Assembly (NCBI RefSeq): GCF_008831305.1
Contig: NZ_ML708610.1
Location: 248,001-312,000, forward strand
Source: Kocuria coralli
GTDB lineage: Bacteria > Actinomycetota > Actinomycetes > Actinomycetales > Micrococcaceae
Length of the DNA stretch: 64,000 nt
Direction of reading: 5' to 3'
Part shown: positions 1-64,000 of the stretch, piece by piece
How the letters are laid out: every line of letters starts with the position of its first letter
Position numbering within the stretch: position 1 is the first letter of the stretch
The notes under the pieces: generated by a model
The model's database searches: none
What the model saw: the letters and a program-made list of their open reading frames with translations, nothing else
What the model was told of the DNA's origin: nothing
Made by a program: the position numbers and the translations under genes

Positions 1-1992
1 ACCGCGCAGCGCGCATCCGCCAAGGCCGGCGCCACGCCGAACGAGTCCTCCTCCGACTCCGCGGGATCCTCCAACGGAACCTCCCCGGCAGCGTCGGCGG
101 AATCCGCCGGTGACGCGCCCGCCGTCTCCGCGCGCACCGGCCGTGGCCGGAGCCGTCGTGCCTCCTCCGCCCAGGGCGGGGAGCAGGCAGCGGACTCCAG
201 CGCCGCGCAGCCCCAGGGATCCGGCAACGACAAGCCCGCCAAGGACTCCGAGGGCGGCCCGGCCGGCGAGTCGCGGACCGAGGACTCGACATCGGATGAC
301 TCCCAGTCCGGCCAGGACTCCAACCGCGAACGCCCCTCGCGCTCCCAGCGGCGCAACCGCAACCGGGACGGCCAGGGCGGCGAGCAGGGCGGCCAGGACA
401 ACGCCGACTCGAAGTCCCAGCAGGGACAGGGCGGCGGCGAGGACCGCAACGACGACGACTCCGCACGGGGCGGCAAGCGCAACCGCCAGGGTCGCAACCA
501 GGACGGCCAGAAGCAGGACGGCCAGAAGAACGAGCGGAACAACCGCGGCAACAACGACCGCAATGACCGCGGCAACAACGACCGCAACGAGAAGAACGCC
601 GACAAGAGCTCGGACCGCGGCGGGGACGACTCCGGCAAGGGCGATCAGGGCGGCAAGAACAAGCAGGGCAACAAGAACAAGCAGAGCAACCAGCAGGGCG
701 GTCAGGACGACGACGGCAGCTCGCGCCGCAACCGCCGTAACCGCAACCGCAACGACCGCAACGACCGCCGCAACCGCCGCAACCGCAACTCCGGCCCGGA
801 GGTGGACGACACCGAGCCCACGGAGGACGACGTCCTCCTGCCCGTCGCGGGCATCCTGGACGTGCTCGACAACTACGCGTTCGTGCGGACCTCCGGCTAC
901 CTGCCCGGCTCCAACGACGTCTACGTCTCCCTGGCCCAGGTCAAGAAGAACAACCTGCGCAAGGGCGATGCCGTCGTCGGCGCCATCCGCGCCCCGCGTG
1001 ATGGCGAGGAGAACAACAACCGCAACCAGCGCCAGAAGTTCAACGCACTGGTGCAGCTGACCAGCGTCAACGGTAAGAAGCCCGAGGAACTGGCGGATCG
1101 CGTGGACTTCTCCAAGCTGGTCCCGCTCTACCCGCAGGAACGCCTGCGGCTGGAGAGCGAGGCCAAGAAGATCGGCCCGCGCGTGGTCGATCTGGTGGCC
1201 CCGATCGGCAAGGGCCAGCGCGGTCTGATCGTCTCCCCGCCCAAGGCCGGCAAGACGCTCATGCTGCAGTCGATCGCCAACGCCATCACCACGAACAACC
1301 CCGAAGTGCACCTGATGATGGTCCTGGTGGACGAGCGTCCCGAGGAAGTCACGGACATGCAGCGAACGGTCAAGGGTGAGGTCATCGCCTCGACCTTCGA
1401 CCGCCCCGCCGACGATCACACCACGGTGGCCGAGCTGGCCATCGAGCGCGCCAAGCGTCTGGTGGAACTCGGCATGGACGTCGTGGTGCTGCTGGACTCC
1501 ATGACCAGGCTGGGTCGTGCCTACAACCTGGCGGCTCCCGCCTCCGGCCGTATCCTGTCCGGCGGCGTGGACTCGGCGGCGCTCTACCCGCCCAAGCGGT
1601 TCTTCGGTGCTGCTCGCAACATCGAGGGCGGCGGCTCGCTGACCATCCTGGCCACGGCGCTCGTGGAGACCGGGTCCAAGATGGACGAGGTCATCTTCGA
1701 GGAGTTCAAGGGCACCGGCAACATGGAACTGCGCCTGTCCCGCCAGCTGGCCGACAAGCGCATCTTCCCGGCCGTGGACGTCAACTCCTCGGGCACCCGC
1801 CGCGAGGAGAACCTGATGGCCAACGACGAGCTGAAGATCATGTGGAAGCTGCGCCGGGTGCTCTCCAGCCTGGATCAGCAGCAGGCCCTGGAGCTGCTGA
1901 CCAACCGCCTGCGGGACACGCAGTCGAACGCGGAGTTCCTGATGAAGGTCCAGAAGACCACGCTCAACGTCAAGACCGACGACGACCGCTAG
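1..1992 (+). CDS. rho: Transcription termination factor Rho (5' end outside window)
   Basis: Hexameric RNA-dependent ATPase that ends transcription of untranslated RNA. The frame is open from base 1 to the stop at 1990-1992, so the N-terminus lies outside; 663 residues are visible. About the first 265 visible residues are low complexity: Ser/Gly/Gln/Asp-rich, then from about base 340 to 800 Asn/Arg/Asp/Gly/Lys-rich with repeats such as NRNDRN and [10 protein letters not shown]. This insertion is typical of actinobacterial Rho (Micrococcus luteus). The conserved part follows: OB-fold RNA-binding domain from about base 853 ([19 protein letters not shown]), P-loop PPKAGKT at 1237-1257, Walker [12 protein letters not shown] near 1480, secondary-site R-loop [12 protein letters not shown] near 1738. 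No rpmE gene follows it. An ATG-like start inside the conserved region is not the real start, because the frame continues upstream. Confidence 0.97.
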
Positions 1993-2015
1993 CCCACCCG
2001 ATCCGGCCCCGGAGG

Positions 2016-2068
2016 CCCTGCGCGTCTTCCCCCGCACCCAGCGTGCACGAGGGGAGGACGACGCAGGG
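2016..2068 (+). terminator. Composite hairpin after rho
   Basis: Arms at 2016-2032 and 2051-2068 pair over about 17 bp with one G.U pair and one bulge; the 18-nt loop can itself fold (GCAC/GTGC). There is no U-run. It sits between the rho stop and prfA and probably ends or attenuates rho transcription. Confidence 0.5.
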
Positions 2069-2154
2069 TTCCCGGGGCCGTCGTCGTCGCCAGGCACGCA
2101 CGGACGGGTGCTACCCGCCGTGCCCGATATGACCTCCCGAAAGGAAGCCGCCCC

Positions 2155-3240
2155 GTGGCCGATCCCATCCAGGCGCTACTGGACGAACACGCCGACCTGC
2201 AGACGCGGCTGGCCGATCCCTCCGTGCACGCGGACCCGCTGCTGGCCAAGCGCCTCAACCGGCGGTACTCCGAGCTGAACAAGATCGTCGAGGCGCACCA
2301 GGAACTCACCCGGCTGCGCGACGACAAGGCCACCGCCGAGGAGCTCGCGGACGAGGACCCGGACTTCGCGAGCGAGGCCGAGGCCCTCGGGCCGCGCATC
2401 GAGGAGGCCCGGGAACGGCTGCGGGTGCTGCTGATCCCCAGGAACCCGGACGACGCCAGGGACGCCATCCTGGAGATCAAGGCCGGTGAGGGCGGGGCGG
2501 AGTCCGCGCTGTTCGCCGGGGATCTGCTGCGCATGTACCTGCGCTACGCCGAGTCCAAGGGGTGGCGGACGGAGGTCCTGGGGGATACCCCGGCGGAGCT
2601 GGGCGGCTACAAGGACGTCCAGATCGCGGTCAAGGGCCGTTCGGAGGACCCTGCGGAAGGGGTCTGGGCGCACCTGAAGTACGAGGGCGGGGTGCACCGG
2701 GTGCAGCGGGTGCCGGCGACCGAGTCCCAGGGGCGCATCCACACCTCGGCCGCAGGCGTGCTGGCCTTCGCCGAGGTCGAGGCCCCCGAGGAGATCGAGA
2801 TCCAGCAGAACGACCTGAAGATCGACGTCTACCGGTCCTCGGGACCCGGCGGGCAGTCCGTGAACACCACGGACTCCGCGGTGCGCATCACCCACCTCCC
2901 CACGGGCATCGTCGTGGCCATGCAGAACGAGAAGTCGCAGCTGCAGAACAAGGAAGCCGCCATGCGCGTGCTCAGAGCGCGGCTGCTGGCCCATCAGCGG
3001 GAGCAGCAGGAGGCCGAGGCCTCGGCGGCCCGCAAGTCCCAGGTGCGGACGGTCGACCGCTCCGAGCGGATCAGGACCTACAACTTCCCGGAGAACCGCA
3101 TCGCCGACCACCGGACGGGTTACAAGGCCTACAACCTCGACCAGGTGCTCGACGGCGATCTCGGTCCCGTGATCGCCTCGGCCATCGAGCTGGACGAGCA
3201 GCACCGCCTGGCCAGTCTGGGCCAGGCTTCCGACGACTGA
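2155..3240 (+). CDS. prfA: Peptide chain release factor 1
   Basis: Class I release factor that recognises UAA and UAG in the ribosomal A site and triggers hydrolysis of peptidyl-tRNA. It has 361 residues, normal for RF1. The catalytic GGQ motif is at residues 232-234 ([17 protein letters not shown]); its Gln is the residue methylated by PrmC, encoded next. The GTG start at 2155 follows an AAAGGAAG Shine-Dalgarno about 8 nt upstream. prmC begins 17 nt after the stop, so the enzyme and its modifier are probably co-transcribed. Confidence 0.97.
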
Positions 3241-3257
3241 CCGAGGACCGGACGATC

Positions 3258-4175
3258 ATGAGCGACTCACTGGCACAAGCCCTGCGCTGGGCCACGGCCG
3301 AGCTCGGAGCGGCAGGGGTGGCCTCAGCCGAGGCGGACGCCGTGCTGATCGCCGCTCATCTGCTGAACCTGGATCGTGGCGAGGTGCAGGCGAAAGCCAT
3401 CATCGGCGCCCCGGTGCCGGAGGGGTTCGAGGAGCTCGTGCGCCGTCGGTCCCGGCGCGAACCTCTGCAGCACCTGACCGGGACCGCCCCCTTCCGCCGG
3501 ATCGAGCTGGCGGTAGGTCCCGGGGTGTTCATCCCGCGACCGGAGACGGAGCTCCTGGTCGATCTGGCGGCCGAGCGGCTGCGGAGGGACCAGGCCGAAG
3601 GCACGCCCCGGCCGCTGGCCATCGACCTGTGCACCGGCTCGGGTGCGATCGCCGCGGCCCTCGCCGACGAGGTGCCGCATGCCAGGCTCTTCGCCGTCGA
3701 GCTCTCCGAGGAGGCCCACGCCTGGGCTCAGCGCAATCTGGCGGGACACCGGGTGGACCTCCGCCTCGGTGACGCCACCCGCGTCCCGGACGACCTGCGC
3801 GGCCGGATGGACGTGGTGGTCTCCAATCCGCCTTACGTCCCCGGCGACGAGGTGCCGACCGAGCCCGAGGTGATCGACCACGACCCCCGGATGGCCTTGA
3901 TGGGCGGCGGGGCCGACGGCATGCAGATCCCCGAACGGATCATCGCCGCCGCTGCGAGCCTGCTCAAGGCGGGCGGGTGGTGCGCCATCGAGCACGCCGA
4001 ATCACAGGCCGCGGCCGTCGCGGAAGCCTTCGCGCGGCACGGGTTCAGCGAGGTCGAGGGCCACGACGATCTCACGGACCGTCCGAGAGCCACCAGCGCC
4101 GTCCTGAGCGGCCGCTCTGCCCAGGACGTACCCGGCCACCCAGATGATCCGACCCAGCGGGAGGTGCGACAATGA
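3258..4175 (+). CDS. prmC: Release factor glutamine methyltransferase (HemK family)
   Basis: SAM-dependent N5-methyltransferase that modifies the GGQ glutamine of release factors. It has 305 residues: an N-terminal helical substrate-binding part, then a class I Rossmann methyltransferase domain with the SAM-binding stretch DLCTGSGAIAAALA and the signature NPPY at residues 190-193. ATG at 3258 is chosen because it lies just after the prfA stop and gives the normal family length; the same frame stays open upstream inside prfA but that part is not coding. The stop overlaps the next start as ATGA (4172-4175). Confidence 0.95.
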   Translation: MSDSLAQALRWATAELGAAGVASAEADAVLIAAHLLNLDRGEVQAKAIIGAPVPEGFEELVRRRSRREPLQHLTGTAPFRRIELAVGPGVFIPRPETELLVDLAAERLRRDQAEGTPRPLAIDLCTGSGAIAAALADEVPHARLFAVELSEEAHAWAQRNLAGHRVDLRLGDATRVPDDLRGRMDVVVSNPPYVPGDEVPTEPEVIDHDPRMALMGGGADGMQIPERIIAAAASLLKAGGWCAIEHAESQAAAVAEAFARHGFSEVEGHDDLTDRPRATSAVLSGRSAQDVPGHPDDPTQREVRQ

Positions 4176-5440
4176 CCGCCGTGAACGAGACACCCCAAGA
4201 CAACTCATCCGGATCCGGCTCCGAGCCCGAGGCGGAGCAGCAGGAGACGACGGTCTACGACTGCTCGTCGGAGAAGCAGCGCGCCGTCGGGATCAAGCAC
4301 GCCCAGCAGGTCCTGGCCACGGAGCAGTGCGTGGTCATGCCGACGGATACGGTGTACGGGATCGCGGCCGATGCGTTCTCAGCGGCCGGGGTGCGGCACC
4401 TGCTGGAGACCAAAGGACGCAACCGCACCATGCCGCCGCCCGTGCTGATCGCGCACGCCGGTGTCCTGGACGGACTGGCGGACGAGGTCTCCGAGGCCGC
4501 CCGGGCGTTGGCCGAGGCCTTCTGGCCCGGCGGGCTCACCCTGATCTGCCACGCCCAGCCCTCCCTGCAGTGGGACCTGGGGGAGACCCGGGGCACGGTG
4601 GCGCTACGGGTTCCCGACGACGAGGTGGCCGTCGCGCTGCTGAGCCAGACCGGACCCCTCGCCGTCTCCTCGGCCAACCGGACGGGCCTTCCGGCGGCCA
4701 CGTCGGCCGGGGAGGCCCGCGAGATGCTCGGGGACAAGGTTGAGGTCTACCTGGACGCCGGTACCAGGGGATCGACCCTGCCCGCTCAGCATCCGGTGGC
4801 CTCGACGATCGTGGACTGCACGGGTGAGACCCCCGTCGTGGTCCGCGACGGGGCGATCTCGCTGGCGCGGCTGCGCGCCGTCGTGCCCTCCGTGATCGGG
4901 CTGGGGGCAGCCGTACCCGACGAGGAGGAGACCGCGGCCGGTGGGGACGCCGAAACCCCGGACACCTTTTCCACTGAGCCCCAGGCGGGGGAGAACGACG
5001 TAGTGGAGACGAACGCGGAGCCTGCGGAGGAGGAGGCGCCCGCGCGGCCCGGAGAGCCGGCGGGGCAGGCGGACGCCGACGATGAGGTGCTGCATCCGGA
5101 TCCCGAGGCCCCCGCGCCCACCCGCGCCGCGCAGGACGAACAGGACGAACCGGCACGGGGAGAGCCAGGGCGGCAAGAGGCGGTGCCGGACGGGTCGTCG
5201 TCCGGCCCTTCCCGCAGGCCGGCGGGACTGGATCAGGCCGCTGCACTGGTCGCGAGCGGCGCCGCCGTATCCGGCCGTGGCACCGCTGCCAGCCCTGACC
5301 AGGATCGGCGGCGTCAGCAGCGCCCGCGGACGGCAGGGGAGCCCCGGCCGGTCGATCGGGCCACCGCCGCGTCGATCGTCGCCCGAGGCGTGGTCGACGA
5401 GACGGTCGGGGCAGAGGCGGCCGATCAGGCTGGCGGCTGA
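4172..5440 (+). CDS. tsaC: L-threonylcarbamoyladenylate synthase (Sua5/YrdC) with long disordered tail
   Basis: Makes threonylcarbamoyl-AMP from Thr, bicarbonate and ATP, the first step of tRNA t6A37 synthesis. Residues about 25-235 form the YrdC fold (VVMPTDTVYGIAADAFS; LETKGRNRTMPPPVLIA; LAVSSANRTGLPAATSA). Total length is 422 residues, roughly 200 more than the usual actinobacterial protein. The extra C-terminal part (about 245-422) is rich in Glu, Ala, Pro and Asp, then Arg/Ala-rich, with no recognisable domain. The start overlaps the prmC stop by 4 nt, matching the conserved prmC-sua5 pairing. Confidence 0.92.
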   Translation: MTAVNETPQDNSSGSGSEPEAEQQETTVYDCSSEKQRAVGIKHAQQVLATEQCVVMPTDTVYGIAADAFSAAGVRHLLETKGRNRTMPPPVLIAHAGVLDGLADEVSEAARALAEAFWPGGLTLICHAQPSLQWDLGETRGTVALRVPDDEVAVALLSQTGPLAVSSANRTGLPAATSAGEAREMLGDKVEVYLDAGTRGSTLPAQHPVASTIVDCTGETPVVVRDGAISLARLRAVVPSVIGLGAAVPDEEETAAGGDAETPDTFSTEPQAGENDVVETNAEPAEEEAPARPGEPAGQADADDEVLHPDPEAPAPTRAAQDEQDEPARGEPGRQEAVPDGSSSGPSRRPAGLDQAAALVASGAAVSGRGTAASPDQDRRRQQRPRTAGEPRPVDRATAASIVARGVVDETVGAEAADQAGG

Positions 5441-5498
5441 TAACCGGCTGGGCCCGGTCGAGTCCGCGCGGAGCTGCGGCGGAGCACGCGCGGGCCGG

Positions 5499-6461
5499 TC
5501 AGCTGCGGTTCAGATGGACCTCGCGCAGCAGCTCCGAGATCCTGGGCTCCGGCAGAAGACCCTGCTCCAGACCCCATCCGGGTATCTGCTTCTGGCCGAA
5601 CCAGGTCACCTCGATGCGCCGGAGGAGGCCGTGCCACCGGCTGCCCGCCAGCCCGGAGACGAAGTAGCCGGCTGTCACGGCGCAGCGGCACAGGGCCGCG
5701 GGCAGCCTGACCGGGTTGCGCCGTCCCGCGTCGCGCAGGATCGACGCCGTCGTCGCTCCCTCCCAGGGCAGCAGCACGATCTGCGGTACGTCACCGCGGT
5801 GGTCGCCCACCGTGACCGTGAATTCCGCCAGCGCGTCGATGGAGGTCACCGGCGTGTGCGCACTGCCGTCGCCGGCCACCGAGCACAGCGCGGAGGAGGC
5901 GAAGGCGGCCAGGCGTTTGGTGGTCGAGCGGTCGGGTCCCTGCACCGAGGTGGCCCGGAGGATGACCAGGTCCGGGTGCGAGGGGCGCTCGTCCCGGGCC
6001 GCCAGACGCTGCAGAGCGGACTCCCCGAGCGCCTTGGAGAAGGAGTAGGGGGAGAAGGGGGAGGTCCGGGAGGTCTCGTCCAGGCACGCCGTCGAGCCCT
6101 GGACGGCGGCGGAGCTGATCTGCACCACGCGCTTCACGCCGGTCCGCTCGGCGGCGGCCAGGATCAGCACCGGGAGCATGGCATTGGCTCCCACCAGCGA
6201 GTCCTGGTCGGAGCCGTCCGGGGCCGCGATGCCCGCGGCGTTGACCACGACGTCCGCCCCGGCGAAGGAGTCCGCGAGGTAGTCGATCACCGCCTCGAGG
6301 TTCTGCGCCCTGCCCAAAAGGTGGTGGACGGTGCGAGCGCCGCTGGACAGACGGGGAGCCGATACGGCTTGGACGGTGTGCCCCTCGGCTCGCAACCGCT
6401 TCGTGACCGCGGAGCCGACGAATCCCGTCGCACCCACCACACGCCATGCTCTGGACGTCAC
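5499..6461 (-). CDS. NAD-dependent epimerase/dehydratase family protein (atypical SDR)
   Basis: Extended short-chain dehydrogenase-like protein of 320 residues. The Rossmann glycine motif VVGATGFVGS is at the extreme N-terminus. A YSFSKALGE stretch supplies the YxxxK pair, preceded by VVQISSAAVQG. The GTG start at 6461 is chosen because it is preceded by GAGAGGAGA at good spacing; an upstream ATG would put that Shine-Dalgarno inside the gene. The substrate cannot be told; a nucleotide sugar or a quinone/lipid-linked role are both possible. It is divergent from the glycosyltransferase at 6645, suggesting but not proving a role in glycan synthesis. Confidence 0.8.
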   Translation of the reverse strand: MTSRAWRVVGATGFVGSAVTKRLRAEGHTVQAVSAPRLSSGARTVHHLLGRAQNLEAVIDYLADSFAGADVVVNAAGIAAPDGSDQDSLVGANAMLPVLILAAAERTGVKRVVQISSAAVQGSTACLDETSRTSPFSPYSFSKALGESALQRLAARDERPSHPDLVILRATSVQGPDRSTTKRLAAFASSALCSVAGDGSAHTPVTSIDALAEFTVTVGDHRGDVPQIVLLPWEGATTASILRDAGRRNPVRLPAALCRCAVTAGYFVSGLAGSRWHGLLRRIEVTWFGQKQIPGWGLEQGLLPEPRISELLREVHLNRS

Positions 6462-6644
6462 AGACGTTCTCCTCTCGATCGAGACGGGTCCCTGCACGTG
6501 CCCGTCGAATCATCGTACAGAGATCACTGTGACAGCAGCCTTAAGAACCGGCCCATGACCGGGTGCTAATCTCTGCTGGTCGGTACATCCGGGTACAGGC
6601 GGCGTCGGGAAGCTGTCCGCACGGACCCTGAGTGGGAGAGCTAG

Positions 6645-8549
6645 GTGGATTTGGGCGTGGTGATGAGTTCAACGCCTCGGGTGGTTGCCGTCGTGGTGAG
6701 TTTCAACCGGCGTGTCCTGCTGGAATCCACGCTGCGCGGGATCCTGGGCGGCAGGCTCGTCCCCGAGACCGTCGTGGTGGTCGACAACGCGTCCTCGGAC
6801 GGCTCCGTGGAGTTCATCAAGAGTTTCACCGCCCAGCACGAGGCGACCGGAGCCCCGGGGCGGATCGAGCTGATCACCCTGTCCCGGAACGTCGGCGGAG
6901 CCGGCGGGTTCACCGTGGGGATCGATCAGGCCGCCAACGTCCACGGGGCCGATCTCATCTGGGTCATGGACGACGACACCGAGCCCCTGGCCGAGACCCT
7001 CGACGCCGCCGTGACCGCGTGGCGGGACTACGATCCCGAGGGCGCCCGCCGGCCCGTGTTCGTCGCCAGCAAGGTCCTGTGGACCGACGGCAGCGAGCAC
7101 CCCATGAACTCGATGATCGAACGCATCGGCGCGGGCCGGGATCGCAAGGCCCGCGCAGCCGCGGTGAACGGCCGGGCCATCCGCTCCGGCTCCTTCGTAT
7201 CCCTGCTGATGGACGGCGACGCCGTCCGGGCGGCCGGGCTGCCGATCGCCGACTACTTCATTTGGAATGACGACTTCGAGTTCTCCACCCGGCTCGCCCG
7301 CTGGGAGGACGCCATCCAGGCCCCCGCCTCCCGCGTCATGCATCACACCAAGCAGGCCGACAACACGGACGCGGACCCGGGCCCGCGCCTCTACAACGAC
7401 GTCCGCAACAAGCTGTGGGTCTTCACCCGGTCCACCTCCCTGGCGCCGTGGGAGAAGGTGCTCTACGGCGGCGCCACGGCACGCCTGTGGATCCGGACCT
7501 TCCGCCGGGCCGACGATCGGAGCGCCGTCGTCCGGCGCCTCCTGGCGGGGGCCCGGGATGCGATCAAGCCGCCCCGCAGCAACCAGGAGGTCCTGGCAGG
7601 CGTCTGGCAGCTGACGGGATCGCGGGTCAAGCCCGGCCCGCCGCGGGCCCAGTCCGCTGACCGGGCCCAGGTTACGGCGGGTGAGGCCGGCGACGATGCC
7701 CCGGCGCTGGACCCCGCGGCCGCTGAGTTCTCGCTGCTCATGCCCGTCTACCACGGTGACACGCCGGAGAGATTCCATCGTGCGGTGGTCTCCTCGACGC
7801 TGGAGCAGGTCCGGCCGCCGTCGGAGATCGTGATCGTTCGCGACGGCCCGCTCCCGGCGCAGCTGCAGGAGGAACTCGACACGCTGACCCACCGCCTGCG
7901 GACCGCCAACCCGCCCATCGCCGTGGTGCGCGAGGACCTGGCGGTCAACACCGGTCTGACGCATGCCCTGCGGACGGGCCTGCGGCTGTGCAGCCACGAC
8001 ATCGTGGCCCGGGCGGATGCCGACGACGTCTCCTACCCTCAGCGGTTCGCCCTGCAGCTGCCGCTCATCGAGGCCGGGGCCGACGTCGTGGGCGCCGGCA
8101 TGGATGAGATCGGCGACGATGAGTCGGTCAAGCTCGCCCGCAGGGAGGCTCCCGTGGGCGAGGAGAAGATCCGTTCCGTGGCCAAGCTGCGCAACCCGGT
8201 CTCCCACCCGACCGTGGTGATGCGCCGTAGCGCGGCGCTGGCCGTCGGAGGATACGAATACGTCCCCCTGGCCGAGGACTACTGGCTGTGGGTGCGCATG
8301 ATGCGAGCGGGTGCGGACGTCCGCAATATCGCCGAGCCCCTGGTCGGCTACCGTGTCTCCGGCGGCGCCTACCAGCGCAGGGGCGGGCCGTACGTGTTCC
8401 GCGCCGAGCTGCAGCTGCAGAGCCGCCTTCGCGGGATCGGGCACCTGAGTTTCCTAGAATGGGCCAGGAACGTCGCGGTGAGAGGCGGTTACCGGTTCGT
8501 GCCCCGGCGGGTGAGAGAACGCGCCTACCGGTTCATGGTCGGCGCCTAG
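6645..8549 (+). CDS. Two-domain family 2 glycosyltransferase (GlfT2-like plus GT2)
   Basis: Protein of 634 residues with two glycosyltransferase domains. Domain 1 (about 10-330) resembles galactofuranosyltransferase-type GT2 enzymes: VVAVVVSFNR, the metal-binding WVMDDDTEP near 107-115, and IWNDDFEFSTRLARWED with the catalytic acidic pair. A 35-residue Ala/Gly-rich linker follows. Domain 2 (about 361-634) is an independent GT2 fold: FSLLMPVYHG, the RADADDVSYPQR DxD motif and LAEDYWLWVRM. Both sets of catalytic motifs look intact. GTG at 6645 follows GGGAG by 6 nt; ATG at 6663 is an alternative. Downstream genes make and load a sugar nucleotide, so it probably extends a lipid-linked surface glycan. 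Confidence 0.85.
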   Translation: MDLGVVMSSTPRVVAVVVSFNRRVLLESTLRGILGGRLVPETVVVVDNASSDGSVEFIKSFTAQHEATGAPGRIELITLSRNVGGAGGFTVGIDQAANVHGADLIWVMDDDTEPLAETLDAAVTAWRDYDPEGARRPVFVASKVLWTDGSEHPMNSMIERIGAGRDRKARAAAVNGRAIRSGSFVSLLMDGDAVRAAGLPIADYFIWNDDFEFSTRLARWEDAIQAPASRVMHHTKQADNTDADPGPRLYNDVRNKLWVFTRSTSLAPWEKVLYGGATARLWIRTFRRADDRSAVVRRLLAGARDAIKPPRSNQEVLAGVWQLTGSRVKPGPPRAQSADRAQVTAGEAGDDAPALDPAAAEFSLLMPVYHGDTPERFHRAVVSSTLEQVRPPSEIVIVRDGPLPAQLQEELDTLTHRLRTANPPIAVVREDLAVNTGLTHALRTGLRLCSHDIVARADADDVSYPQRFALQLPLIEAGADVVGAGMDEIGDDESVKLARREAPVGEEKIRSVAKLRNPVSHPTVVMRRSAALAVGGYEYVPLAEDYWLWVRMMRAGADVRNIAEPLVGYRVSGGAYQRRGGPYVFRAELQLQSRLRGIGHLSFLEWARNVAVRGGYRFVPRRVRERAYRFMVGA

Positions 8550-8594
8550 CCCGGCGCCGGTGGTCATGGCAGGCCACCGCTGAACCGCCCCCCG

Positions 8595-8600
8595 TACGCT
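8595..8600 (+). promoter_or_regulatory. Candidate -10 box for the dehydratase-wecA-atp transcript
   Basis: TACGCT about 60 nt before the ATG of the dehydratase gene, in the only noncoding gap before the long chain of overlapping genes that runs into the atp genes. No clear -35 was found. Confidence 0.35.
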
Positions 8601-8660
8601 CGAGACAGATGGCGGAGGACTCCGGTCGTCCCCGGCGTCGTCCACGGAAGGACCCCCACG

Positions 8661-10694
8661 ATGCAGACCCCGCATACCGGCAGGCCTGCCCGATCCGCAG
8701 CGGGCGAGCCCACTGCCGCGGGCAGCGGCACCGGATCCGGGCGGCTGGTCTCCCGCGAGGGGAAGGGCGCCGAGGCCGACCGTCCCACGGCGTGGCTGTG
8801 GATCCAGATGCTGCTGGACTCGGTGTCATGGGTCGCTGCGATGGGCGTCGCCATGGTGCTCCGCTACGAGCTGAGCATCCAGTTCATCAACGTGCCCAGC
8901 CTCCTGATCGTGTGCCTGATCGCCGTGGCCTCCCAGCTGGCGGTCGGATTCTCCTTCGCCCTCTACCGCGGGCGGTACTCCTACGGCAGCTTCGATGAGG
9001 GGAAGCTGCTCATCGTCGTCACGCTGATCGTCACGGCGATCCTCCAGATCGTGCTGCTCGTGGCGGGCAACGCGATCGGGGTGCCGCGGTCGGTGGCCCT
9101 GATCGCCTTCCCCTTCGCCGCTCTCTTCATGGCGGCCTTCCGGTACCTGAAGCGGATGTACCAGGAGTCGACCTCCAAACCCCAGGCCGATGCCCAGCGC
9201 GTGGTGGTCTACGGGGCGGGCCAGTCCGGGACGTTCATCGTCCAGCGCATGATGCAGGACCCGGACTCCGAGTACCTGCCCGTCGCGCTGCTGGACGACG
9301 ACCCGGGGAAGAAGCACCTCCGGATCTCGTCCGTGTCCGTGCTGGGCACGATCGCGGACGCTCCGAACGTCCTCGCCCAGACCAGGTCCAGCATCCTGCT
9401 CGTGGCCCAGTCCAACGCCTCGGCCAAGCTCATGCAACGGGTCTCCGACATCGTGGCCGGTACCAATACCCGCGTGATGACGGTGCCACCGGTGCGCAAC
9501 ATGCTCACGGGCTCGGGCACCAGCGTGGACATCCGCGACATCAGCCTCGAGGACCTGATCGGACGTACACCGGTGGACATCGACGCCCCCGGGATCGCCG
9601 ACTACATCACGGGCAAGCGCATCCTGGTCACGGGCGCGGGCGGGTCCATCGGGTCGGAGCTGTGCCGTCAGCTGCTGGCCTTCGATCCCGCCGAGCTGAT
9701 GATGCTCGACCGGGACGAGACCAACCTGCAGGCCACCCAGATCTCCATCACCGGCCGCGGCCTGCTCGACGGCCAGGACACCGTGCTGGCCGACATCCGC
9801 GACGGGGAGAACCTGGCCCGCCTCTTCGAGCAGCGTCGCCCGGAAGTGGTCTTCCACGCAGCCGCGCTCAAGCACGTGTCCCTCCTGGAGACCTATCCGG
9901 ACGAGGCCTGGAAGACCAACGTCCTGGGCACCCTGAACGTCCTCGAGGCCGCCCGCGGGGCCGGGGTCGGCGTGTTCGTCAACGTCTCCACCGACAAAGC
10001 GGCCAATCCCACGACCACCCTGGGGCATTCCAAACGGGTCGCGGAGAAGCTCACGGCATGGATGGCGCAGGAGACGGGGAAGCGGTACGCCTCGGTGCGT
10101 TTCGGCAACGTCTTCGGCTCGCGGGGGTCCATGCTCCCGCTGTTCACGGAGCAGATCCGGCAGGGCGGGCCCATCACGGTGACGGACGAGAACGCCACGC
10201 GGTACTTCATGACCATCCCGGAGGCCTGCCAGCTGGTGGTCCAGGCCGGTGCCATCGCCAGCGGCGGGGAGGTGCTCATCCTGGACATGGGCGAACCCGT
10301 GCGGATCCTCGACGTCGCCCGTCGCCTGCGGACGCTCTCCGGGCAGGAGGGGATCGAGATCGTGATCACCGGGCTGCGGCCGGGGGAGAAGCTGCACGAA
10401 GAGCTCATCGGGCTCGGCGAATCCGATGCCCGCCCCTATCACCCCAAGATCTCCCACGCCCGGGCCGATGCGCTGGATCCCGTCAACCTCGACCGCCACA
10501 CCTGGAAGCTGCGCGGCGGGATGACGGCTACGGGCACGATCCCCGTGGTCAAGCAGTCCACCCAGCCGGCGCTCACGCAGTTCCACGGAGCGCGCAAGAC
10601 CGGTGAGGCCGGGCAGGCCACGGCCCAGGAGCCGGCAGGGGACGAGGATCGGGCCGACTCCACCGGCACCTCGCACCAGGGGCAGGCGTCGTGA
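8661..10694 (+). CDS. Membrane nucleotide-sugar 4,6-dehydratase/epimerase (CapD/WbpM/PglF type)
   Basis: Protein of 677 residues. About four transmembrane helices near residues 35-165 are followed by a first nucleotide-binding fold (GAGQSGTF, near 186) and a catalytic extended-SDR domain (VTGAGGSIGSELCRQ, near 324). Family members convert UDP-GlcNAc to a 4-keto-6-deoxy sugar and use a Ser-Met-Lys triad instead of Ser-Tyr-Lys. Here the stretch STDKAANPTTTLGHSKR puts Leu at the Met position. ATG at 8661 follows GGAAGGA. The stop overlaps the next start (GTGA), so the product sugar is probably passed to the WecA-like enzyme. The exact product cannot be deduced. Confidence 0.88.
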   Translation: MQTPHTGRPARSAAGEPTAAGSGTGSGRLVSREGKGAEADRPTAWLWIQMLLDSVSWVAAMGVAMVLRYELSIQFINVPSLLIVCLIAVASQLAVGFSFALYRGRYSYGSFDEGKLLIVVTLIVTAILQIVLLVAGNAIGVPRSVALIAFPFAALFMAAFRYLKRMYQESTSKPQADAQRVVVYGAGQSGTFIVQRMMQDPDSEYLPVALLDDDPGKKHLRISSVSVLGTIADAPNVLAQTRSSILLVAQSNASAKLMQRVSDIVAGTNTRVMTVPPVRNMLTGSGTSVDIRDISLEDLIGRTPVDIDAPGIADYITGKRILVTGAGGSIGSELCRQLLAFDPAELMMLDRDETNLQATQISITGRGLLDGQDTVLADIRDGENLARLFEQRRPEVVFHAAALKHVSLLETYPDEAWKTNVLGTLNVLEAARGAGVGVFVNVSTDKAANPTTTLGHSKRVAEKLTAWMAQETGKRYASVRFGNVFGSRGSMLPLFTEQIRQGGPITVTDENATRYFMTIPEACQLVVQAGAIASGGEVLILDMGEPVRILDVARRLRTLSGQEGIEIVITGLRPGEKLHEELIGLGESDARPYHPKISHARADALDPVNLDRHTWKLRGGMTATGTIPVVKQSTQPALTQFHGARKTGEAGQATAQEPAGDEDRADSTGTSHQGQAS

Positions 10695-11836
10695 CCGCCG
10701 CCCTCCTCGCACTCTCCGTCGACGCAGGGCGGGCCGTCGACCTGCCTCAGGTCCTGTCGGTCGACCCCGGTGCGACCCCCACGGCCGCGGAGCTCCAGCA
10801 CCTGCTCGTGCTGGCCGCCACGTTCGGCCTGGCCGCCTTCCTCCTCAGCGTGCTGCTGCCGTTCGCGGTCAAGCCGCTGCTCACCCGGTGGGGCGTCGTG
10901 GACATCCCCAATGAGCGCTCGTCGCATACCCGCACCGTGATCCGCGGCATGGGGCTGGCGGTGGCCGGCTCGGTGCTCGTGGTGGAACTGGCGGGACTCG
11001 TGACCGGGGTGGTCTACACGGACCGGTCCGTCGCCCTCACCGTGCTGGCGGGGACGGCCGCGTGCGCCGCGCTGGGCTGGCTCGAGGACCTCAGGGGCGT
11101 CTCCGTCCGCATGCGGCTGGCATGCCAGCTCCTGATCGGCGGCGTCGGCTCGGCGGTGCTGGTCTGGGCACTGGAGACCAACCTGCTGTGGTGGATCCTG
11201 TGCACCGTCGCCGTCGTCGTCTACGTCAACGTCGCCAACTTCATGGACGGCGTGAACGGCATCTCCGGGATGCACGGACTCGTGGTCGGACTGCTCTACG
11301 CCTGGGCGGGGGTCTCCAACGACCTGCCCTGGATGATGGTCGCGGGGCTGGTCGTCGCCTTCGCGTTCGCGGGCTTCCTGCCCTGGAACCTGTCCCGCGG
11401 GTCCGTCTTCCTCGGGGATGTCGGCTCCTACCTGCTGGGCGGGGCCATCATCTTCATCGCCGTCGCCGCCTTCCTGTCGGGCGTGTACGTGGAGTACCTG
11501 CTACCGCCCCTGTCGGTCTACCTGGCGGACACGTCCTGGACCCTGCTGCGCCGGATCCGCGCGGGGGAGCCGTGGTGGCGACCGCACCGCCAGCACGTCT
11601 ACCAGCGGCTGACCGACCTCGGCCTCTCGCACGTCGGGTCGTCTCTCGTGGTCGCGGCAACCACGGTCCTGGTCTCGCTGATCTCGGTATGGGGCCTGCG
11701 GGTGAGCGGCGTCGCGCTGATCGCGGCGGGCGTCACCGTGGTGCTGCTGCTGGTCTTCTACCTGGCCCTCCCATCGATCCTCGAACGGCGACGCCGTTCC
11801 CGGGTCCGGGCACAGGGAAGGCCCACGGCGTCATGA
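10691..11836 (+). CDS. wecA: Undecaprenyl-phosphate sugar-1-phosphate transferase (WecA/TagO/MraY family)
   Basis: Polytopic membrane enzyme (381 residues, about 11 hydrophobic segments) that moves a sugar-1-phosphate from a UDP-sugar to a polyprenyl phosphate, starting a cell-wall or surface polymer. Family motifs are present: LEDLRGVSVRMRLACQLL, NFMDGVNGISGMHG and LGDVGSYLLGG. It occupies the position of M. tuberculosis Rv1302 (WecA) upstream of the atp operon. The GTG start overlaps the dehydratase stop, and the stop overlaps the following ATG, so it sits in a tight operon. The donor could be UDP-GlcNAc or the product of the preceding dehydratase. Confidence 0.9.
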   Translation: MTAALLALSVDAGRAVDLPQVLSVDPGATPTAAELQHLLVLAATFGLAAFLLSVLLPFAVKPLLTRWGVVDIPNERSSHTRTVIRGMGLAVAGSVLVVELAGLVTGVVYTDRSVALTVLAGTAACAALGWLEDLRGVSVRMRLACQLLIGGVGSAVLVWALETNLLWWILCTVAVVVYVNVANFMDGVNGISGMHGLVVGLLYAWAGVSNDLPWMMVAGLVVAFAFAGFLPWNLSRGSVFLGDVGSYLLGGAIIFIAVAAFLSGVYVEYLLPPLSVYLADTSWTLLRRIRAGEPWWRPHRQHVYQRLTDLGLSHVGSSLVVAATTVLVSLISVWGLRVSGVALIAAGVTVVLLLVFYLALPSILERRRRSRVRAQGRPTAS

Positions 11837-12378
11837 TGCCTGGCACCGGTCGCAGGGGCCGCGGCGGGCACGGCGGCACGGTCGCGGGCAACGTCTGGCA
11901 GCGCATGCTCAGAGTCTCCGCGCTGGGAGGAGCCGCCGCGGCGCTCGGTATCGCCGTCCTGGCCTGGGCCGTCTCCGGAGCCGCGGCGGCGGGAAGCGTC
12001 CTGCTGGGCACCGTGATCGTGACCGTCGTGTTCGCGCTCTCGCTCCTGTCGTTGTGGTGGGCCTCGCGCTACCCAGCCCCGGTGGCGGCGATGGCCATGC
12101 TCGTGCTCTACGTCGCCCTGGTCTTCGCCGGCGCTCTCATCCTCTTCGCCACCAGCGCGCCCGGGTGGGTGGAACCGGGCTGGATCGGGGTGGCAACCAT
12201 CGGTCAACTGGTTGCGTGGCTGACCGGTAGTGGGGTTGCGTTACGTCGTAGCAGGCTGCCCGTCTTCGACGTGGAAACACCCCGCGATCCCAGGGCGGAT
12301 GAACTCCAGGCGAACACCGGCCCAACCGGCACGGACAGCAGGAAGCCGACAACAGGAAGGCACCATGACGCCAGATGA
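11833..12378 (+). CDS. AtpI-like four-helix membrane protein
   Basis: Small membrane protein of 181 residues: a basic N-terminus, four hydrophobic segments (about residues 27-50, 52-77, 80-106, 113-132), then a hydrophilic tail. Its size, topology and position just before the F0 genes match the poorly conserved AtpI proteins, which help assemble the c-ring or bind Mg2+ in other bacteria. It starts within the wecA stop (ATGATG; 11836 is an alternative start) and overlaps the next gene by 14 nt. Sequence similarity is weak by eye, so the name rests mainly on context. Confidence 0.65.
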   Translation: MMPGTGRRGRGGHGGTVAGNVWQRMLRVSALGGAAAALGIAVLAWAVSGAAAAGSVLLGTVIVTVVFALSLLSLWWASRYPAPVAAMAMLVLYVALVFAGALILFATSAPGWVEPGWIGVATIGQLVAWLTGSGVALRRSRLPVFDVETPRDPRADELQANTGPTGTDSRKPTTGRHHDAR

Positions 12379-12763
12379 CCCTTCACCGGGTGAAACCGCT
12401 CATAAACCGGCCCCTGATGCACGGTCTCAGCGCCCTCGGCTGAGCACCGTGGGAGAGCTGGTTCAGGCCGGGGGCAACCGCGGAGCGCTGGGCGTCCTGG
12501 CCTACCTGGTGATTGGGACGGCGTTTTGGAGTCTGGTAGGGTTTTTGCTGGATTACCTGGTGGGGACGCAGTGGCTCGTCCTACTCGGCGGCGGCCTCGG
12601 CCTTGCGGCCGGGATCACGCTTGCCTACCTCCACCTCCAAGCCGGACTGAAGACCGATGACGGTTCTGCGGCCGGCGATGACGCCCGGAACCATCCCGTA
12701 GATACGCACCAGCATGGATACAACCATGACTCTGCGGGTGGAAGCAGAAAGGACCGCCATTGA
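12365..12763 (+). CDS. AtpZ/AtpI family two-helix protein
   Basis: Protein of 132 residues with two transmembrane helices (LAYLVIGTAFWSLVGFLLDY and QWLVLLGGGLGLAAGITLAY) separated by a short Gly-rich turn. This is the pattern of the AtpZ/AtpI family found beside F-type ATP synthase genes. The C-terminal 35 residues are polar and His-rich. ATG at 12365 follows AGGAAGG. Its stop overlaps the TTG start of atpB (TTGA). It probably acts in ATP synthase assembly or cation supply; direct function in this group is not established. Confidence 0.75.
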   Translation: MTPDDPSPGETAHKPAPDARSQRPRLSTVGELVQAGGNRGALGVLAYLVIGTAFWSLVGFLLDYLVGTQWLVLLGGGLGLAAGITLAYLHLQAGLKTDDGSAAGDDARNHPVDTHQHGYNHDSAGGSRKDRH

Positions 12764-13554
12764 TCGTCGCCCCAGTTTTTGAGGCACAAGGCTTCCAGGC
12801 GCCTACGGTTTCGGACATGCACCTCCCGCCGTTCTTCGAGATCGGCTCTTTCGAATTCGCCAAGCACACGGTACTGATCTTCCTGTCGGTCGTTCTGATC
12901 GCCGGATTCTTCATGTGGGCGATCCGCAAGCAGGCACTGGTACCCGCCAAGGGGCAGTTCCTGGGGGAGATGGGCTACGGCTTCGTCCGCAACTCCCTGG
13001 GCCGGGACATCATCGGCGAGAAGGAATTCCGTCCCTGGATTCCGCTGCTGTTCAGCTTCTTCTTCTTCATCCTGGTCAACAACCTGTTCGGGTCCATTCC
13101 CGTCCTGCAGTTGCCCACTCTCTCCCATCCGGGATCGGCCTACGTGCTGGCCGGTATCGCCTATATCTCCTGGGTGTTCATCGGCATCAAGCGACACGGT
13201 TTCGGGCACTTCATGGCCAAGATGACCATGCCGCCGGACGTCCCCAAGGCGCTCTACGTCTTCCTGATCCCGATCGAGTTCATCTCCAACCTGATCATCC
13301 GCCCGGTCACCCACGCACTGCGTGTGTTCGCCACGATGTTCGCCGGTCACATGGCGATCATGGTCGCCGCCTCCCTGCTGGGCTTCCTTCTCAGCGACGT
13401 CGGCGGCCTGGGCGGGATCCTGGGCGGTGCCGGCGCACTGCTCCTGGGCATCTTCATCTACTTCCTGGAGGTCCTGATCCAGGTCCTGCAGGCCTACATC
13501 TTCACCCTGCTGTTCGCCGTCTACGTGGACGGCGCCCTGCAAGAAGGCCACTGA
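12760..13554 (+). CDS. atpB: ATP synthase F0 subunit a
   Basis: Forms the stator half-channels for protons beside the c-ring. It has 264 residues and five to six membrane helices. The essential arginine lies in RPVTHALRVFATMFAGH, and the following helices end in LQAYIFTLLFAVYV as in other a subunits. The rare TTG start at 12760 is supported by AGAAAGGA 7 nt upstream and by its overlap with the preceding stop; the next in-frame ATG (about 12817) would remove a normal N-terminus. Confidence 0.96.
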   Translation: MIVAPVFEAQGFQAPTVSDMHLPPFFEIGSFEFAKHTVLIFLSVVLIAGFFMWAIRKQALVPAKGQFLGEMGYGFVRNSLGRDIIGEKEFRPWIPLLFSFFFFILVNNLFGSIPVLQLPTLSHPGSAYVLAGIAYISWVFIGIKRHGFGHFMAKMTMPPDVPKALYVFLIPIEFISNLIIRPVTHALRVFATMFAGHMAIMVAASLLGFLLSDVGGLGGILGGAGALLLGIFIYFLEVLIQVLQAYIFTLLFAVYVDGALQEGH

Positions 13555-13671
13555 GCCCCACAAAATTGGTCCGGTGGAAGCTGGATCGACCTACGGAGAA
13601 CCCCTCCGCAACGTCAACCGCCATTCGTGGCACACGGCCCGGACAGGGCAGTACGAAAGGAAACACCAAGA

Positions 13672-13881
13672 ATGGACATCACCGGTTCCCTCTCCGTCAT
13701 CGGTTTCGGTCTCGCAGCCATCGGCGGTGGCATCGGCGTCGGTCTGATCTTCGCGGCTTACATGCAGGCCGTGTCCCGTCAGCCGGAGACCCAGCGCATC
13801 ATCCAGCCGATGCTCTTCATGGGCTTCGCCGTGGTCGAGGCCCTGGCGATCCTGGGCTTCGTCCTGGCACTGATCTTCTGA
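13672..13881 (+). CDS. atpE: ATP synthase F0 subunit c
   Basis: Proteolipid of 69 residues that forms the rotating c-ring. Helix 1 has the Gly-rich stretch AAIGGGIGVGLIFA, the loop has RQP (residues 36-38), and helix 2 carries the proton-binding Glu56 in GFAVVEALAI. The residue after Glu56 is Ala rather than the Ser/Thr seen in sodium-specific rings, which points to H+ coupling. ATG at 13672 follows GAAAGGA; the frame is open further upstream but without a ribosome-binding site. Confidence 0.97.
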   Translation: MDITGSLSVIGFGLAAIGGGIGVGLIFAAYMQAVSRQPETQRIIQPMLFMGFAVVEALAILGFVLALIF

Positions 13882-13936
13882 TCTTCCCTCAGGGAAGCTC
13901 GGAAAAGGTCAGCCGAAGAGAACAGGAACACCGTCC

Positions 13937-14482
13937 ATGACCACAACCATCTTGGCAGCCAGCGAGAACCCGCTGCTGCCCAACGGCTGGGAAATGCTGA
14001 TCACCGCGATCGGCTTCGCACTGCTGTTGTTCGCCGCGATCAAGTGGATCGTTCCCATGTTCGAGCGCACCTACGCCGAACGCACCGAGGCGATCGAGGG
14101 TGGCTTGGCCAAGGCCGAGGCCGCACAGGCCGAGGCGGACAAAGCACGCGACGAGTACAACCAGCAGCTGGAGTCCGCTCGCCTGGAGGCCCAGAGGATC
14201 CGCGAGGAGGCTCGCACCGAGGGCGAGAAGATCCTGGCGGACTTCAAGGACCGCGCCAACGTCGAGTCCGCCCGCATCACCGAGAACGCTCACACGGCGA
14301 TCGCCGCCGAACGCTCCGCTGCAGTGGTCTCCCTGCGCAACGAGGTCGGCAGCCTGGCCATCCAGCTGTCCTCCAAGATCGTGGGCGAGTCCCTGTCCGA
14401 CGACGACCGTTCGCGTCGCGTGGTGGACCGGTTCCTCAGCGATCTCGAGCAGACCCCGACCGACGCAGGTGCTCACCAGTGA
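13937..14482 (+). CDS. atpF: ATP synthase F0 subunit b
   Basis: Peripheral stalk subunit of 181 residues: one N-terminal membrane helix (WEMLITAIGFALLLFAAIKW) and a long charged coiled coil rich in Ala, Glu and Arg that dimerises and binds delta. A separate 271-residue delta follows, so there is no b-delta fusion as in mycobacteria. The stop overlaps the GTG start of atpH (GTGA). Confidence 0.95.
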   Translation: MTTTILAASENPLLPNGWEMLITAIGFALLLFAAIKWIVPMFERTYAERTEAIEGGLAKAEAAQAEADKARDEYNQQLESARLEAQRIREEARTEGEKILADFKDRANVESARITENAHTAIAAERSAAVVSLRNEVGSLAIQLSSKIVGESLSDDDRSRRVVDRFLSDLEQTPTDAGAHQ

Positions 14483-15294
14483 CGGCCGCGGGATCCGACG
14501 GAAGCCAGGCAGGCCTGACCCGCGTGCTCGAACGCTGGACCGGTTCGGCCCAGCCGGGGCTGGCTCGCGAGATCTTCGGCATGGCGGCCCTGCTCGATGA
14601 GCAGGGGAGCCTCCGCCGGGCCCTCACCGACCCCGCCCACACCGACGGCGAGCGCGCTGAGCTGGGCTGGCGGGTCTTCTACGGCAACGTGTCGCAGGAG
14701 GCCGGCGAGATCCTCGACACCCTCGTCAGGCAGCGGCGGCACCACGACCGCGGGCTGACCGACACGCTCGAGGCCGCCGGCGTCCTCCTGGCCGGTTCGG
14801 CCGCGGAGAACCGCGCGGGCGCCGAGGGCCTGGACGGCGTCATCGACGATGTCCTGGGTGTCCAGGCTCTGCTGGACTCCGACGCCGAGCTGCAGCGGGC
14901 CGTCACCGACTCGCGCGCCACCGAGGACGCCAAGCTGCGTCTGCTCGGCCGCGTCGCGCCCTCGCTGAGCGAGGAGGGGCGGCTGCTGGCCGAACAGGCC
15001 GTCACCCACCCCCGCGGTGCGCTGCCGCAGCGTCTGCTGGGAACCTTCGCCGACCATCTGGCGGCCCTCCGCGATCGCTGGATCGCTCGGGTCGCGACCC
15101 CGGTCGCACTCGACGACTCCCAGCTGGACCGTCTCCGGACGGCCCTGAGCCGTCTCTACGGGCGGGACCTGAAGGTCGTCGTCGAGGCGGATCGCTCACT
15201 GGTCGGCGGGCTGCGGATCACGGTCGGGGACGAAGTGCTCGACGGTTCCGTCGCCACCCGCCTCAACGAACTCCAGCTCAAGCTGGGAGCCTGA
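14479..15294 (+). CDS. atpH: ATP synthase F1 subunit delta
   Basis: Connects the peripheral stalk to the top of the alpha3beta3 hexamer. It has 271 residues, longer than the E. coli protein (177) but usual for actinobacteria. The C-terminal part carries the conserved stretch VVEADRSLVGGLRITVGDEVLDGS followed by a short helix (recognisable core LVGGLRI). GTG at 14479 is chosen by its 4-nt overlap with atpF. A 110-nt gap then leads to atpA. Confidence 0.94.
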   Translation: MTAAGSDGSQAGLTRVLERWTGSAQPGLAREIFGMAALLDEQGSLRRALTDPAHTDGERAELGWRVFYGNVSQEAGEILDTLVRQRRHHDRGLTDTLEAAGVLLAGSAAENRAGAEGLDGVIDDVLGVQALLDSDAELQRAVTDSRATEDAKLRLLGRVAPSLSEEGRLLAEQAVTHPRGALPQRLLGTFADHLAALRDRWIARVATPVALDDSQLDRLRTALSRLYGRDLKVVVEADRSLVGGLRITVGDEVLDGSVATRLNELQLKLGA

Positions 15295-15404
15295 GCCACA
15301 CAGCACGCACAGGACACGTGAAGAGTCGCTCTCACAAGGTGTTCTACAGACGAAACAGCTGGTCATCGGCACGATGATCACGAACGAGGAAGCAGGGACA
15401 CGAG

Positions 15405-17036
15405 ATGGCCGAAGTGACCATCAATGCCGATGAGGTCCGCAGCGCGCTACAAGAATTCGCAGCGTCCTACGACCCCGGCACCACCGAACGCAAGGAAGTC
15501 GGCCGCATCATCTCCGCGGCGGACGGCATCGCCCGCGTCGAGGGCCTGCCCTCGGTCATGGCCAACGAGCTGCTGCGCTTCGAGAACGGTGTTCTCGGTC
15601 TGGCGCAGGACCTCGACACCCGTGACCTCGGCGTCGTCGTCCTGGGCGACTTCCAGGAGATCGAAGAGGGCCAGACCGTCGAGCGCACGGGCGACATCCT
15701 CTCCGTGCCCGTCGGCGACGGCTTCCTGGGCCGCGTGGTCGACACCCTGGGCCAGCCCATCGACGACCTCGGCCCCATCGAGGCCGAGGGACGCCGTGCA
15801 CTGGAGCTGCAGGCACCGGGCGTGACCATGCGCAAGTCGGTCCACGAACCGCTGCAGACCGGTCTCAAGGCCATCGACGCCATGATCCCGATCGGCCGCG
15901 GACAGCGCCAGCTGATCATCGGCGACCGCCAGACCGGCAAGACCGCGATCGCCGTGGACACGATCCTCAACCAGCGGACCAACTGGGAGACCGGCGACCC
16001 GGACCAGCAGGTGCGCTGCGTCTACGTGGCCATCGGCCAGAAGGCCTCGACCATCGCCTCGGTGCGCAAGACCCTCGAGGACAACGGCGCCCTGGAGTAC
16101 ACCACCATCGTGGCCGCTTCTGCCTCCGAGTCAGCCGGTGTGAAGTACCTGGCACCGTATGCCGGCTCGGCTATCGGCCAGCACTGGATGTACGGCGGCA
16201 AGCACGTCCTGATCATCTTCGACGACCTCTCCAAGCAGGCCGAGGCGTACCGCGCCACCTCGCTGCTGCTGCGTCGTCCCCCGGGACGCGAGGCGTACCC
16301 GGGCGACGTGTTCTACCTGCACTCGCGTCTGCTCGAGCGCTGCGCCAAGCTCTCGGACGAGCTCGGCGCCGGCTCGATGACCGGCCTGCCGATCGTCGAG
16401 ACCAAGGCGAACGACGTCTCGGCGTTCATCCCGACCAACGTCATCTCGATCACTGACGGACAGATCTTCCTGCAGTCGGATCTCTTCAACGCCAACCAGC
16501 GTCCCGCCGTCGACGTCGGCATCTCGGTGTCGCGCGTGGGCGGTGCCGCGCAGGTCAAGGCGATGAAGAAGGTCTCCGGAACGCTCAAGCTCGAGCTGGC
16601 CTCCTACCGCTCGATGCAGGCCTTCGCGATGTTCGCCGCCGACCTGGACGCCGCCTCCCGTCAGCAGCTGACCCGCGGTGCGCGCCTGACCGAGCTGCTG
16701 CGCCAGAAGCAGTACAGCCCGTACGCCATCGAGGATCAGGTCGTGTCCATCTGGGCCGGCACCAACGGTCACCTGGACGAGATCGAGGTCGAGAACGTCC
16801 TGGAGTTCGAGACCGCGCTGCTGGACCAGGTCCGTCGCACGACCAACGTCCTGGACTCGATCGCCTCCTCCGGCAAGCTCGAGGACGAGACCGTCGAGGC
16901 GCTGGAGACCGCGGTCGCCGAGGTGAAGCGCGACTTCCACGGTCACGGTGCGAGCAACCGCGCACCGGGGCACGAGGAGCACGAGCCGCTGGACTCGAGC
17001 GACATCGACCAGGAACAGCTGCAGGCCTCGAAGTGA
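15405..17036 (+). CDS. atpA: ATP synthase F1 subunit alpha
   Basis: Non-catalytic nucleotide-binding subunit of the F1 head, 543 residues. P-loop [11 protein letters not shown], the arginine-finger region [13 protein letters not shown], and the DELSEED-equivalent region are in place. Compared with E. coli (513 residues) there is a C-terminal polar extension of about 30 residues (from about 510; His/Glu/Asp/Gln-rich). Mycobacterial alpha subunits have a similar extension that suppresses ATP hydrolysis. ATG at 15405 follows AGGAAGCAGGGA. Confidence 0.97.
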
Positions 17037-17040
17037 TGCT

Positions 17041-17073
17041 CCGTCCGGGTGCCGCCGAGCGGCACCCGGACGG
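17041..17073 (+). repeat. Perfect intercistronic hairpin between atpA and atpG
   Basis: Inverted repeat with 14-bp perfect arms (17041-17054 and 17060-17073) and a 5-nt loop, starting 4 nt after the atpA stop and ending just before the atpG Shine-Dalgarno. There is no U-run, so it looks like an mRNA stability or processing element rather than a terminator. Confidence 0.8.
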
Positions 17074-17090
17074 TAACGAAAGGAACCTAC

Positions 17091-18002
17091 ATGGGAGCGC
17101 AGATCCGGGTCTACCGGAACAAGATCTCCTCCACGGAGTCGATGAAGAAGATCTTCAAGGCCATGGAGATGATCGCGACCTCGCGCATCAACAAGGCCCG
17201 CCAGAGGATCCACTCTGCATCGCCGTACGCCAACGCTCTCACGCGTCTGCTGTCCCTGGTGGTCAGCCAGACCTCGGGCGATCATCCGTTCCTGCGCAGC
17301 GCCGACGATGTCCGGCGTTCCGCCGTCGTCGTGTTCAGCTCCGACCGGGGCCTGGCCGGTTCGTACTCGGCCAACGTGCTCAAGAAGGTCGAAGGCCTGC
17401 TGGAGATGATGCACAACGACGGCCGTGAGGTGAAGGTCTACCTGATCGGGCGCAAGGCGAAGCAGTACTTCGACTTCCGTGGCCGCGAGTACGAGGGCTA
17501 CTGGGAGGGCGAGACGGACAACGCCAGCAGCGATCGCGCCCATGAGGTGGCCGACGTGCTGCTCGAGCAGTTCACCACGGACTACGAGGACGGCGGGATC
17601 GACGAGATCCACCTGGTCTACACCCGCTTCCACTCGATGGTCACCCAGGAGGCCAAGGTGCTGCGGCTGCTTCCGCTCGAGGTCGTGGACGCCAACGCCC
17701 TGGACGACCGGATCTCGCGGGAGTACCCCGAGCTGGAGACCAACTCGCAGGAGTTCGGATTCGAGCCCGATCCCGAGGAGTTCCTGGACAAGGCCCTGGA
17801 GCAGTACATCCGCGCCCGGATCTACTCGTGCGTGTGCCAGGCGGCGGCCTCCGAGCTGGCCTCGCGTCAGCGCGCCATGAAGGCCGCCGGCGACAACGCC
17901 GATGACCAGATCCGCAAGTTCACCCGGTTGATGAACAACGCCCGCCAGGCGGAAGTGACCACCGAGCTCACGGAGATCGTCTCCGCGTCCGAAGCATTGT
18001 GA
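17091..18002 (+). CDS. atpG: ATP synthase F1 subunit gamma
   Basis: Central rotor stalk, 303 residues. The N-terminal helix is canonical ([20 protein letters not shown] ... [13 protein letters not shown]), the middle contains the [14 protein letters not shown] strand, and the C-terminal helix ends [14 protein letters not shown]-like ([19 protein letters not shown]). ATG at 17091 follows AAAGGAA; an open extension to 17049 lacks a ribosome-binding site and would run into the hairpin. Confidence 0.96.
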
Positions 18003-19559
<1,557 letters not shown>

Positions 19560-19561
19560 TC

Positions 19562-19840
19562 ATGGCTGACCCGCTGATCGTCGAGATCGTCGAGCTTGCC
19601 AAGCCGCTGTGGGACGGTGAGGCCACTCAGGTCATCGTCCGCACCACCGACGGGGATCTGGGCATCCTCTCGGGTCACGTGGCCACGGCGGGTGTGCTGG
19701 TCCCGGGCCGGGTCGTGATCGACCCGGTGAACGGCGAACGCATCGAAGGCAGGGTCGACGGCGGGTTCGTCTCCGTGGACGGCAACAGGGTGACCATCGT
19801 GGCCGACCACTACGAAGGCCCACGCACCGCCGACGACTGA
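19562..19840 (+). CDS. atpC: ATP synthase F1 subunit epsilon, short form
   Basis: Epsilon subunit of 92 residues. It contains only the N-terminal beta-sandwich ([20 protein letters not shown] ... [19 protein letters not shown] ... [17 protein letters not shown]). E. coli epsilon has about 138 residues, and its C-terminal two-helix domain inhibits ATP hydrolysis; that domain is absent here, and the stop is followed by noncoding sequence. Similarly short forms occur in related actinobacteria. Last gene of the atp operon. Confidence 0.93.
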
Positions 19841-19911
19841 CGTCGGATGAATCCGGGCGGTGCCAGTCGCCCGGGAGGCGGAAACGCCGCCCCGCGATGC
19901 CGGGCACAGCG

Positions 19912-19946
19912 GCAGAACCCCCGTACAGTTCGTGCGGGGGTTCTGC
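19912..19946 (+). terminator. Terminator of the atp operon
   Basis: Perfect 12-bp stem (19912-19923 with 19935-19946) with an 11-nt loop, 72 nt after the atpC stop. No U-run follows, as is common for high-GC actinobacterial terminators. Confidence 0.65.
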
Positions 19947-20025
19947 GCTGCGATCGGCGACCGGGACCGGCGACGAGCCCCGGCGCCCGGAGCGCGACGC
20001 CCCGAGCATTACGGCAGGAGAACTT

Positions 20026-21303
20026 ATGGGAGAGAAGATCGTCGTCCACGGGCCCACGGCCGTGAACGGCACGCTTCCGGTGTACGGCGCCAAGAACAGC
20101 GTCCTGAAGCTCATGGCGGCGACGTTGCTGGCCGTCGGACGCTCGCGGATCACCAACGTCCCGGAGATCCAGGACGTCACGATCATGGCCGAGCTGCTGC
20201 GGCGTCTGGGATGCCATGTCAACTACGACCGCGGCGGCAAATGGGTGGATATCGACGTCCCCGAGGTGCTGCACCATCAGGCGGACTACGACCTGGTCCG
20301 CGCCATGCGCGCCTCGGTGTCCGTGCTCGGGCCTCTGGTGGCGCGGTGCAGCGCTGCGGAGGTCGCCCTGCCCGGTGGCGACGCCATCGGGACCCGCGGG
20401 CTGGACATGCACCGCACGGGCCTGGAGGCGATGGGCGCCCACTTCCGGACCGAGGCCGGCTATCTCAAGGCCACGGTGGACGGCAGGCTGAAGGGCACGG
20501 AATACCATCTGTCCTACCCCTCCGTGGGTGCCACGGAGAACCTCATGACCGCGGCCACGCTGGCCTCGGGAACGACCGTGCTCGAGAACGTCGCCCGTGA
20601 GCCGGAGATCGTCGACATCTGCCAGATGCTCGTGGGCATGGGCGCGCAGATCGACGGCATCGGCACCTCGACGCTGACCATCGAGGGCAGGGAGTCCCTG
20701 CATCCGGTGGAGCACCGGACCGTCCCCGACCGCATCGTCGCGGGCACCTGGGCCTTCGCGGCCGCGGTGACCGGCGGGACGGTGTTCGTCAAGGGCGCGG
20801 AGGCGGAGCACCTGAGCATCGTGCTGGACAAGCTGCGCGCGGCGGGCTGCGAGATCACGGTGGCGGAGGACGGTTTCGAGGTCCGCGGGCCGGAGCGTCC
20901 CAAGGCCGTGAACATCTCCACCTTCCCGTACCCGGGCTTCCCGACGGACCTGCAGCCGCTGGCCGCCGCGATGAACGCGATCGCCGACGGCTCGGGGATG
21001 ATCACGGAGAACGTCTTCGAGGCCCGGTGGGGCTTCACGGCCGAACTCGAGCGGCTGGGCGCCTACGTCCGGCTGGACGGGCACCATGCCTGGCTGGACG
21101 GGGTGGAGAGCCTCTCCGGGGCACCCGTGGAGGCCAAGGACATCCGTGCCGGCGCCGCGCTGGTGGTTGCGGGCATGCGCGCCGAAGGGGCCACCGAGGT
21201 GGTCGGCATCGGCCACATCGACCGGGGCTACGAGAACTTCGTCGAGAACCTCACGAACGCCGGTGCGGCGGTCGAGCGGCACATGGGCTCGCTCGCGTTC
21301 TAG
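20026..21303 (+). CDS. murA: UDP-N-acetylglucosamine 1-carboxyvinyltransferase, Asp-type active site
   Basis: Adds enolpyruvate from PEP to UDP-GlcNAc in the first committed step of peptidoglycan synthesis. It has 425 residues with the usual two-lobe EPSP-synthase fold ([14 protein letters not shown] near the start; [18 protein letters not shown] in the C-terminal half). The active-site loop reads [10 protein letters not shown]: Asp119 replaces the cysteine that fosfomycin alkylates. The same change makes M. tuberculosis MurA fosfomycin-insensitive. ATG at 20026 follows GGCAGGAGAA. The stop shares a CTAG palindrome with the convergent nucS gene. Confidence 0.96.
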
Positions 21304-21995
21304 AAGAGCCGGGAGTCCTTGTCGTCGACGTCCCTCATGGCGTCGTAGTCCAGGGTCAGACAGGCGATGCCGCGATCGGCGGCCAGGACCTTGGCCTGGG
21401 GCTTGATCTGCTGGGCGGCGAAGATCCCGCGTACCGGGGCGAGGCGGGGGTCGCGGTTGAGCAGGTCAAGATACCGGGTGAGCTGCTCGACGCCGTCGAT
21501 ATCGCCCCGGCGCTTGAGCTCGATGGCCACCGTGGCGCCGGCGGCGTCGCGGGCCAGGATGTCGACCGGGCCGATGGCCGTGGGGTACTCCCGCCTGATC
21601 AGGGTGGAGCCGGCTCCCACCAGGTCGATCTGCTCGGCCAGGAGACGCTGCAGGTCGGCTTCGACACCGTCCTTGGTCAGCCCCGGGTCCACCCCCAGAT
21701 CATGGCTGAGGTCCTCGTGGATCTCGTGGATCAGGATGCGCAGCTGGTCGTCGGACTTGGCCGCCGAGACCGTCCAGACGGAGGCGACACCCACCTCGGC
21801 CTGCTCCTGAGTGGGCTCCGCCGTGGCCAGCCGGGCGGGCGGTGACATCCAGTTCAGCGGTTTGTAGCTCCCGCCGTCGGAATGCACCAGGACCGACCCG
21901 TCCGCCTTGAGGATGAGCAGGCGCCGGGCCAGTGGAAGGTGGGCCGTCAGGCGGCCTCGGTAGTCGACGGAGCAGTCAGCGATCACAACACGCAC
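21300..21995 (-). CDS. nucS: Mismatch-specific endonuclease NucS/EndoMS
   Basis: Cleaves both strands at mismatches and replaces MutS-MutL repair in most actinobacteria. It has 231 residues: an N-terminal dimerisation and DNA-binding part, then a RecB-like nuclease with Asp145 (GPVDILA), Glu159 and Lys161 ([17 protein letters not shown]). The protein ends in RLF, which fits the C-terminal beta-clamp-binding motif known for NucS. The GTG at 21995 begins the conserved N-terminus ([16 protein letters not shown]); no strong Shine-Dalgarno is seen, and a GAGACT hexamer lies 7 nt upstream, so the mRNA may be leaderless. It overlaps the murA stop codon. Confidence 0.95.
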
Positions 21996-22033
21996 GGCCG
22001 ACAGTCTCCCACAGGGACAGGCTCGTCCGGCAC

Positions 22034-22039
22034 TAAACT
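22034..22039 (+). promoter_or_regulatory. -10 box of a predicted leaderless promoter (thioredoxin-TPR gene)
   Basis: TAAACT ends 7 nt before the ATG at 22047 and no Shine-Dalgarno is present, which predicts transcription starting at the ATG. Confidence 0.6.
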
Positions 22040-22046
22040 CGATCCC

Positions 22047-23021
22047 ATGAGCATGAGCGCGCAGAATCCCTCAAGTCGTTCCGATCCCCGCGACGCCGTC
22101 CCCGCCTCCGTCCGCGGAGCCGTCGACCTGGGCGCTGCCCCCGCCGGTGGATCCGGTGGCGTCGCCCCCGGCGCCTCGGGGGCGGGCGCGCCGTCCGCCG
22201 GCGCGCCGGGGCGTTTCCGCCGCGACGCCGAGAACGTGCAGCAGTTCCAGGAGATCGCCGAGCTGTCCGCTCAGGTCCCCGTCGTCCTCGTACTGTGGGC
22301 CGGCTATTCGCAGGAGTCCGTCCAGTTCGTGGACCAGGTGGCCGGTGAGATCGACGCCTTCGACGGCAGGATCCTCCTGACCGCGGTGGACATCGAGAAG
22401 CTCCCGGAGATCGCGCAGGCGCTCCAGGTGCAGTCCGTTCCCAGCGTCGTCGCCATGATCGGAGGCCGCCCCGTCCCGATCGCCCAGTCGACGGTTCCGG
22501 TGGAGCAGCTGGCTCCCGTCTTCAAGGAGCTCCTGACCCTCGCCGAGCAGAACGGCGTCCAGGGCACCGTCGAGCCCGCGGCCCCGGCCGAGAGCGAGCC
22601 GGAGCCGCTGCCCCCGCTGCACCAGGAGGCCGTGGACAAGCTCGAGGCGGGCGACCTGGACGGCGCCGAGGAGGCCTACCAGCGCGCCATCCGGGAGAAC
22701 CCGGGGGACAACGACGCCAAGCTCGCCCTCGCCCAGGTCCATCTACTCCAGCGGGTGACCGTCATGGACGCCGCCGCCGTCCGTGAAGCGGCTGCCGAGC
22801 GGCCGGACGACCTGCAGGCGCAGCTGGATGCGGCCGATCTCGACCTCTCCGGCGGGCACGTGGAGGACGCCTTCCGCCGCCTGCTGAACCTGGTCCGCCG
22901 GTCCGCCGGCGATGACAGGGAGACCGTGCGCAAGCGCCTGATCGACCTGTTCGCGGTCGTGGGGGCGGAGGACCAGCGCGTGGTCGCTGCCCGCTCGCAG
23001 CTGATGCGGGCTCTGTTCTAG
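22047..23021 (+). CDS. Thioredoxin-fold TPR co-chaperone (CnoX/YbbN-like), no CXXC
   Basis: Protein of 324 residues. After a Gly/Ala/Pro-rich N-terminus (1-55) comes a thioredoxin fold (about 60-165; [20 protein letters not shown], then [16 protein letters not shown]). The usual WCGPC active site is replaced by WAGYSQ, so both redox cysteines are missing. A Pro/Glu linker and C-terminal TPR-like helices follow ([20 protein letters not shown]). This matches the CnoX family, chaperedoxins that protect proteins and pass them to chaperones. It lies near nucS as in M. tuberculosis (Rv1321/Rv1324). Confidence 0.85.
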
Positions 23022-23081
23022 GGCTCGACGGTTCCAGGATGCACGGTTCCGGGGCTCCGCAACGGGTCCGGGTTCGTGGAC

Positions 23082-23105
23082 CGGCCCGGGGTCTTCCCCG
23101 GGCCG
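23082..23105 (+). terminator. Terminator after the thioredoxin-TPR gene
   Basis: Perfect 10-bp G/C stem (23082-23091 with 23096-23105) and a TCTT loop, extendable by GGA/TCC with one bulge. It lies 60 nt after the stop and before the next promoter. Confidence 0.65.
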
Positions 23106-23178
23106 TCCTGGTCGCACTCCTCCCTCCGGCCGGCTGAACTCATCCCCGTGGCGGATACGGGCAGCCGCTCCCGCTGGC

Positions 23179-23184
23179 TAGCCT
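23179..23184 (+). promoter_or_regulatory. -10 box of a predicted leaderless promoter (ABC ATPase)
   Basis: TAGCCT with a 7-nt spacer to the ATG at 23192; no Shine-Dalgarno. Confidence 0.6.
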
Positions 23185-23191
23185 GGGGAGT

Positions 23192-24121
23192 ATGAGCCAC
23201 GCGCCTGACCCTCATCCCGATTTCCCCTCCGGCGCGCGTCCTGGTGAACGGGACGCTGCGCCCCCGCCCTCGTCTTCAGCGCCGGAGCCGGAGAACCGGC
23301 CGCGTTCGCACGGGCACCTCCCCGTTCTGGCCTCAGCGGAGCCGGATCCCCAGATGGCCGTAAGCCTCAGGGGACTGACCAAGGTCTTCGGCCCGGGCAC
23401 GTCGCGTTCCAAGGTGGCGGTCAACCGGCTGAGCCTGGACGTGCCGCACGGGGCCTTCTACGGCCTGGTGGGACGCAACGGCGCCGGCAAGACCACGGCG
23501 CTGTCCATGCTCACCGGACTGCTGCGCCCCACGGAGGGCCGGGCCATGGTCTCCGGCATCGACGTCTGGGGCCAGTCGCGTCAGGCGCGCCACGCGATGG
23601 GCGTGCTTCCCGACGGGATGACCTTCTTCGAGCGCCTCAGCGGCCGCCAGCTGGTCACCTACGCGGGCCTGCTGCGCGGGATGGACCGCGATACGGTGGC
23701 CCAGCGCACCGACGACCTCCTCCGCGCGATGGACCTGACGAACGACGGCGGGACCGCCGTCCAGGACTACTCGGCAGGCATGCGCAAGAAGATCATGCTC
23801 GCCGCAGCCATGGTCCATGCCCCCGGGCTCCTGGTCCTCGACGAGCCCTTCGAGGCCGTGGACCCGGTCTCGGCGGCGAATATCCGGGAGCTGCTGCAGG
23901 ACTTCGCCCGGGCGGGCGGCACGGTGATCGTCTCCAGCCACGTCATGGACCTGGTGCAGCGCATGTGCGACCACGTCGCCGTCGTCGACGACGGCCGGCT
24001 GCTGGCCGCGGGAACCGTGGACCAGGTCCGGGGGTCCCAGAGCCTCGAGGACACCTTCGTGGAACTCGTCGGCGGCCGGACGCAGGTGGGGGAGGGGCTG
24101 ACATGGCTGAGCCCGCGCTGA
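23192..24121 (+). CDS. ABC transporter ATP-binding protein
   Basis: Cytoplasmic ATPase of 309 residues. A disordered, Pro-rich N-terminal stretch of about 50 residues precedes the nucleotide-binding domain: Walker A GRNGAGKTT, signature YSAGMRKK, Walker B LLVLDEPFEAVDP and the switch His in VIVSSHVMD. The domain is of the ABC-2/CcmA exporter type, with one domain per polypeptide. It overlaps the permease gene by 19 nt, so the two form an exporter. The substrate is unknown. Confidence 0.93.
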   Translation: MSHAPDPHPDFPSGARPGERDAAPPPSSSAPEPENRPRSHGHLPVLASAEPDPQMAVSLRGLTKVFGPGTSRSKVAVNRLSLDVPHGAFYGLVGRNGAGKTTALSMLTGLLRPTEGRAMVSGIDVWGQSRQARHAMGVLPDGMTFFERLSGRQLVTYAGLLRGMDRDTVAQRTDDLLRAMDLTNDGGTAVQDYSAGMRKKIMLAAAMVHAPGLLVLDEPFEAVDPVSAANIRELLQDFARAGGTVIVSSHVMDLVQRMCDHVAVVDDGRLLAAGTVDQVRGSQSLEDTFVELVGGRTQVGEGLTWLSPR

Positions 24122-25764
24122 TACCGGACCTCGCTCGCGGACCGGCCTCCCGGCACGGCGCGGACCCCTCACCGGGGGTCTGGCGCACGGGCAGGCTCAT
24201 GACGGGCCTCAAGGCCCGGCTGACGGTGGCCACCCTGACCCGCAGCCCGGGCATGATCGTGGGCACCATCCTGGGCGGCCTGTGGGGCCTGGGAGTGCTC
24301 TTCATGATCGGCACCGGCCTGTTCGCCGCTGCCGGGGCCCTTCCGCCCGAGGGCACGCGGGCCACCGCGGTGCTGGTGGGCGCCGCCGCCACCGTGGCGT
24401 GGTGGGTCGCCGCGATCGCCTCGGGCCGCGCCGATGCCACGTTGCACGCGAGTCAGTTCGCGCTCTTCCCGCTGCCCCGCAAGGGCATCGCCCTGGGCCA
24501 GGTCCTCGGCGCCCTGGTGGGCATCGCGGGGCCCTTCACCCTCGTGGGGCTGCTGCTCTACACCGCTGTCTGGCGCCTGGACGCGACCGCCTGGGTGACG
24601 GCGGTGGTCCTGCTCCCGGCGGGGTGGCTGCTGATGGTCGTGGGCAACCGATGCTTCACCGCCCTGGCCGAACGGCTGGCCGCCAAACGCAGGGTCGGGG
24701 AGATCCTCACCCTGCTGCTGCTGGTCCTGCTGATGCTGACCGGGCCCATCCTGACGGGCCTGTTCACCGGGGTGGAGTCCCTGGGGGCCAGGATCTACAC
24801 CGTGACCGACGTCGTCGCCTGGACGCCCGTCGGCGCCCTGTGGGCGGTGCCCGCCGACGTCGCCGCCGGTGCCTGGCTGCCGGCGCTGGCCCGCACGGGC
24901 ATCGCGGCGGTGACCCTCGCAGCGCTGCTGTGGCTCTGGCGCGGTGCCCTGGGGAAGTCCCTTGAGAACGCCACCGGGGCCGTGGTCTCCGGCGGCGGGC
25001 GCTCGCAGGTCAAGGGCGCGGGGCTCTTCGACCGGCTCCCGGCCAGGCCCTGGGCTGCGGTGGCGGCGCGCTGCCTGACCTACTGGGTCAAGGATCCGCG
25101 GTACTCGGGATCGCTGGTCGTGGTGCCCGTCATGTTCGTCCTGTTCTGGTTCATGTCCGGCGGCGGCGGTGGGCTGTGGTTCTTCGCCGGGCCGCTCGTG
25201 GGGCTGTTGATGGCCTACACGATCTCGGGCGACGTGGCCTATGACCACAAGGGATTCGCCCTGCACATCCTCACGGGGGTCCCGGGATGGGCGGACCGCC
25301 TGGGACGGGTGGTCGGCATGCTGCTGCCGGGCATCCCGCTCACGGCGCTGGGCGTGCTGCTCGCCGCGGGGTTCTCGGACGCCTGGGAGCTGTTGCCGGC
25401 GATGATCGGCGTCTCGGCGCTGGCCCTGCTGGGCGGCGCCGGGTTGAGCTCGGTCATGTCCGCCCGCTACACCTACCCGGTTCCGCTTCCGGGCCAGTCC
25501 CCCTTCAAGACACCGCAGGGATTCACGGTGCTCAACGTCCTGATCCAGTTCGTGGCGCTGACGCTCATGGGCGTGCTCACGCTGCCGGCGCTGATCCCCT
25601 TCGTCATCCAGCTGGTCACGGGTTCAGCAGCAGCGGGAGTGATCTCGCTGCTGGTCGGCGTCATCGCGGGCCCGCTGCTGTGCGCGGGCGGCATCTGGCT
25701 GGGCGGCCGCTGGATCGAGGCCCGGGCGCCTGAGCTCTTGAACACGGTCTCCGCCTATCGCTGA
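24103..25764 (+). CDS. ABC-2-type transporter permease
   Basis: Integral membrane protein of 553 residues with about 11-12 hydrophobic segments, e.g. MIVGTILGGLWGLGVLFMIG and SLVVVPVMFVLFWFMS. It starts inside the 3' end of the ATPase gene (ATG 24103 after GGAGGGG), so the two are translationally coupled and should form one exporter. Nothing visible identifies the exported compound. The frame is open upstream but that part overlaps the ATPase gene and is not used. Confidence 0.88.
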   Translation: MAEPALIPDLARGPASRHGADPSPGVWRTGRLMTGLKARLTVATLTRSPGMIVGTILGGLWGLGVLFMIGTGLFAAAGALPPEGTRATAVLVGAAATVAWWVAAIASGRADATLHASQFALFPLPRKGIALGQVLGALVGIAGPFTLVGLLLYTAVWRLDATAWVTAVVLLPAGWLLMVVGNRCFTALAERLAAKRRVGEILTLLLLVLLMLTGPILTGLFTGVESLGARIYTVTDVVAWTPVGALWAVPADVAAGAWLPALARTGIAAVTLAALLWLWRGALGKSLENATGAVVSGGGRSQVKGAGLFDRLPARPWAAVAARCLTYWVKDPRYSGSLVVVPVMFVLFWFMSGGGGGLWFFAGPLVGLLMAYTISGDVAYDHKGFALHILTGVPGWADRLGRVVGMLLPGIPLTALGVLLAAGFSDAWELLPAMIGVSALALLGGAGLSSVMSARYTYPVPLPGQSPFKTPQGFTVLNVLIQFVALTLMGVLTLPALIPFVIQLVTGSAAAGVISLLVGVIAGPLLCAGGIWLGGRWIEARAPELLNTVSAYR

Positions 25765-25784
25765 GCTCGGAAGGCCATGGCGAG

Positions 25785-25790
25785 TAGACT
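25785..25790 (+). promoter_or_regulatory. -10 box of a predicted leaderless promoter (DUF3039 gene)
   Basis: TAGACT with a 7-nt spacer to the ATG at 25798; no Shine-Dalgarno. Confidence 0.6.
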
Positions 25791-25797
25791 GGCGCGC

Positions 25798-26127
25798 ATG
25801 ACTTCCCACGATCAGAACTCGCCCGTGGCCGGTCCGTGGCCCTTCACCCGCAGTACCTCGAACGAGCCCGTGGGAGGCACCTCCACGATCGAGCGCGAGG
25901 AGACCCGCGAGCTCCAGGAGCCCGGCGATCACGAGCGCTTCGCCCACTACGTGCGCAAGGAGAAGATCATGGAGTCGGCGGTGTCGGGCGAGCCCGTCAT
26001 CGCTCTGTGCGGGAAGGTCTGGGTTCCCGGGCGCGACCCCCAGAAGTTCCCCGTCTGCCCCACCTGCAAGGAGATCTACGACGGCCTCCGCGCACCGAAG
26101 GACGGCGGCGACGACGCCTCGAACTGA
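25798..26127 (+). CDS. DUF3039 family protein
   Basis: Actinobacteria-specific protein of 109 residues. The conserved core HERFAHYVRKEKIMES ... VIALCGKVWVPGRDP is followed by FPVCPTCKEIYDGL; three cysteines (one Cys plus a CPTC pair) suggest a small metal-binding site. It lies just before a superfamily 2 helicase gene, a pairing that recurs in actinobacteria as far as I recall. Its function is not known. The start is fixed by the -10 box 7 nt upstream of the ATG. Confidence 0.85.
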   Translation: MTSHDQNSPVAGPWPFTRSTSNEPVGGTSTIEREETRELQEPGDHERFAHYVRKEKIMESAVSGEPVIALCGKVWVPGRDPQKFPVCPTCKEIYDGLRAPKDGGDDASN

Positions 26128-26267
26128 GCGCTCCGCAGCCTGAGCGGCACCGGTACCACAGCCCCTTCCGCGGTCCATCCCGGTTGCCGCTGTCGTGCCG
26201 TCGTGAGCCGGCAGCTCCGACTCGCGGTTCCCTGAAATCCCCCTGCTTGAAAGGTGCGCGCACGCCC

Positions 26268-28070
26268 TTGTCCCATGAAACTGAGCCCATGCTCTTCGGC
26301 GGATCCGCCGCCGAGATGCCTCCGGCCTACCCCGAGCGTGCAGCCTGGGGCACGGCGGGGAAGCTACGAGCCTGGCAGGCCGAGGCGCTCGAGAAGTACT
26401 TCGCGGCCCAGCCCCGCGATTTCATGGCGGTCGCGACCCCGGGTGCGGGCAAGACGACCTTCGCGCTGCGCCTGGCCCGCGAGCTCGTGGACCGGGGCAC
26501 GATCAACCGCATCACGGTCGTCTGCCCGACCGAGCACCTCAAACGGCAGTGGGCCGATGCGGCGGCGCGCGTGGGTCTGGCCATCGACCCGAACTTCAAG
26601 AATGCGGACGGCCAGCACGCCAAGGGGTATATCGGCGTCGCGCTGACCTACGCCCAGGTGGGGATGAAGCCGCTGCTGCACCGGGCCCGGACGGAGCAGG
26701 GCCGCACGCTGGTGATCATGGACGAGATCCATCACGCCGGCGATGCCCTGTCGTGGGGGGACGGCCTCCGCGAGGCCTTCGAGCCCGCTGCCCGCCGCCT
26801 GGCCCTGACGGGAACCCCGTTCCGGTCCGACACCGCGCCCATCCCTTTCGTGACCTACCAGGAGGATGCGGACGGCATCCGGCGGTCCCGGGCCGACTAC
26901 ACCTACGGATACGGCGACGCGCTCAAGGACCACGTGGTGCGTCCCGTGATCTTCATGGCCTACTCCGGCCAGATGCGCTGGCGGACCTCGGCCGGCGAGG
27001 AGATGGCGGCTGAACTGGGCGAGGGCTTCACCAAGTCCATCACGGGCCACGCCTGGCGCACCGCCCTGGCGCCGGACGGCCAGTGGATCCCCGCGGTGCT
27101 GCAGGGTGCGGACCGTCGTCTGTCCGAGGTGCGCCGGACCGTGGCCGACGCCGGGGGGCTGGTCATCGCCTCCGACCACCAGGACGCCAAGGCCTACGCG
27201 GAGCTGCTGCACCGGATCACCGGCGAGAAGCCCGCCGTGGTGCTCTCCGACGACAAGTCCGCCTCGCAACGCATCGAGGACTTCGCCGAGAGCGAGCAGC
27301 GGTGGATGGTGGCCGTCCGGATGGTGTCGGAGGGAGTGGACGTCCCGCGCCTGGCGGTCGGCGTGTACGCGACCTCGACCTCCACCCCGCTGTTCTTCGC
27401 CCAGGCGGTGGGGCGTTTCGTGCGGGCCCGCAAACGGGGGGAGACCGCCTCGGTCTTCCTGCCCTCTGTCCCGGTGCTCATGGGCCACGCCAACTCCATG
27501 GAGCAGGAGCGCGACCACGCCCTGGACCGTCCCGCCCAGGAGGGGGGCGAGATCATCGACCTGGCGGAGACCGGCTGGGACGACGACGAACTGGCGCAGG
27601 CCAATCGCTCCGAGAGCGCTTCCTCGGAGCTGGCCGACGGCAAGTTCAAGGCACTGGAGTCGGACGCCTCGTTCCACGGGGTGCTCTTCGACGGCGGCGA
27701 GTTCGGCGGGGGAGTCGCGGCCGGCTCCGACGAGGAGGCCGACTTCCTCGGCATCCCCGGCCTGCTGGACGCGGATCAGGTGACCACCCTGCTGCGCGAA
27801 CGCCAGTCCGCCCACGCCCGGAGGCGTTCCGGATCGGCGCCCGGCGATCCCGCGACGTCCTCCGTCCCCGACCACCGGAGGATGAAGGAACTGCGGCAGC
27901 AGCTGGCCAAGAACGTCTCGGCGTGGTCCGCCCGCACCGGCAAGCCCCACGGGGTGATCCACAACGAGCTACGGCAGGCCTGCGGCGGCCCGGCGGTGGC
28001 GCAGGCCACGCAGCAGCAGCTGGAGGCCCGGCTGGCGAAGATGCAGAACTGGTTCATCGGCCGCAAGTAG
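26268..28070 (+). CDS. DEAD/DEAH-box superfamily 2 helicase
   Basis: Predicted nucleic-acid helicase of 600 residues. N-terminal RecA-like domain: LRAWQAEALEKYFAAQ, Walker A TPGAGKTT, VVCPTEHLKRQW, DEIHHAGD (Walker B) and LALTGTPFRSD (motif III). The second RecA domain contains VRMVSEGVDVPRLAVGVYA and QAVGRFVRARKRGE (motif VI arginines). The C-terminal 150 residues are acidic, then a charged helical part. The order resembles XPB/Ssl2-type and type III restriction helicases, but no nuclease partner is nearby. TTG at 26268 after GAAAGG is my choice; ATG at 26289 is possible. Substrate unknown. Confidence 0.88.
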   Translation: MSHETEPMLFGGSAAEMPPAYPERAAWGTAGKLRAWQAEALEKYFAAQPRDFMAVATPGAGKTTFALRLARELVDRGTINRITVVCPTEHLKRQWADAAARVGLAIDPNFKNADGQHAKGYIGVALTYAQVGMKPLLHRARTEQGRTLVIMDEIHHAGDALSWGDGLREAFEPAARRLALTGTPFRSDTAPIPFVTYQEDADGIRRSRADYTYGYGDALKDHVVRPVIFMAYSGQMRWRTSAGEEMAAELGEGFTKSITGHAWRTALAPDGQWIPAVLQGADRRLSEVRRTVADAGGLVIASDHQDAKAYAELLHRITGEKPAVVLSDDKSASQRIEDFAESEQRWMVAVRMVSEGVDVPRLAVGVYATSTSTPLFFAQAVGRFVRARKRGETASVFLPSVPVLMGHANSMEQERDHALDRPAQEGGEIIDLAETGWDDDELAQANRSESASSELADGKFKALESDASFHGVLFDGGEFGGGVAAGSDEEADFLGIPGLLDADQVTTLLRERQSAHARRRSGSAPGDPATSSVPDHRRMKELRQQLAKNVSAWSARTGKPHGVIHNELRQACGGPAVAQATQQQLEARLAKMQNWFIGRK

Positions 28071-28137
28071 CGGGCGGCCCCGGTCCGAGGGGCCTGCCGG
28101 CCGCGGACGACTTCAGCCCGGCAGCACCTCGGTCCTG

Positions 28138-28168
28138 CGCGATCTAGTCCTCGACGATCTAGTCCTGG
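28138..28168 (-). repeat. 15-bp imperfect tandem duplication over the pncA stop
   Basis: Two 15-bp copies (CGATCTAGTCCTCGA and CGATCTAGTCCTGGA) occur head to tail. On the coding strand this reads IVQD-stop-IVED-stop, so the last codons and the stop of pncA were duplicated. Confidence 0.75.
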
Positions 28169-28842
28169 ACGATCTCCACGCCTGCATCCTCGAGCGCCTC
28201 GAGGACCCCGCCGAGCGATTCCGGGGACACCGCGGCCGTCAAACCCACCAGGACACGGGTCTCGTACCCGGCGTCCCTGGCGTCCAGGGCGGTGGCGCGG
28301 ACGCAGTGGTCCGTGGCGATCCCCACGATGTCCACCGCCTCGATCTCGTGGTCGCGCAGCCAGTCGTCGAGGCCCTGCGCCTCGGCCTCATGCGCCGCCC
28401 CGACTCCGCGCAGCTCGTCCTCGGCGGATTCGCCGACATTGGCGAATCCCTCGTCGTCGGCGGTCTCCTCCTCGAAGACACCCAGAGGAGTGGAGGTGTC
28501 GGGGGCCAGGACGCCCTCGAAGCCCGAATAGGCGGCCTCGAACTCGCCCTTGCGGAACCACGCTTCGATCCGGTCCGTCTCGAACTCCGGATGCGGCTCG
28601 GCCCCCGGGGACTCCGCGACGCAGTGGACCGGCCAGGAGTCCACGTAGTCGGGGGTCTCGGAGAAATGGGACCCCGGGTCCACATGCCAGTCCTGGGTGG
28701 CCACGATCGCCGCATAGTCGGCGTGGTGGTCCTCCACGTATTCGGAGATCGCGGCTGCCACGGCGGCGCCGCCTGTCACGGCCAGGCTTCCGCCTTCGCA
28801 GAAGTCGTTCTGAACATCGACGACGATCAGTGCGGTACGCAT
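28159..28842 (-). CDS. pncA: Nicotinamidase (isochorismatase family)
   Basis: Hydrolyses nicotinamide to nicotinate in NAD salvage and activates pyrazinamide in mycobacteria. Catalytic triad Asp9 (VVDVQNDF), Lys98 (FRKGEF) and Cys180 (ATDHCVRATA); metal ligands Asp51, His53, His59 and His73. It has 227 residues, about 40 more than M. tuberculosis PncA; the extra residues are an acidic insertion near 111-152, between YSGFEG and the next helix. The next NAD salvage enzyme, pncB, lies just upstream on the same strand. The stop region is duplicated (see repeat at 28138-28168). Confidence 0.94.
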   Translation of the reverse strand: MRTALIVVDVQNDFCEGGSLAVTGGAAVAAAISEYVEDHHADYAAIVATQDWHVDPGSHFSETPDYVDSWPVHCVAESPGAEPHPEFETDRIEAWFRKGEFEAAYSGFEGVLAPDTSTPLGVFEEETADDEGFANVGESAEDELRGVGAAHEAEAQGLDDWLRDHEIEAVDIVGIATDHCVRATALDARDAGYETRVLVGLTAAVSPESLGGVLEALEDAGVEIVQD

Positions 28843-28936
28843 CTTGGCTCCACCACTTCCTGGGTCACTATTCTTCGCTGCCGACGATCCCGATGCGGCT
28901 CACGGGCTGTGCCACATCGCCACGGCAGCCCTGGGT

Positions 28937-30265
28937 TCAGGATTCCATAATCGTGGGGATCACGGCTTCGCCTTCTGACAACCTGGTTGCCGCCCTGGGC
29001 AGCTCGGCCATCGAATCGGCATGACGACGGCGGGCTCGTTCGACCGCGGCGGGCCCGGTCCACCCGTCCAGCACCTGACCGTCACGGACGAACGCGTGCA
29101 TGAGGGGGCGGTCGTCGCCGTCGTCGAGGGGAACCGTGCCCACCCCCACGATCTCGTGAGTGGCCACCCCGTCGGTGTCGCGGCGGCGCAGCGCGGTCTT
29201 GCGGCCGCCCACGGAACCCTTGCCGGCGGCTCTCTTGGCCACCGGCTCCAGGTCTCCCGCCCGGTTCTCCCGGGCGACGAGCTTGTAGACCATCGACGAC
29301 GTCGGCACACCTGACCCCGTGACCAGGCGGGTGCCCACGCCGTAGGCGTCGACCGGGGCGGCTGCCAGGCCCGCGATGGCGTATTCGTCGAGGTCGGAGG
29401 TCACGGTGATGCGGGTGCGGTGGTTGCCCAGCGAATCCAGGAGGTCGCGCACCATGGACGCCTGCACGACCAGGTCCCCGGAGTCCAGCCGCACGGCCCC
29501 CAGCTCGGGGCCGGCCAGCTCCACGGCCTTGCGCACGGCGGCCTCGACGTCGTAGGTGTCCACGAGCAGCGTGGTGCTCAGGCCCTGGGAGTCCAGCTGC
29601 GACCGGAAGGCGGCCTCTTCGTCGTCGTGCAGCAGGGTGAACGAGTGCGCCGCGGTGCCGATGGTGCTGAGCCCGTAGCGGTATCCGGCCTCCAGATTGG
29701 AGGTCCCGGTGAACCCGGCGATGGCGGCTGCCCGTGCGGCGGCCACGGCGGCGTCCTCGTGGGCACGGCGGGAGCCCATCTCCACGCACGGCCGGTCGCC
29801 CGCGGCCGAGGTCATGCGGGAGGCGGCCGAGGCGACGGCGGAATCGTAGTTGAGGACGGAGAGCACGTAGGTCTCCAGGACGCAGGCCTCCGCGAACGTG
29901 CCCTCGATGCGCAGGATGGGCGAGTTGGGGAACCAGGCATCGCCTTCGGCGTAGCCGTCGATCTGGCCGCTGAACCGGAAATCGGCCAGCCACTGCGCGG
30001 TGGAGGCGTCGATCACACCGCTGCGCTGCAGGAACTCGAGGCGGTCCCCCTCGAAGCGGAAGTGCTCCAGGCCCTCCAGGAAGCGGCCCGTCCCGGCCAC
30101 CACGCCGTAACGGCGACCGGCGGAGAGCCTTCGGGAGAACACCTCGAAGACGCTGCGGCGCTGGGCCGTCCCATCGCGCACCGCAGCCTGCAGCATGGTG
30201 AGCTCGTAGTGGTCGGTCAGCAATGCCGTCGGTGCAGGGGACCACGGGGCAGTGTTCTGGTTCAC
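28937..30265 (-). CDS. pncB: Nicotinate phosphoribosyltransferase
   Basis: Joins nicotinate and PRPP to nicotinate mononucleotide, the step after PncA. It has 442 residues, the normal family length. Recognisable stretches: LLTDHYELTML at the start, EMGSRRAHEDAAVAAARAA with the catalytic His that is phosphorylated, GTSNLEAGYRYGL, and VRLDSGDL in the phosphoribosyl-binding part. The GTG at 30265 is chosen because a TAGAGT box ends 7 nt upstream and the family's N-terminus starts here; the open frame to 30520 is not supported. Divergent from clpS, as in M. tuberculosis Rv1330c-Rv1331. Confidence 0.95.
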   Translation of the reverse strand: MNQNTAPWSPAPTALLTDHYELTMLQAAVRDGTAQRRSVFEVFSRRLSAGRRYGVVAGTGRFLEGLEHFRFEGDRLEFLQRSGVIDASTAQWLADFRFSGQIDGYAEGDAWFPNSPILRIEGTFAEACVLETYVLSVLNYDSAVASAASRMTSAAGDRPCVEMGSRRAHEDAAVAAARAAAIAGFTGTSNLEAGYRYGLSTIGTAAHSFTLLHDDEEAAFRSQLDSQGLSTTLLVDTYDVEAAVRKAVELAGPELGAVRLDSGDLVVQASMVRDLLDSLGNHRTRITVTSDLDEYAIAGLAAAPVDAYGVGTRLVTGSGVPTSSMVYKLVARENRAGDLEPVAKRAAGKGSVGGRKTALRRRDTDGVATHEIVGVGTVPLDDGDDRPLMHAFVRDGQVLDGWTGPAAVERARRRHADSMAELPRAATRLSEGEAVIPTIMES

Positions 30266-30272
30266 GTCAGAC

Positions 30273-30278
30273 ACTCTA
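30273..30278 (-). promoter_or_regulatory. -10 box of a predicted leaderless promoter (pncB)
   Basis: TAGAGT on the minus strand with a 7-nt spacer to the GTG at 30265. Confidence 0.55.
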
Positions 30279-30348
30279 ACCGGCCTCCTCCCCGGTGTCC
30301 TCTGGGTTCCGGGTACCGGGGCGCTCGGGCTTCCGTCTTTCCGGCATC

Positions 30349-30354
30349 TACCAT
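30349..30354 (+). promoter_or_regulatory. -10 box of a predicted leaderless promoter (clpS)
   Basis: TACCAT with an 8-nt spacer to the ATG at 30363; no Shine-Dalgarno. Confidence 0.5.
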
Positions 30355-30362
30355 GGGGGATC

Positions 30363-30809
30363 ATGGCTACGACCCTGCATGCCTTCCCCGCCCCTCTCCT
30401 CACCGGATCCGGATCCACCGCCGGCCCCGTGGCCGACTCCTCTGCCGGGAACGTGCTGGTCTCCGCTGTAGCGGACCCCGCCGTGGACGAGCAGACGGCC
30501 ACGGAGGCGCAGGAGCGCACCGCCGCCGACGTCCCGTGGCAGGTGGTGGTGTGGGACGATCCGGTGAATCTGATGAGCTGGGTGACCTGGGTATTCCGTA
30601 CGTACTTCGGCTACCCCCAGCTCAAGGCCCACGCTCTGATGATGGAGGTGCATACCGCGGGCCGTGCGGTGGTGGCCTCCGGAACGCTCGAGCAGGCCGA
30701 GAAGCACGTCGCGGCCCTGCACGGCTACGGGCTGTGGGCGACCTACGAACGGGCCACCGGGCCGGGCGGTTCCGGTGCCAACGACGACGGTCATGGAGGC
30801 AGATTCTGA
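30363..30809 (+). CDS. clpS: ATP-dependent Clp protease adaptor ClpS
   Basis: Delivers N-degron substrates to the Clp AAA+ unfoldase. It has 148 residues, of which about 65-140 form the ClpS fold: VPWQVVVWDDPVNLMSWVTW, then YPQLKAHALMMEVHTAGRAVV and the final helix around EQAEKHVAALHGYGLWATYE. The DDPVN segment includes the substrate-binding Asp/Asn. The N-terminal extension of about 65 Ala/Ser/Thr-rich residues is longer than in E. coli (whole protein 106). The stop overlaps the next start by 1 nt. Confidence 0.95.
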   Translation: MATTLHAFPAPLLTGSGSTAGPVADSSAGNVLVSAVADPAVDEQTATEAQERTAADVPWQVVVWDDPVNLMSWVTWVFRTYFGYPQLKAHALMMEVHTAGRAVVASGTLEQAEKHVAALHGYGLWATYERATGPGGSGANDDGHGGRF

Positions 30810-31429
30810 TGGCCCAACCATTCCGGACCACCCCGCAGGGGGTGACCGCCCGGCTGGAACCCCAGGAACGAGGGCTGCTGCGGCGGCTCTTCGAGGACGT
30901 GGTCTCCATGGTGGAACCCGAGCAGGTCGCCTCCGACGACCCGCTCGAGCAGCTCATGGGCATCAGCGAGGACACCGGCACACCCCCGGATCCGGCCGTC
31001 CACCGGCTCTTCCCCGATGCCAGCCCGGATTCCGGGCGCGCCGAGGAGTTCCGTCGTTTCACCGAACGCAGCCTGCGCGAGGAGAAGGTCGGCTCATTGC
31101 GCAGAGCGGCCATGGCCGTCGAGCACGATCCCGTGAGACTCGACGAGGCTGCCGCGGTCGACTTCTCCCGTGCGCTCAACGATGTGCGGCTCGTGCTGGC
31201 CACCCGGCTGCACATCGACACCGAGGAGGACGCGCACAGGATCGAGCAGGTCGCGGCCTCCGTGGCGGTGGACGACGTCGACGACGCCGAGACCTACATG
31301 TCCGTGGTCTACGGATTCGTCTCGTGGCTGCAGAACTCCCTCGTGGAAGCCATGCTGCTCGGGCTCCCCGACCTGCCCGAGTTCCCGGAGGAATCCCCGG
31401 AGGATCCGGGGGCCGGACGACCCGAGTGA
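30809..31429 (+). CDS. DUF2017 family protein
   Basis: Helical acidic protein of 206 residues encoded directly after clpS (TGATG overlap), as Rv1332 follows clpS in M. tuberculosis. Visible conserved parts: ARLEPQERGLLRRLFEDVV, a PPDPAVHRLFPDA segment, and a C-terminal SVVYGFVSWLQNSLVEAML helix. No catalytic motif is seen. The tight linkage suggests a role with ClpS or Clp proteolysis, which is inference only. Confidence 0.85.
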   Translation: MAQPFRTTPQGVTARLEPQERGLLRRLFEDVVSMVEPEQVASDDPLEQLMGISEDTGTPPDPAVHRLFPDASPDSGRAEEFRRFTERSLREEKVGSLRRAAMAVEHDPVRLDEAAAVDFSRALNDVRLVLATRLHIDTEEDAHRIEQVAASVAVDDVDDAETYMSVVYGFVSWLQNSLVEAMLLGLPDLPEFPEESPEDPGAGRPE

Positions 31430-31491
31430 CGCGCGCCGCATTGATGACGTGAGGTCCGTCTCTCGTTTCGGGAAGCGCGTCCGGTGCGGGC

Positions 31492-31497
31492 TACCCT
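31492..31497 (+). promoter_or_regulatory. Candidate -10 box for murI
   Basis: TACCCT with a 9-nt spacer to the ATG at 31507; predicts a leaderless or nearly leaderless mRNA. Confidence 0.45.
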
Positions 31498-31506
31498 GGG
31501 AGCCCT

Positions 31507-32471
<965 letters not shown>

Positions 32472-32475
<4 letters not shown>

Positions 32476-33317
32476 ACCTCACCGTCATCGGCTGCACGGG
32501 ATCCTTCGCGGGCCCGGACTCCCCGGCCTCCAGCTACCTGCTGACCGGAACGGACCATGAGGGCACGGTCTGGCGCATCCTGATGGACATGGGCAACGGC
32601 TCCATGGGGGCCTTGCAGCGCCATATCGACCTGCACGAACTCGACGCCGTGATCATCAGCCACCTCCACCCGGACCACTGCGTGGATCTGGCCGGTCTCC
32701 ACGTCGCGGTCAAATGGGACCCGCGCGGCTGGCCCGGCGACCGGATCCCCGTCTGGGCGCCCAAGGGCACGCATGCCTATCTCACGGCGGCTCAGGCCAT
32801 CGAACCGGAGCCGGGGATGAGCACGGAGTTCGTCTTCCACGAATGGGAGGATGAGCAGCCGGTCCGGATCGGGCCCTTCCAGGTCGTGCCCTTCCGGGTG
32901 AACCACCCGGTGGAGGACCCCTACGCCCTGCGGGTGACCTACGACGGCGCCCAGGGACGCAGCGTGCTGACCTACTCCGGGGACACGGACGCCTGCGAGG
33001 GGCTGGTGCGTGCAGCGCAGGGGGCCGACCTGTTCCTGTGCGAAGCCGCCTACCAGGAGGGCCGCGACGAGTACCGTGATGTTCATCTCACCGGGCTGCG
33101 GGCGGGGGAGGCCGCCAGGGACGCGGGGGCGGACGAGCTGATGCTGACCCATATCCCCGTCTGGAACTCGCCTACGAAGGCCGTGATCGAGGCCGCCTCG
33201 GTCTACGACGGCCCGATTGCCCTGGCGCAGCCGGCCACCACGTTCCGGATCGTGGCGGGTGCGGAACGTCAGGCGGGCCGTGCCGTCAACCCGCTGCCGG
33301 CTTCGCGCTGGGTATAA
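32472..33317 (+). CDS. MBL-fold phosphodiesterase, orthologue of M. tuberculosis Rv1339
   Basis: Metallo-beta-lactamase-fold hydrolase of 281 residues with the metal-binding motif [11 protein letters not shown], the downstream ligands [19 protein letters not shown] and LTHIPVW. Its place between murI and rph is the same as Rv1339, which has been shown to be an atypical cAMP phosphodiesterase. I infer a cyclic-nucleotide phosphodiesterase role; tRNase Z-like activity is an alternative because the fold is shared. It starts within the murI stop codon. Confidence 0.85.
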
Positions 33318-33356
33318 GGCGCATGTCCGTGTTGGTGCGGGCGGCGCTCGCGCGAC

Positions 33357-33362
33357 TATCCT
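33357..33362 (+). promoter_or_regulatory. -10 box of a predicted leaderless promoter (rph)
   Basis: TATCCT with a 7-nt spacer to the ATG at 33370. A weak TTGGTG lies 19 nt further upstream. Confidence 0.6.
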
Positions 33363-33369
33363 GAGGGAC

Positions 33370-34131
33370 ATGACCCCTGATGCAGTACCGGCCACATCCG
33401 TTTCATCCGATTTCCGCCGGGGGGACGGTCGCGCCGTGGACCAGCTGAGGCCCATCACCATCACCCGCGGCTGGTCCGAACAGGCCGAGGGCTCGGCCCT
33501 GATCGAGTTCGGCGGGACCCGCGTGCTGTGCACGGCCTCCGTGACCGAAGGCGTCCCGCGGTGGATGCGGGGCGAGGGCCGCGGCTGGGTGACAGCCGAG
33601 TACGCCATGCTGCCGCGAGCCACGTCCACCCGCTCCCAGCGCGAGTCGGTCAAGGGCAAGATCGGCGGGCGCACCCATGAGATCTCCCGTCTGATCGGCC
33701 GCTCGCTGCGGGCGGTGATCGACCTGCGCGCCCTCGGCGAGAACACCGTGGTCCTCGACTGCGACGTGCTCCAGGCCGACGGCGGGACCCGCACCGCCGC
33801 GATCACGGGCGCCTACGTGGCGCTGGCCGAGGCCATGGTGTGGGCGCGGAAGGAGGGGCTGGTCACCGGACAGCCCCTGACCGACTCCGTCTCGGCGGTG
33901 TCGGTGGGGATCATCGACGGTATCCCCGTGCTCGACCTGCCGTATCCGGAGGACGTCCGCGCCGAGACGGACATGAACGTCGTCATCACCGGAGCCGGGG
34001 AATTCGTGGAGGTCCAGGGCACCGCGGAGGGAGCCCCCTTCAACCGCGGCGAGCTGGACAGCCTGCTGGACCTGGCGGTGGCCGGGTGCGCCGAACTCGC
34101 CCAGATCCAACGCGAGACGCTGGGGGAGTAA
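33370..34131 (+). CDS. rph: Ribonuclease PH
   Basis: Phosphorolytic 3'-exoribonuclease that trims tRNA precursors. It has 253 residues: RPITITRGW near the start, the RNA-binding [31 protein letters not shown] region (arginine-rich), [15 protein letters not shown] at the phosphate site and [18 protein letters not shown] near the C-terminus. ATG at 33370 matches the -10 box; a longer open frame upstream is not used. It is followed 4 nt later by rdgB, the order conserved in M. tuberculosis. Confidence 0.95.
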
Positions 34132-34135
34132 CCCG

Positions 34136-34861
34136 ATGCCTGACCCGCGAACCGACGGGCCGCCCCAGGGCGGCGAAGAGCCGTCCCCATCGGCCCGGCC
34201 CGGTGCCCGGCTGGTCCTTGCCACGCACAACCGGGGCAAGCTGGCCGAGCTGCGGCGCATGGTCGCCGATGCCGTGCCGCACCTGGACCAGGACGCCGTC
34301 GTCGACCTCGGATCGCTGGGTGTGGACCCTGCGGTGGAGGACGGGACGACGTTCGAGGCGAACGCCCTGATCAAGGCCCGGGCCGCCGCCGCGGCATCCG
34401 GCCTTCCCGTCGTGGCCGACGACTCGGGTCTGGCCGTCGATGTGCTCGGCGGGGCTCCCGGGATCTTCTCCGCACGGTGGTCCGGACGGCACGGCGACGA
34501 TCGCGCGAACCTGGAGCTGCTGCTGGCCCAGCTCGGCGATATCTCCGACGAGCACCGGGGCGCCGGCTTCGTGTGCGCGGCGGCTCTGGTCACCCCCGGA
34601 GGATATGAGCACGTGGAAACCGGGTCGCTGCGCGGGAGCCTGCTGCGCGAGCCCGTCGGCGACGGCGGCTTCGGCTACGATCCCGTCCTGCGGCCGGAGG
34701 GCCTGGAGGTCTCCTGCGCACAGCTCACCGGCGAGGAGAAGAACGCCATCAGTCATCGTGGTCAGGCCATCCGCGCGCTGATCCCGTACATCGTCAGGGT
34801 GCTGGAGGCCCCCGTACCGGAGCATCCCGGCGGAGGCGCAGGCGAGAGCGCGCCATGGTAG
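34136..34861 (+). CDS. rdgB: Non-canonical purine NTP pyrophosphatase (RdgB/HAM1)
   Basis: House-cleaning enzyme hydrolysing ITP, dITP and XTP to monophosphates. It has 241 residues with the family motifs LATHNRGKLAELRR, VVADDSGLAVDVLGGAPGI, and GDGGFGYDPVLRPEG; the C-terminal KNAISHRGQAIRAL is typical. The N-terminal 22 residues are an extra Pro/Gly-rich stretch. It overlaps the following kinase-like gene by 7 nt. Confidence 0.95.
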   Translation: MPDPRTDGPPQGGEEPSPSARPGARLVLATHNRGKLAELRRMVADAVPHLDQDAVVDLGSLGVDPAVEDGTTFEANALIKARAAAAASGLPVVADDSGLAVDVLGGAPGIFSARWSGRHGDDRANLELLLAQLGDISDEHRGAGFVCAAALVTPGGYEHVETGSLRGSLLREPVGDGGFGYDPVLRPEGLEVSCAQLTGEEKNAISHRGQAIRALIPYIVRVLEAPVPEHPGGGAGESAPW

Positions 34862-35724
34862 CCCAGGCACTGCGCAGGATGATGCCGTTCGCGGACGTGG
34901 TGGACGCCGTGCTGGCGGAGCTCGGCGAGGAGAGCGACTGTACCCGGTGGTCCGTGGTTCCCACCGGGTCCGCGCATCTCGTGGTCGAGATCGACAAGCG
35001 CATCTCGGTGCGGATCGCCAAGAACCCGGCGGCCCGCAAGAACCTCGCCCGGCGTACCGAGGTCCTGCGTCGGCTCCCCGACTACGACTTCGGCATCCCG
35101 CGGCCGCTCACGCGGACCCGCACCGTGAGAGGCCACACCGCCGTGGGCCTGACCTGGGTGCAGGGTTCGCACCGAACCGCGGGCGTCCCCGCCTCGAGCC
35201 TGCTGAACCTGCTCGAGCAGCTGTGGGACACCGACACCTCGAGTTTCGACGGGTTCCTGGACCGTCCCGGGCAGCACTGGGGCGGGCACAAACGCCGGCA
35301 CGTGATGCTCGACGAGGTGGTCCCCATGCTGCTGCCCCGGAACAGGGAGCTGGCGCGCGAGGCGATCAGCGACCTGGCGGAACTCGACGTGGTCGAGCCC
35401 CGGCTCGTGCACTCGGATCTGATGAGCAACAACATGCTCTGGCAGGGCGACGACCTGTCGGGCGTGATCGACTGGGACCACGCGTGCCTGGGCGACCCCG
35501 CCCAGGACGCGGCCTCGCTGGCGCTGTGCTTCGGATGGAACACGATGGACAAGGTGCTCCCTCCGGAGGTCATGCGCAGGGCCCGGCTGCACTCCCGGAT
35601 CGTCCCCATGCAGTCCGTGGCCTACACCCTGGTCCAGGAGATGGACACCGCCCAGGTCAACCAGGCGGTCAACCGGGCCGATGAATGGATCGACACCCGT
35701 CTGCGGCGGGTGCTCAAGCGGTAG
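34855..35724 (+). CDS. Aminoglycoside/macrolide phosphotransferase-like kinase
   Basis: Protein of 289 residues with the APH/choline kinase fold. The N-lobe has RISVRIAKNPAARKNLARR, the catalytic loop is RLVHSDLMSNNMLW (H-x-D-x4-N) and the metal-binding segment is GVIDWDHACLGDPA. All catalytic residues appear present. It overlaps rdgB by 7 nt and ends 11 nt inside the convergent ADP-ribosylhydrolase-like gene. Sequence alone does not show whether the substrate is an antibiotic or a cellular metabolite; a chromosomal housekeeping setting makes the latter more likely. Confidence 0.85.
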   Translation: MVAQALRRMMPFADVVDAVLAELGEESDCTRWSVVPTGSAHLVVEIDKRISVRIAKNPAARKNLARRTEVLRRLPDYDFGIPRPLTRTRTVRGHTAVGLTWVQGSHRTAGVPASSLLNLLEQLWDTDTSSFDGFLDRPGQHWGGHKRRHVMLDEVVPMLLPRNRELAREAISDLAELDVVEPRLVHSDLMSNNMLWQGDDLSGVIDWDHACLGDPAQDAASLALCFGWNTMDKVLPPEVMRRARLHSRIVPMQSVAYTLVQEMDTAQVNQAVNRADEWIDTRLRRVLKR

Positions 35725-37009
35725 CGGAGGACGTCCAGCCCAGTTCGCCGCACCAGCGGCGGCCGGCTTCCTCGATGACCGGAAGCACGTCGAGTCTCCG
35801 GACCAGGCTTTCCGGGATCGCGGCCGTGCCCAGGCCGGCACCGGTCAGGGCCCCGGCCACAGCCCCGGCCGGGCTGGCGGCACCGGCATACTCCGTCTTC
35901 GTCCTTCCCGCGATGCTCAGGGATACCGCGCGCATCAGCTGGTCCCGGCTGCCCGGCGCACCGTCCTCCTCGGCGCCCGGCTCCGGCGAGGCGGAATCCG
36001 TCCCCTGCGGTTGTCCTGCCGGGTGGGCGGTGAGGCTCTGCCGCTCGGCGGCCACAGCGGCCCACACCCCTCTGGCCAGGGCGCTGGGCGCGGTGCTCCC
36101 GTCCCCCAGCCCGTCGGGTACGCCATCCTCCGACATCGGCCGCCGTCCGAGGTCGAGGGCGGCGCTCAGCAAGGCGATGCTCCGCTCGCCCGGGCGGGTG
36201 AGCCGGGGCAGGACCTCCAGTGCGGCAGCCGCACCCGCGGCGATAGGGGCCGGTATCTCCGAACGGCTCGCGTTGACCGTCGCCTGGACCGTGAGGGCGT
36301 AGCCGACCGCCGCGACCTGTGCCTCGGGATGCCCGTGCGTGATGGCCGACGCGTTGATGGTCATGGTGGCGATGGACTTCCACCCGACGGGCAGGAGCCC
36401 GAACGGCGCGGCCCGCATGATCGTGCCAGCATCCATGGCATCGGCCAGCAGGGGCCGTTCGACCTCTCCCATCGCACCTGAGCCCAGCACCGCCAGCGCG
36501 GTGCGGTCGGGTGAGCGGCGCGCGTGCAGCCCCTCGAACGCGTCGATCCACCGGGGCAGGGGCGATGGGGCGGTCTCCGGGAAGCCGGTGCCCTGAGTGC
36601 GGAGCCAGCGGAGATAGGCCAGCCACAGGCACGCGGTCTCGTCGGCGGGCTGACCCGCATTGGCCCATTCGACCGCCTCTAGGAGACCGTCGAGGGTGTA
36701 GAGGTTCAGCTGGGTGACGGCGGAGACCTGAAGGTCCCGCGGTGGCTGGGCGGTCTCATCGTCGCCGGCCCGGCCGCCGGCACTCGCCCGCAGGCGGCTC
36801 GCCTCGGTCGTCTCCTGGAAGGCGATGGCGTCGCCGAGCGCGCCGCCCAGGAGCAGCGCGCGCACTCGCTCGCCCAGCCCGGAGGAGTCTCCGTCGAATC
36901 CGCGATCCGGGTCCAGTAGCCGTCCGTGCGGGGACCGGGAGCCGTGCTCGGCGGTCGGGGGGTTGCTGCGGCCGGGCGATTCCGGTGTGCTGGATGAGTT
37001 CACGGGCAT
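35714..37009 (-). CDS. ADP-ribosylglycohydrolase-like protein, metal sites degenerate
   Basis: Protein of 431 residues with the DraG/ARH all-helical fold: LLLGGALGDAIAF near residue 53, NLYTLDGLLEAVEWAN, and ATMTINASAITHGHPEAQ. Active family members bind two Mg2+ through an N-terminal S/T-D-D-T motif and a C-terminal D-x-D-S/T motif. Here the first reads SAVTQLNLYT (Asp-Asp replaced by Ala-Val), and the expected C-terminal motif is replaced by RTKTEYAGAASPAGAVAGA. It may be a non-catalytic ADP-ribose-binding protein or a decaying enzyme; the frame is intact. A TAGAAT box 6 nt upstream of the ATG suggests leaderless expression. Confidence 0.82.
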   Translation of the reverse strand: MPVNSSSTPESPGRSNPPTAEHGSRSPHGRLLDPDRGFDGDSSGLGERVRALLLGGALGDAIAFQETTEASRLRASAGGRAGDDETAQPPRDLQVSAVTQLNLYTLDGLLEAVEWANAGQPADETACLWLAYLRWLRTQGTGFPETAPSPLPRWIDAFEGLHARRSPDRTALAVLGSGAMGEVERPLLADAMDAGTIMRAAPFGLLPVGWKSIATMTINASAITHGHPEAQVAAVGYALTVQATVNASRSEIPAPIAAGAAAALEVLPRLTRPGERSIALLSAALDLGRRPMSEDGVPDGLGDGSTAPSALARGVWAAVAAERQSLTAHPAGQPQGTDSASPEPGAEEDGAPGSRDQLMRAVSLSIAGRTKTEYAGAASPAGAVAGALTGAGLGTAAIPESLVRRLDVLPVIEEAGRRWCGELGWTSSATA

Positions 37010-37015
37010 GATGCC

Positions 37016-37021
37016 ATTCTA
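37016..37021 (-). promoter_or_regulatory. -10 box of a predicted leaderless promoter (ARH-like gene)
   Basis: TAGAAT on the minus strand with a 6-nt spacer to the ATG at 37009. Confidence 0.5.
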
Positions 37022-37096
37022 GGAATGCCGGTCCGGGATTCCCGTTTCCGGGGCCTTGCCGGAGGTTGCCCACGACCCCGGTCTCCATCATGCCGG

Positions 37097-37102
37097 TACT
37101 CT
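37097..37102 (+). promoter_or_regulatory. Candidate -10 box for the MFS-type permease gene
   Basis: TACTCT about 125 nt before the ATG at 37228. It would give a leader of roughly 115-120 nt. No clear -35. Confidence 0.35.
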
Positions 37103-37227
37103 TGAGCGGTGACCGGCCAGGCCGGGATGGGAGCCGGCAGGAACGGCCCGCCGAGGCAAGGACCCGGGCCCGCGTATCGCGGCTCTGGGGAGGTCACCAC
37201 CGACATCCGAGGACGAGGAGGCAGCAC

Positions 37228-38727
37228 ATGGCGTTTCGGCAGCCGGCGGGCAGTGGTGGCTCCCCGCAGGAGACCCGCGCTGCCCACGCGGAACAGCCGG
37301 ACGAAGCGCCCGAGGGGCTGGCGGCCGGGACCGAGCGGACCACCGCTGCGGCCACCGGGGAGCAGCAGGCCGTCCCGGCCGACGATTCCTCGTCCCCGCA
37401 GCGGCCCGGGGACCGGAGCAGCCTCAGCGAGATGCTGTTCCGCGACTACAGGCGCCTGCAACGACTGGTCGGCCGCTCGTATCTAGCGCTGACCCTCCTG
37501 GTGCGGCTGCCGAGCGTGATCATGCCCCTGAGCGTGCTGGTCTATGTCTCGGCCGCCTCCGGTTCGGGGTGGTGGGGTTCGCTGTGCGCCGGGGCCATCT
37601 ACCTGGGCCACGCGATCTCCACGGGTATCACGGGCCTCTACGCACCGTGGAAGCACTACCAGTGGGGCATCCTGATCCAGACGGTCCTCCAGGTCGCCGC
37701 CGTGCTGTGGCTGGTCCGCAGTCTCGTGGACCAGGCTCAGGACCCCTCGGGCCCCTGGCCCTGGTACCTGTGCCTCCTGGTCGGGGCGGCATCGCCCCAG
37801 CTCGGCATCGCCACCCGCATCCGGTGGCCTTCGATCCTCTACTTCCACCGGGACCAGTCGCTGTCAGCGGTCGCCATGCGCCACGAGGCGGTCATGGACG
37901 CCCTGGCCATGGTCGTGGGCGCACTGGTGGCCGGGGTGGTGGCCGTGGCGGCCGGCTCGCTCGTCGGGATCATGGCCGGTTCGGGCCTGCTGGTCCTCTG
38001 CACCGCCATGCTGCTGTTCCACCCGACGTCGGGGCTTCCCGTCTGGGGCACGGCGCTGTGGGTGCGCAGCAAGAAGCACCTGAACAGGGCGGAACTCCGG
38101 CGCCGCCGCGCACGGCGGTTCGTCCGGTTCCTCCCCGTCCTGGGAGGGGGCTGGCTGGGTCTCCTGTGGGGCTCCGTGCAGATCGGGCTGGTGTACTTCG
38201 CCGCCAGCATCGACGTGATCGAGAGCATCGGTGCGCAATTCGCGGCTCTCGGCCTGCTGTCGGCGATCTCCGCGGTGATCACCGCGGGATTCGGCGTGAA
38301 ACGGCCGTGGAACCTGTGGGTCTTCTGCGCCGCAGCCAGCGTCCTGGCCACCATGCTCATGTCCGTGCCGGCGGGACCGTTCAGCATGCTGCTGGTCCTG
38401 GCTGTCATCGGTGCCGCAACCGGGCCTACGCTGGTAGCTGTCTTCGGGATCGTGCCGATCATCAGCCCCCGCCGGTTCATCACGGGGCTGAGCGCGACCA
38501 CCTATGTCCTGATCCAGGTCGGCATGGCCCTGGGGCTGGTCATCGCCGCCGGCCTGGGCAACTTCGGGGGCTACCAGACGGTCGCGCTGCTGCCGGTGGT
38601 GGCCTCCACCCTCCTGCTCGCCACCGCGTTCCTGTTCATCGACCGCCGTCGTCGTGTGGCCATGGACATGCCTGTCAGTGCACGTCGCCGGGCGGCGTTC
38701 TCCGGAAGGGTCGTATCGGGCGACTGA
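37228..38727 (+). CDS. Major facilitator superfamily-like permease
   Basis: Membrane protein of 499 residues: a polar N-terminus of about 75 residues, then about 12 hydrophobic segments (for example SVIMPLSVLVYVSAASG, LVVGALVAGVVAVAAGSLVG, ILVLAVIGAATGPTLVAVFG-like segments) with a basic central loop (LNRAELRRRRARRFVRF). It resembles MFS transporters of unknown substrate. ATG at 37228 follows GAGGAGG; earlier in-frame starts lack a ribosome-binding site. No regulator or enzyme nearby points to the substrate. Confidence 0.8.
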   Translation: MAFRQPAGSGGSPQETRAAHAEQPDEAPEGLAAGTERTTAAATGEQQAVPADDSSSPQRPGDRSSLSEMLFRDYRRLQRLVGRSYLALTLLVRLPSVIMPLSVLVYVSAASGSGWWGSLCAGAIYLGHAISTGITGLYAPWKHYQWGILIQTVLQVAAVLWLVRSLVDQAQDPSGPWPWYLCLLVGAASPQLGIATRIRWPSILYFHRDQSLSAVAMRHEAVMDALAMVVGALVAGVVAVAAGSLVGIMAGSGLLVLCTAMLLFHPTSGLPVWGTALWVRSKKHLNRAELRRRRARRFVRFLPVLGGGWLGLLWGSVQIGLVYFAASIDVIESIGAQFAALGLLSAISAVITAGFGVKRPWNLWVFCAAASVLATMLMSVPAGPFSMLLVLAVIGAATGPTLVAVFGIVPIISPRRFITGLSATTYVLIQVGMALGLVIAAGLGNFGGYQTVALLPVVASTLLLATAFLFIDRRRRVAMDMPVSARRRAAFSGRVVSGD

Positions 38728-38766
38728 GCCCCGCACGACCCTCCCGGATCGGGCCGGGGCGCTGAC

Positions 38767-38788
38767 CCGCGGTGCCGGGGCACCGCGG
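38767..38788 (+). terminator. Bidirectional terminator between the permease and the MBL gene
   Basis: Perfect 10-bp arms CCGCGGTGCC/GGCACCGCGG around GG, in the 79-bp gap between convergent genes. No U-run. Confidence 0.55.
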
Positions 38789-38806
38789 ATCGGCGCCGCC
38801 GGACAC

Positions 38807-39469
38807 TCAATGGCCGCGGGCCAGCCACTCCTCGACATCGCCGGCCTCGGCGCCGATCAGGGTGGAATCGCCATGGCCGGTGAGCACCACCGTCTCCTGG
38901 GGGAGGGGCAGGAGGCGCTCGCGGATCGAGTCCACGATGGTCGGGAAGTCCGAGTACGAGCGCCCGGTGGCTCCGGGCCCTCCCTGGAACAGGGTGTCCC
39001 CGGAGAACACGACCCCCAGCTCGGGGCTGTACAGGCATACCGACCCGGGGGAATGACCGGGCGTGCTCAGCACCGTCAGGGTGATACCCCCGAGCTCGAA
39101 GACATCGCCGTCCGCCAGCCCGTGGTCCGGCGCCGTGTCCGGGTGGACCGCGTCCCAGAGCATCCGGTCGGAGGGGTTCAGATGGGTCTGCCCGCCGATG
39201 AGCCGGGCCGTGTCCAGCGCGGCCCGGATGTGGTCGTCGTGCCCGTGGGTGAGCAGGATCCTCTTGACGGTCCTGCCGTCCACGGCCTCGGCGACCGCTT
39301 GCGGGTCGTGAGCCGGGTCGATCACGAAGCACTCGTCGTCGTCGCCGACGATCCAGACGTTGTTGTCGACCTCCCAGGTCCCCCCGTCCAGGGAGAAGGT
39401 GCCGCTCGTCACGCAGTTCTCGACGCGGACCCGGCCATCGGCGGAGGTGGTCACTTCAATGGTGGTCAT
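38807..39469 (-). CDS. MBL-fold hydrolase of the formaldehyde detoxification operon
   Basis: Glyoxalase II-like metallo-beta-lactamase-fold protein of 220 residues. Metal motif LTHGHDDHIRAALD, then TPGHSPGSVCLY, FSGDTLFQGGPGATGRS and TGHGDSTLIG. It starts 11 nt after the stop of the mycothiol-dependent formaldehyde dehydrogenase, the same pairing as Rv2259-Rv2260 in M. tuberculosis. I infer that it hydrolyses S-formylmycothiol, the dehydrogenase product, which would complete the pathway; biochemical proof for this family is limited as far as I know. A much longer frame runs upstream but overlaps mscR. Confidence 0.88.
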   Translation of the reverse strand: MTTIEVTTSADGRVRVENCVTSGTFSLDGGTWEVDNNVWIVGDDDECFVIDPAHDPQAVAEAVDGRTVKRILLTHGHDDHIRAALDTARLIGGQTHLNPSDRMLWDAVHPDTAPDHGLADGDVFELGGITLTVLSTPGHSPGSVCLYSPELGVVFSGDTLFQGGPGATGRSYSDFPTIVDSIRERLLPLPQETVVLTGHGDSTLIGAEAGDVEEWLARGH

Positions 39470-39480
39470 GGGCTGGCCTC

Positions 39481-40605
39481 CTAGACGGCGGTGCGGGCGG
39501 AGTTCTTCAAGGCGTCCATCTCGACGACCGATCGCAGCACGCGCCCCTCGCGCATCTTCGCGAAGGCCGGCTCGACGTCGCCCAGGGCGATGCGCTCGGA
39601 GACGAAGCCGTCCAGGTCCAGGTTCCCCAGACGGTAGTGGTCGACGAACATGGGGAAGTCCCGGGCGGGCAGGCAGTCGCCGTACCAGGCGGACTTGATG
39701 GAGCCTCCGCGTCCGAAGACCTGGTCCAGGGGAGCCTCCCAGACGGTGCCGGGATCGGGCACGCCCACCAGCACCATCCGGCCGGCGAGGTCGCGGGCCT
39801 CGAAGGCCTGCTGGAAGGTCTTGGCGATTCCCACGGCATCCACCACCAGGTCGGCGCCGTTGCCGCCGGTCAGTTCCTGGATGGCGAGCACGGGATCCTG
39901 CCGGCCCGAGTTGATCAGATGCGTCGCCCCGAACCGCCGGGCGGTCTCGAGCTTCTCGTCGTCGAGGTCCACGGCGATGATCCTGGTGGCCCCGCCGAGC
40001 CGGGCTCCGGCGACGGCCGCCGTGCCCACGCCACCGCAGCCGATCACGGCCACGGACTCGCCCCGCTTGACGGCCCCCGTGTTCAGCACGGCGCCCAGAC
40101 CTGCGGTGATGCCGCAGCCCAGCAGGCCGACGGCGGCGAACTGCTCCGGCTCCAGCTCGCCCTCGATCTTGGTGCACTGCCCGGCTGCCACCAGGGTCTT
40201 CTCCGCGAAGGCGCCGATACCCAGGGCCGCGGTCAGCTCGGTGCCGTCCGTCAGCGTCATCTTCTGGGTGGCGTTGTGCGTGGCGAAGCAGTACCAGGGC
40301 TCTCCGCGGCGGCAGGCACGGCACTCGCCGCACACGGCGCGCCAGTTGAGGATCACATGATCGCCCACTTGGACCTCGGTGACCCCCTCGCCGATCGCCG
40401 AGACCACGCCCGCGGCCTCGTGGCCCAGCAGGAACGGGAAGTCGTCCGAGACTCCGCCGACCTGATAGTGATGGTCGGTCTGGCACACCCCGCAGGTCAG
40501 GATGTCCACGAGCGCCTCTCCGGGCCCCGGATCCGGCACGAGGATCGTCTCGACGACGGCTGGTTCGTCCCTGGCCTTGACGACGACGGCCTGGACCTCA
40601 TGCAT
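39481..40605 (-). CDS. mscR: S-(hydroxymethyl)mycothiol dehydrogenase
   Basis: Zinc alcohol dehydrogenase that oxidises the formaldehyde-mycothiol adduct with NAD+. It has 374 residues; catalytic zinc ligands Cys41 (CGVCQTDHH) and His62 (GHEAAG), structural zinc cysteines at 92, 95, 98 and 106, and the NAD fold at [18 protein letters not shown]. Family-specific stretches ([28 protein letters not shown]) match actinobacterial mycothiol-dependent enzymes. The ATG at 40605 follows GGGAG; the upstream extension of the frame lacks support. Presence implies mycothiol as the low-molecular-weight thiol. Confidence 0.93.
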
Positions 40606-40694
40606 GGTTGTGCTCCCATCGGTGGATTGTCTCTGCGGCTTGTCGCTTTCCACGAGGAACCCGCGGAAAGAACGGTAAAACAAGGGAAAAGAGC

Positions 40695-40743
40695 GGGGTG
40701 CGGCATCGCGGAGGACTGAGAGTCTTCTGCAATGCCGCCCCCC
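40695..40743 (-). terminator. Terminator of yihY
   Basis: Long imperfect hairpin (arms of about 22 nt, top loop near 40718) 35 nt after the yihY stop on the minus strand, followed on that strand by a T-rich tract (GCTCTTTTCCCTTGTTTT). One of the few U-tailed terminators in the window. Confidence 0.75.
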
Positions 40744-40777
40744 GATTCTAGAGAAGGACGCCGGTGGCCCAAGGCCT

Positions 40778-41947
40778 TCAGCGTGTTTGCGTGCGCTGCC
40801 TTTCCAGGAGCTCCTTCGCCTCGGCATCGAAATTCGAGACGTCGGCGCGTCCGTTGGAGCCGTTGTCCTTGCCGTTGCTGCTGTAGTCCACGTTCTCATG
40901 GGCCAGCCGTACCTTGCGACCCTCCTCGACCAGCTTCTCGTGCTTCTCGAGGGCCTTGGTCACGGCCTTCACGTCGCGGGGCGGCAGGTGGAGCATCTCC
41001 TCGGACGGGATCCCCGCATCGAGCTCCCGCCCGCGCTGGATCTCCGCGTCGATCTCCGCGCCGATGAGCAGGACGTTGTTGAAGATCCAGATGCCCAGCA
41101 GGCCCAGGATCACACCGCCGATGACCCCGTAGGTGGAGGTCTGGGAGGCGAACTGGGTGGCGTAGACGGAGAAGGCCGCGGCGGCCACGATCATCCCGAC
41201 GATGGCGAAGACGGCACCGGGGGAGACCCACCTGAACTTGGGCTGCTTGATATTCGGCGTGAGGTGGTAGAGCACGGCCACCAGCAGCACCAGGAGGAAC
41301 AGGATGACGGGCCATTTCGCGATGTTCCAGACCATCACGGTGGTCTCGCCCAGGCCGATCAGATCACCCAGCGTGCGTGCTACGCCGCCGGAGAGCAGGA
41401 TCATCAGGAAGATCAGCACCACCGTGACGACCACGACCAGGGTCACGGCGAGCATCGTGGCCTTCAGCTTGATGAAGCTGCGACCCTCCGAGATGTCGTA
41501 GACCCGGTTCGTTGCGCGGGAGAAGGCGCCCACGTAGCCCGAGGCGGTCCATAGCCCCGAACCCACACCGATGATCAGCGCGACCACGCCGGCGCCGGTC
41601 GACCCGGCGAGGTTGGCGATGGTGGGTTCCAGCAGCGTGTTGAGCTCCTCCGGGACGCGGCCGTCCAGGAAGTTCGTGATGGCGTCCGTGGTCTGCTGGC
41701 CCTGGCCGAACACGCCCAGGAGGGAGACCACGGCGAGCAGTCCGGGGAAGACCGACAGGACCGTGAAGTAGGTCAGCGAGGCCGCCAGATCGGTGCAGCC
41801 GTCCTCCGTGAACTCGGCCAGCGCGCGTTTGAACACGTACTTCCAGGATCTCTTGGAGACCTGAGTGGGATTGTCCGGTTTCGAGTCGTGCTCGGGGGCG
41901 GGCGCTTCAGCCCGCTCCAGGGTTTCACGGAGGGTGTTCTTGGACAC
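40778..41947 (-). CDS. YihY/virulence factor BrkB family membrane protein
   Basis: Inner-membrane protein of 389 residues with about six membrane helices and family stretches [42 protein letters not shown] and [26 protein letters not shown]. The C-terminal 70 residues are charged and polar with an Asn/Gly-rich segment. Family function is not settled (envelope or transport roles proposed). The GTG at 41947 follows AAAAGGAG by 5 nt. A 32-bp palindrome lies about 90 nt upstream, between it and a MarR gene on the same strand. Confidence 0.88.
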
Positions 41948-41995
41948 GGGAACTCCTTTTCTACGTGGGCGGACTCTCGGAAGCCAGGGAGTCCG

Positions 41996-42001
41996 AGGCT
42001 A
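41996..42001 (-). promoter_or_regulatory. Candidate -10 box for yihY
   Basis: TAGCCT on the minus strand about 50 nt before the GTG of yihY, with only a weak TTCAGC 19 nt further upstream. It lies downstream of the 42035-42066 palindrome. Confidence 0.35.
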
Positions 42002-42034
42002 CGCGACCTCAGCCAAAGCCGCTGAACATGCAAC

Positions 42035-42066
42035 AAGCTTCTCATCAGTGTACTGATGAGAAGCTT
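42035..42066. promoter_or_regulatory. 32-bp palindrome, candidate MarR operator
   Basis: Perfect 15-bp arms (AAGCTTCTCATCAGT and its complement) around a 2-bp centre. It lies between the marR stop (42152) and the yihY promoter region, in DNA clearly more AT-rich than the surroundings. As a dyad it fits a dimeric regulator such as the adjacent MarR protein; as RNA it could be a strong hairpin ending marR, but no U-run follows on the minus strand. Operator is favoured, not proven. Confidence 0.6.
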
Positions 42067-42151
42067 CTTCGTGCGCTATGCGGAGCCGGGCGGCCCGGTG
42101 CCCGTAGGAGGATCCGTGTACTGGATCCGTCGGCCGGCCCGGCCGACGGGA

Positions 42152-42613
42152 CTAGTCCCTCAAGCTCTGGCGAAGCCGATCGGAGAGCCGGGTCAGGATT
42201 CGAAGTTCCTCGGTATCCAGGCCGTTGGCCATGAGCTCGTGCACGTGGCGGTCGAAATGCTCGGCGATGCGCTCCTGGAGGTCGAGTCCGTCCTCCGTGA
42301 GACGGATCCGCAGGCCGCGGAGGTCCTGAGGGTCCTGCCAGCGGTGGACCAGGCCCTTGGACTCGAGGCGCTCGAGCATGCGGGAGAGGCTCGACTGGGT
42401 GAGCAGAACGTATTCGTTGAGCTCGTTGAGGCGGATCCCGCGATCATCCGCCCGCGAGAGGTTGAACAGCACGTCGTACTCGCGCATGGAAAGGTCCGCG
42501 AACTCTTCCCGACGCTGCAAGCGGCGCATGACCGTGACCTGCGCACGGTATAACGCTTCCCACGCTGCCGTTGAGGTTCCGACAGGGTCATTAATGGATT
42601 CTCTGGTGGGCAC
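42152..42613 (-). CDS. MarR family transcriptional regulator
   Basis: Winged-helix DNA-binding protein of 153 residues. The helix-turn-helix is around LNELNEYVLLTQSSLSRMLE, followed by the wing RWQDPQDLRGLRIRLTEDG. The GTG at 42613 is chosen because a TACTAT box ends 6 nt upstream and the N-terminus fits the family; the open frame to 42781 has no ribosome-binding site. No cysteine is present in the chosen protein, so thiol oxidation is not its signal. Likely target: itself and yihY through the palindrome at 42035-42066. Confidence 0.88.
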   Translation of the reverse strand: MPTRESINDPVGTSTAAWEALYRAQVTVMRRLQRREEFADLSMREYDVLFNLSRADDRGIRLNELNEYVLLTQSSLSRMLERLESKGLVHRWQDPQDLRGLRIRLTEDGLDLQERIAEHFDRHVHELMANGLDTEELRILTRLSDRLRQSLRD

Positions 42614-42619
42614 GGAGCA

Positions 42620-42625
42620 ATAGTA
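42620..42625 (-). promoter_or_regulatory. -10 box of a predicted leaderless promoter (marR near 42.6 kb)
   Basis: TACTAT on the minus strand with a 6-nt spacer to the GTG at 42613. Confidence 0.5.
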
Positions 42626-42757
42626 AGCGATGGAATTCCGATTAATCGGGCGCGCTCGTCCGCTAATGTGGGGCGGTCTTATTGAAATAGCATGCATTAA
42701 GCGAAGGTTGTGGCTGCCACCTGGGCTTTTAGTCCGATGCCCAGCCCGTGCCGGATG

Positions 42758-42780
42758 TTGACGTGTCAGTTGACATGTCA
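42758..42780. repeat. Tandem 11-bp direct repeat, each unit dyad-symmetric
   Basis: TTGACGTGTCA at 42758-42768 and TTGACATGTCA at 42770-42780, separated by 1 bp. The second contains the perfect palindrome TGACATGTCA. Upstream of marR; could be a regulator-binding site, but no regulator can be assigned. Confidence 0.45.
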
Positions 42781-42874
42781 TCCCCGTGTCGGCCCCGGGC
42801 TGCCCTGGACGGTCCGCGCCCGTCCAGGGGCCTCAGCCGGGCCGCACCGCATGCTGAAGGGGCTTTTTGCCGGA

Positions 42875-42912
42875 TCGAACGCCGGCGCGCGAATCGGCGC
42901 ACCGGCGTTCGA
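42875..42912 (-). terminator. Probable terminator of mqo
   Basis: Arms 42875-42890 and 42897-42912 pair over 16 positions with one mismatch and a 6-nt loop, 70 nt after the mqo stop on the minus strand. No U-run. Confidence 0.55.
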
Positions 42913-42981
42913 CATGGCCTCACCGGTCGGGGACCGGGCGAAGCAGACGGCGGGAGAGGGGACGGTGCGAACCGTCCCGGA

Positions 42982-44466
42982 TCACTGGATACCGAGGACT
43001 CCGGCAGTGTGATTCATGATCTCGTCTGCGAGCCGGGGATCGGAGTCGAGCGTGCGGCCGTAGGCCGGAATCAGTTCCGTGAGCCGCCCCTGCCAGGAGT
43101 CGTGGCGGTTGGGGAAGCACTGCTTCAGGAGATCCAGCATGATCGGCACGGCGGTGGAGGCGCCGGGGGAGGCCCCCAGCAGGCCGGCGATGGAGCCGTC
43201 CCCGGCGGTGATCAGCTCGGTGCCGAACTGCAGCACTCCGCCCTTCTCCTTGTCCTTGCGCATCACCTGGACGCGCTGACCGGCGTGGACGAGTTCCCAC
43301 TCGTCGCCGTCGGCGGTGGGGTAGTACTCCTGAAGCGCCTCGACGCGCTGGGTCTTGTTCTTCAGGAGCTCGGAGATCAGGTACTTGACCAGGTCGAGGT
43401 TGGCCAGGCCGGCTCGCGTCATGGGGTAGAGGTTGTCCGTCCGCACCGAGCGAGGAAGGTCGAGCAGTGAGCCCTGCTTCAGGAAGTTGGGCTTGAACCC
43501 GCCGTAAGGGCCGAACAGCAGGGACTTCTTGCCGTTCTCGTAACGGGTGTCGAGGTGCGGAACCGACATGGGCGGGGCGCCGACCGAGGCCTGGCCGTAC
43601 ACCTTGGCGTTGTGCTGCTCGGCGATCTCGGGCCTGGTGTTGCGCAGCCACATGCCGGAGACCGGGAAACCGCCGAAGCCCTTGATCTCCCGGATGCCGG
43701 ACTTCTGCAGCAGCGGCAGCGCGCCGCCGCCCGCGCCCACGAAGACGAACTTGGCGCGGATCTCGCGGGTGTCCTCCGAGTTGAGACGATTCCTGGTGCT
43801 CACCACCCACGATCCGTCGGACTGCTTGGTCAGGCCGGTCACCTGTGTTCCGGTGCGGATCTGCGCGCCGTTGGCGGCCATGTGATCCACGAGCTGGCGG
43901 GTCAGCGCGCCGAAGTTGACGTCGGTGCCCTCGGGGGCGAACGTCGCGGCGACGGCTCCTGCACCCCGGCCGCGCATGGTCAGGGGCGCCCACTGGGCCA
44001 GCTGGTCCCGATCCTCCGAGTACTCCATCCGTTCGAACAGCTTGTGCTGCTTGAAGGCCTCGTGACGGGCTTTGAGGTACCGCACGTGGGCGTCGTTGAA
44101 GACCATGGAGATGTGGGGCACCGGGTTGATGAAGTCCGAGGCCCGGCCCAGCTTGCCCTCCGAGACCATCGTGGCCCAGAGCTGCCGGGAGGTCTGGAAC
44201 TGCTCGTTGATCTTCACGGCCTTGGCGGTCCCCACGGTGCCGTCCGGGTTCTGCGGGGCGTAGTTCAGCTCGCACAGGGCGGAGTGGCCGGTTCCCGCGT
44301 TGTTCCAGACGCTCGAGCTCTCCTTGCCGATACCGTCGAGGCGCTCGGCCAGGACGATGTTCCAGGTGGGCTCGAGCTCCGTGAGCAGGGCGCCCAGAGT
44401 GGCGGACATGATGCCACCACCCACCAGGAGCACGTCCGTGGTTTCGGTGGTCGTCGCTTGGGTCAC
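42982..44466 (-). CDS. mqo: Malate:quinone oxidoreductase
   Basis: FAD-dependent, membrane-associated oxidation of malate to oxaloacetate with electrons passed to the quinone pool. It has 494 residues: dinucleotide motif [37 protein letters not shown], and the C-terminal [18 protein letters not shown]. The GTG at 44466 follows GACGGGAGA. A TAACCT box at 44531-44536 would give a leader of about 58 nt. An open upstream extension is noncoding. Confidence 0.96.
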
Positions 44467-44530
44467 TGTGTGGTCTCCCGTCGGGTTGGAACAGGGTGCA
44501 GCAGGCAGCGCCCTGCGGACAGTCGTCTCC

Positions 44531-44536
44531 AGGTTA
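44531..44536 (-). promoter_or_regulatory. Candidate -10 box for mqo
   Basis: TAACCT on the minus strand, about 65 nt before the mqo GTG; the leader carries the Shine-Dalgarno. Confidence 0.4.
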
Positions 44537-44578
44537 GTCCCCGGGAGCCGTGGCCCGCACACCGGAGCCGCGGGCCCG

Positions 44579-44636
44579 CCGAAACCGGAATCCGGTCGGC
44601 CATGGACGCTGATGGCCGACCGGACTCCGGGTTCGG
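44579..44636 (-). terminator. Terminator after the solute-binding protein gene
   Basis: Arms 44579-44603 and 44612-44636 pair at 23 of 25 positions with an 8-nt loop, 6 nt after the stop of the gene on the minus strand. Very stable. Confidence 0.7.
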
Positions 44637-44642
44637 TGAAGG

Positions 44643-46262
44643 CTAGTCGCCGTTGAGCTGCAGGGCGTTGAACTCCTCGAACCCGGTGGAGCTCAAGGGG
44701 AACGAGGCGGTCCGGTCGTCCACGGCCACCCCGCTGGTGGGAAAGGCCAGCGGCAAGGCGGCCTTCTCCTGCGTGACCCGGCGGTTGACCCGGCGGTAGA
44801 GCTCCTGACGCTCCTCGCCGTCGGGCTCCGCCGCGGCCTGGTCCACCAGGGAGCGCAGTGCTTCCGATCGCAGGCCGAGTTCCGGCGTCGGAGCGCTGAA
44901 GAGCGTGGCCATGAAGTAGTCGGGGTCCCTGAAGCCGCCGTTGATGCCGGAGAGGAAGAGGTCGTGGTCCTCGGACCTGGTGCGCAGGGTCTCCGCGTAG
45001 ATGCTCCACGGCACGGGCACGGGCGTGATCTGGAAACCCGTCCGGGTCAGGAGCGCCGAGAGCTCCGCGAAGAGCTGTTCGGGCTCCAGCCCCCACTGCC
45101 GCGAGGCGCCGGTGGGATACAGGAACCGCAAAGGGGCGTCCTCGTAGGCGGAGCCGGCGAGCAGCTCCCTGGCCCGCTGGGGGTTGTAGCCGGGGTAGCC
45201 CACGTCGTTGCCGGGAACGTTGAACCTGGCGGGCAGGAACTCCTGGGCGGTGTTCGTGCCTTCCGGATAGTGGTCCCGCACGATGGCCTGCCGGTCCACC
45301 GAGGCCATCAGCGCTTCGCGGAGGTTGATGTCGGTCAGCGGACCGGAATCGCCGTGGATCCCCAGGTAGGCCACGGAGTAAGGATCGCGCTGCAGCACCT
45401 GGACGCCCTCGCGTGCCAGGGGGGCGAAAGCGCTCAGCCCCACGAGGTCATAGCCGTCCACCCTGCCCGTCCGCAACGCCACGTATCGCAGCTCGGTGTC
45501 GGGAATGGCCACGAACTCCAGGGTCCCGACCGGTCCCAGCTCACCCCAGTAGGTGTCGGAGGCCTCGAGGACTACCGACTGGCCCGGCCGCTGGCCGGTG
45601 CCCTCCTCGAGGCCGGCCTGCACCTTGAAGGCCCCCGTGCCCACGGGAGAGGTGCCGACGGTACGTGCCCCGATGGAGGACGGCGCCGCCATCCCGAACG
45701 CCGGATGGGTCAGGGCCTTCGGCAGGGCGGGATAGGGACGGGTCAGGAGGAGCCGGATGGTGTGCGCATCCACTGCCTCGCAGCCCTGGTAGATCGAGCC
45801 CTGCGGAGTCCCGCGCCGGAAGACGGCATCGAACAGGCTGTGCTGCCCGCTGGAGGTGTCCCGGACCGAGGCCGCCGCCCAGCGGTTGAGGTTGCGCACG
45901 ACCGCCTCGGCGTCGAAGGACGAGCCGTCGTGGAACACGACGTCGGTGCGCAGCGCGAAGTCCCAGCTCAGCCCGTCCTCGGATGCCTGCCACTCCGTGG
46001 CCAGGGACGGAATGGGGTCCCCGGTCATGGGGTCGGGTGCGACCAGCCCGTCCAGGATCTGCCGGGCCATCCGGTTGGTCTCCAGATTGTCGGTCAGCGA
46101 CGGATCCAGGGTGGGTGCGGTCGCGGCGTTGGCGAAGATGTAGTGCGCCGTGGGGAGGTCCTGGGTCTTCGGCCTCGAGGTGGACTCCTCACGGGAGCAG
46201 CCTGCGAGGACCGCCGCGCCGGCTCCGGCCAGGAAGATGCGCCGAGAGTACTTCAGGGCCAT
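44643..46262 (-). CDS. Family 5 extracellular solute-binding lipoprotein, Tat-type signal
   Basis: Peptide/opine/nickel-type solute-binding protein of 539 residues. The N-terminus [22 protein letters not shown] has a twin-arginine motif (SRRIFLAG) and a lipobox LAGC, so it is predicted to be exported folded and anchored by lipid. The mature part has family features ([36 protein letters not shown]). No permease or ATPase genes are next to it, so it is an orphan component here. ATG at 46262 follows GAGAGGAGA. A tRNA-Leu gene lies 120 nt upstream on the same strand. Confidence 0.9.
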
Positions 46263-46382
46263 GCGTTCTCCTCTCCCGACGGCTCTCGCTGGGCGGGGCC
46301 GAAGGAGCCCGCTGGCGTGCGGCTGCACGTGGATCCGTTCCGCTACGCGTAAGCCATCCAGTGCCTAGTCGTGTGACGGCGA

Positions 46383-46465
46383 TGGTGCGCGAGGCGGGAC
46401 TTGAACCCGCACGCCGAAGCACAGGAACCTAAATCCTGCGTGTCTGCCAATTCCACCACTCGCGC
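46383..46465 (-). tRNA. tRNA-Leu (anticodon TAG)
   Basis: Acceptor stem GCGCGAG/CTCGCGC, long variable arm as in class II tRNAs, T-loop GTTCAAGTC and encoded CCA at 46383-46385. Anticodon arm CAGGA-TTTAGGT-TCCTG gives TAG, reading CUA. Confidence 0.95.
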
Positions 46466-46553
46466 GCTGCCCGGCTGATCACCACAGGGTGTTTCCTCCT
46501 GGGTATTCATGGAACGGGACCGGTCGATTGTACCGAGAACTTCCGGGTCGCCC

Positions 46554-47027
46554 TTATTCGGACAGGCCGAGATCCCGCCGCAATTTCGCGACGTGTCCTT
46601 TCGCCTTCACGTTGTACTGGGCCAGGGCGACCTCCCCGTCCGCGCCGACCACGACGGTCGAGCGGATGAGTCCTTCGTAGACCCGCCCGTAGTTCTTCTT
46701 CTCGCCCCATGCGCCCCACGCCTCGGCCACCTCGTGATCGGGGTCGGACAGGAGCGGGAAGGTCAGCGACTGCTTCTCCGTGAAGTCGCTGATGGCGGAC
46801 TGCTCGTCGGGGGAGATGCCCACCACCGCGTAGCCGTCCGCGACGAAGCGTTCGAGGCTGTCGCGGAAGTCGCAGGCCTCCGTGGTGCAGCCCGGAGTGG
46901 AGGCCTTGGGGTAGAAGTAGACGATCACCCGGCGTCCCGCGTAGTCGCTCAGCGATACGGAGTCGCCGTCCTGGTCGGCAAGGGTGAAATCGGGAGCTTT
47001 CGAGCCCGGGGTGAGTCGCTGGACCAT
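46554..47027 (-). CDS. bcp: Thioredoxin-dependent peroxiredoxin, BCP/PrxQ type
   Basis: Reduces hydrogen peroxide and organic hydroperoxides. It has 157 residues; peroxidatic Cys47 in KASTPGCTTEACDF, with Cys52 five residues later in the same helix as the resolving cysteine typical of the PrxQ alpha-2 type. The ATG at 47027 follows a perfect AGGAGG; longer upstream starts are not used. It is divergent from a MarR-type regulator, with a candidate operator inside its promoter (TTGACT at 47169-47174, 16-nt spacer, TATGCG at 47147-47152, minus strand). Confidence 0.95.
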   Translation of the reverse strand: MVQRLTPGSKAPDFTLADQDGDSVSLSDYAGRRVIVYFYPKASTPGCTTEACDFRDSLERFVADGYAVVGISPDEQSAISDFTEKQSLTFPLLSDPDHEVAEAWGAWGEKKNYGRVYEGLIRSTVVVGADGEVALAQYNVKAKGHVAKLRRDLGLSE

Positions 47028-47146
47028 GGTGGTTCCTCCTGGAGGCGGTGGACGATGAGGTGCCGGCGATGAGCCCGGTGTCCCGTGGCCCTGCACCAGT
47101 AGGTAGTAGGCGACATGTTGCCCCATCTAGCCAGGGGCGCGCATCC

Positions 47147-47199
47147 CGCATAGGATGTAAGTACGCTTAGTCAATTAGTTCCCTCGTCATGGGTATAAT
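47147..47199. promoter_or_regulatory. Divergent bcp/marR promoter region with imperfect operator
   Basis: Minus strand: TTGACT (47169-47174), 16-nt spacer, TATGCG (47147-47152) for bcp. Plus strand: TATAAT (47194-47199) with a 7-nt spacer to the ATG of the MarR gene. The dyad TAAG-N4-CTTA (47158-47169) lies between the bcp -35 and -10 and just upstream of the marR -35 region, where a repressor could block both. Confidence 0.5.
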
Positions 47200-47206
47200 C
47201 CGCGCC

Positions 47207-47782
47207 ATGCCCCAGAATTCCCAGTGGCCCACAAACCGGCTCCTATCGACCGCAGCGCGGTTGGTGGAACACGCCTGGAACGAACGCCTCGCCTCGTTGG
47301 GGATCACTCACGCAGGCGTCATGGCCCTCGACGTCCTCGGGTCGCAAGGCGGCTTGACGCAAGCCCGGCTGGCGCAGGAGGTGCGGGTCCAGGCGCAGAC
47401 GATGGGCAAGACCCTGCACCGGCTCGAGATCCACGGGCACGTGACCCGTAGCCGCAGCGTCAGTGACCGCCGCAGCCATCTGGTCGTCATCACCGATGAG
47501 GGGCGTCGCGTCCTGCAGGAGGCCACGCGTTTGGAGGAGGATCTCCTGGGCGACGGCTCGATGTCCGACGAGCAGCTGCGGGCGGCGCTGGCGCATATCG
47601 TGACCACCCTGGGCGGCACGCGCTGGAAGCTCAAGGTGGATGACGACGGCGAGGTCCGCGAGGTCGCCTCGGACTCGGCGCCGAGTTCGGAGACCCCGGT
47701 CGTACAGGCCGCGACCGGCCAGGTGCAGACCGTGGGTGCCGACGGCGCTACGGAGTCCCAGCCGGGGGAGGCTCGGCCCTGA
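47207..47782 (+). CDS. MarR family transcriptional regulator
   Basis: Winged-helix regulator of 191 residues. The helix-turn-helix lies around LTQARLAQEVRVQAQTMGKT, with the wing VTRSRSVSDRRSHLVVITDEG. The C-terminal 50 residues are an acidic, Ser/Val-rich tail not usual in the family. There is no cysteine, so an OhrR-like thiol switch is excluded. The ATG at 47207 lies 7 nt after a consensus TATAAT, so the mRNA is probably leaderless. Divergent from bcp, its likely target. Confidence 0.88.
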   Translation: MPQNSQWPTNRLLSTAARLVEHAWNERLASLGITHAGVMALDVLGSQGGLTQARLAQEVRVQAQTMGKTLHRLEIHGHVTRSRSVSDRRSHLVVITDEGRRVLQEATRLEEDLLGDGSMSDEQLRAALAHIVTTLGGTRWKLKVDDDGEVREVASDSAPSSETPVVQAATGQVQTVGADGATESQPGEARP

Positions 47783-47808
47783 ACCACGCCCGTCACGAGT
47801 GAACGAGC

Positions 47809-47841
47809 GAACCCGCCGGTCTATACTGCACCGGCGGGTTC
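47809..47841 (+). terminator. Terminator of the marR gene near 47.8 kb
   Basis: Perfect 12-bp stem (47809-47820 with 47830-47841), 9-nt loop, followed by TTGCCTTCC; 27 nt after the stop. Confidence 0.7.
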
Positions 47842-47920
47842 TTGCCTTCCGGTCCAGCGCCGGTGAGCGATACTCGTAAACTCGCGGATCGAAATCCGCA
47901 AAGACAAACTTCGCACAGAC

Positions 47921-47958
47921 GAAAGCGACCGCATCGGAATTCCGATGCGGTCGCTTTC
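47921..47958 (-). terminator. 38-bp perfect palindrome, probable tRNA-Lys terminator
   Basis: 17-bp arms around AATT, perfectly self-complementary over 38 bp, starting 10 nt after the tRNA-Lys 3' end on the minus strand. On that strand the right arm ends in GCTTTC and is followed by GTCTGTG. Confidence 0.65.
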
Positions 47959-47967
47959 ATTCGAAAG

Positions 47968-48040
<73 letters not shown>

Positions 48041-48219
48041 ATGCCGTGGCTATTGGCCACGGCCGTAGACAGTACCACATTCCTGCGCTGGCCGTTCACG
48101 CCCGTTTCAGGGTGATGAGGTCAGAGAATGCCGTCCTGTCGGCTGCTCGAGCCGCGACAACGATCAGGAAGTCTACGCTTTCGGGCGGCGGCCGTCCATT
48201 CGCGGCGGGGCCGTGTGGG

Positions 48220-48240
48220 GTGTCTCACGATGTGAAACAC
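48220..48240. promoter_or_regulatory. Inverted repeat, candidate operator upstream of the ilv leader
   Basis: GTGTCTCAC-gat-GTGAAACAC: 8 of 9 positions are symmetric. It lies 12 nt before a TTGACA (48253-48258) that is probably a -35 box; the -10 is unclear. IclR-type regulators (LtbR/NdgR) control leu/ilv genes in other actinobacteria, but assignment here is a guess. Confidence 0.45.
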
Positions 48241-48281
48241 AGTGACCGCTGTTTGACACCGGTCTGCGCACGGCGGAGCAT

Positions 48282-48356
48282 ATGAGCATGCAGTGCATCA
48301 CGTCAGGTATCGCCGTCGTCGTAGAGCCGGTCGTCCTTCTTGGGCGACGGGCCTGA
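48282..48356 (+). CDS. ilv leader peptide (attenuator peptide)
   Basis: Short open frame of 24 codons: two Ile, five Val and two Leu codons, with runs Val-Val-Val (48315-48323) and Val-Val-Leu-Leu (48330-48341). GGAG at 48275-48278 is 9 nt before the second Met codon (48288), which may be the true start, giving 22 residues. Position, composition and the following hairpins fit a ribosome-mediated attenuator sensing branched-chain aminoacyl-tRNAs for ilvB-ilvN-ilvC. Confidence 0.8.
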   Translation: MSMQCITSGIAVVVEPVVLLGRRA

Positions 48357-48413
48357 CGCCGCATACCAGCGCGCACCGGGCCCCGATAGCCGCCCCATCC
48401 GGCGGCCGGGGCC
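48330..48413 (+). promoter_or_regulatory. ilv attenuator hairpins
   Basis: Hairpin 1: arms 48330-48336 and 48342-48348, formed over the Val-Val-Leu-Leu codons. A possible antiterminator pairs GGGCC (48349-48353) with GGCCC (48379-48383). Terminator: arms 48379-48385 plus 48389-48394 with 48401-48413, followed by TTCTTCGTG. A ribosome stalled on the regulatory codons would prevent hairpin 1 and change which of the later structures forms. The exact switch needs folding analysis. Confidence 0.65.
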
Positions 48414-48584
48414 TTCTTCGTGTCCGGCCCACAGCCAGGCGCGTCAGGTACGCAGGGGGCCTTTGCGATCATCGGCATTCGCGGCAAGGACGTCCGGGAT
48501 CATCCCCGGAACCCACCCGGTCGAGGCAAGCAGTGCAGCCGGAAGTAGTGACTTTCACCGATCGATTGAACTGAAGGACGCGAG

Positions 48585-50486
48585 ATGAGTAAGGGACAGT
48601 CCATCAGCCCCGCGTTGATGGCTAACAAGCGGACGGGATCACCCGTCGAGCGCCGCACGTCCACTGAAGCCCACGGTGTGGTGCTTCCGGAGGTCCCGGG
48701 AGCCAACCAGGTCGTCGACCCCGTCCCCATGACGGGTTCCCAGGCTGTCATCCGATCGCTCGAAGAACTCGGGGTGACCGACATCTTCGGCCTGCCCGGT
48801 GGTGCCATCCTGCCCACCTACGACCCTCTGCTGGAGAGCACCAGGATCAACCACATCCTGGTGCGCCACGAGCAGGGGGCGGGCCACGCCGCGCAGGGGT
48901 ACGCCATGGCCACCGGCCGCGTCGGCGTGTGCATCGCGACCTCGGGCCCGGGCGCGACGAACCTGGTGACGGCCCTGGCCGATGCCAACATGGACTCCGT
49001 TCCCATGGTGGCCATCACGGGGCAGGTCGCCTCGACCCTCATCGGCTCGGACGCCTTCCAGGAAGCCGACATCGTGGGCATGACCATGCCTATCGTCAAG
49101 CACTCCTACCTGGTGACCGATGCTCAGGACATCCCCCGGGTGCTCGCCGAGGCCTTCCACCTGGCCTCGACGGGGCGTCCCGGTCCGGTCCTCGTCGACA
49201 TCGCCAAGGACGCGCAGGTCGGCCCGATGGAGTTCTCCTGGCCGCCGGTTCTGGAGCTGCCCGGTTACCGCCCGGTGGCGCGGGGGCATTCCAAGCAGAT
49301 CCGCGAGGCCGCCCGTCTCGTGGCCCAGGCGCAGCGCCCGGTCCTGTACGTCGGGGGCGGAGTGGTCAAGGCCGACGCCTCGGCCGCGCTGACCGAGCTG
49401 GCCGAGGTCACGGGGGCTCCCGTGGTGACCACGCTGACCGCGCGCGGGGTGTTCCCGGACTCCCACGAACAGCACCTGGGCATGCCCGGGATGCACGGAA
49501 CGGTGCCCGCCGTCTACGCGATGCAGCAGTCGGATCTGCTGGTCACCCTGGGGGCGCGTTTCGACGACCGCGTGACGGGGGTGCTGTCCACGTTCGCTCC
49601 CGGTGCCAAGGTGATCCACGCCGACATCGACCCGGCGGAGATCTCGAAGAACCGCGTCGCCGATGTGCCGATCGTGGGTGATCTGGCCTCGATCATCCCC
49701 GAGCTCACGGAGGCTTTCCGGGGTGAGACCGAGGCCCAGGGCGCCCCCGACCTCACGGAGTGGTGGCGTGTGCTGCGCGGACTGCGCGACTCCTACCCGC
49801 TGGGGTGGACCTCGACCGCCGACGGTCTGCTGGCCCCCCAGTACGTCATCCAGAAGATCTCGGAGCTCACGGGGCCGGAGGCCTGCTACGTGGCGGGTGT
49901 CGGCCAGCATCAGATGTGGTCCGCGCAGTTCATCAAGCATGAGCGTCCTCGCCAGTGGATCAACTCCGCGGGCCTGGGGACCATGGGATTCGCCGTCCCC
50001 GCGGCCATGGGAGCGCAGGTCGGACAGCCCGACCGTACCGTGTGGGCGATCGACGGCGACGGCTGCTTCCAGATGACCAATCAGGAACTGGCCACGTGCG
50101 CGCTGAACAACATCCCCATCAAGGTCGCGGTGATCAACAACTCGTCCCTGGGTATGGTCCGCCAGTGGCAGACCCTCTTCTACGACGGGCGCTACTCGCA
50201 CACCCACCTCGACACCGGGCACGAGTCCCGCCGGATCCCCGACTTCGTGAAGCTGGGCGACGCCTACGGGTGCGCCACGTTCCGATGCGAGCGCGAGGAG
50301 GACGTCGAGGCGACGATCAAGGCCGCTCTCGAGGTCAACGACCGCGCGGTGGTCATCGACTTCGTGGTATCGGCCGACGCCATGGTGTGGCCCATGGTGC
50401 CCTCGGGCGTGTCCAACGACCAGATCCAGATTGCCCAGAACATGACCCCCGAGTGGGTCGGCGAAGACGAAGGAGCAGGCGCATGA
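48585..50486 (+). CDS. ilvB: Acetolactate synthase, large catalytic subunit
   Basis: ThDP-dependent condensation of pyruvate (or pyruvate plus 2-oxobutyrate), first common step to Val, Leu and Ile. It has 633 residues: [16 protein letters not shown] with the ThDP-activating Glu, FAD-binding [10 protein letters not shown], and the ThDP motif [17 protein letters not shown]. The N-terminal 45 residues before the core are polar. ATG at 48585 follows GAAGGA. The stop overlaps ilvN (ATGA). Confidence 0.97.
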
Positions 50487-51019
50487 GCCGCCATACGCTG
50501 TCAGTGCTGGTCGAGGACAAACCCGGCGTTTTGACTCGTGTTGCCGCGTTGTTCGCGCGCCGTGCCTTCAACATCGACCAGCTGGCCGTGGGAAACACCG
50601 AGGTGCCGGGACTCTCGCGGATCACCGTCGTCGTCGACGTCCAGGGCGATGCCCTGGAGCAGGTCACCAAACAGCTGAACAAGCTCATTCACGTGATCAA
50701 GATTGTGGAACTGACACCGGAGACCTCGGTGCAGCGCGAGCACATCATGGTCAAGGTCCGCGCCGACGCCGCAACCCGGCTGCAGGTCACCCAGGCCGCG
50801 GACCTGTTCAGGGCCTCGATCGTCGACGTCTCCACCGACTCGGTCGTGATCGAGGCCACGGGCGCCACCGAGAAGATGAGGGCTCTACTCGACGTCCTCG
50901 AACCCTTCGGTGTCCGCGAGATCGTCCGGGCCGGTACGCTGGCGCTCGGACGTGGGCCCAAGTCGATGTCCGACCGGGCACTGCGCCACGGAGATCCGCT
51001 TTCGTACCCGAGGGCCTAG
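50483..51019 (+). CDS. ilvN: Acetolactate synthase, regulatory subunit
   Basis: Activates IlvB and confers valine feedback inhibition. It has 178 residues: an N-terminal ACT domain ([32 protein letters not shown]) and the usual second half ([35 protein letters not shown] region). Translationally coupled to ilvB by a 4-nt overlap. ilvC follows after 95 nt. Confidence 0.96.
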
Positions 51020-51063
51020 TGATATCAGGTGCAGCCTGGTCGGGCCGCACACACACACCGTGA

Positions 51064-52143
<1,080 letters not shown>

Positions 52144-52227
52144 GTTCTGCTCGGCCGGGTTTCCGCGGACGAGTTTGCGTGGCGATAACGTGCCGGATCT
52201 TCCCGTACTACCTGGCTGAACCCCGCG

Positions 52228-52273
52228 ACGACGGCGCCCCCGCCACCTGCTCAGGTGGCGGGGGCGCCGTCGT
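52228..52273. terminator. Bidirectional terminator between ilvC and the AIM24 gene
   Basis: Perfect 21-bp stem (52228-52248 with 52253-52273) and a 4-nt loop, between convergent genes. The longest perfect hairpin in the window; no U-run. Confidence 0.8.
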
Positions 52274-52299
52274 GCCATCGGCGGAGGCGGCGATGCCGC

Positions 52300-52971
52300 T
52301 CAGCTGCCGGCCCGGGCCGGGGGCGTCCCCTCGGAGGGCTGGACGACGACGAATCCGGGTCCGTGGAACGCGAGCTGGAAGGCCTCGCCGGAGCCGCCGC
52401 GGAACATGCCGGAGAAGTTGAAGTCGTTCTTGATGGTCGGGGCCAGGTTGGCCGACCAGCACACCGCCGCCTGCGGGTCGACGAAGGTCGGCTGCTGCGA
52501 CGCGTCGAGCACCATGGGGTCGCCGTCGGAGCAGACGGCGACGTAACCGTGGCCGGAGAGCTCGAGGTTGAACAGCCCCGCGGCCAGCATCCCCGCTCCC
52601 TGGACCCTCCGGATGTCCCAGGCGAGGGAGGAGTCGAAGGCCAGCAGGGACGAGGAGTTCACGGTGATCGCCTCACCCTCCAGCAGGAGGAGGAAGATGA
52701 AGCGGTTCTGCCGTGCGAAGAAGACCTCGCCCTGCCCAGACACCCGCATCATGGGGGCGTCCTCACTGGTCAGTGCCTTCTTGAGGAACTTGCCGACCGA
52801 TCCGGAGCCCTCGTGGCGGAAGTCCATCCGGCCCTGGTAGGCGACCATGGCCCCCTTGGTGGCGATGATGTCCTGGGACATGTTGACTCTGAGCATCTTC
52901 TTGGACTGCAGTGCCCACTGGTCCTGAGCCTGGCGTTCCATGTGCTCGGGGGCGAACAGTTCGCTGCGCAT
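52300..52971 (-). CDS. AIM24 family protein
   Basis: Beta-rich protein of 223 residues of the AIM24/DUF124 family: MLRVNMSQDIIATKGAMVAYQG near residue 26, GQGEVFFARQNRFIFLLLLEG, ITVNSSSLLAFDSSLAWDIR and GAGMLAAGLFNLELSGHG. No signal peptide or membrane helix. In yeast AIM24 is mitochondrial; the bacterial role is not established. ATG at 52971 follows AAAGGAA. It stands alone, convergent to ilvC and divergent from metG. Confidence 0.9.
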   Translation of the reverse strand: MRSELFAPEHMERQAQDQWALQSKKMLRVNMSQDIIATKGAMVAYQGRMDFRHEGSGSVGKFLKKALTSEDAPMMRVSGQGEVFFARQNRFIFLLLLEGEAITVNSSSLLAFDSSLAWDIRRVQGAGMLAAGLFNLELSGHGYVAVCSDGDPMVLDASQQPTFVDPQAAVCWSANLAPTIKNDFNFSGMFRGGSGEAFQLAFHGPGFVVVQPSEGTPPARAGS

Positions 52972-53220
52972 GATGTTCCTTTCACAGAGGTCTCCGCCAT
53001 CTGCGGTGCACGTCGGCGATGGGGGTCGCCGTGCCCGTCAGGCCGGGTCCGGGCCGGGCGAGGCGGGCTGTGCGGCCCCGCACTCGCACGGTGAATTGCG
53101 AATGTAAATCTACAGCATTCACGGGCCGGATGGTGCAGATCCGCCGGGCGGGCCGTCCGCGGCGCGTGACCACCCCCGGCGCCGTCCCGTCCGGGTGGGC
53201 GATGCGGGGCGGACGACCGT

Positions 53221-53226
53221 TACGAT
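53221..53226 (+). promoter_or_regulatory. -10 box of a predicted leaderless promoter (metG)
   Basis: TACGAT with a 7-nt spacer to the GTG at 53234; no Shine-Dalgarno. Confidence 0.6.
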
Positions 53227-53233
53227 GGAGCGC

Positions 53234-54814
53234 GTGACTTCTGAGGTAACTGCTGCAGGGGCCGACGGCCGCCCCACGTTCTATCTGACCACCGCGATCT
53301 CCTACCCCAACGGGGCCCCGCACATCGGTCACGCCTACGAGCACATCGCCACCGATGTGCTCGCCCGCTTCAAGCGGCTGGACGGCTTCGACGTCCGGTT
53401 CCTGACGGGCACCGACGAGCACGGCCAGAAGATGCAGCAGACGGCGGAGAAAGAGGGCATCACCCCCCAGGAGCTCGCCGACCGGAACTCGGCGGCCTTC
53501 CAGGAGGTCGACGACGTGCTGGGCATCTCCTACGACCGCTTCATCCGGACCACGGACGAGGACCACCTCGCCGCCTCTCAGGCGCTCTGGCAGCGCATGG
53601 AGGAGAACGGGGACATCTATCTCGACTCGTACTCCGGCTGGTACTCGGTCCGCGACGAGGCCTTCTACGGCGAGGACGAGACGGAACTGCGCGACGACGG
53701 CCTGCGCTACTCCAAGGAGACCGGGACGGAGCTGACCTGGACGGAGGAGGCCTCGTACTTCTTCCGCCTCTCGGCCTATCAGGACAAGCTGCTGGCCCTC
53801 TACGACCGCGAGGGGTTCCTCTTCCCCGAGACCCGGCGCAATGAGATCGCCGAATTCGTGCGCAGCGGCCTGCGCGACCTCTCGATCTCGCGGACCACCT
53901 TCGACTGGGGCATCCCCGTGCCCGGCAGTCCCGAGCACGTCATGTACGTGTGGGTCGACGCCCTGACCAACTACCTGACCGGCCTCGGCTATCCCGATGT
54001 GGACGGGGAGATGTTCCGGAAGTACTGGCCGGCGGACGTCCACGTCATCGGCAAGGACATCGCCCGCTTCCACTCGGTCTACTGGCCGGCTTTCCTGATG
54101 TCAGCCGGACTGGAACTGCCCAAGATGGTCTTCGCCCACGGCTTCCTCTACAACCAGGGGGAGAAGATGTCCAAGTCCGTGGGCAACGTGATCGATCCCC
54201 ACGCGCTGGTGGCCGAATACGGTCTGGACCAGGTGCGCTTCTTCCTGCTGCGCGAGGTCTCCTTCGGCCAGGACGGGTCGTACTCCCACGACGCCATCGT
54301 CTCGCGCATCAACGCCGACCTCGCCAACGACCTGGGCAACCTCGCCCAGCGCTCGCTGTCCATGGTGGCCAAGAACTGCGAGGGTCAGGTCCCCGCCATG
54401 GGCGAGCTGTCCGAGGCGGACCGGGCGATCCTGGATGCGGCCCACGATGTGCTGGGACCCGTACGGCAGGCCTTCGACGACCTGCAGTTCCACCGGGCGC
54501 TGGAGGCGATCTGGAAGGTGGTCGCCGACTGCAACCGCTACTTCACCGCCCAGGAGCCCTGGGTGCTGCGCAAGACCGACCCGGAGCGGATGCGGACGGT
54601 GCTGTGGACCACCCTCGAAGTGGTCCGGGTCGTGGCACTGCTGGTCCAGCCCGTGATGCCCGCCTCGGCGGCACGGCTCCTGGACGTCCTGGGGCAGCCT
54701 GAGGACCGGCGCGAGTTCAGCGCGATCCCTCAGCGCATCGTCCCGGGCACCGAGCTGCCGAAACCCGCCCCGGTGTTCCCGCGCTACGAGGAGCCGGAGG
54801 CCCTCAAGAACTGA
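53234..54814 (+). CDS. metG: Methionyl-tRNA synthetase
   Basis: Class I synthetase charging both initiator and elongator tRNA-Met. It has 526 residues, without the C-terminal dimerisation domain of E. coli. Signature HIGH at residues 30-33 ([10 protein letters not shown]) and KMSKS at 311-315. The connective peptide reads [12 protein letters not shown] with no zinc cysteines, so it is a zinc-free type like the mycobacterial enzyme. The GTG at 53234 fits the -10 box; upstream in-frame ATGs would lie before or inside the promoter. Confidence 0.96.
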
Positions 54815-54952
54815 TCCGGCCCCCTCCCGCAAGTGCCGCCGCCTGCTGTGGGTCCCGTCGGAAGGCGGCGGCCGGCAGCCCGTCGCCGCCCGTTCGGTGT
54901 CCAGATATTGAGAGCCTGGTTCGCCATATGGGACGCGGTGTGATCCCGGCCG

Positions 54953-54958
54953 TAGGGT
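54953..54958 (+). promoter_or_regulatory. -10 box of a predicted leaderless promoter (leuB)
   Basis: TAGGGT with a 7-nt spacer to the ATG at 54966. Confidence 0.55.
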
Positions 54959-54965
54959 GGGATCC

Positions 54966-56114
54966 ATGACAGAGCAGACCTCCGCCACGGCCTCGGATGG
55001 GGCCGGACAGCCATTGGACCTCGCGATGCGCACTGCCGCCGATACGGATGGCGGCGGGGAGGGGGTCACCCATCGCATCGCGGTGATCCCCGGCGACGGT
55101 ATCGGCCCGGAGGTGGTGACGGAGGCGGAGAAGGTGCTCGACGCGGTGTGCCGGCCGGCGGGGATCTCCCTGGCGAAGAAGTCCTTCCCCCTGGGCGCCG
55201 AGCACTGGCTGGCCACCGGCCAGACGCTGACGGACGAGACCCTGGACGAGATCCGGGACCACGACGCCATCCTCTTCGGCGCCGTGGGGGCAGCGCCCGG
55301 CGACGCCCGAATCCCGTCGGGACTGATCGAACGGGACATCCTGCTGAAGCTGCGTTTCAGCCTTGATCACTACGTGAACCTGCGCCCCTCCGAGCTCTTC
55401 CCCGGCACGGTCTCGCCGTTGCGGGATCCCGGCGACGTGGACTTCGTCGTCGTCCGCGAGGGCACCGAAGGTCCTTACACCGGTAACGGCGGGGTGCTGC
55501 GGCACGGAACCGACCAGGAGATCGCCACCGAGGTGTCCCTGAACACGGCCCACGGGGTGCAGCGCCTGGTGCGTTTCGCCTTCGAGCTGGCGTCCCGGCG
55601 CGACCGCAAGAAGCTGACCCTGGTGCACAAGCACAATGTGCTGGTCAACGCGGGCCGCCTCTACCAGCGCACGGTCGACCGCATGGCGGCGGAGTTCCCC
55701 GATGTCACGGTGGACTACCTCCACGTGGACGCGGTCACCATCTTCATGACCACGGACCCGAGCAGGTTCGACGTCCTGGTGACGGACAATCTCTTCGGTG
55801 ACATCATCACCGATCTCGCCGGAGCGATCACCGGCGGCATCGGGCTGGCTCCCTGCGGCAACATCAACGCCGACCGGACCGCCCCCTCGATGTTCGAACC
55901 CGTCCACGGCTCCGCCCCCGATATCGCGGGGCAGCAGAAGGCCAACCCCGTCGCCACCATCCTGGCCGGGGCCATGATGCTCGAGCACCTCGGTCACCCC
56001 GGGCTGGCTGAGCAGATCCGCGTCGCCGTGCGTTCCGACCTCGCAGCCAACGGCGCCCAGGAGCGCAGCACCGCGCAGGTGGGCGACGCCATCGTGGCGG
56101 CGCTCCGGGCATAG
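54966..56114 (+). CDS. leuB: 3-isopropylmalate dehydrogenase
   Basis: NAD-dependent oxidative decarboxylation in leucine synthesis. It has 382 residues, with a 35-residue polar N-terminal extension before [15 protein letters not shown]. Family residues: [19 protein letters not shown] (substrate arginines), [23 protein letters not shown] and the metal-binding [19 protein letters not shown]-terminal [20 protein letters not shown] completes the NAD site. ilvE follows on the same strand after 151 nt, in line with a branched-chain amino acid cluster. Confidence 0.95.
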
Positions 56115-56265
56115 CCCCGGCGTCATTACGTAAGCTGCCTGTACAACGGCATCGTTCTCGAGCGCACCGGGGCCTCATCCGCCACGAATGCCCCGGGAGG
56201 AGACGGGTGTCCCCGCCCGGCGCGTAAGAGAACCGCATCAGAATCTTGAGTGGAAGAGAACCCCA

Positions 56266-57363
56266 GTGACCAGCACGTTCACCAAGCACCTCAATACCCA
56301 GCCGCTCCCGGACGAGCAACGTGAACGGATCCTCGCCGCTCCGGGGTTCGGGCAGTACTTCACGGACCACATGGTCCAGATCCAGTGGACGGGCGACGTC
56401 GAGGCGGGAACGGGCCAATGGGGGGACCCGCAGCTCGTGCCCTACGGCCCGCTGCAGCTGGATCCCGCCGCAGCCGTCCTGCACTACGGGCAGGAGGTCT
56501 TCGAGGGACTGAAGGCCTACCGGCACGACGACGGGTCCGTCTGGACCTTCCGCCCCGAGAAGAACGCCGCGCGGCTCAACCGGTCGGCGCAGCGGCTGGC
56601 CATGCCCGCCCTTCCCGAGACCGTGTTCATGGAGTCGCTGCGGGAGCTGGTCGGCCAGGACAAGGACTGGGTGCCCACTGGTGACGGCCAATCCCTGTAC
56701 CTGCGCCCGTTCATGATCGCCAACGAGACCTTCCTGGGGGTGCGTCCCTCACGGGAGGTGCTCTACTCGGTCATCGCCTCGCCGGCCGGAAACTACTTCG
56801 GCGAGGCCAAGGCCGTCGATATCTGGCTTTCCAGGAACTGGGCCCGTGCGGGTCGCGGGGGCACAGGCAACGCCAAGTGCGGCGGCAACTACGCCGCCTC
56901 CCTCATCGCCCAGATGGAAGGCGATGCCCATAACTGCCAGCAGGTGATCTTCACGGATCCGGACCGGGACCATGCGATCGAGGAACTGGGCGGCATGAAC
57001 GTGTTCTTCGTCTTCGACGACGGCACCCTGCTCACTCCCGAGCTGACCGGCACGATCCTCGAGGGCGTGACCCGCGATTCGATCATCCAGCTCGCCAGGG
57101 ATCGCGGGATGAACGTCGAGGAGCGGGCCTTCACCCTGGACGAATGGCGAGAGGGCGTCGCCTCGGGGCGCCTGACCGAGGTGTTCGCCTGCGGCACCGC
57201 CGCCGTGATCTCACCCGTCGGCCGCTTGATCAGCGACGACGAGACCATCGGCCCCGACAACGCCCAGCCCGGCGAGGTCACGATGTCCCTGCGCCAGGAA
57301 CTGCTGGAGATCCAGACCGGCCGTGGTGAGGACCGGCACGGCTGGCTCACCCGGCTGGCCTGA
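56266..57363 (+). CDS. ilvE: Branched-chain amino acid aminotransferase
   Basis: PLP-dependent last step of Val, Leu and Ile synthesis. It has 365 residues, the class II BCAT length of actinobacteria and mitochondria. PLP lysine is Lys204 in GNAKCGGNYAAS; HYGQEVFEGLKAY and the C-terminal ACGTAAVISPVG phosphate-binding loop are present. The GTG at 56266 follows GGAAGAGAA; the upstream open frame contains a hairpin region and is not used. Confidence 0.96.
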   Translation: MTSTFTKHLNTQPLPDEQRERILAAPGFGQYFTDHMVQIQWTGDVEAGTGQWGDPQLVPYGPLQLDPAAAVLHYGQEVFEGLKAYRHDDGSVWTFRPEKNAARLNRSAQRLAMPALPETVFMESLRELVGQDKDWVPTGDGQSLYLRPFMIANETFLGVRPSREVLYSVIASPAGNYFGEAKAVDIWLSRNWARAGRGGTGNAKCGGNYAASLIAQMEGDAHNCQQVIFTDPDRDHAIEELGGMNVFFVFDDGTLLTPELTGTILEGVTRDSIIQLARDRGMNVEERAFTLDEWREGVASGRLTEVFACGTAAVISPVGRLISDDETIGPDNAQPGEVTMSLRQELLEIQTGRGEDRHGWLTRLA

Positions 57364-57373
57364 GCGCCATCTG

Positions 57374-57406
57374 CCCGGCCACGGCTGCCGTATTGCCGCG
57401 GCCGGG
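57374..57406 (+). terminator. Terminator of ilvE
   Basis: Arms of 12 nt (57374-57385 with 57395-57406) with one A.C mismatch and a 9-nt loop, followed by CTCTTCTGCCC; 11 nt after the stop. Confidence 0.65.
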
Positions 57407-57417
57407 CTCTTCTGCCC

Positions 57418-57423
57418 TAGCCT
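57418..57423 (+). promoter_or_regulatory. -10 box of a predicted leaderless promoter (FAH-family gene)
   Basis: TAGCCT with a 6-nt spacer to the ATG at 57430. Confidence 0.55.
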
Positions 57424-57429
57424 GGTCCT

Positions 57430-58206
57430 ATGCGTATTGCCCGGTTCACTGCAGAAGATGAGATCCACTACGGCGTCGTCCAGGGGGAGGGGGACGAGCA
57501 GGTCGTCGTGCCCCTGGCCGGCGACCCGTTCTTCAACGGCGTCCAGCCCGTCGAGGCCAAATCCTGGCCCGTGGCGGAGGTCCGGCTGCTGGCCCCGGTG
57601 ATCCCGAGGTCCAAGATCGTGGCCGTGGGGCGCAACTACGCCGACCACGCCAAGGAGATGGGCAACGAGCTGCCGACCAGTCCTCTGCTGTTCTTCAAGC
57701 CCAATACCTCCGTAACGGGCCCCGGCGACCCCGTGACCCTGCCCTCGTGGACGGAGGAGGTCTCCTACGAGGCCGAGCTGGCGGTCGTGATCGGCAGGAT
57801 CTGCAAGGACGTCCCCGCCGAGAAAGCGGACGACGTGATCTTCGGCTACACCTGCGCCAACGACCTGACCGCCCGCGACGCCCAGCGCACGGACGGGCAG
57901 TGGGCCCGCGCCAAGGGCTTCGACGGCTCGTGCCCGCTCGGGCCATGGATCGAGACCGAGCTCGACACCTCCGATCTGGTCGTCCGCTCCTACGTCAACG
58001 ACGAGCTGAAGCAGGACGGCACGACCTCGGACATGGTCTTCGGCGTCGCCGACCTGATCGCCTACATCTCCAGCGCCTTCACGCTGCTGCCGGGCGACGT
58101 GATCCTGACCGGCACCCCGGCGGGCGTCGGGACCGTCGACGACGGCGACCGGCTGGAGGTCGAGGTCGAGGGCATCGGCGGGCTGGCCACGGTCCTGCGC
58201 CGCTGA
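57430..58206 (+). CDS. Fumarylacetoacetate hydrolase family protein
   Basis: Metal-dependent hydrolase/decarboxylase/tautomerase-fold protein of 258 residues. FAH core: IVAVGRNYADHAKEMGNELP, then FFKPNTSVTGPGDPV and the metal-binding EVSYEAELAVVIG (Glu-x-Glu), and DLTARDAQRTDGQWARAKGFDGSCPLGPW. C-terminal LLPGDVILTGTPAGVG. Family members include acylpyruvases and oxaloacetate decarboxylases, so the substrate cannot be fixed. It commonly precedes gltX in actinobacteria. Confidence 0.92.
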   Translation: MRIARFTAEDEIHYGVVQGEGDEQVVVPLAGDPFFNGVQPVEAKSWPVAEVRLLAPVIPRSKIVAVGRNYADHAKEMGNELPTSPLLFFKPNTSVTGPGDPVTLPSWTEEVSYEAELAVVIGRICKDVPAEKADDVIFGYTCANDLTARDAQRTDGQWARAKGFDGSCPLGPWIETELDTSDLVVRSYVNDELKQDGTTSDMVFGVADLIAYISSAFTLLPGDVILTGTPAGVGTVDDGDRLEVEVEGIGGLATVLRR

Positions 58207-58231
58207 GCCCGGCGTCCCGGCTCGATGTCCT

Positions 58232-58237
58232 TAGAAT
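58232..58237 (+). promoter_or_regulatory. Candidate -10 box for gltX
   Basis: TAGAAT with a 9-nt spacer to the ATG at 58247; predicts a leader of 0-3 nt. Confidence 0.45.
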
Positions 58238-58246
58238 GGGCTCATC

Positions 58247-59875
58247 ATGACTGACGCATCCCTCACCGAGCCCGCCGGCGGAGCCGTTGCCGGCTCCGCT
58301 TCCGAATCCGCTGTCCTCCCCACGTCCGCCGCTGCCGCGGCGGCCGGGGCGGGAGAAGCCACCGGCGGCGATGTCCGCGTGCGCTTCTGCCCCTCGCCCA
58401 CGGGCACCCCTCACGTGGGGCTGATCCGCACCGCCCTGTTCAACTGGGCGTACGCCCGTCACACCGGCGGCAAGCTGGTCTTCCGTATCGAGGACACCGA
58501 CGCCGCCCGCGATTCGGAGGAGTCCTTCGAACAGCTGCTGGACGGGCTCGGCTGGCTCGGCATCACCTGGGACGAGGGCGTGACCGTGGGCGGGCCGGAC
58601 GGCCCCTACCGGCAGTCGCAGCGCGGTGAGATCTATCAGGGGGTCATCGCGAAGCTCCTGGAATCCGGCGCGATCTACGAGTCCTTCTCCACGCCGCAGG
58701 AGGTGGAGGACCGGCACCGCGCCAACGGGCGGGACCCCAAGCTGGGCTACGACAACTACGACCGCCACCTGACCGACGAGCAGGTCGCCGCGTTCCGCGC
58801 CGAGGGCAGGGAGCCCGTCCTGCGTCTGCGCATGCCCGATGAGGACATCGTCTTCCACGACCTGGTTCGCGGTGAGATCACCTTCGCCGCTGGGTCGGTG
58901 CCGGACTTCGTCGTCGTCAGAGCCAACGGGAAACCGCTGTACACCCTGGTCAACCCGGTGGACGATGCCCTGATGCGCATCACCCATGTCCTGCGAGGGG
59001 AGGACCTGCTGTCCTCCACGCCGCGCCAGATCGCCCTCTACCGGGCGCTCGTGGCGATCGGCGTCGCCGAACGCGTGCCGGAGTTCGGGCACCTGCCGTA
59101 CGTGATGGGCGAGGGCAACAAGAAGCTGTCCAAGCGCGACCCGGAGTCCAGCCTGTTCAACCTGCGCGACGCGGGCTTCATCCCCGAAGGGCTGCTGAAC
59201 TACCTGGCGCTGCTGGGATGGTCGCTCTCCGCGGACCAGGACATCTTCACCCAGCAGGAGTTCGTGGAGGCCTTCGATGTCCACGACGTCCTGGCCAACC
59301 CCGCGCGCTTCGACCTCAAGAAGGCCACGGCGATCAACGGCGACCACATCCGCAAGCTCGATCCGCAGGATTTCCGCGACCGCCTGGTCCCGTACCTGCA
59401 GGCCGGAGGAGTCGTCGGTGACGAGCTGACCGAGCGCGAGAATCAGATCCTGGACGAGGCCTCGCCCCTGGTCCAGACCCGCATGGACCTGCTCTCCGAC
59501 GCGGTGCCCCTGCTCGGCTTCCTGTTCCTGCGCGACAGGCTGCTCACCTACGACGAGCGCGCCGTCGCCAAGCTCAGGGAGAACGCGCCGCAGGTCCTGG
59601 CGGCCACCCGCACCGCGCTGGAGGGCGTCGAGGAGTTCACCGCGGAGAACATCGAAGCGGCATTGCGCCATACGCTGGTCGAGGAGCTGGGGATCAAGCC
59701 GCGCCTGGCCTTCGGGCCGGCCCGGGTGGCCGTCTCGGGACGACAGGTCTCGCCGCCCCTGTTCGAATCTCTCGAGATCCTGGGGAAGGACGCCGCCCTG
59801 ATCCGCCTGGATCTGCTCAGCGCCCGGCTGCAGGAACGGCTCGATCAGCTGGAGACCTCCGAGGCCGGTCACTGA
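58247..59875 (+). CDS. gltX: Glutamyl-tRNA synthetase
   Basis: Class I synthetase of 542 residues. An Ala/Ser-rich N-terminal extension of about 42 residues precedes [21 protein letters not shown] (HIGH region); KMSKS equivalent is [25 protein letters not shown] and the anticodon-binding C-terminal half are normal. Followed directly by the tRNA-Gln/tRNA-Glu cluster, so enzyme and its substrates are neighbours. If, as in most actinobacteria, tRNA-Gln is charged by misacylation and amidation, GltX also charges the neighbouring tRNA-Gln; this is inferred, not visible here. Confidence 0.96.
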
Positions 59876-59912
59876 GGCCATCTCGGGCCTGTAGTCCGAA
59901 TCACAGGAGGGG

Positions 59913-59940
59913 TGAGGCCCGGAAGATTTGCCGGGCCTCA
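59913..59940 (+). terminator. Terminator of gltX
   Basis: Perfect 10-bp stem (59913-59922 with 59931-59940), 8-nt loop. Its loop and right arm overlap the -35 box of the tRNA promoter. Confidence 0.65.
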
Positions 59941-59956
59941 TCCGTCCGGGTATAGT
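59928..59956 (+). promoter_or_regulatory. Promoter of the tRNA-Gln/tRNA-Glu cluster
   Basis: TTGCCG (59928-59933), 17-nt spacer, TATAGT (59951-59956). Best canonical sigma-70-type promoter in the window; start expected near 59963, about 48 nt before tRNA-Gln. Confidence 0.7.
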
Positions 59957-60010
59957 TTTAGCTCGTTGCGCGCGGCCGGGAGCTTTCCGCCCCCGGGCCA
60001 ACGTGTGCAG

Positions 60011-60082
60011 TGGGGTATGGTGTAATTGGCAACACAACGGTTTCTGGTACCGTCATTCTAGGTTCGAGTCCTGGTACCCCAG
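60011..60082 (+). tRNA. tRNA-Gln (anticodon CTG)
   Basis: 72 nt; acceptor TGGGGTA/TACCCCA with discriminator G; anticodon arm ACGGT-TTCTGGT-ACCGT gives CTG; T-loop GTTCGAGTC. CCA is not encoded; the next tRNA starts 1 nt later. Confidence 0.96.
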
Positions 60083-60083
60083 C

Positions 60084-60156
60084 GGCCCCATCGTATAGCG
60101 GCCTAGTACTCCGCCCTCTCACGGCGGCAACACCGGTTCGAATCCGGTTGGGGTCA
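60084..60156 (+). tRNA. tRNA-Glu (anticodon CTC), copy 1
   Basis: 73 nt; acceptor GGCCCCA/TGGGGTC (one G.U), anticodon arm CCGCC-CTCTCAC-GGCGG gives CTC, T-loop GTTCGAATC. No CCA encoded. First of three identical copies. Confidence 0.96.
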
Positions 60157-60274
60157 CTCCGCTACTGTTTCCCGGCATCATCGGTGCCGGGAAACTCTGC
60201 TGAAAACCGTGCATCGTTCGGATGCACGACCGGTGGATGATCCACCACCTCCCGGTCCTGCCGGGAAACTCCTC

Positions 60275-60347
60275 GGCCCCATCGTATAGCGGCCTAGTAC
60301 TCCGCCCTCTCACGGCGGCAACACCGGTTCGAATCCGGTTGGGGTCA
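60275..60347 (+). tRNA. tRNA-Glu (anticodon CTC), copy 2
   Basis: Identical to copy 1, 191 bp downstream. It follows a spacer containing four hairpins, so it may be processed from a common precursor. Confidence 0.96.
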
Positions 60348-60465
60348 CTCCGCTACTGTTTCCCGGCATCATCGGTGCCGGGAAACTCTGCTGAAAACCG
60401 TGCATCGTTCGGATGCACGACCGGTGGATGATCCACCACCTCCCGGTCCTGCCGGGAAACTCCTC

Positions 60466-60538
60466 GGCCCCATCGTATAGCGGCCTAGTACTCCGCCCTC
60501 TCACGGCGGCAACACCGGTTCGAATCCGGTTGGGGTCA
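60466..60538 (+). tRNA. tRNA-Glu (anticodon CTC), copy 3
   Basis: Identical to copies 1 and 2. The repeat ends 5 nt after the gene and a different, stronger hairpin (60548-60581) follows. Confidence 0.96.
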
Positions 60539-60547
60539 CTCCGAGGC

Positions 60548-60581
60548 GAAGGCCCCGGAACCATCTGGTTCCGGGGCCTTC
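60548..60581 (+). terminator. Terminator of the tRNA cluster
   Basis: Perfect 15-bp stem (60548-60562 with 60567-60581) and ATCT loop, 10 nt after the last tRNA-Glu. Confidence 0.8.
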
Positions 60582-60635
60582 GTGCTGCGACCGTCCTCCC
60601 GGGCCGGCCGCTGCCGATGAGGCATGATGATCATC

Positions 60636-62531
60636 GTGAGCACCTTCGACCACGAGCCCGAACCGGGGAGGTCGCCACAGCCCCCGGACCCAGCCGAGAG
60701 CGTGCCGTCCCGGCCCTCGACGGCTGCGCCCTGGGCACAGGCTGAGGGCCCCGGGCACCACGGCCCTGCCGGGAGCGGACAAGGTGCCGCCGAGGCGGCC
60801 ATCTCGGCCGTCGACGACTTGCGGGCGCTGCTCGGCGAGACCGCCCTCCCGCTGGAGACCGCTGGCGCTGCGGCCGGCCGGGACACCGTGCGGCGGACCC
60901 TGGCCCAGATCGAGGACTACGTCCTTCCGCGCGTGCGCTCGCTCGACGCCCCGTTGCTGGCAGTCGTGGGAGGATCCACAGGTGCCGGCAAGTCCACGCT
61001 GGTCAACGCCCTGGTGGGACGCCCGGTAACGCGTGCCGGAGCGGTCCGGCCCACCACCCGCCAGCCCATGCTCATCCACCATTCCTTCGACGGCCCGGCG
61101 TTCGAGGGCACGCGGGTGCTTCCGCACCTCGCCCGGGTCCGCGGGCAGCTGGCGGCGTCGTCCTTCCCACGGCCCGGGGGTCGGCCGGGGCCCGCTGAGG
61201 AACCCGGCGGTGCCGAGCCCGTTCACAGCCTGCTGCTGCTGAGCGACGACGGCATGGACCGCGGTATCGCGCTGCTGGATGCACCCGATATCGACTCGGT
61301 GTCGAAGGAGAACCGCCGCCTCGCATCGCAGCTGCTGGCCGCGGCCGACCTCTGGCTGTTCACCACCACCGCGAACCGCTATGCCGATGCGGTCCCGTGG
61401 GAGCTCCTCGAGGAAGCGGGGCGGAGGGACATCACCGTCGCCGTCGTGCTGGACCGGGTCCCTGACGGGGTGGCCGACGAGATCCTGCCCGATCTGCACC
61501 GCATGCTCGATGAGCACGGACTGCACGAGGCTCCCGTCTTCGTGATCCCCGAGGCGCCCCTCAACGCGGCGGGGATGCTGCCGCTGGGCACGGTCGACGG
61601 ACTGCGCACCTGGCTGTCGGACCTGGCCGCCGATTCCGCGGTCAGGACTGAGATCGCACGGCGCACGGTGCTCGGCGCCCTGCATCAGGTGGCCGGCCGC
61701 GGCGAAGAGATCGCCGATGAGGCCGGGGAGCAGGAATCCGTGGCGGGGCGGCTGCGGGCGGATGTCCTGGAGTCCCACGAGCAGGCCCTGCAGGAGATCG
61801 TCTCCTCGACCAGGGACGGCTCGCTGCTGCACGACGAGGTCATGGCCCGCTGGCAGGATTTCGTGGGAACGGGGGAGTTCTTCCGTTCCCTCGAGACGAA
61901 GATCGGCCGGTGGCGTGATCGTGTCGGGGCGTACCTGCGCGGCAGACCGGCCCCTGAAGTCCAGGTGGAGCAGGCACTGGAGACGGGCCTGCAGGGGGTG
62001 ATCGTCGAGGAGCTCGCCAAGGCCGGGGAACGGACCCAGCGGTGCTGGCGCTCCGAGCAGGCGGGTCGTGCACTGCTGGGCGACGAGGATCTGGGCCGGC
62101 TGCCCGACGACGTGCCCGACCGGTCGGCTGCCGTCATCCGGGCCTGGCAGGGAGACGTGCTCGAGCTGATCCGGCGCGAGGGTGCGGGGAAGCGTACCCA
62201 GGCCCGTGTGCTGTCCGTGGGACTGAACGTCGTCACCGTGGCCCTGATGATCACGGTCTTCTCGATGTCCGCCGGGCTCACGGGCGCCGAGGTCGGCATC
62301 GCCGGAGCCTCCGGCGTCGTCGGGACCAAGCTCCTGGAGGCGGTCTTCGGCGAAGACGGCGTGCGACGCATGGCGGAGAGCGCGCGCCAGGACCTCGACG
62401 TCCGGATCCGCGAACTGGTGCAATCCCTGGAGGAACCGTGGCTGCAGCGCCTGGGCACGGTCTCAGACCCCTCGTCGGCGGAGATCCGCGAGGCCGCCGT
62501 CCGCGTCCGGACCACGGGGGAGCGGCTGTGA
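60636..62531 (+). CDS. Dynamin/YfjP-type membrane GTPase, first of a pair
   Basis: Large GTPase of about 631 residues. A Pro-rich N-terminus (1-45) precedes a helical part and the G domain: G1 GGSTGAGKSTLVNALVG, G2 RPTTRQP, G3 LLDAPDIDSV and G4-like VLDRVPD. Two hydrophobic segments near the C-terminus (LNVVTVALMITVFSMSAG; VGIAGASGVVGTKLLEAVFG) suggest membrane insertion. GTG at 60636 is chosen because a CATGAT hexamer lies 7 nt upstream; ATG at 60624 or 60627 are alternatives, and none has a good Shine-Dalgarno. It overlaps the second GTPase gene (GTGA). Tandem dynamin-like GTPases act in membrane remodelling in streptomycetes; here the role is inferred. Confidence 0.85.
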   Translation: MSTFDHEPEPGRSPQPPDPAESVPSRPSTAAPWAQAEGPGHHGPAGSGQGAAEAAISAVDDLRALLGETALPLETAGAAAGRDTVRRTLAQIEDYVLPRVRSLDAPLLAVVGGSTGAGKSTLVNALVGRPVTRAGAVRPTTRQPMLIHHSFDGPAFEGTRVLPHLARVRGQLAASSFPRPGGRPGPAEEPGGAEPVHSLLLLSDDGMDRGIALLDAPDIDSVSKENRRLASQLLAAADLWLFTTTANRYADAVPWELLEEAGRRDITVAVVLDRVPDGVADEILPDLHRMLDEHGLHEAPVFVIPEAPLNAAGMLPLGTVDGLRTWLSDLAADSAVRTEIARRTVLGALHQVAGRGEEIADEAGEQESVAGRLRADVLESHEQALQEIVSSTRDGSLLHDEVMARWQDFVGTGEFFRSLETKIGRWRDRVGAYLRGRPAPEVQVEQALETGLQGVIVEELAKAGERTQRCWRSEQAGRALLGDEDLGRLPDDVPDRSAAVIRAWQGDVLELIRREGAGKRTQARVLSVGLNVVTVALMITVFSMSAGLTGAEVGIAGASGVVGTKLLEAVFGEDGVRRMAESARQDLDVRIRELVQSLEEPWLQRLGTVSDPSSAEIREAAVRVRTTGERL

Positions 62532-64000
62532 TCCGGCGGGGACGGAGGAAGGTGCAGACCTTCGACATCGACCAGCGCCTGGCCGGGCTGAGGGAGGCCG
62601 TCGACGCCGGGCGGGGACGGCTCGACGACGACGCCGTCGAACAGGCGGAAGACCTTCTGGGGCGAGCGGCCACCAGACGGTCGCTGTCCCCGGACCACAC
62701 GGTCGTAGGATTCTTCGGCGCCACCGGATCTGGGAAGTCCTCGCTGCTCAACGCCGTCGTCGGCCGTCCCGTGGCCCGCAGCGCGGCGAGGCGGCCCACC
62801 ACCACCTCACCTCTGGCCGTCCTGGGGAGCGAGGAAGGCTCCGGCCCTCTGCTTGACTGGCTGGGGATCGAATCGCGCCACGTCCTCGAGCAGACGCAGA
62901 GCTCGCCGTGGTCGGCCGGAGTGGCCGGGCTGTGGACCGAGGTCCCCGAGGGACTCGTACTGCTGGATCTTCCGGACATCGACTCCGTGGCCAGGGAGCA
63001 TCGCGAGATCGCCGCTCGCCTGGCGGGGATGGTCGACGTGGTGGTCTGGGTGGTGGATCCGCAGAAATACGCCGACGCCGTCCTGCACGACGAGTTCATC
63101 GCGCCCCTGTCCCGCCACGCCGCGGTGACCCTGGTGGTGCTCAACCAGGCCGACCGCCTGCCGTCCGACCAGGTGCAGACCGTCCTGGCCTCCCTGCGGC
63201 AGCTCCTGGAGGAGGACGGGCTGACGACCTCCGGACGGGCGGCTCCCCTCGCGGCCTCGGCCGCCACCGGAGCGGGTATCGGGGCGGTCCGCGCACGGAT
63301 CAGCGAGGTCGTGGAGGGCAAGGAGGCTGCGGCGGCGCGGCTCTCGGCGGACCTGGAGGGAGCCGTGGAACGGCTCTCGGCCTCCCACGGCGGCGGCAGG
63401 CCGACGGGGGTGACAGCCGGGGCCCGTCAGAAGCTGACCGAGGGCCTGGTGCACGCGGCCAACGCGGAGGGGATCGCGGATGCCGCCCGGCGTTCCTACG
63501 TTCTCAGCGCGGGCCGGCGCACGGGCTGGCTCCCCGTGCGCTGGATCGGGGGCTTCCGCAAGGATCCCCTGCGGCGGCTGCATCTGCAGGACGTCCAGGA
63601 CGCCTCGAAGGACCCCTCGCTCAGGAAGTCCTCGCTGCCGCCCATGTCACCCGCCCAGCGCGCGTCGGCGGACACCGCGGTCCGGAACTTCGCGCAGGAC
63701 ACGGCGGCCGGGGCCTCGCCGTCGTGGGAGAGAGCCATCCGCGAGGCCGCGCGCGCCTCCCAGGAGCGGCTGCCCGATGCCATCGACCAGGCCCTGGCCC
63801 GAACGGACCTGCGCCGCGGTGCCCGCTCCTGGTGGTGGCTCCCGCTGAATGTCATCCAGTGGCTGGCCCTGCTGATCGCCGCGGCCGGGCTGGTATGGCT
63901 CACGGGCCTGTTCGTCCTGGGATACCTGCAGATCCCGGTGCCGGACACCCCGGTGGTCCAGGGAACCTCCGTCCCGGTGCCCACGGCGCTGGTCGCAACC
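62528..64000 (+). CDS. Dynamin/YfjP-type membrane GTPase, second of a pair (3' end outside window)
   Basis: The frame is open from the GTG at 62528 to the last base, 491 codons. G1 GATGSGKSSLLNAVVG, G2 RPTTTSP, G3 LLDLPDIDSV, G4 NQAD, so the GTPase motifs are complete. After a helical region, a basic patch (GGFRKDPLRRLHLQD) and two hydrophobic segments (WWWLPLNVIQWLALLIAAAGLVW and a second) follow near 63825-63930, so it too is membrane-associated. It overlaps the first GTPase gene by 4 nt, which suggests a fixed-ratio heteromer. The C-terminus is not visible. Confidence 0.85.
   Translation, partial: MIRRGRRKVQTFDIDQRLAGLREAVDAGRGRLDDDAVEQAEDLLGRAATRRSLSPDHTVVGFFGATGSGKSSLLNAVVGRPVARSAARRPTTTSPLAVLGSEEGSGPLLDWLGIESRHVLEQTQSSPWSAGVAGLWTEVPEGLVLLDLPDIDSVAREHREIAARLAGMVDVVVWVVDPQKYADAVLHDEFIAPLSRHAAVTLVVLNQADRLPSDQVQTVLASLRQLLEEDGLTTSGRAAPLAASAATGAGIGAVRARISEVVEGKEAAAARLSADLEGAVERLSASHGGGRPTGVTAGARQKLTEGLVHAANAEGIADAARRSYVLSAGRRTGWLPVRWIGGFRKDPLRRLHLQDVQDASKDPSLRKSSLPPMSPAQRASADTAVRNFAQDTAAGASPSWERAIREAARASQERLPDAIDQALARTDLRRGARSWWWLPLNVIQWLALLIAAAGLVWLTGLFVLGYLQIPVPDTPVVQGTSVPVPTALVAT

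Follow-up and report, generated by a model that had tools for sequence, protein, structure and literature searches.

Upstream of the ilvB, ilvN and ilvC genes of Kocuria coralli, in the 64,000-nt stretch of DNA analysed here (the window), a 544-bp gap separates ilvB from a minus-strand tRNA gene (47968-48040) and contains, in this order, a dyad, a TTGACA, a GAGCAT, a leader ORF, a 7-bp hairpin in the 3' half of that ORF and a strong bulged hairpin (Table 1). The start of ilvN is approximate: in the ORF 49955-51019, its family match sets in at residue 178. The covariance models of Rfam release 15 gave no match at the gathering threshold in the ilvB upstream region, the best being rydB (E 0.84, 15.7 of 50 bits), and a riboswitch or other known RNA family before ilvB was rejected on the lack of an Rfam match. 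Elsewhere in the window, three tRNA genes at 60084, 60275 and 60466 (60084-60538) have identical scores and a constant 191-bp spacing, which gives them the look of tandem copies.

Table 1. Features of the ilvBNC locus, in window coordinates.
Feature	Position	Strand	Basis or remark
Dyad GTGTCTCACGATGTGAAACAC, predicted NdgR/LtbR (IclR-type) site; core 48222-48238	48220..48240	.	Matrix from relatives
-35 element TTGACA	48253..48258	+	Promoter arrangement in 72/79 leaders
-10 element GAGCAT, 17-nt spacer	48276..48281	+	Ends 6 nt before ATG 48288; arrangement in 72/79 leaders
Leader ORF MQCITSGIAVVVEPVVLLGRRA (then stop), predicted leaderless	48288..48356	+	22 codons, 9 Ile/Val/Leu
Candidate control codons Val-Val-Val(GTA)-Glu-Pro-Val-Val-Leu(CTT)-Leu(CTT)	48315..48341	+	Stall scan; rare-codon enrichment
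Anti-antiterminator hairpin P1, 7 bp	48330..48348	+	RNA folding
Antiterminator left arm GGGCCUG (last leader codons and stop)	48349..48355	+	Folding; well conserved in Kocuria alignments
Antiterminator right arm CGGGCCC	48377..48383	+	6 nt in common with terminator left arm
Intrinsic terminator hairpin, 14 pairs, 3-nt bulge, then UCUUCGUGU	48378..48414	+	-29.2 kcal/mol; similar position in relatives
ilvB, acetolactate synthase large subunit	48585..50486	+	NF005860, 1082.9 bits (cut-off 881)
ilvN, acetolactate synthase small subunit	50486..51019	+	NF008864, TIGR00119
ilvC, ketol-acid reductoisomerase	51115..52143	+	NF004017, TIGR00465

An earlier, sequence-only reading of this DNA had placed a leader frame with nine Ile/Val/Leu codons at 48282-48356 in the gap, and the frame is indeed present (MSMQCITSGIAVVVEPVVLLGRRA, then stop) and is more than chance would give: when a leader was defined as an ATG/GTG ORF of 10-40 codons with at least eight Ile/Val/Leu among its last 15 residues, one turned up in 7 of 5000 dinucleotide-shuffled versions of the 544-bp gap. 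The frame holds 24 codons if read from ATG 48282, as had been proposed, or 22 from ATG 48288, and the second start, giving MQ..., is probably the correct one because the promoter TTGACA-17-GAGCAT, whose TTGACA had also been pointed out, ends 6 nt before it. By the same spacing, the transcript is predicted to start at about 48288, at or beside the leader ATG, and the leader mRNA therefore to be leaderless; the GGAG at 48275-48278 is unlikely to matter as a Shine-Dalgarno sequence if transcription begins there.

The same arrangement recurs widely among the relatives. Leaders were called in 79 of 129 ilvB upstream regions across all taxa (126 of the 129 distinct in their last 400 nt), a few of them wrong or doubtful ORFs (e.g. 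L046, L051, L104), and 72 of the 79 have TTGACA-like and.A...T elements, 17-19 nt apart, 6-8 nt before an in-frame ATG or GTG. The distance from the -10 element to the leader start is 6 nt in 51 of these 72, 7 nt in 20 and 8 nt in one, a clustering that is partly imposed by the promoter rule, which allowed 4-9 nt, scored 6 nt best and required at least four of six -35 matches. MQ is the commonest beginning (29 of the 72, with VQ in a further 10, 39 together). A consensus scanner run over 48040-48600 reported neither promoter nor terminator at its thresholds, which are too strict here. That it shows no sigma-70-like promoter beyond the terminator is a weak test, since the conserved promoter escaped it as well.

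Conservation of the leader frame in close relatives, a check that the sequence-only reading had itself proposed, proved complete within the genus: the leader and the same promoter are found in all 26 same-genus genomes read upstream of ilvB, the window's own genome included (L001-L025, L126; a 27th, G020, matched ilvB only weakly and was left out). A terminator was called 18-35 nt past the leader stop in 25 of the 26, that of L006 being missed by the rule requiring a tail of at least four T. Across the wider set, a looser rule recovered a branched-chain amino-acid (BCAA) ORF behind a promoter in 10 more regions (L035, L052, L054, L055, L089, L093, L102, L106, L115 and L122, of which L115 is doubtful) and gave a better ORF than the first call in L046 and L051. 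In the Microbacteriaceae, no BCAA leader follows the promoter in any of the 29 loci that extend 700 nt or more upstream (our own tally, made partly from titles; L081 and L107 were too short), and in L070 and L104 a hydrophobic ORF is present but the promoter is not. An ilvD-like C-terminus was noted by eye, seemingly shortly upstream of ilvB, in some Microbacteriaceae (range L057-L110), which suggests leader loss with a change of operon structure. Two assemblies titled as Sporosarcina beigongshangi and a Proteobacteria MAG (L052, L058) carry ilvB loci and leaders of Micrococcaceae and cellulomonad type, and are probably mislabelled or mis-binned.

Upstream of the promoter lies the dyad that had been read, together with the TTGACA, as a sign of a second, transcription-factor layer. 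A matrix built from 16 distinct sites in 24 same-genus relatives, with the window's own ilvB site excluded, gives 27.0 bits at 48222 and at most 9.1 anywhere else in the 64-kb window; in a 5-kb piece around leuC its best match (20.3 bits; next place 4.1) falls between leuC and a divergent IclR-family gene, both just beyond the window end, with leuC at window coordinate ~65210. In five of the 24 (L016, L017, L023-L025), the left half of the site is shifted or weak. A pattern search of the own genome, which returned two perfect matches, was discarded as circular, the pattern having been fitted to both sites; the matrix is the unbiased test. Separately, two strong NdgR-like matrix matches of 18.6 and 17.6 bits were seen ~192 bp apart in L141 (~1500 and ~1693; G000:C2:315355 and 315547), flanked by what we take, from translations, to be a uracil phosphoribosyltransferase gene and a winged-helix regulator gene. 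Because the relatives' matrix also matches the iclR-leuC intergenic region, the dyad is most likely an NdgR/LtbR site. In S. coelicolor, NdgR is reported to bind before ilvB and at ndgR-leuC (PMC4340878), and the Kocuria arrangement is like the NdgR/LtbR regulon as described (PMC4340878, PMC8222616) in having a palindrome both before ilvB and between the regulator gene and leuC, with the regulator divergent from leuC. The Kocuria dyads span 17 nt (GTCTCAC-NAT-GTGRRAC), whereas the S. coelicolor NdgR motif is given as 15 bp.

The RNA of this region is predicted to be unusually structured, the fold of 48288-48420 having an energy of -69.1 kcal/mol as against -54.2 (sd 4.3) in 200 shuffles (z -3.5). 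Hairpin P1 is present as the sequence-only reading had drawn it, and in the ribosome-free fold it is extended to 48306-48367 and hides the left antiterminator arm. The 13-bp bulged terminator with a T-rich tail that had been placed at 48379-48413 stands as a hairpin, one position longer at either end and with 14 pairs including a closing G-U, but its U-tract (CUUCUUCGUGU) is poor. The predicted alternative pairing is longer than the 5 bp claimed, with seven contiguous base pairs (GGGCCUG:CGGGCCC) and a few further pairs. The window duplex by itself lacks significance, since 13 of 200 shuffled leader ends pair equally well; the corresponding figures are 179, 141 and 198 of 200 for L003, L004 and L005. 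The 53 leaders together have a median of 9 of 200, and 27 of them give 10 or fewer. As judged from sequence comparison, support for the putative antiterminator is thus carried by conservation and not by the window duplex alone, and within Kocuria no clear two-sided compensatory change was seen in it in alignments inspected by eye.

Folding with a stalled ribosome, another check that had been proposed, gave the proposed switch in simulation. For each leader codon in turn, the transcript was trimmed to a point 13 nt beyond the middle of that codon (the part removed being held by the ribosome or cut off upstream of it) and the remainder was folded to 48398, a point at which the left arm of the terminator is out and the right arm is not yet. 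The mean pairing probability (P) of GGGCCUG:CGGGCCC was 0.93-1.00 for every ribosome position between Val 48315 and Val 48333 inclusive, 0.67 at the first Leu (48336), 0.02 at the second (48339) and 0.00 from the Gly to the stop, the last outcome being nearly automatic because the ribosome there covers the left arm; for the whole RNA without a ribosome it was 0.01. This profile points to the Val runs and the first Leu as the likeliest regulatory codons. Pausing ahead of the Val run gave P of 0.18-0.99, so Val is not alone in producing the antiterminator effect. In the full-length RNA the terminator was the more stable structure in each of the four states computed; its margin was 12.2 kcal/mol with no ribosome and 1.8-3.2 kcal/mol where the upstream RNA was left out, and antitermination must therefore be kinetic. 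Across 53 distinct leaders (four of 57, L006, L053, L128 and L129, were unscored for want of a terminator within 60 nt), the helix was on (P of at least 0.5) at some I/L/V codon in 51, the failures being L005 (maximum P 0.30) and L118 (0.24). Without a ribosome, 29 of the 51 fell below 0.5 and 22 remained on; a ribosome-free OFF state is therefore not general.

The codons themselves are also unusual. Among leader Val codons, 57 of 215 are GTA, as against 57 of 2744 in ilvB genes, and among leader Leu codons 42 of 108 are CTT, as against 70 of 2149, the leaders being poor in GTG and CTG; these counts compare 52 distinct leaders with the first 1750 nt of ilvB genes, and pool related species that are not independent. 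In the window leader both Leu codons are CTT, as against 2 of 117 in ilvB, ilvC and metG.

The locus thus has an I/L/V-rich leader, a terminator before ilvB and, in silico, an antiterminator exclusive of that terminator and a choice between the two by ribosome position, and the claim of an amino-acid attenuator before ilvBNC is upheld in kind by the conservation and by the modelled stalls. We conclude that it is very probably a ribosome-mediated transcription attenuator of ilvBNC with an upstream transcription-factor layer. An NdgR/LtbR-type regulator would bind 48222-48238 and modulate the promoter of the leader transcript. With branched-chain aminoacyl-tRNAs plentiful, the ribosome would reach the stop codon (48354) and cover GGGCCUG, and the terminator would form. 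With Val-tRNA scarce (or Leu-tRNA, at the first Leu codon), it would stall on Val-Val-Val or Val-Val-Leu; the 3' part of P1 would then be free, GGGCCUG would pair with the emerging CGGGCCC, and the left arm of the terminator would be taken before the right arm exists, the polymerase reading on into ilvB. In the absence of a ribosome, the extended P1 would hide GGGCCUG and the terminator would again form. The evidence for the attenuator in this analysis consists of the conservation of the leader, the promoter spacing, the terminator and, in most Kocuria, the pairing, together with the rare codons and the simulated order of structures; we infer translation of the leader, its leaderless start, termination, the response to amino acids and the identity of the regulator.

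Comparison of the helices across lineages sets Kocuria apart. In all 17 distinct Kocuria leaders scored (L006 fell outside this scoring), the longest helix between leader and terminator shares 6-16 nt with the terminator left arm, being GGGCCUG-like (GGGCCUG:CRGGCCC) in 13 and of a different but likewise overlapping kind in L007, L009, L010 and L012, whereas in 34 of 36 distinct non-Kocuria leaders the helix merely abuts the terminator, sharing 0-2 nt (the exceptions being L078, with 5 nt, and L119, with 22 nt and a terminator that is probably miscalled). Outside Kocuria the end of the leader pairs with the terminator base in what we group here as a GCGC helix, with 25 distinct helices among 41 eligible leaders; it is absent in three (L047, L049, L050), which were dropped, and the remainder are repeats and were merged. 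The window leader does not have this form, GGGCCUG:CGGGCCC standing in its place. The GCGC helices keep their pairing through changes on both sides (one position, for example, is C-G in 17 and T-A in 8): at +4 to +7, 93 of 100 cells are paired as against a permuted mean of 74.3 and maximum of 83, and at +4 to +9, 121 of 150 as against a mean of 93.8 and maximum of 109, none of 1000 right-arm permutations reaching the observed pairing for either range, with counts biased upward in that helices were picked per sequence for complementarity and GCGC was obligatory.

Many of the ilvB leaders encode a recurrent R-x-A end, and three groups of them stop earlier yet keep the nucleotides of the helix arm: L003, L004 and L005 have TGA just before CGGGYCTG, L046 and L052 have VVIS followed by TAG CGC GTG AC, and L093 and L122 have LVLP followed by TAG CGC GC. 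The R-x-A end is therefore better seen as a feature of the RNA than of the peptide. We put forward as a tentative scheme, somewhat less probable than its opposite, that most actinobacterial ilvB leaders are non-classical, with a covarying GCGC helix flush with the terminator, that Kocuria has converted this helix to an overlapping antiterminator, and that R-x-A is a by-product of the helix. Since the GCGC helix does not overlap the terminator, it would have to act by polymerase contact, stacking or kinetics. The folds give no account of how an abutting helix would prevent termination.

Systems of this kind are on record. A leader and terminator before ilvB were predicted in 2005 in Corynebacterium, Mycobacterium and Streptomyces (PMC1262725), and the Corynebacterium predictions were extended in 2023 (PMC10272879). 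For C. glutamicum, the ilvBNC attenuator is reported to have been mutation-tested in 2025, with mutations at the equivalent site changing valine production, a transcript start one nucleotide from the leader start codon and a GCC trinucleotide common to both hairpins, the authors using the term 'fast' attenuator (PMC11857589). As far as these accounts go (PMC11857589, PMC10272879), the window resembles the C. glutamicum system and the ilvB-II motif in its BCAA-rich short ORF at or beside the transcript start, in an antiterminator and a U-tailed terminator that precede ilvB, with a hairpin lying over the leader ORF, and in having CUU and GUA, proposed as control codons there as here. It differs from them in leader length (22 aa, as against usually 15-17 aa; PMC11857589, PMC10272879) and from C. 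glutamicum in that only GCC is shared at the hairpin bases there (PMC11857589), whereas 6 nt are shared through GGGCCUG:CGGGCCC in the window. The M. tuberculosis ilvB1NC attenuator, studied in 2026 (PMC13236596), is described as likewise having a uORF (with LVVI as control codons), an antiterminator masked by a ribosome at the stop codon and an intrinsic terminator; a short terminated transcript and experimental support are reported for it, whereas the window attenuator is predicted only. Streptomyces ilvL/ilvBHC (PMC8079986, PMC1262725) offers a short peptide with a similar R-x-[AG] end, a terminator and ilvB downstream, the S. lividans IlvL MRTRILVLGKRVG being leaderless by RNA-seq (PMC8079986). 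In S. coelicolor, replacement of the candidate ilvB codons is reported to have left regulation unaffected (PMC1262725), unlike the codon sensing proposed for the window. Within the open-licence literature we found no published description of a Kocuria ilvB leader peptide, nothing by title on an Arthrobacter ilvB attenuator and no paper on NdgR together with a leader peptide.

The S. coelicolor result lends itself to another explanation, namely a constitutive or growth-rate attenuator in which leader translation matters (through coupling or polymerase pausing), the specific Val/Leu codons are not sensors and amino-acid control falls mainly to an NdgR-like factor; an NdgR-like site is conserved in Kocuria, and NdgR is reported to bind at S. 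coelicolor ilvB (PMC4340878, with the codon replacements in PMC1262725). We regard this as unlikely for the window: I/L/V runs and the rare GTA and CTT codons are kept just where stalling frees the antiterminator arm, and the data reported for C. glutamicum (PMC11857589) and M. tuberculosis (PMC13236596) favour attenuation. We give still less credence to a nascent-chain arrest peptide acting through its conserved R-x-A end; a C-terminal I/L/V-rich run followed by R-x-A or similar does recur across many families, but the earlier stops described above abolish that end while preserving its nucleotides, and in non-Kocuria leaders those nucleotides form the helix with two-sided changes. Nor is there much chance that the ORF is fortuitous, the terminator that of another transcript and the ilvB promoter further downstream, a reading with which the silent consensus scanner and the weak U-tract would agree; such an ORF is too rare in shuffles (7 of 5000), and the leader is kept in all 26 same-genus genomes read and beyond.

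On this weighing, the window element is well supported and belongs to a class already known, ordinary but for a minor evolutionary departure in its antiterminator. It extends the known branched-chain amino-acid attenuator to Kocuria and combines at one locus an NdgR/LtbR-like site with a leader ORF predicted to be leaderless and with a switch at the terminator. The lineage comparison accounts for the conserved R-x-A end as RNA structure, and the question of how a helix abutting a terminator controls it becomes testable, with Kocuria as the natural overlapping variant.
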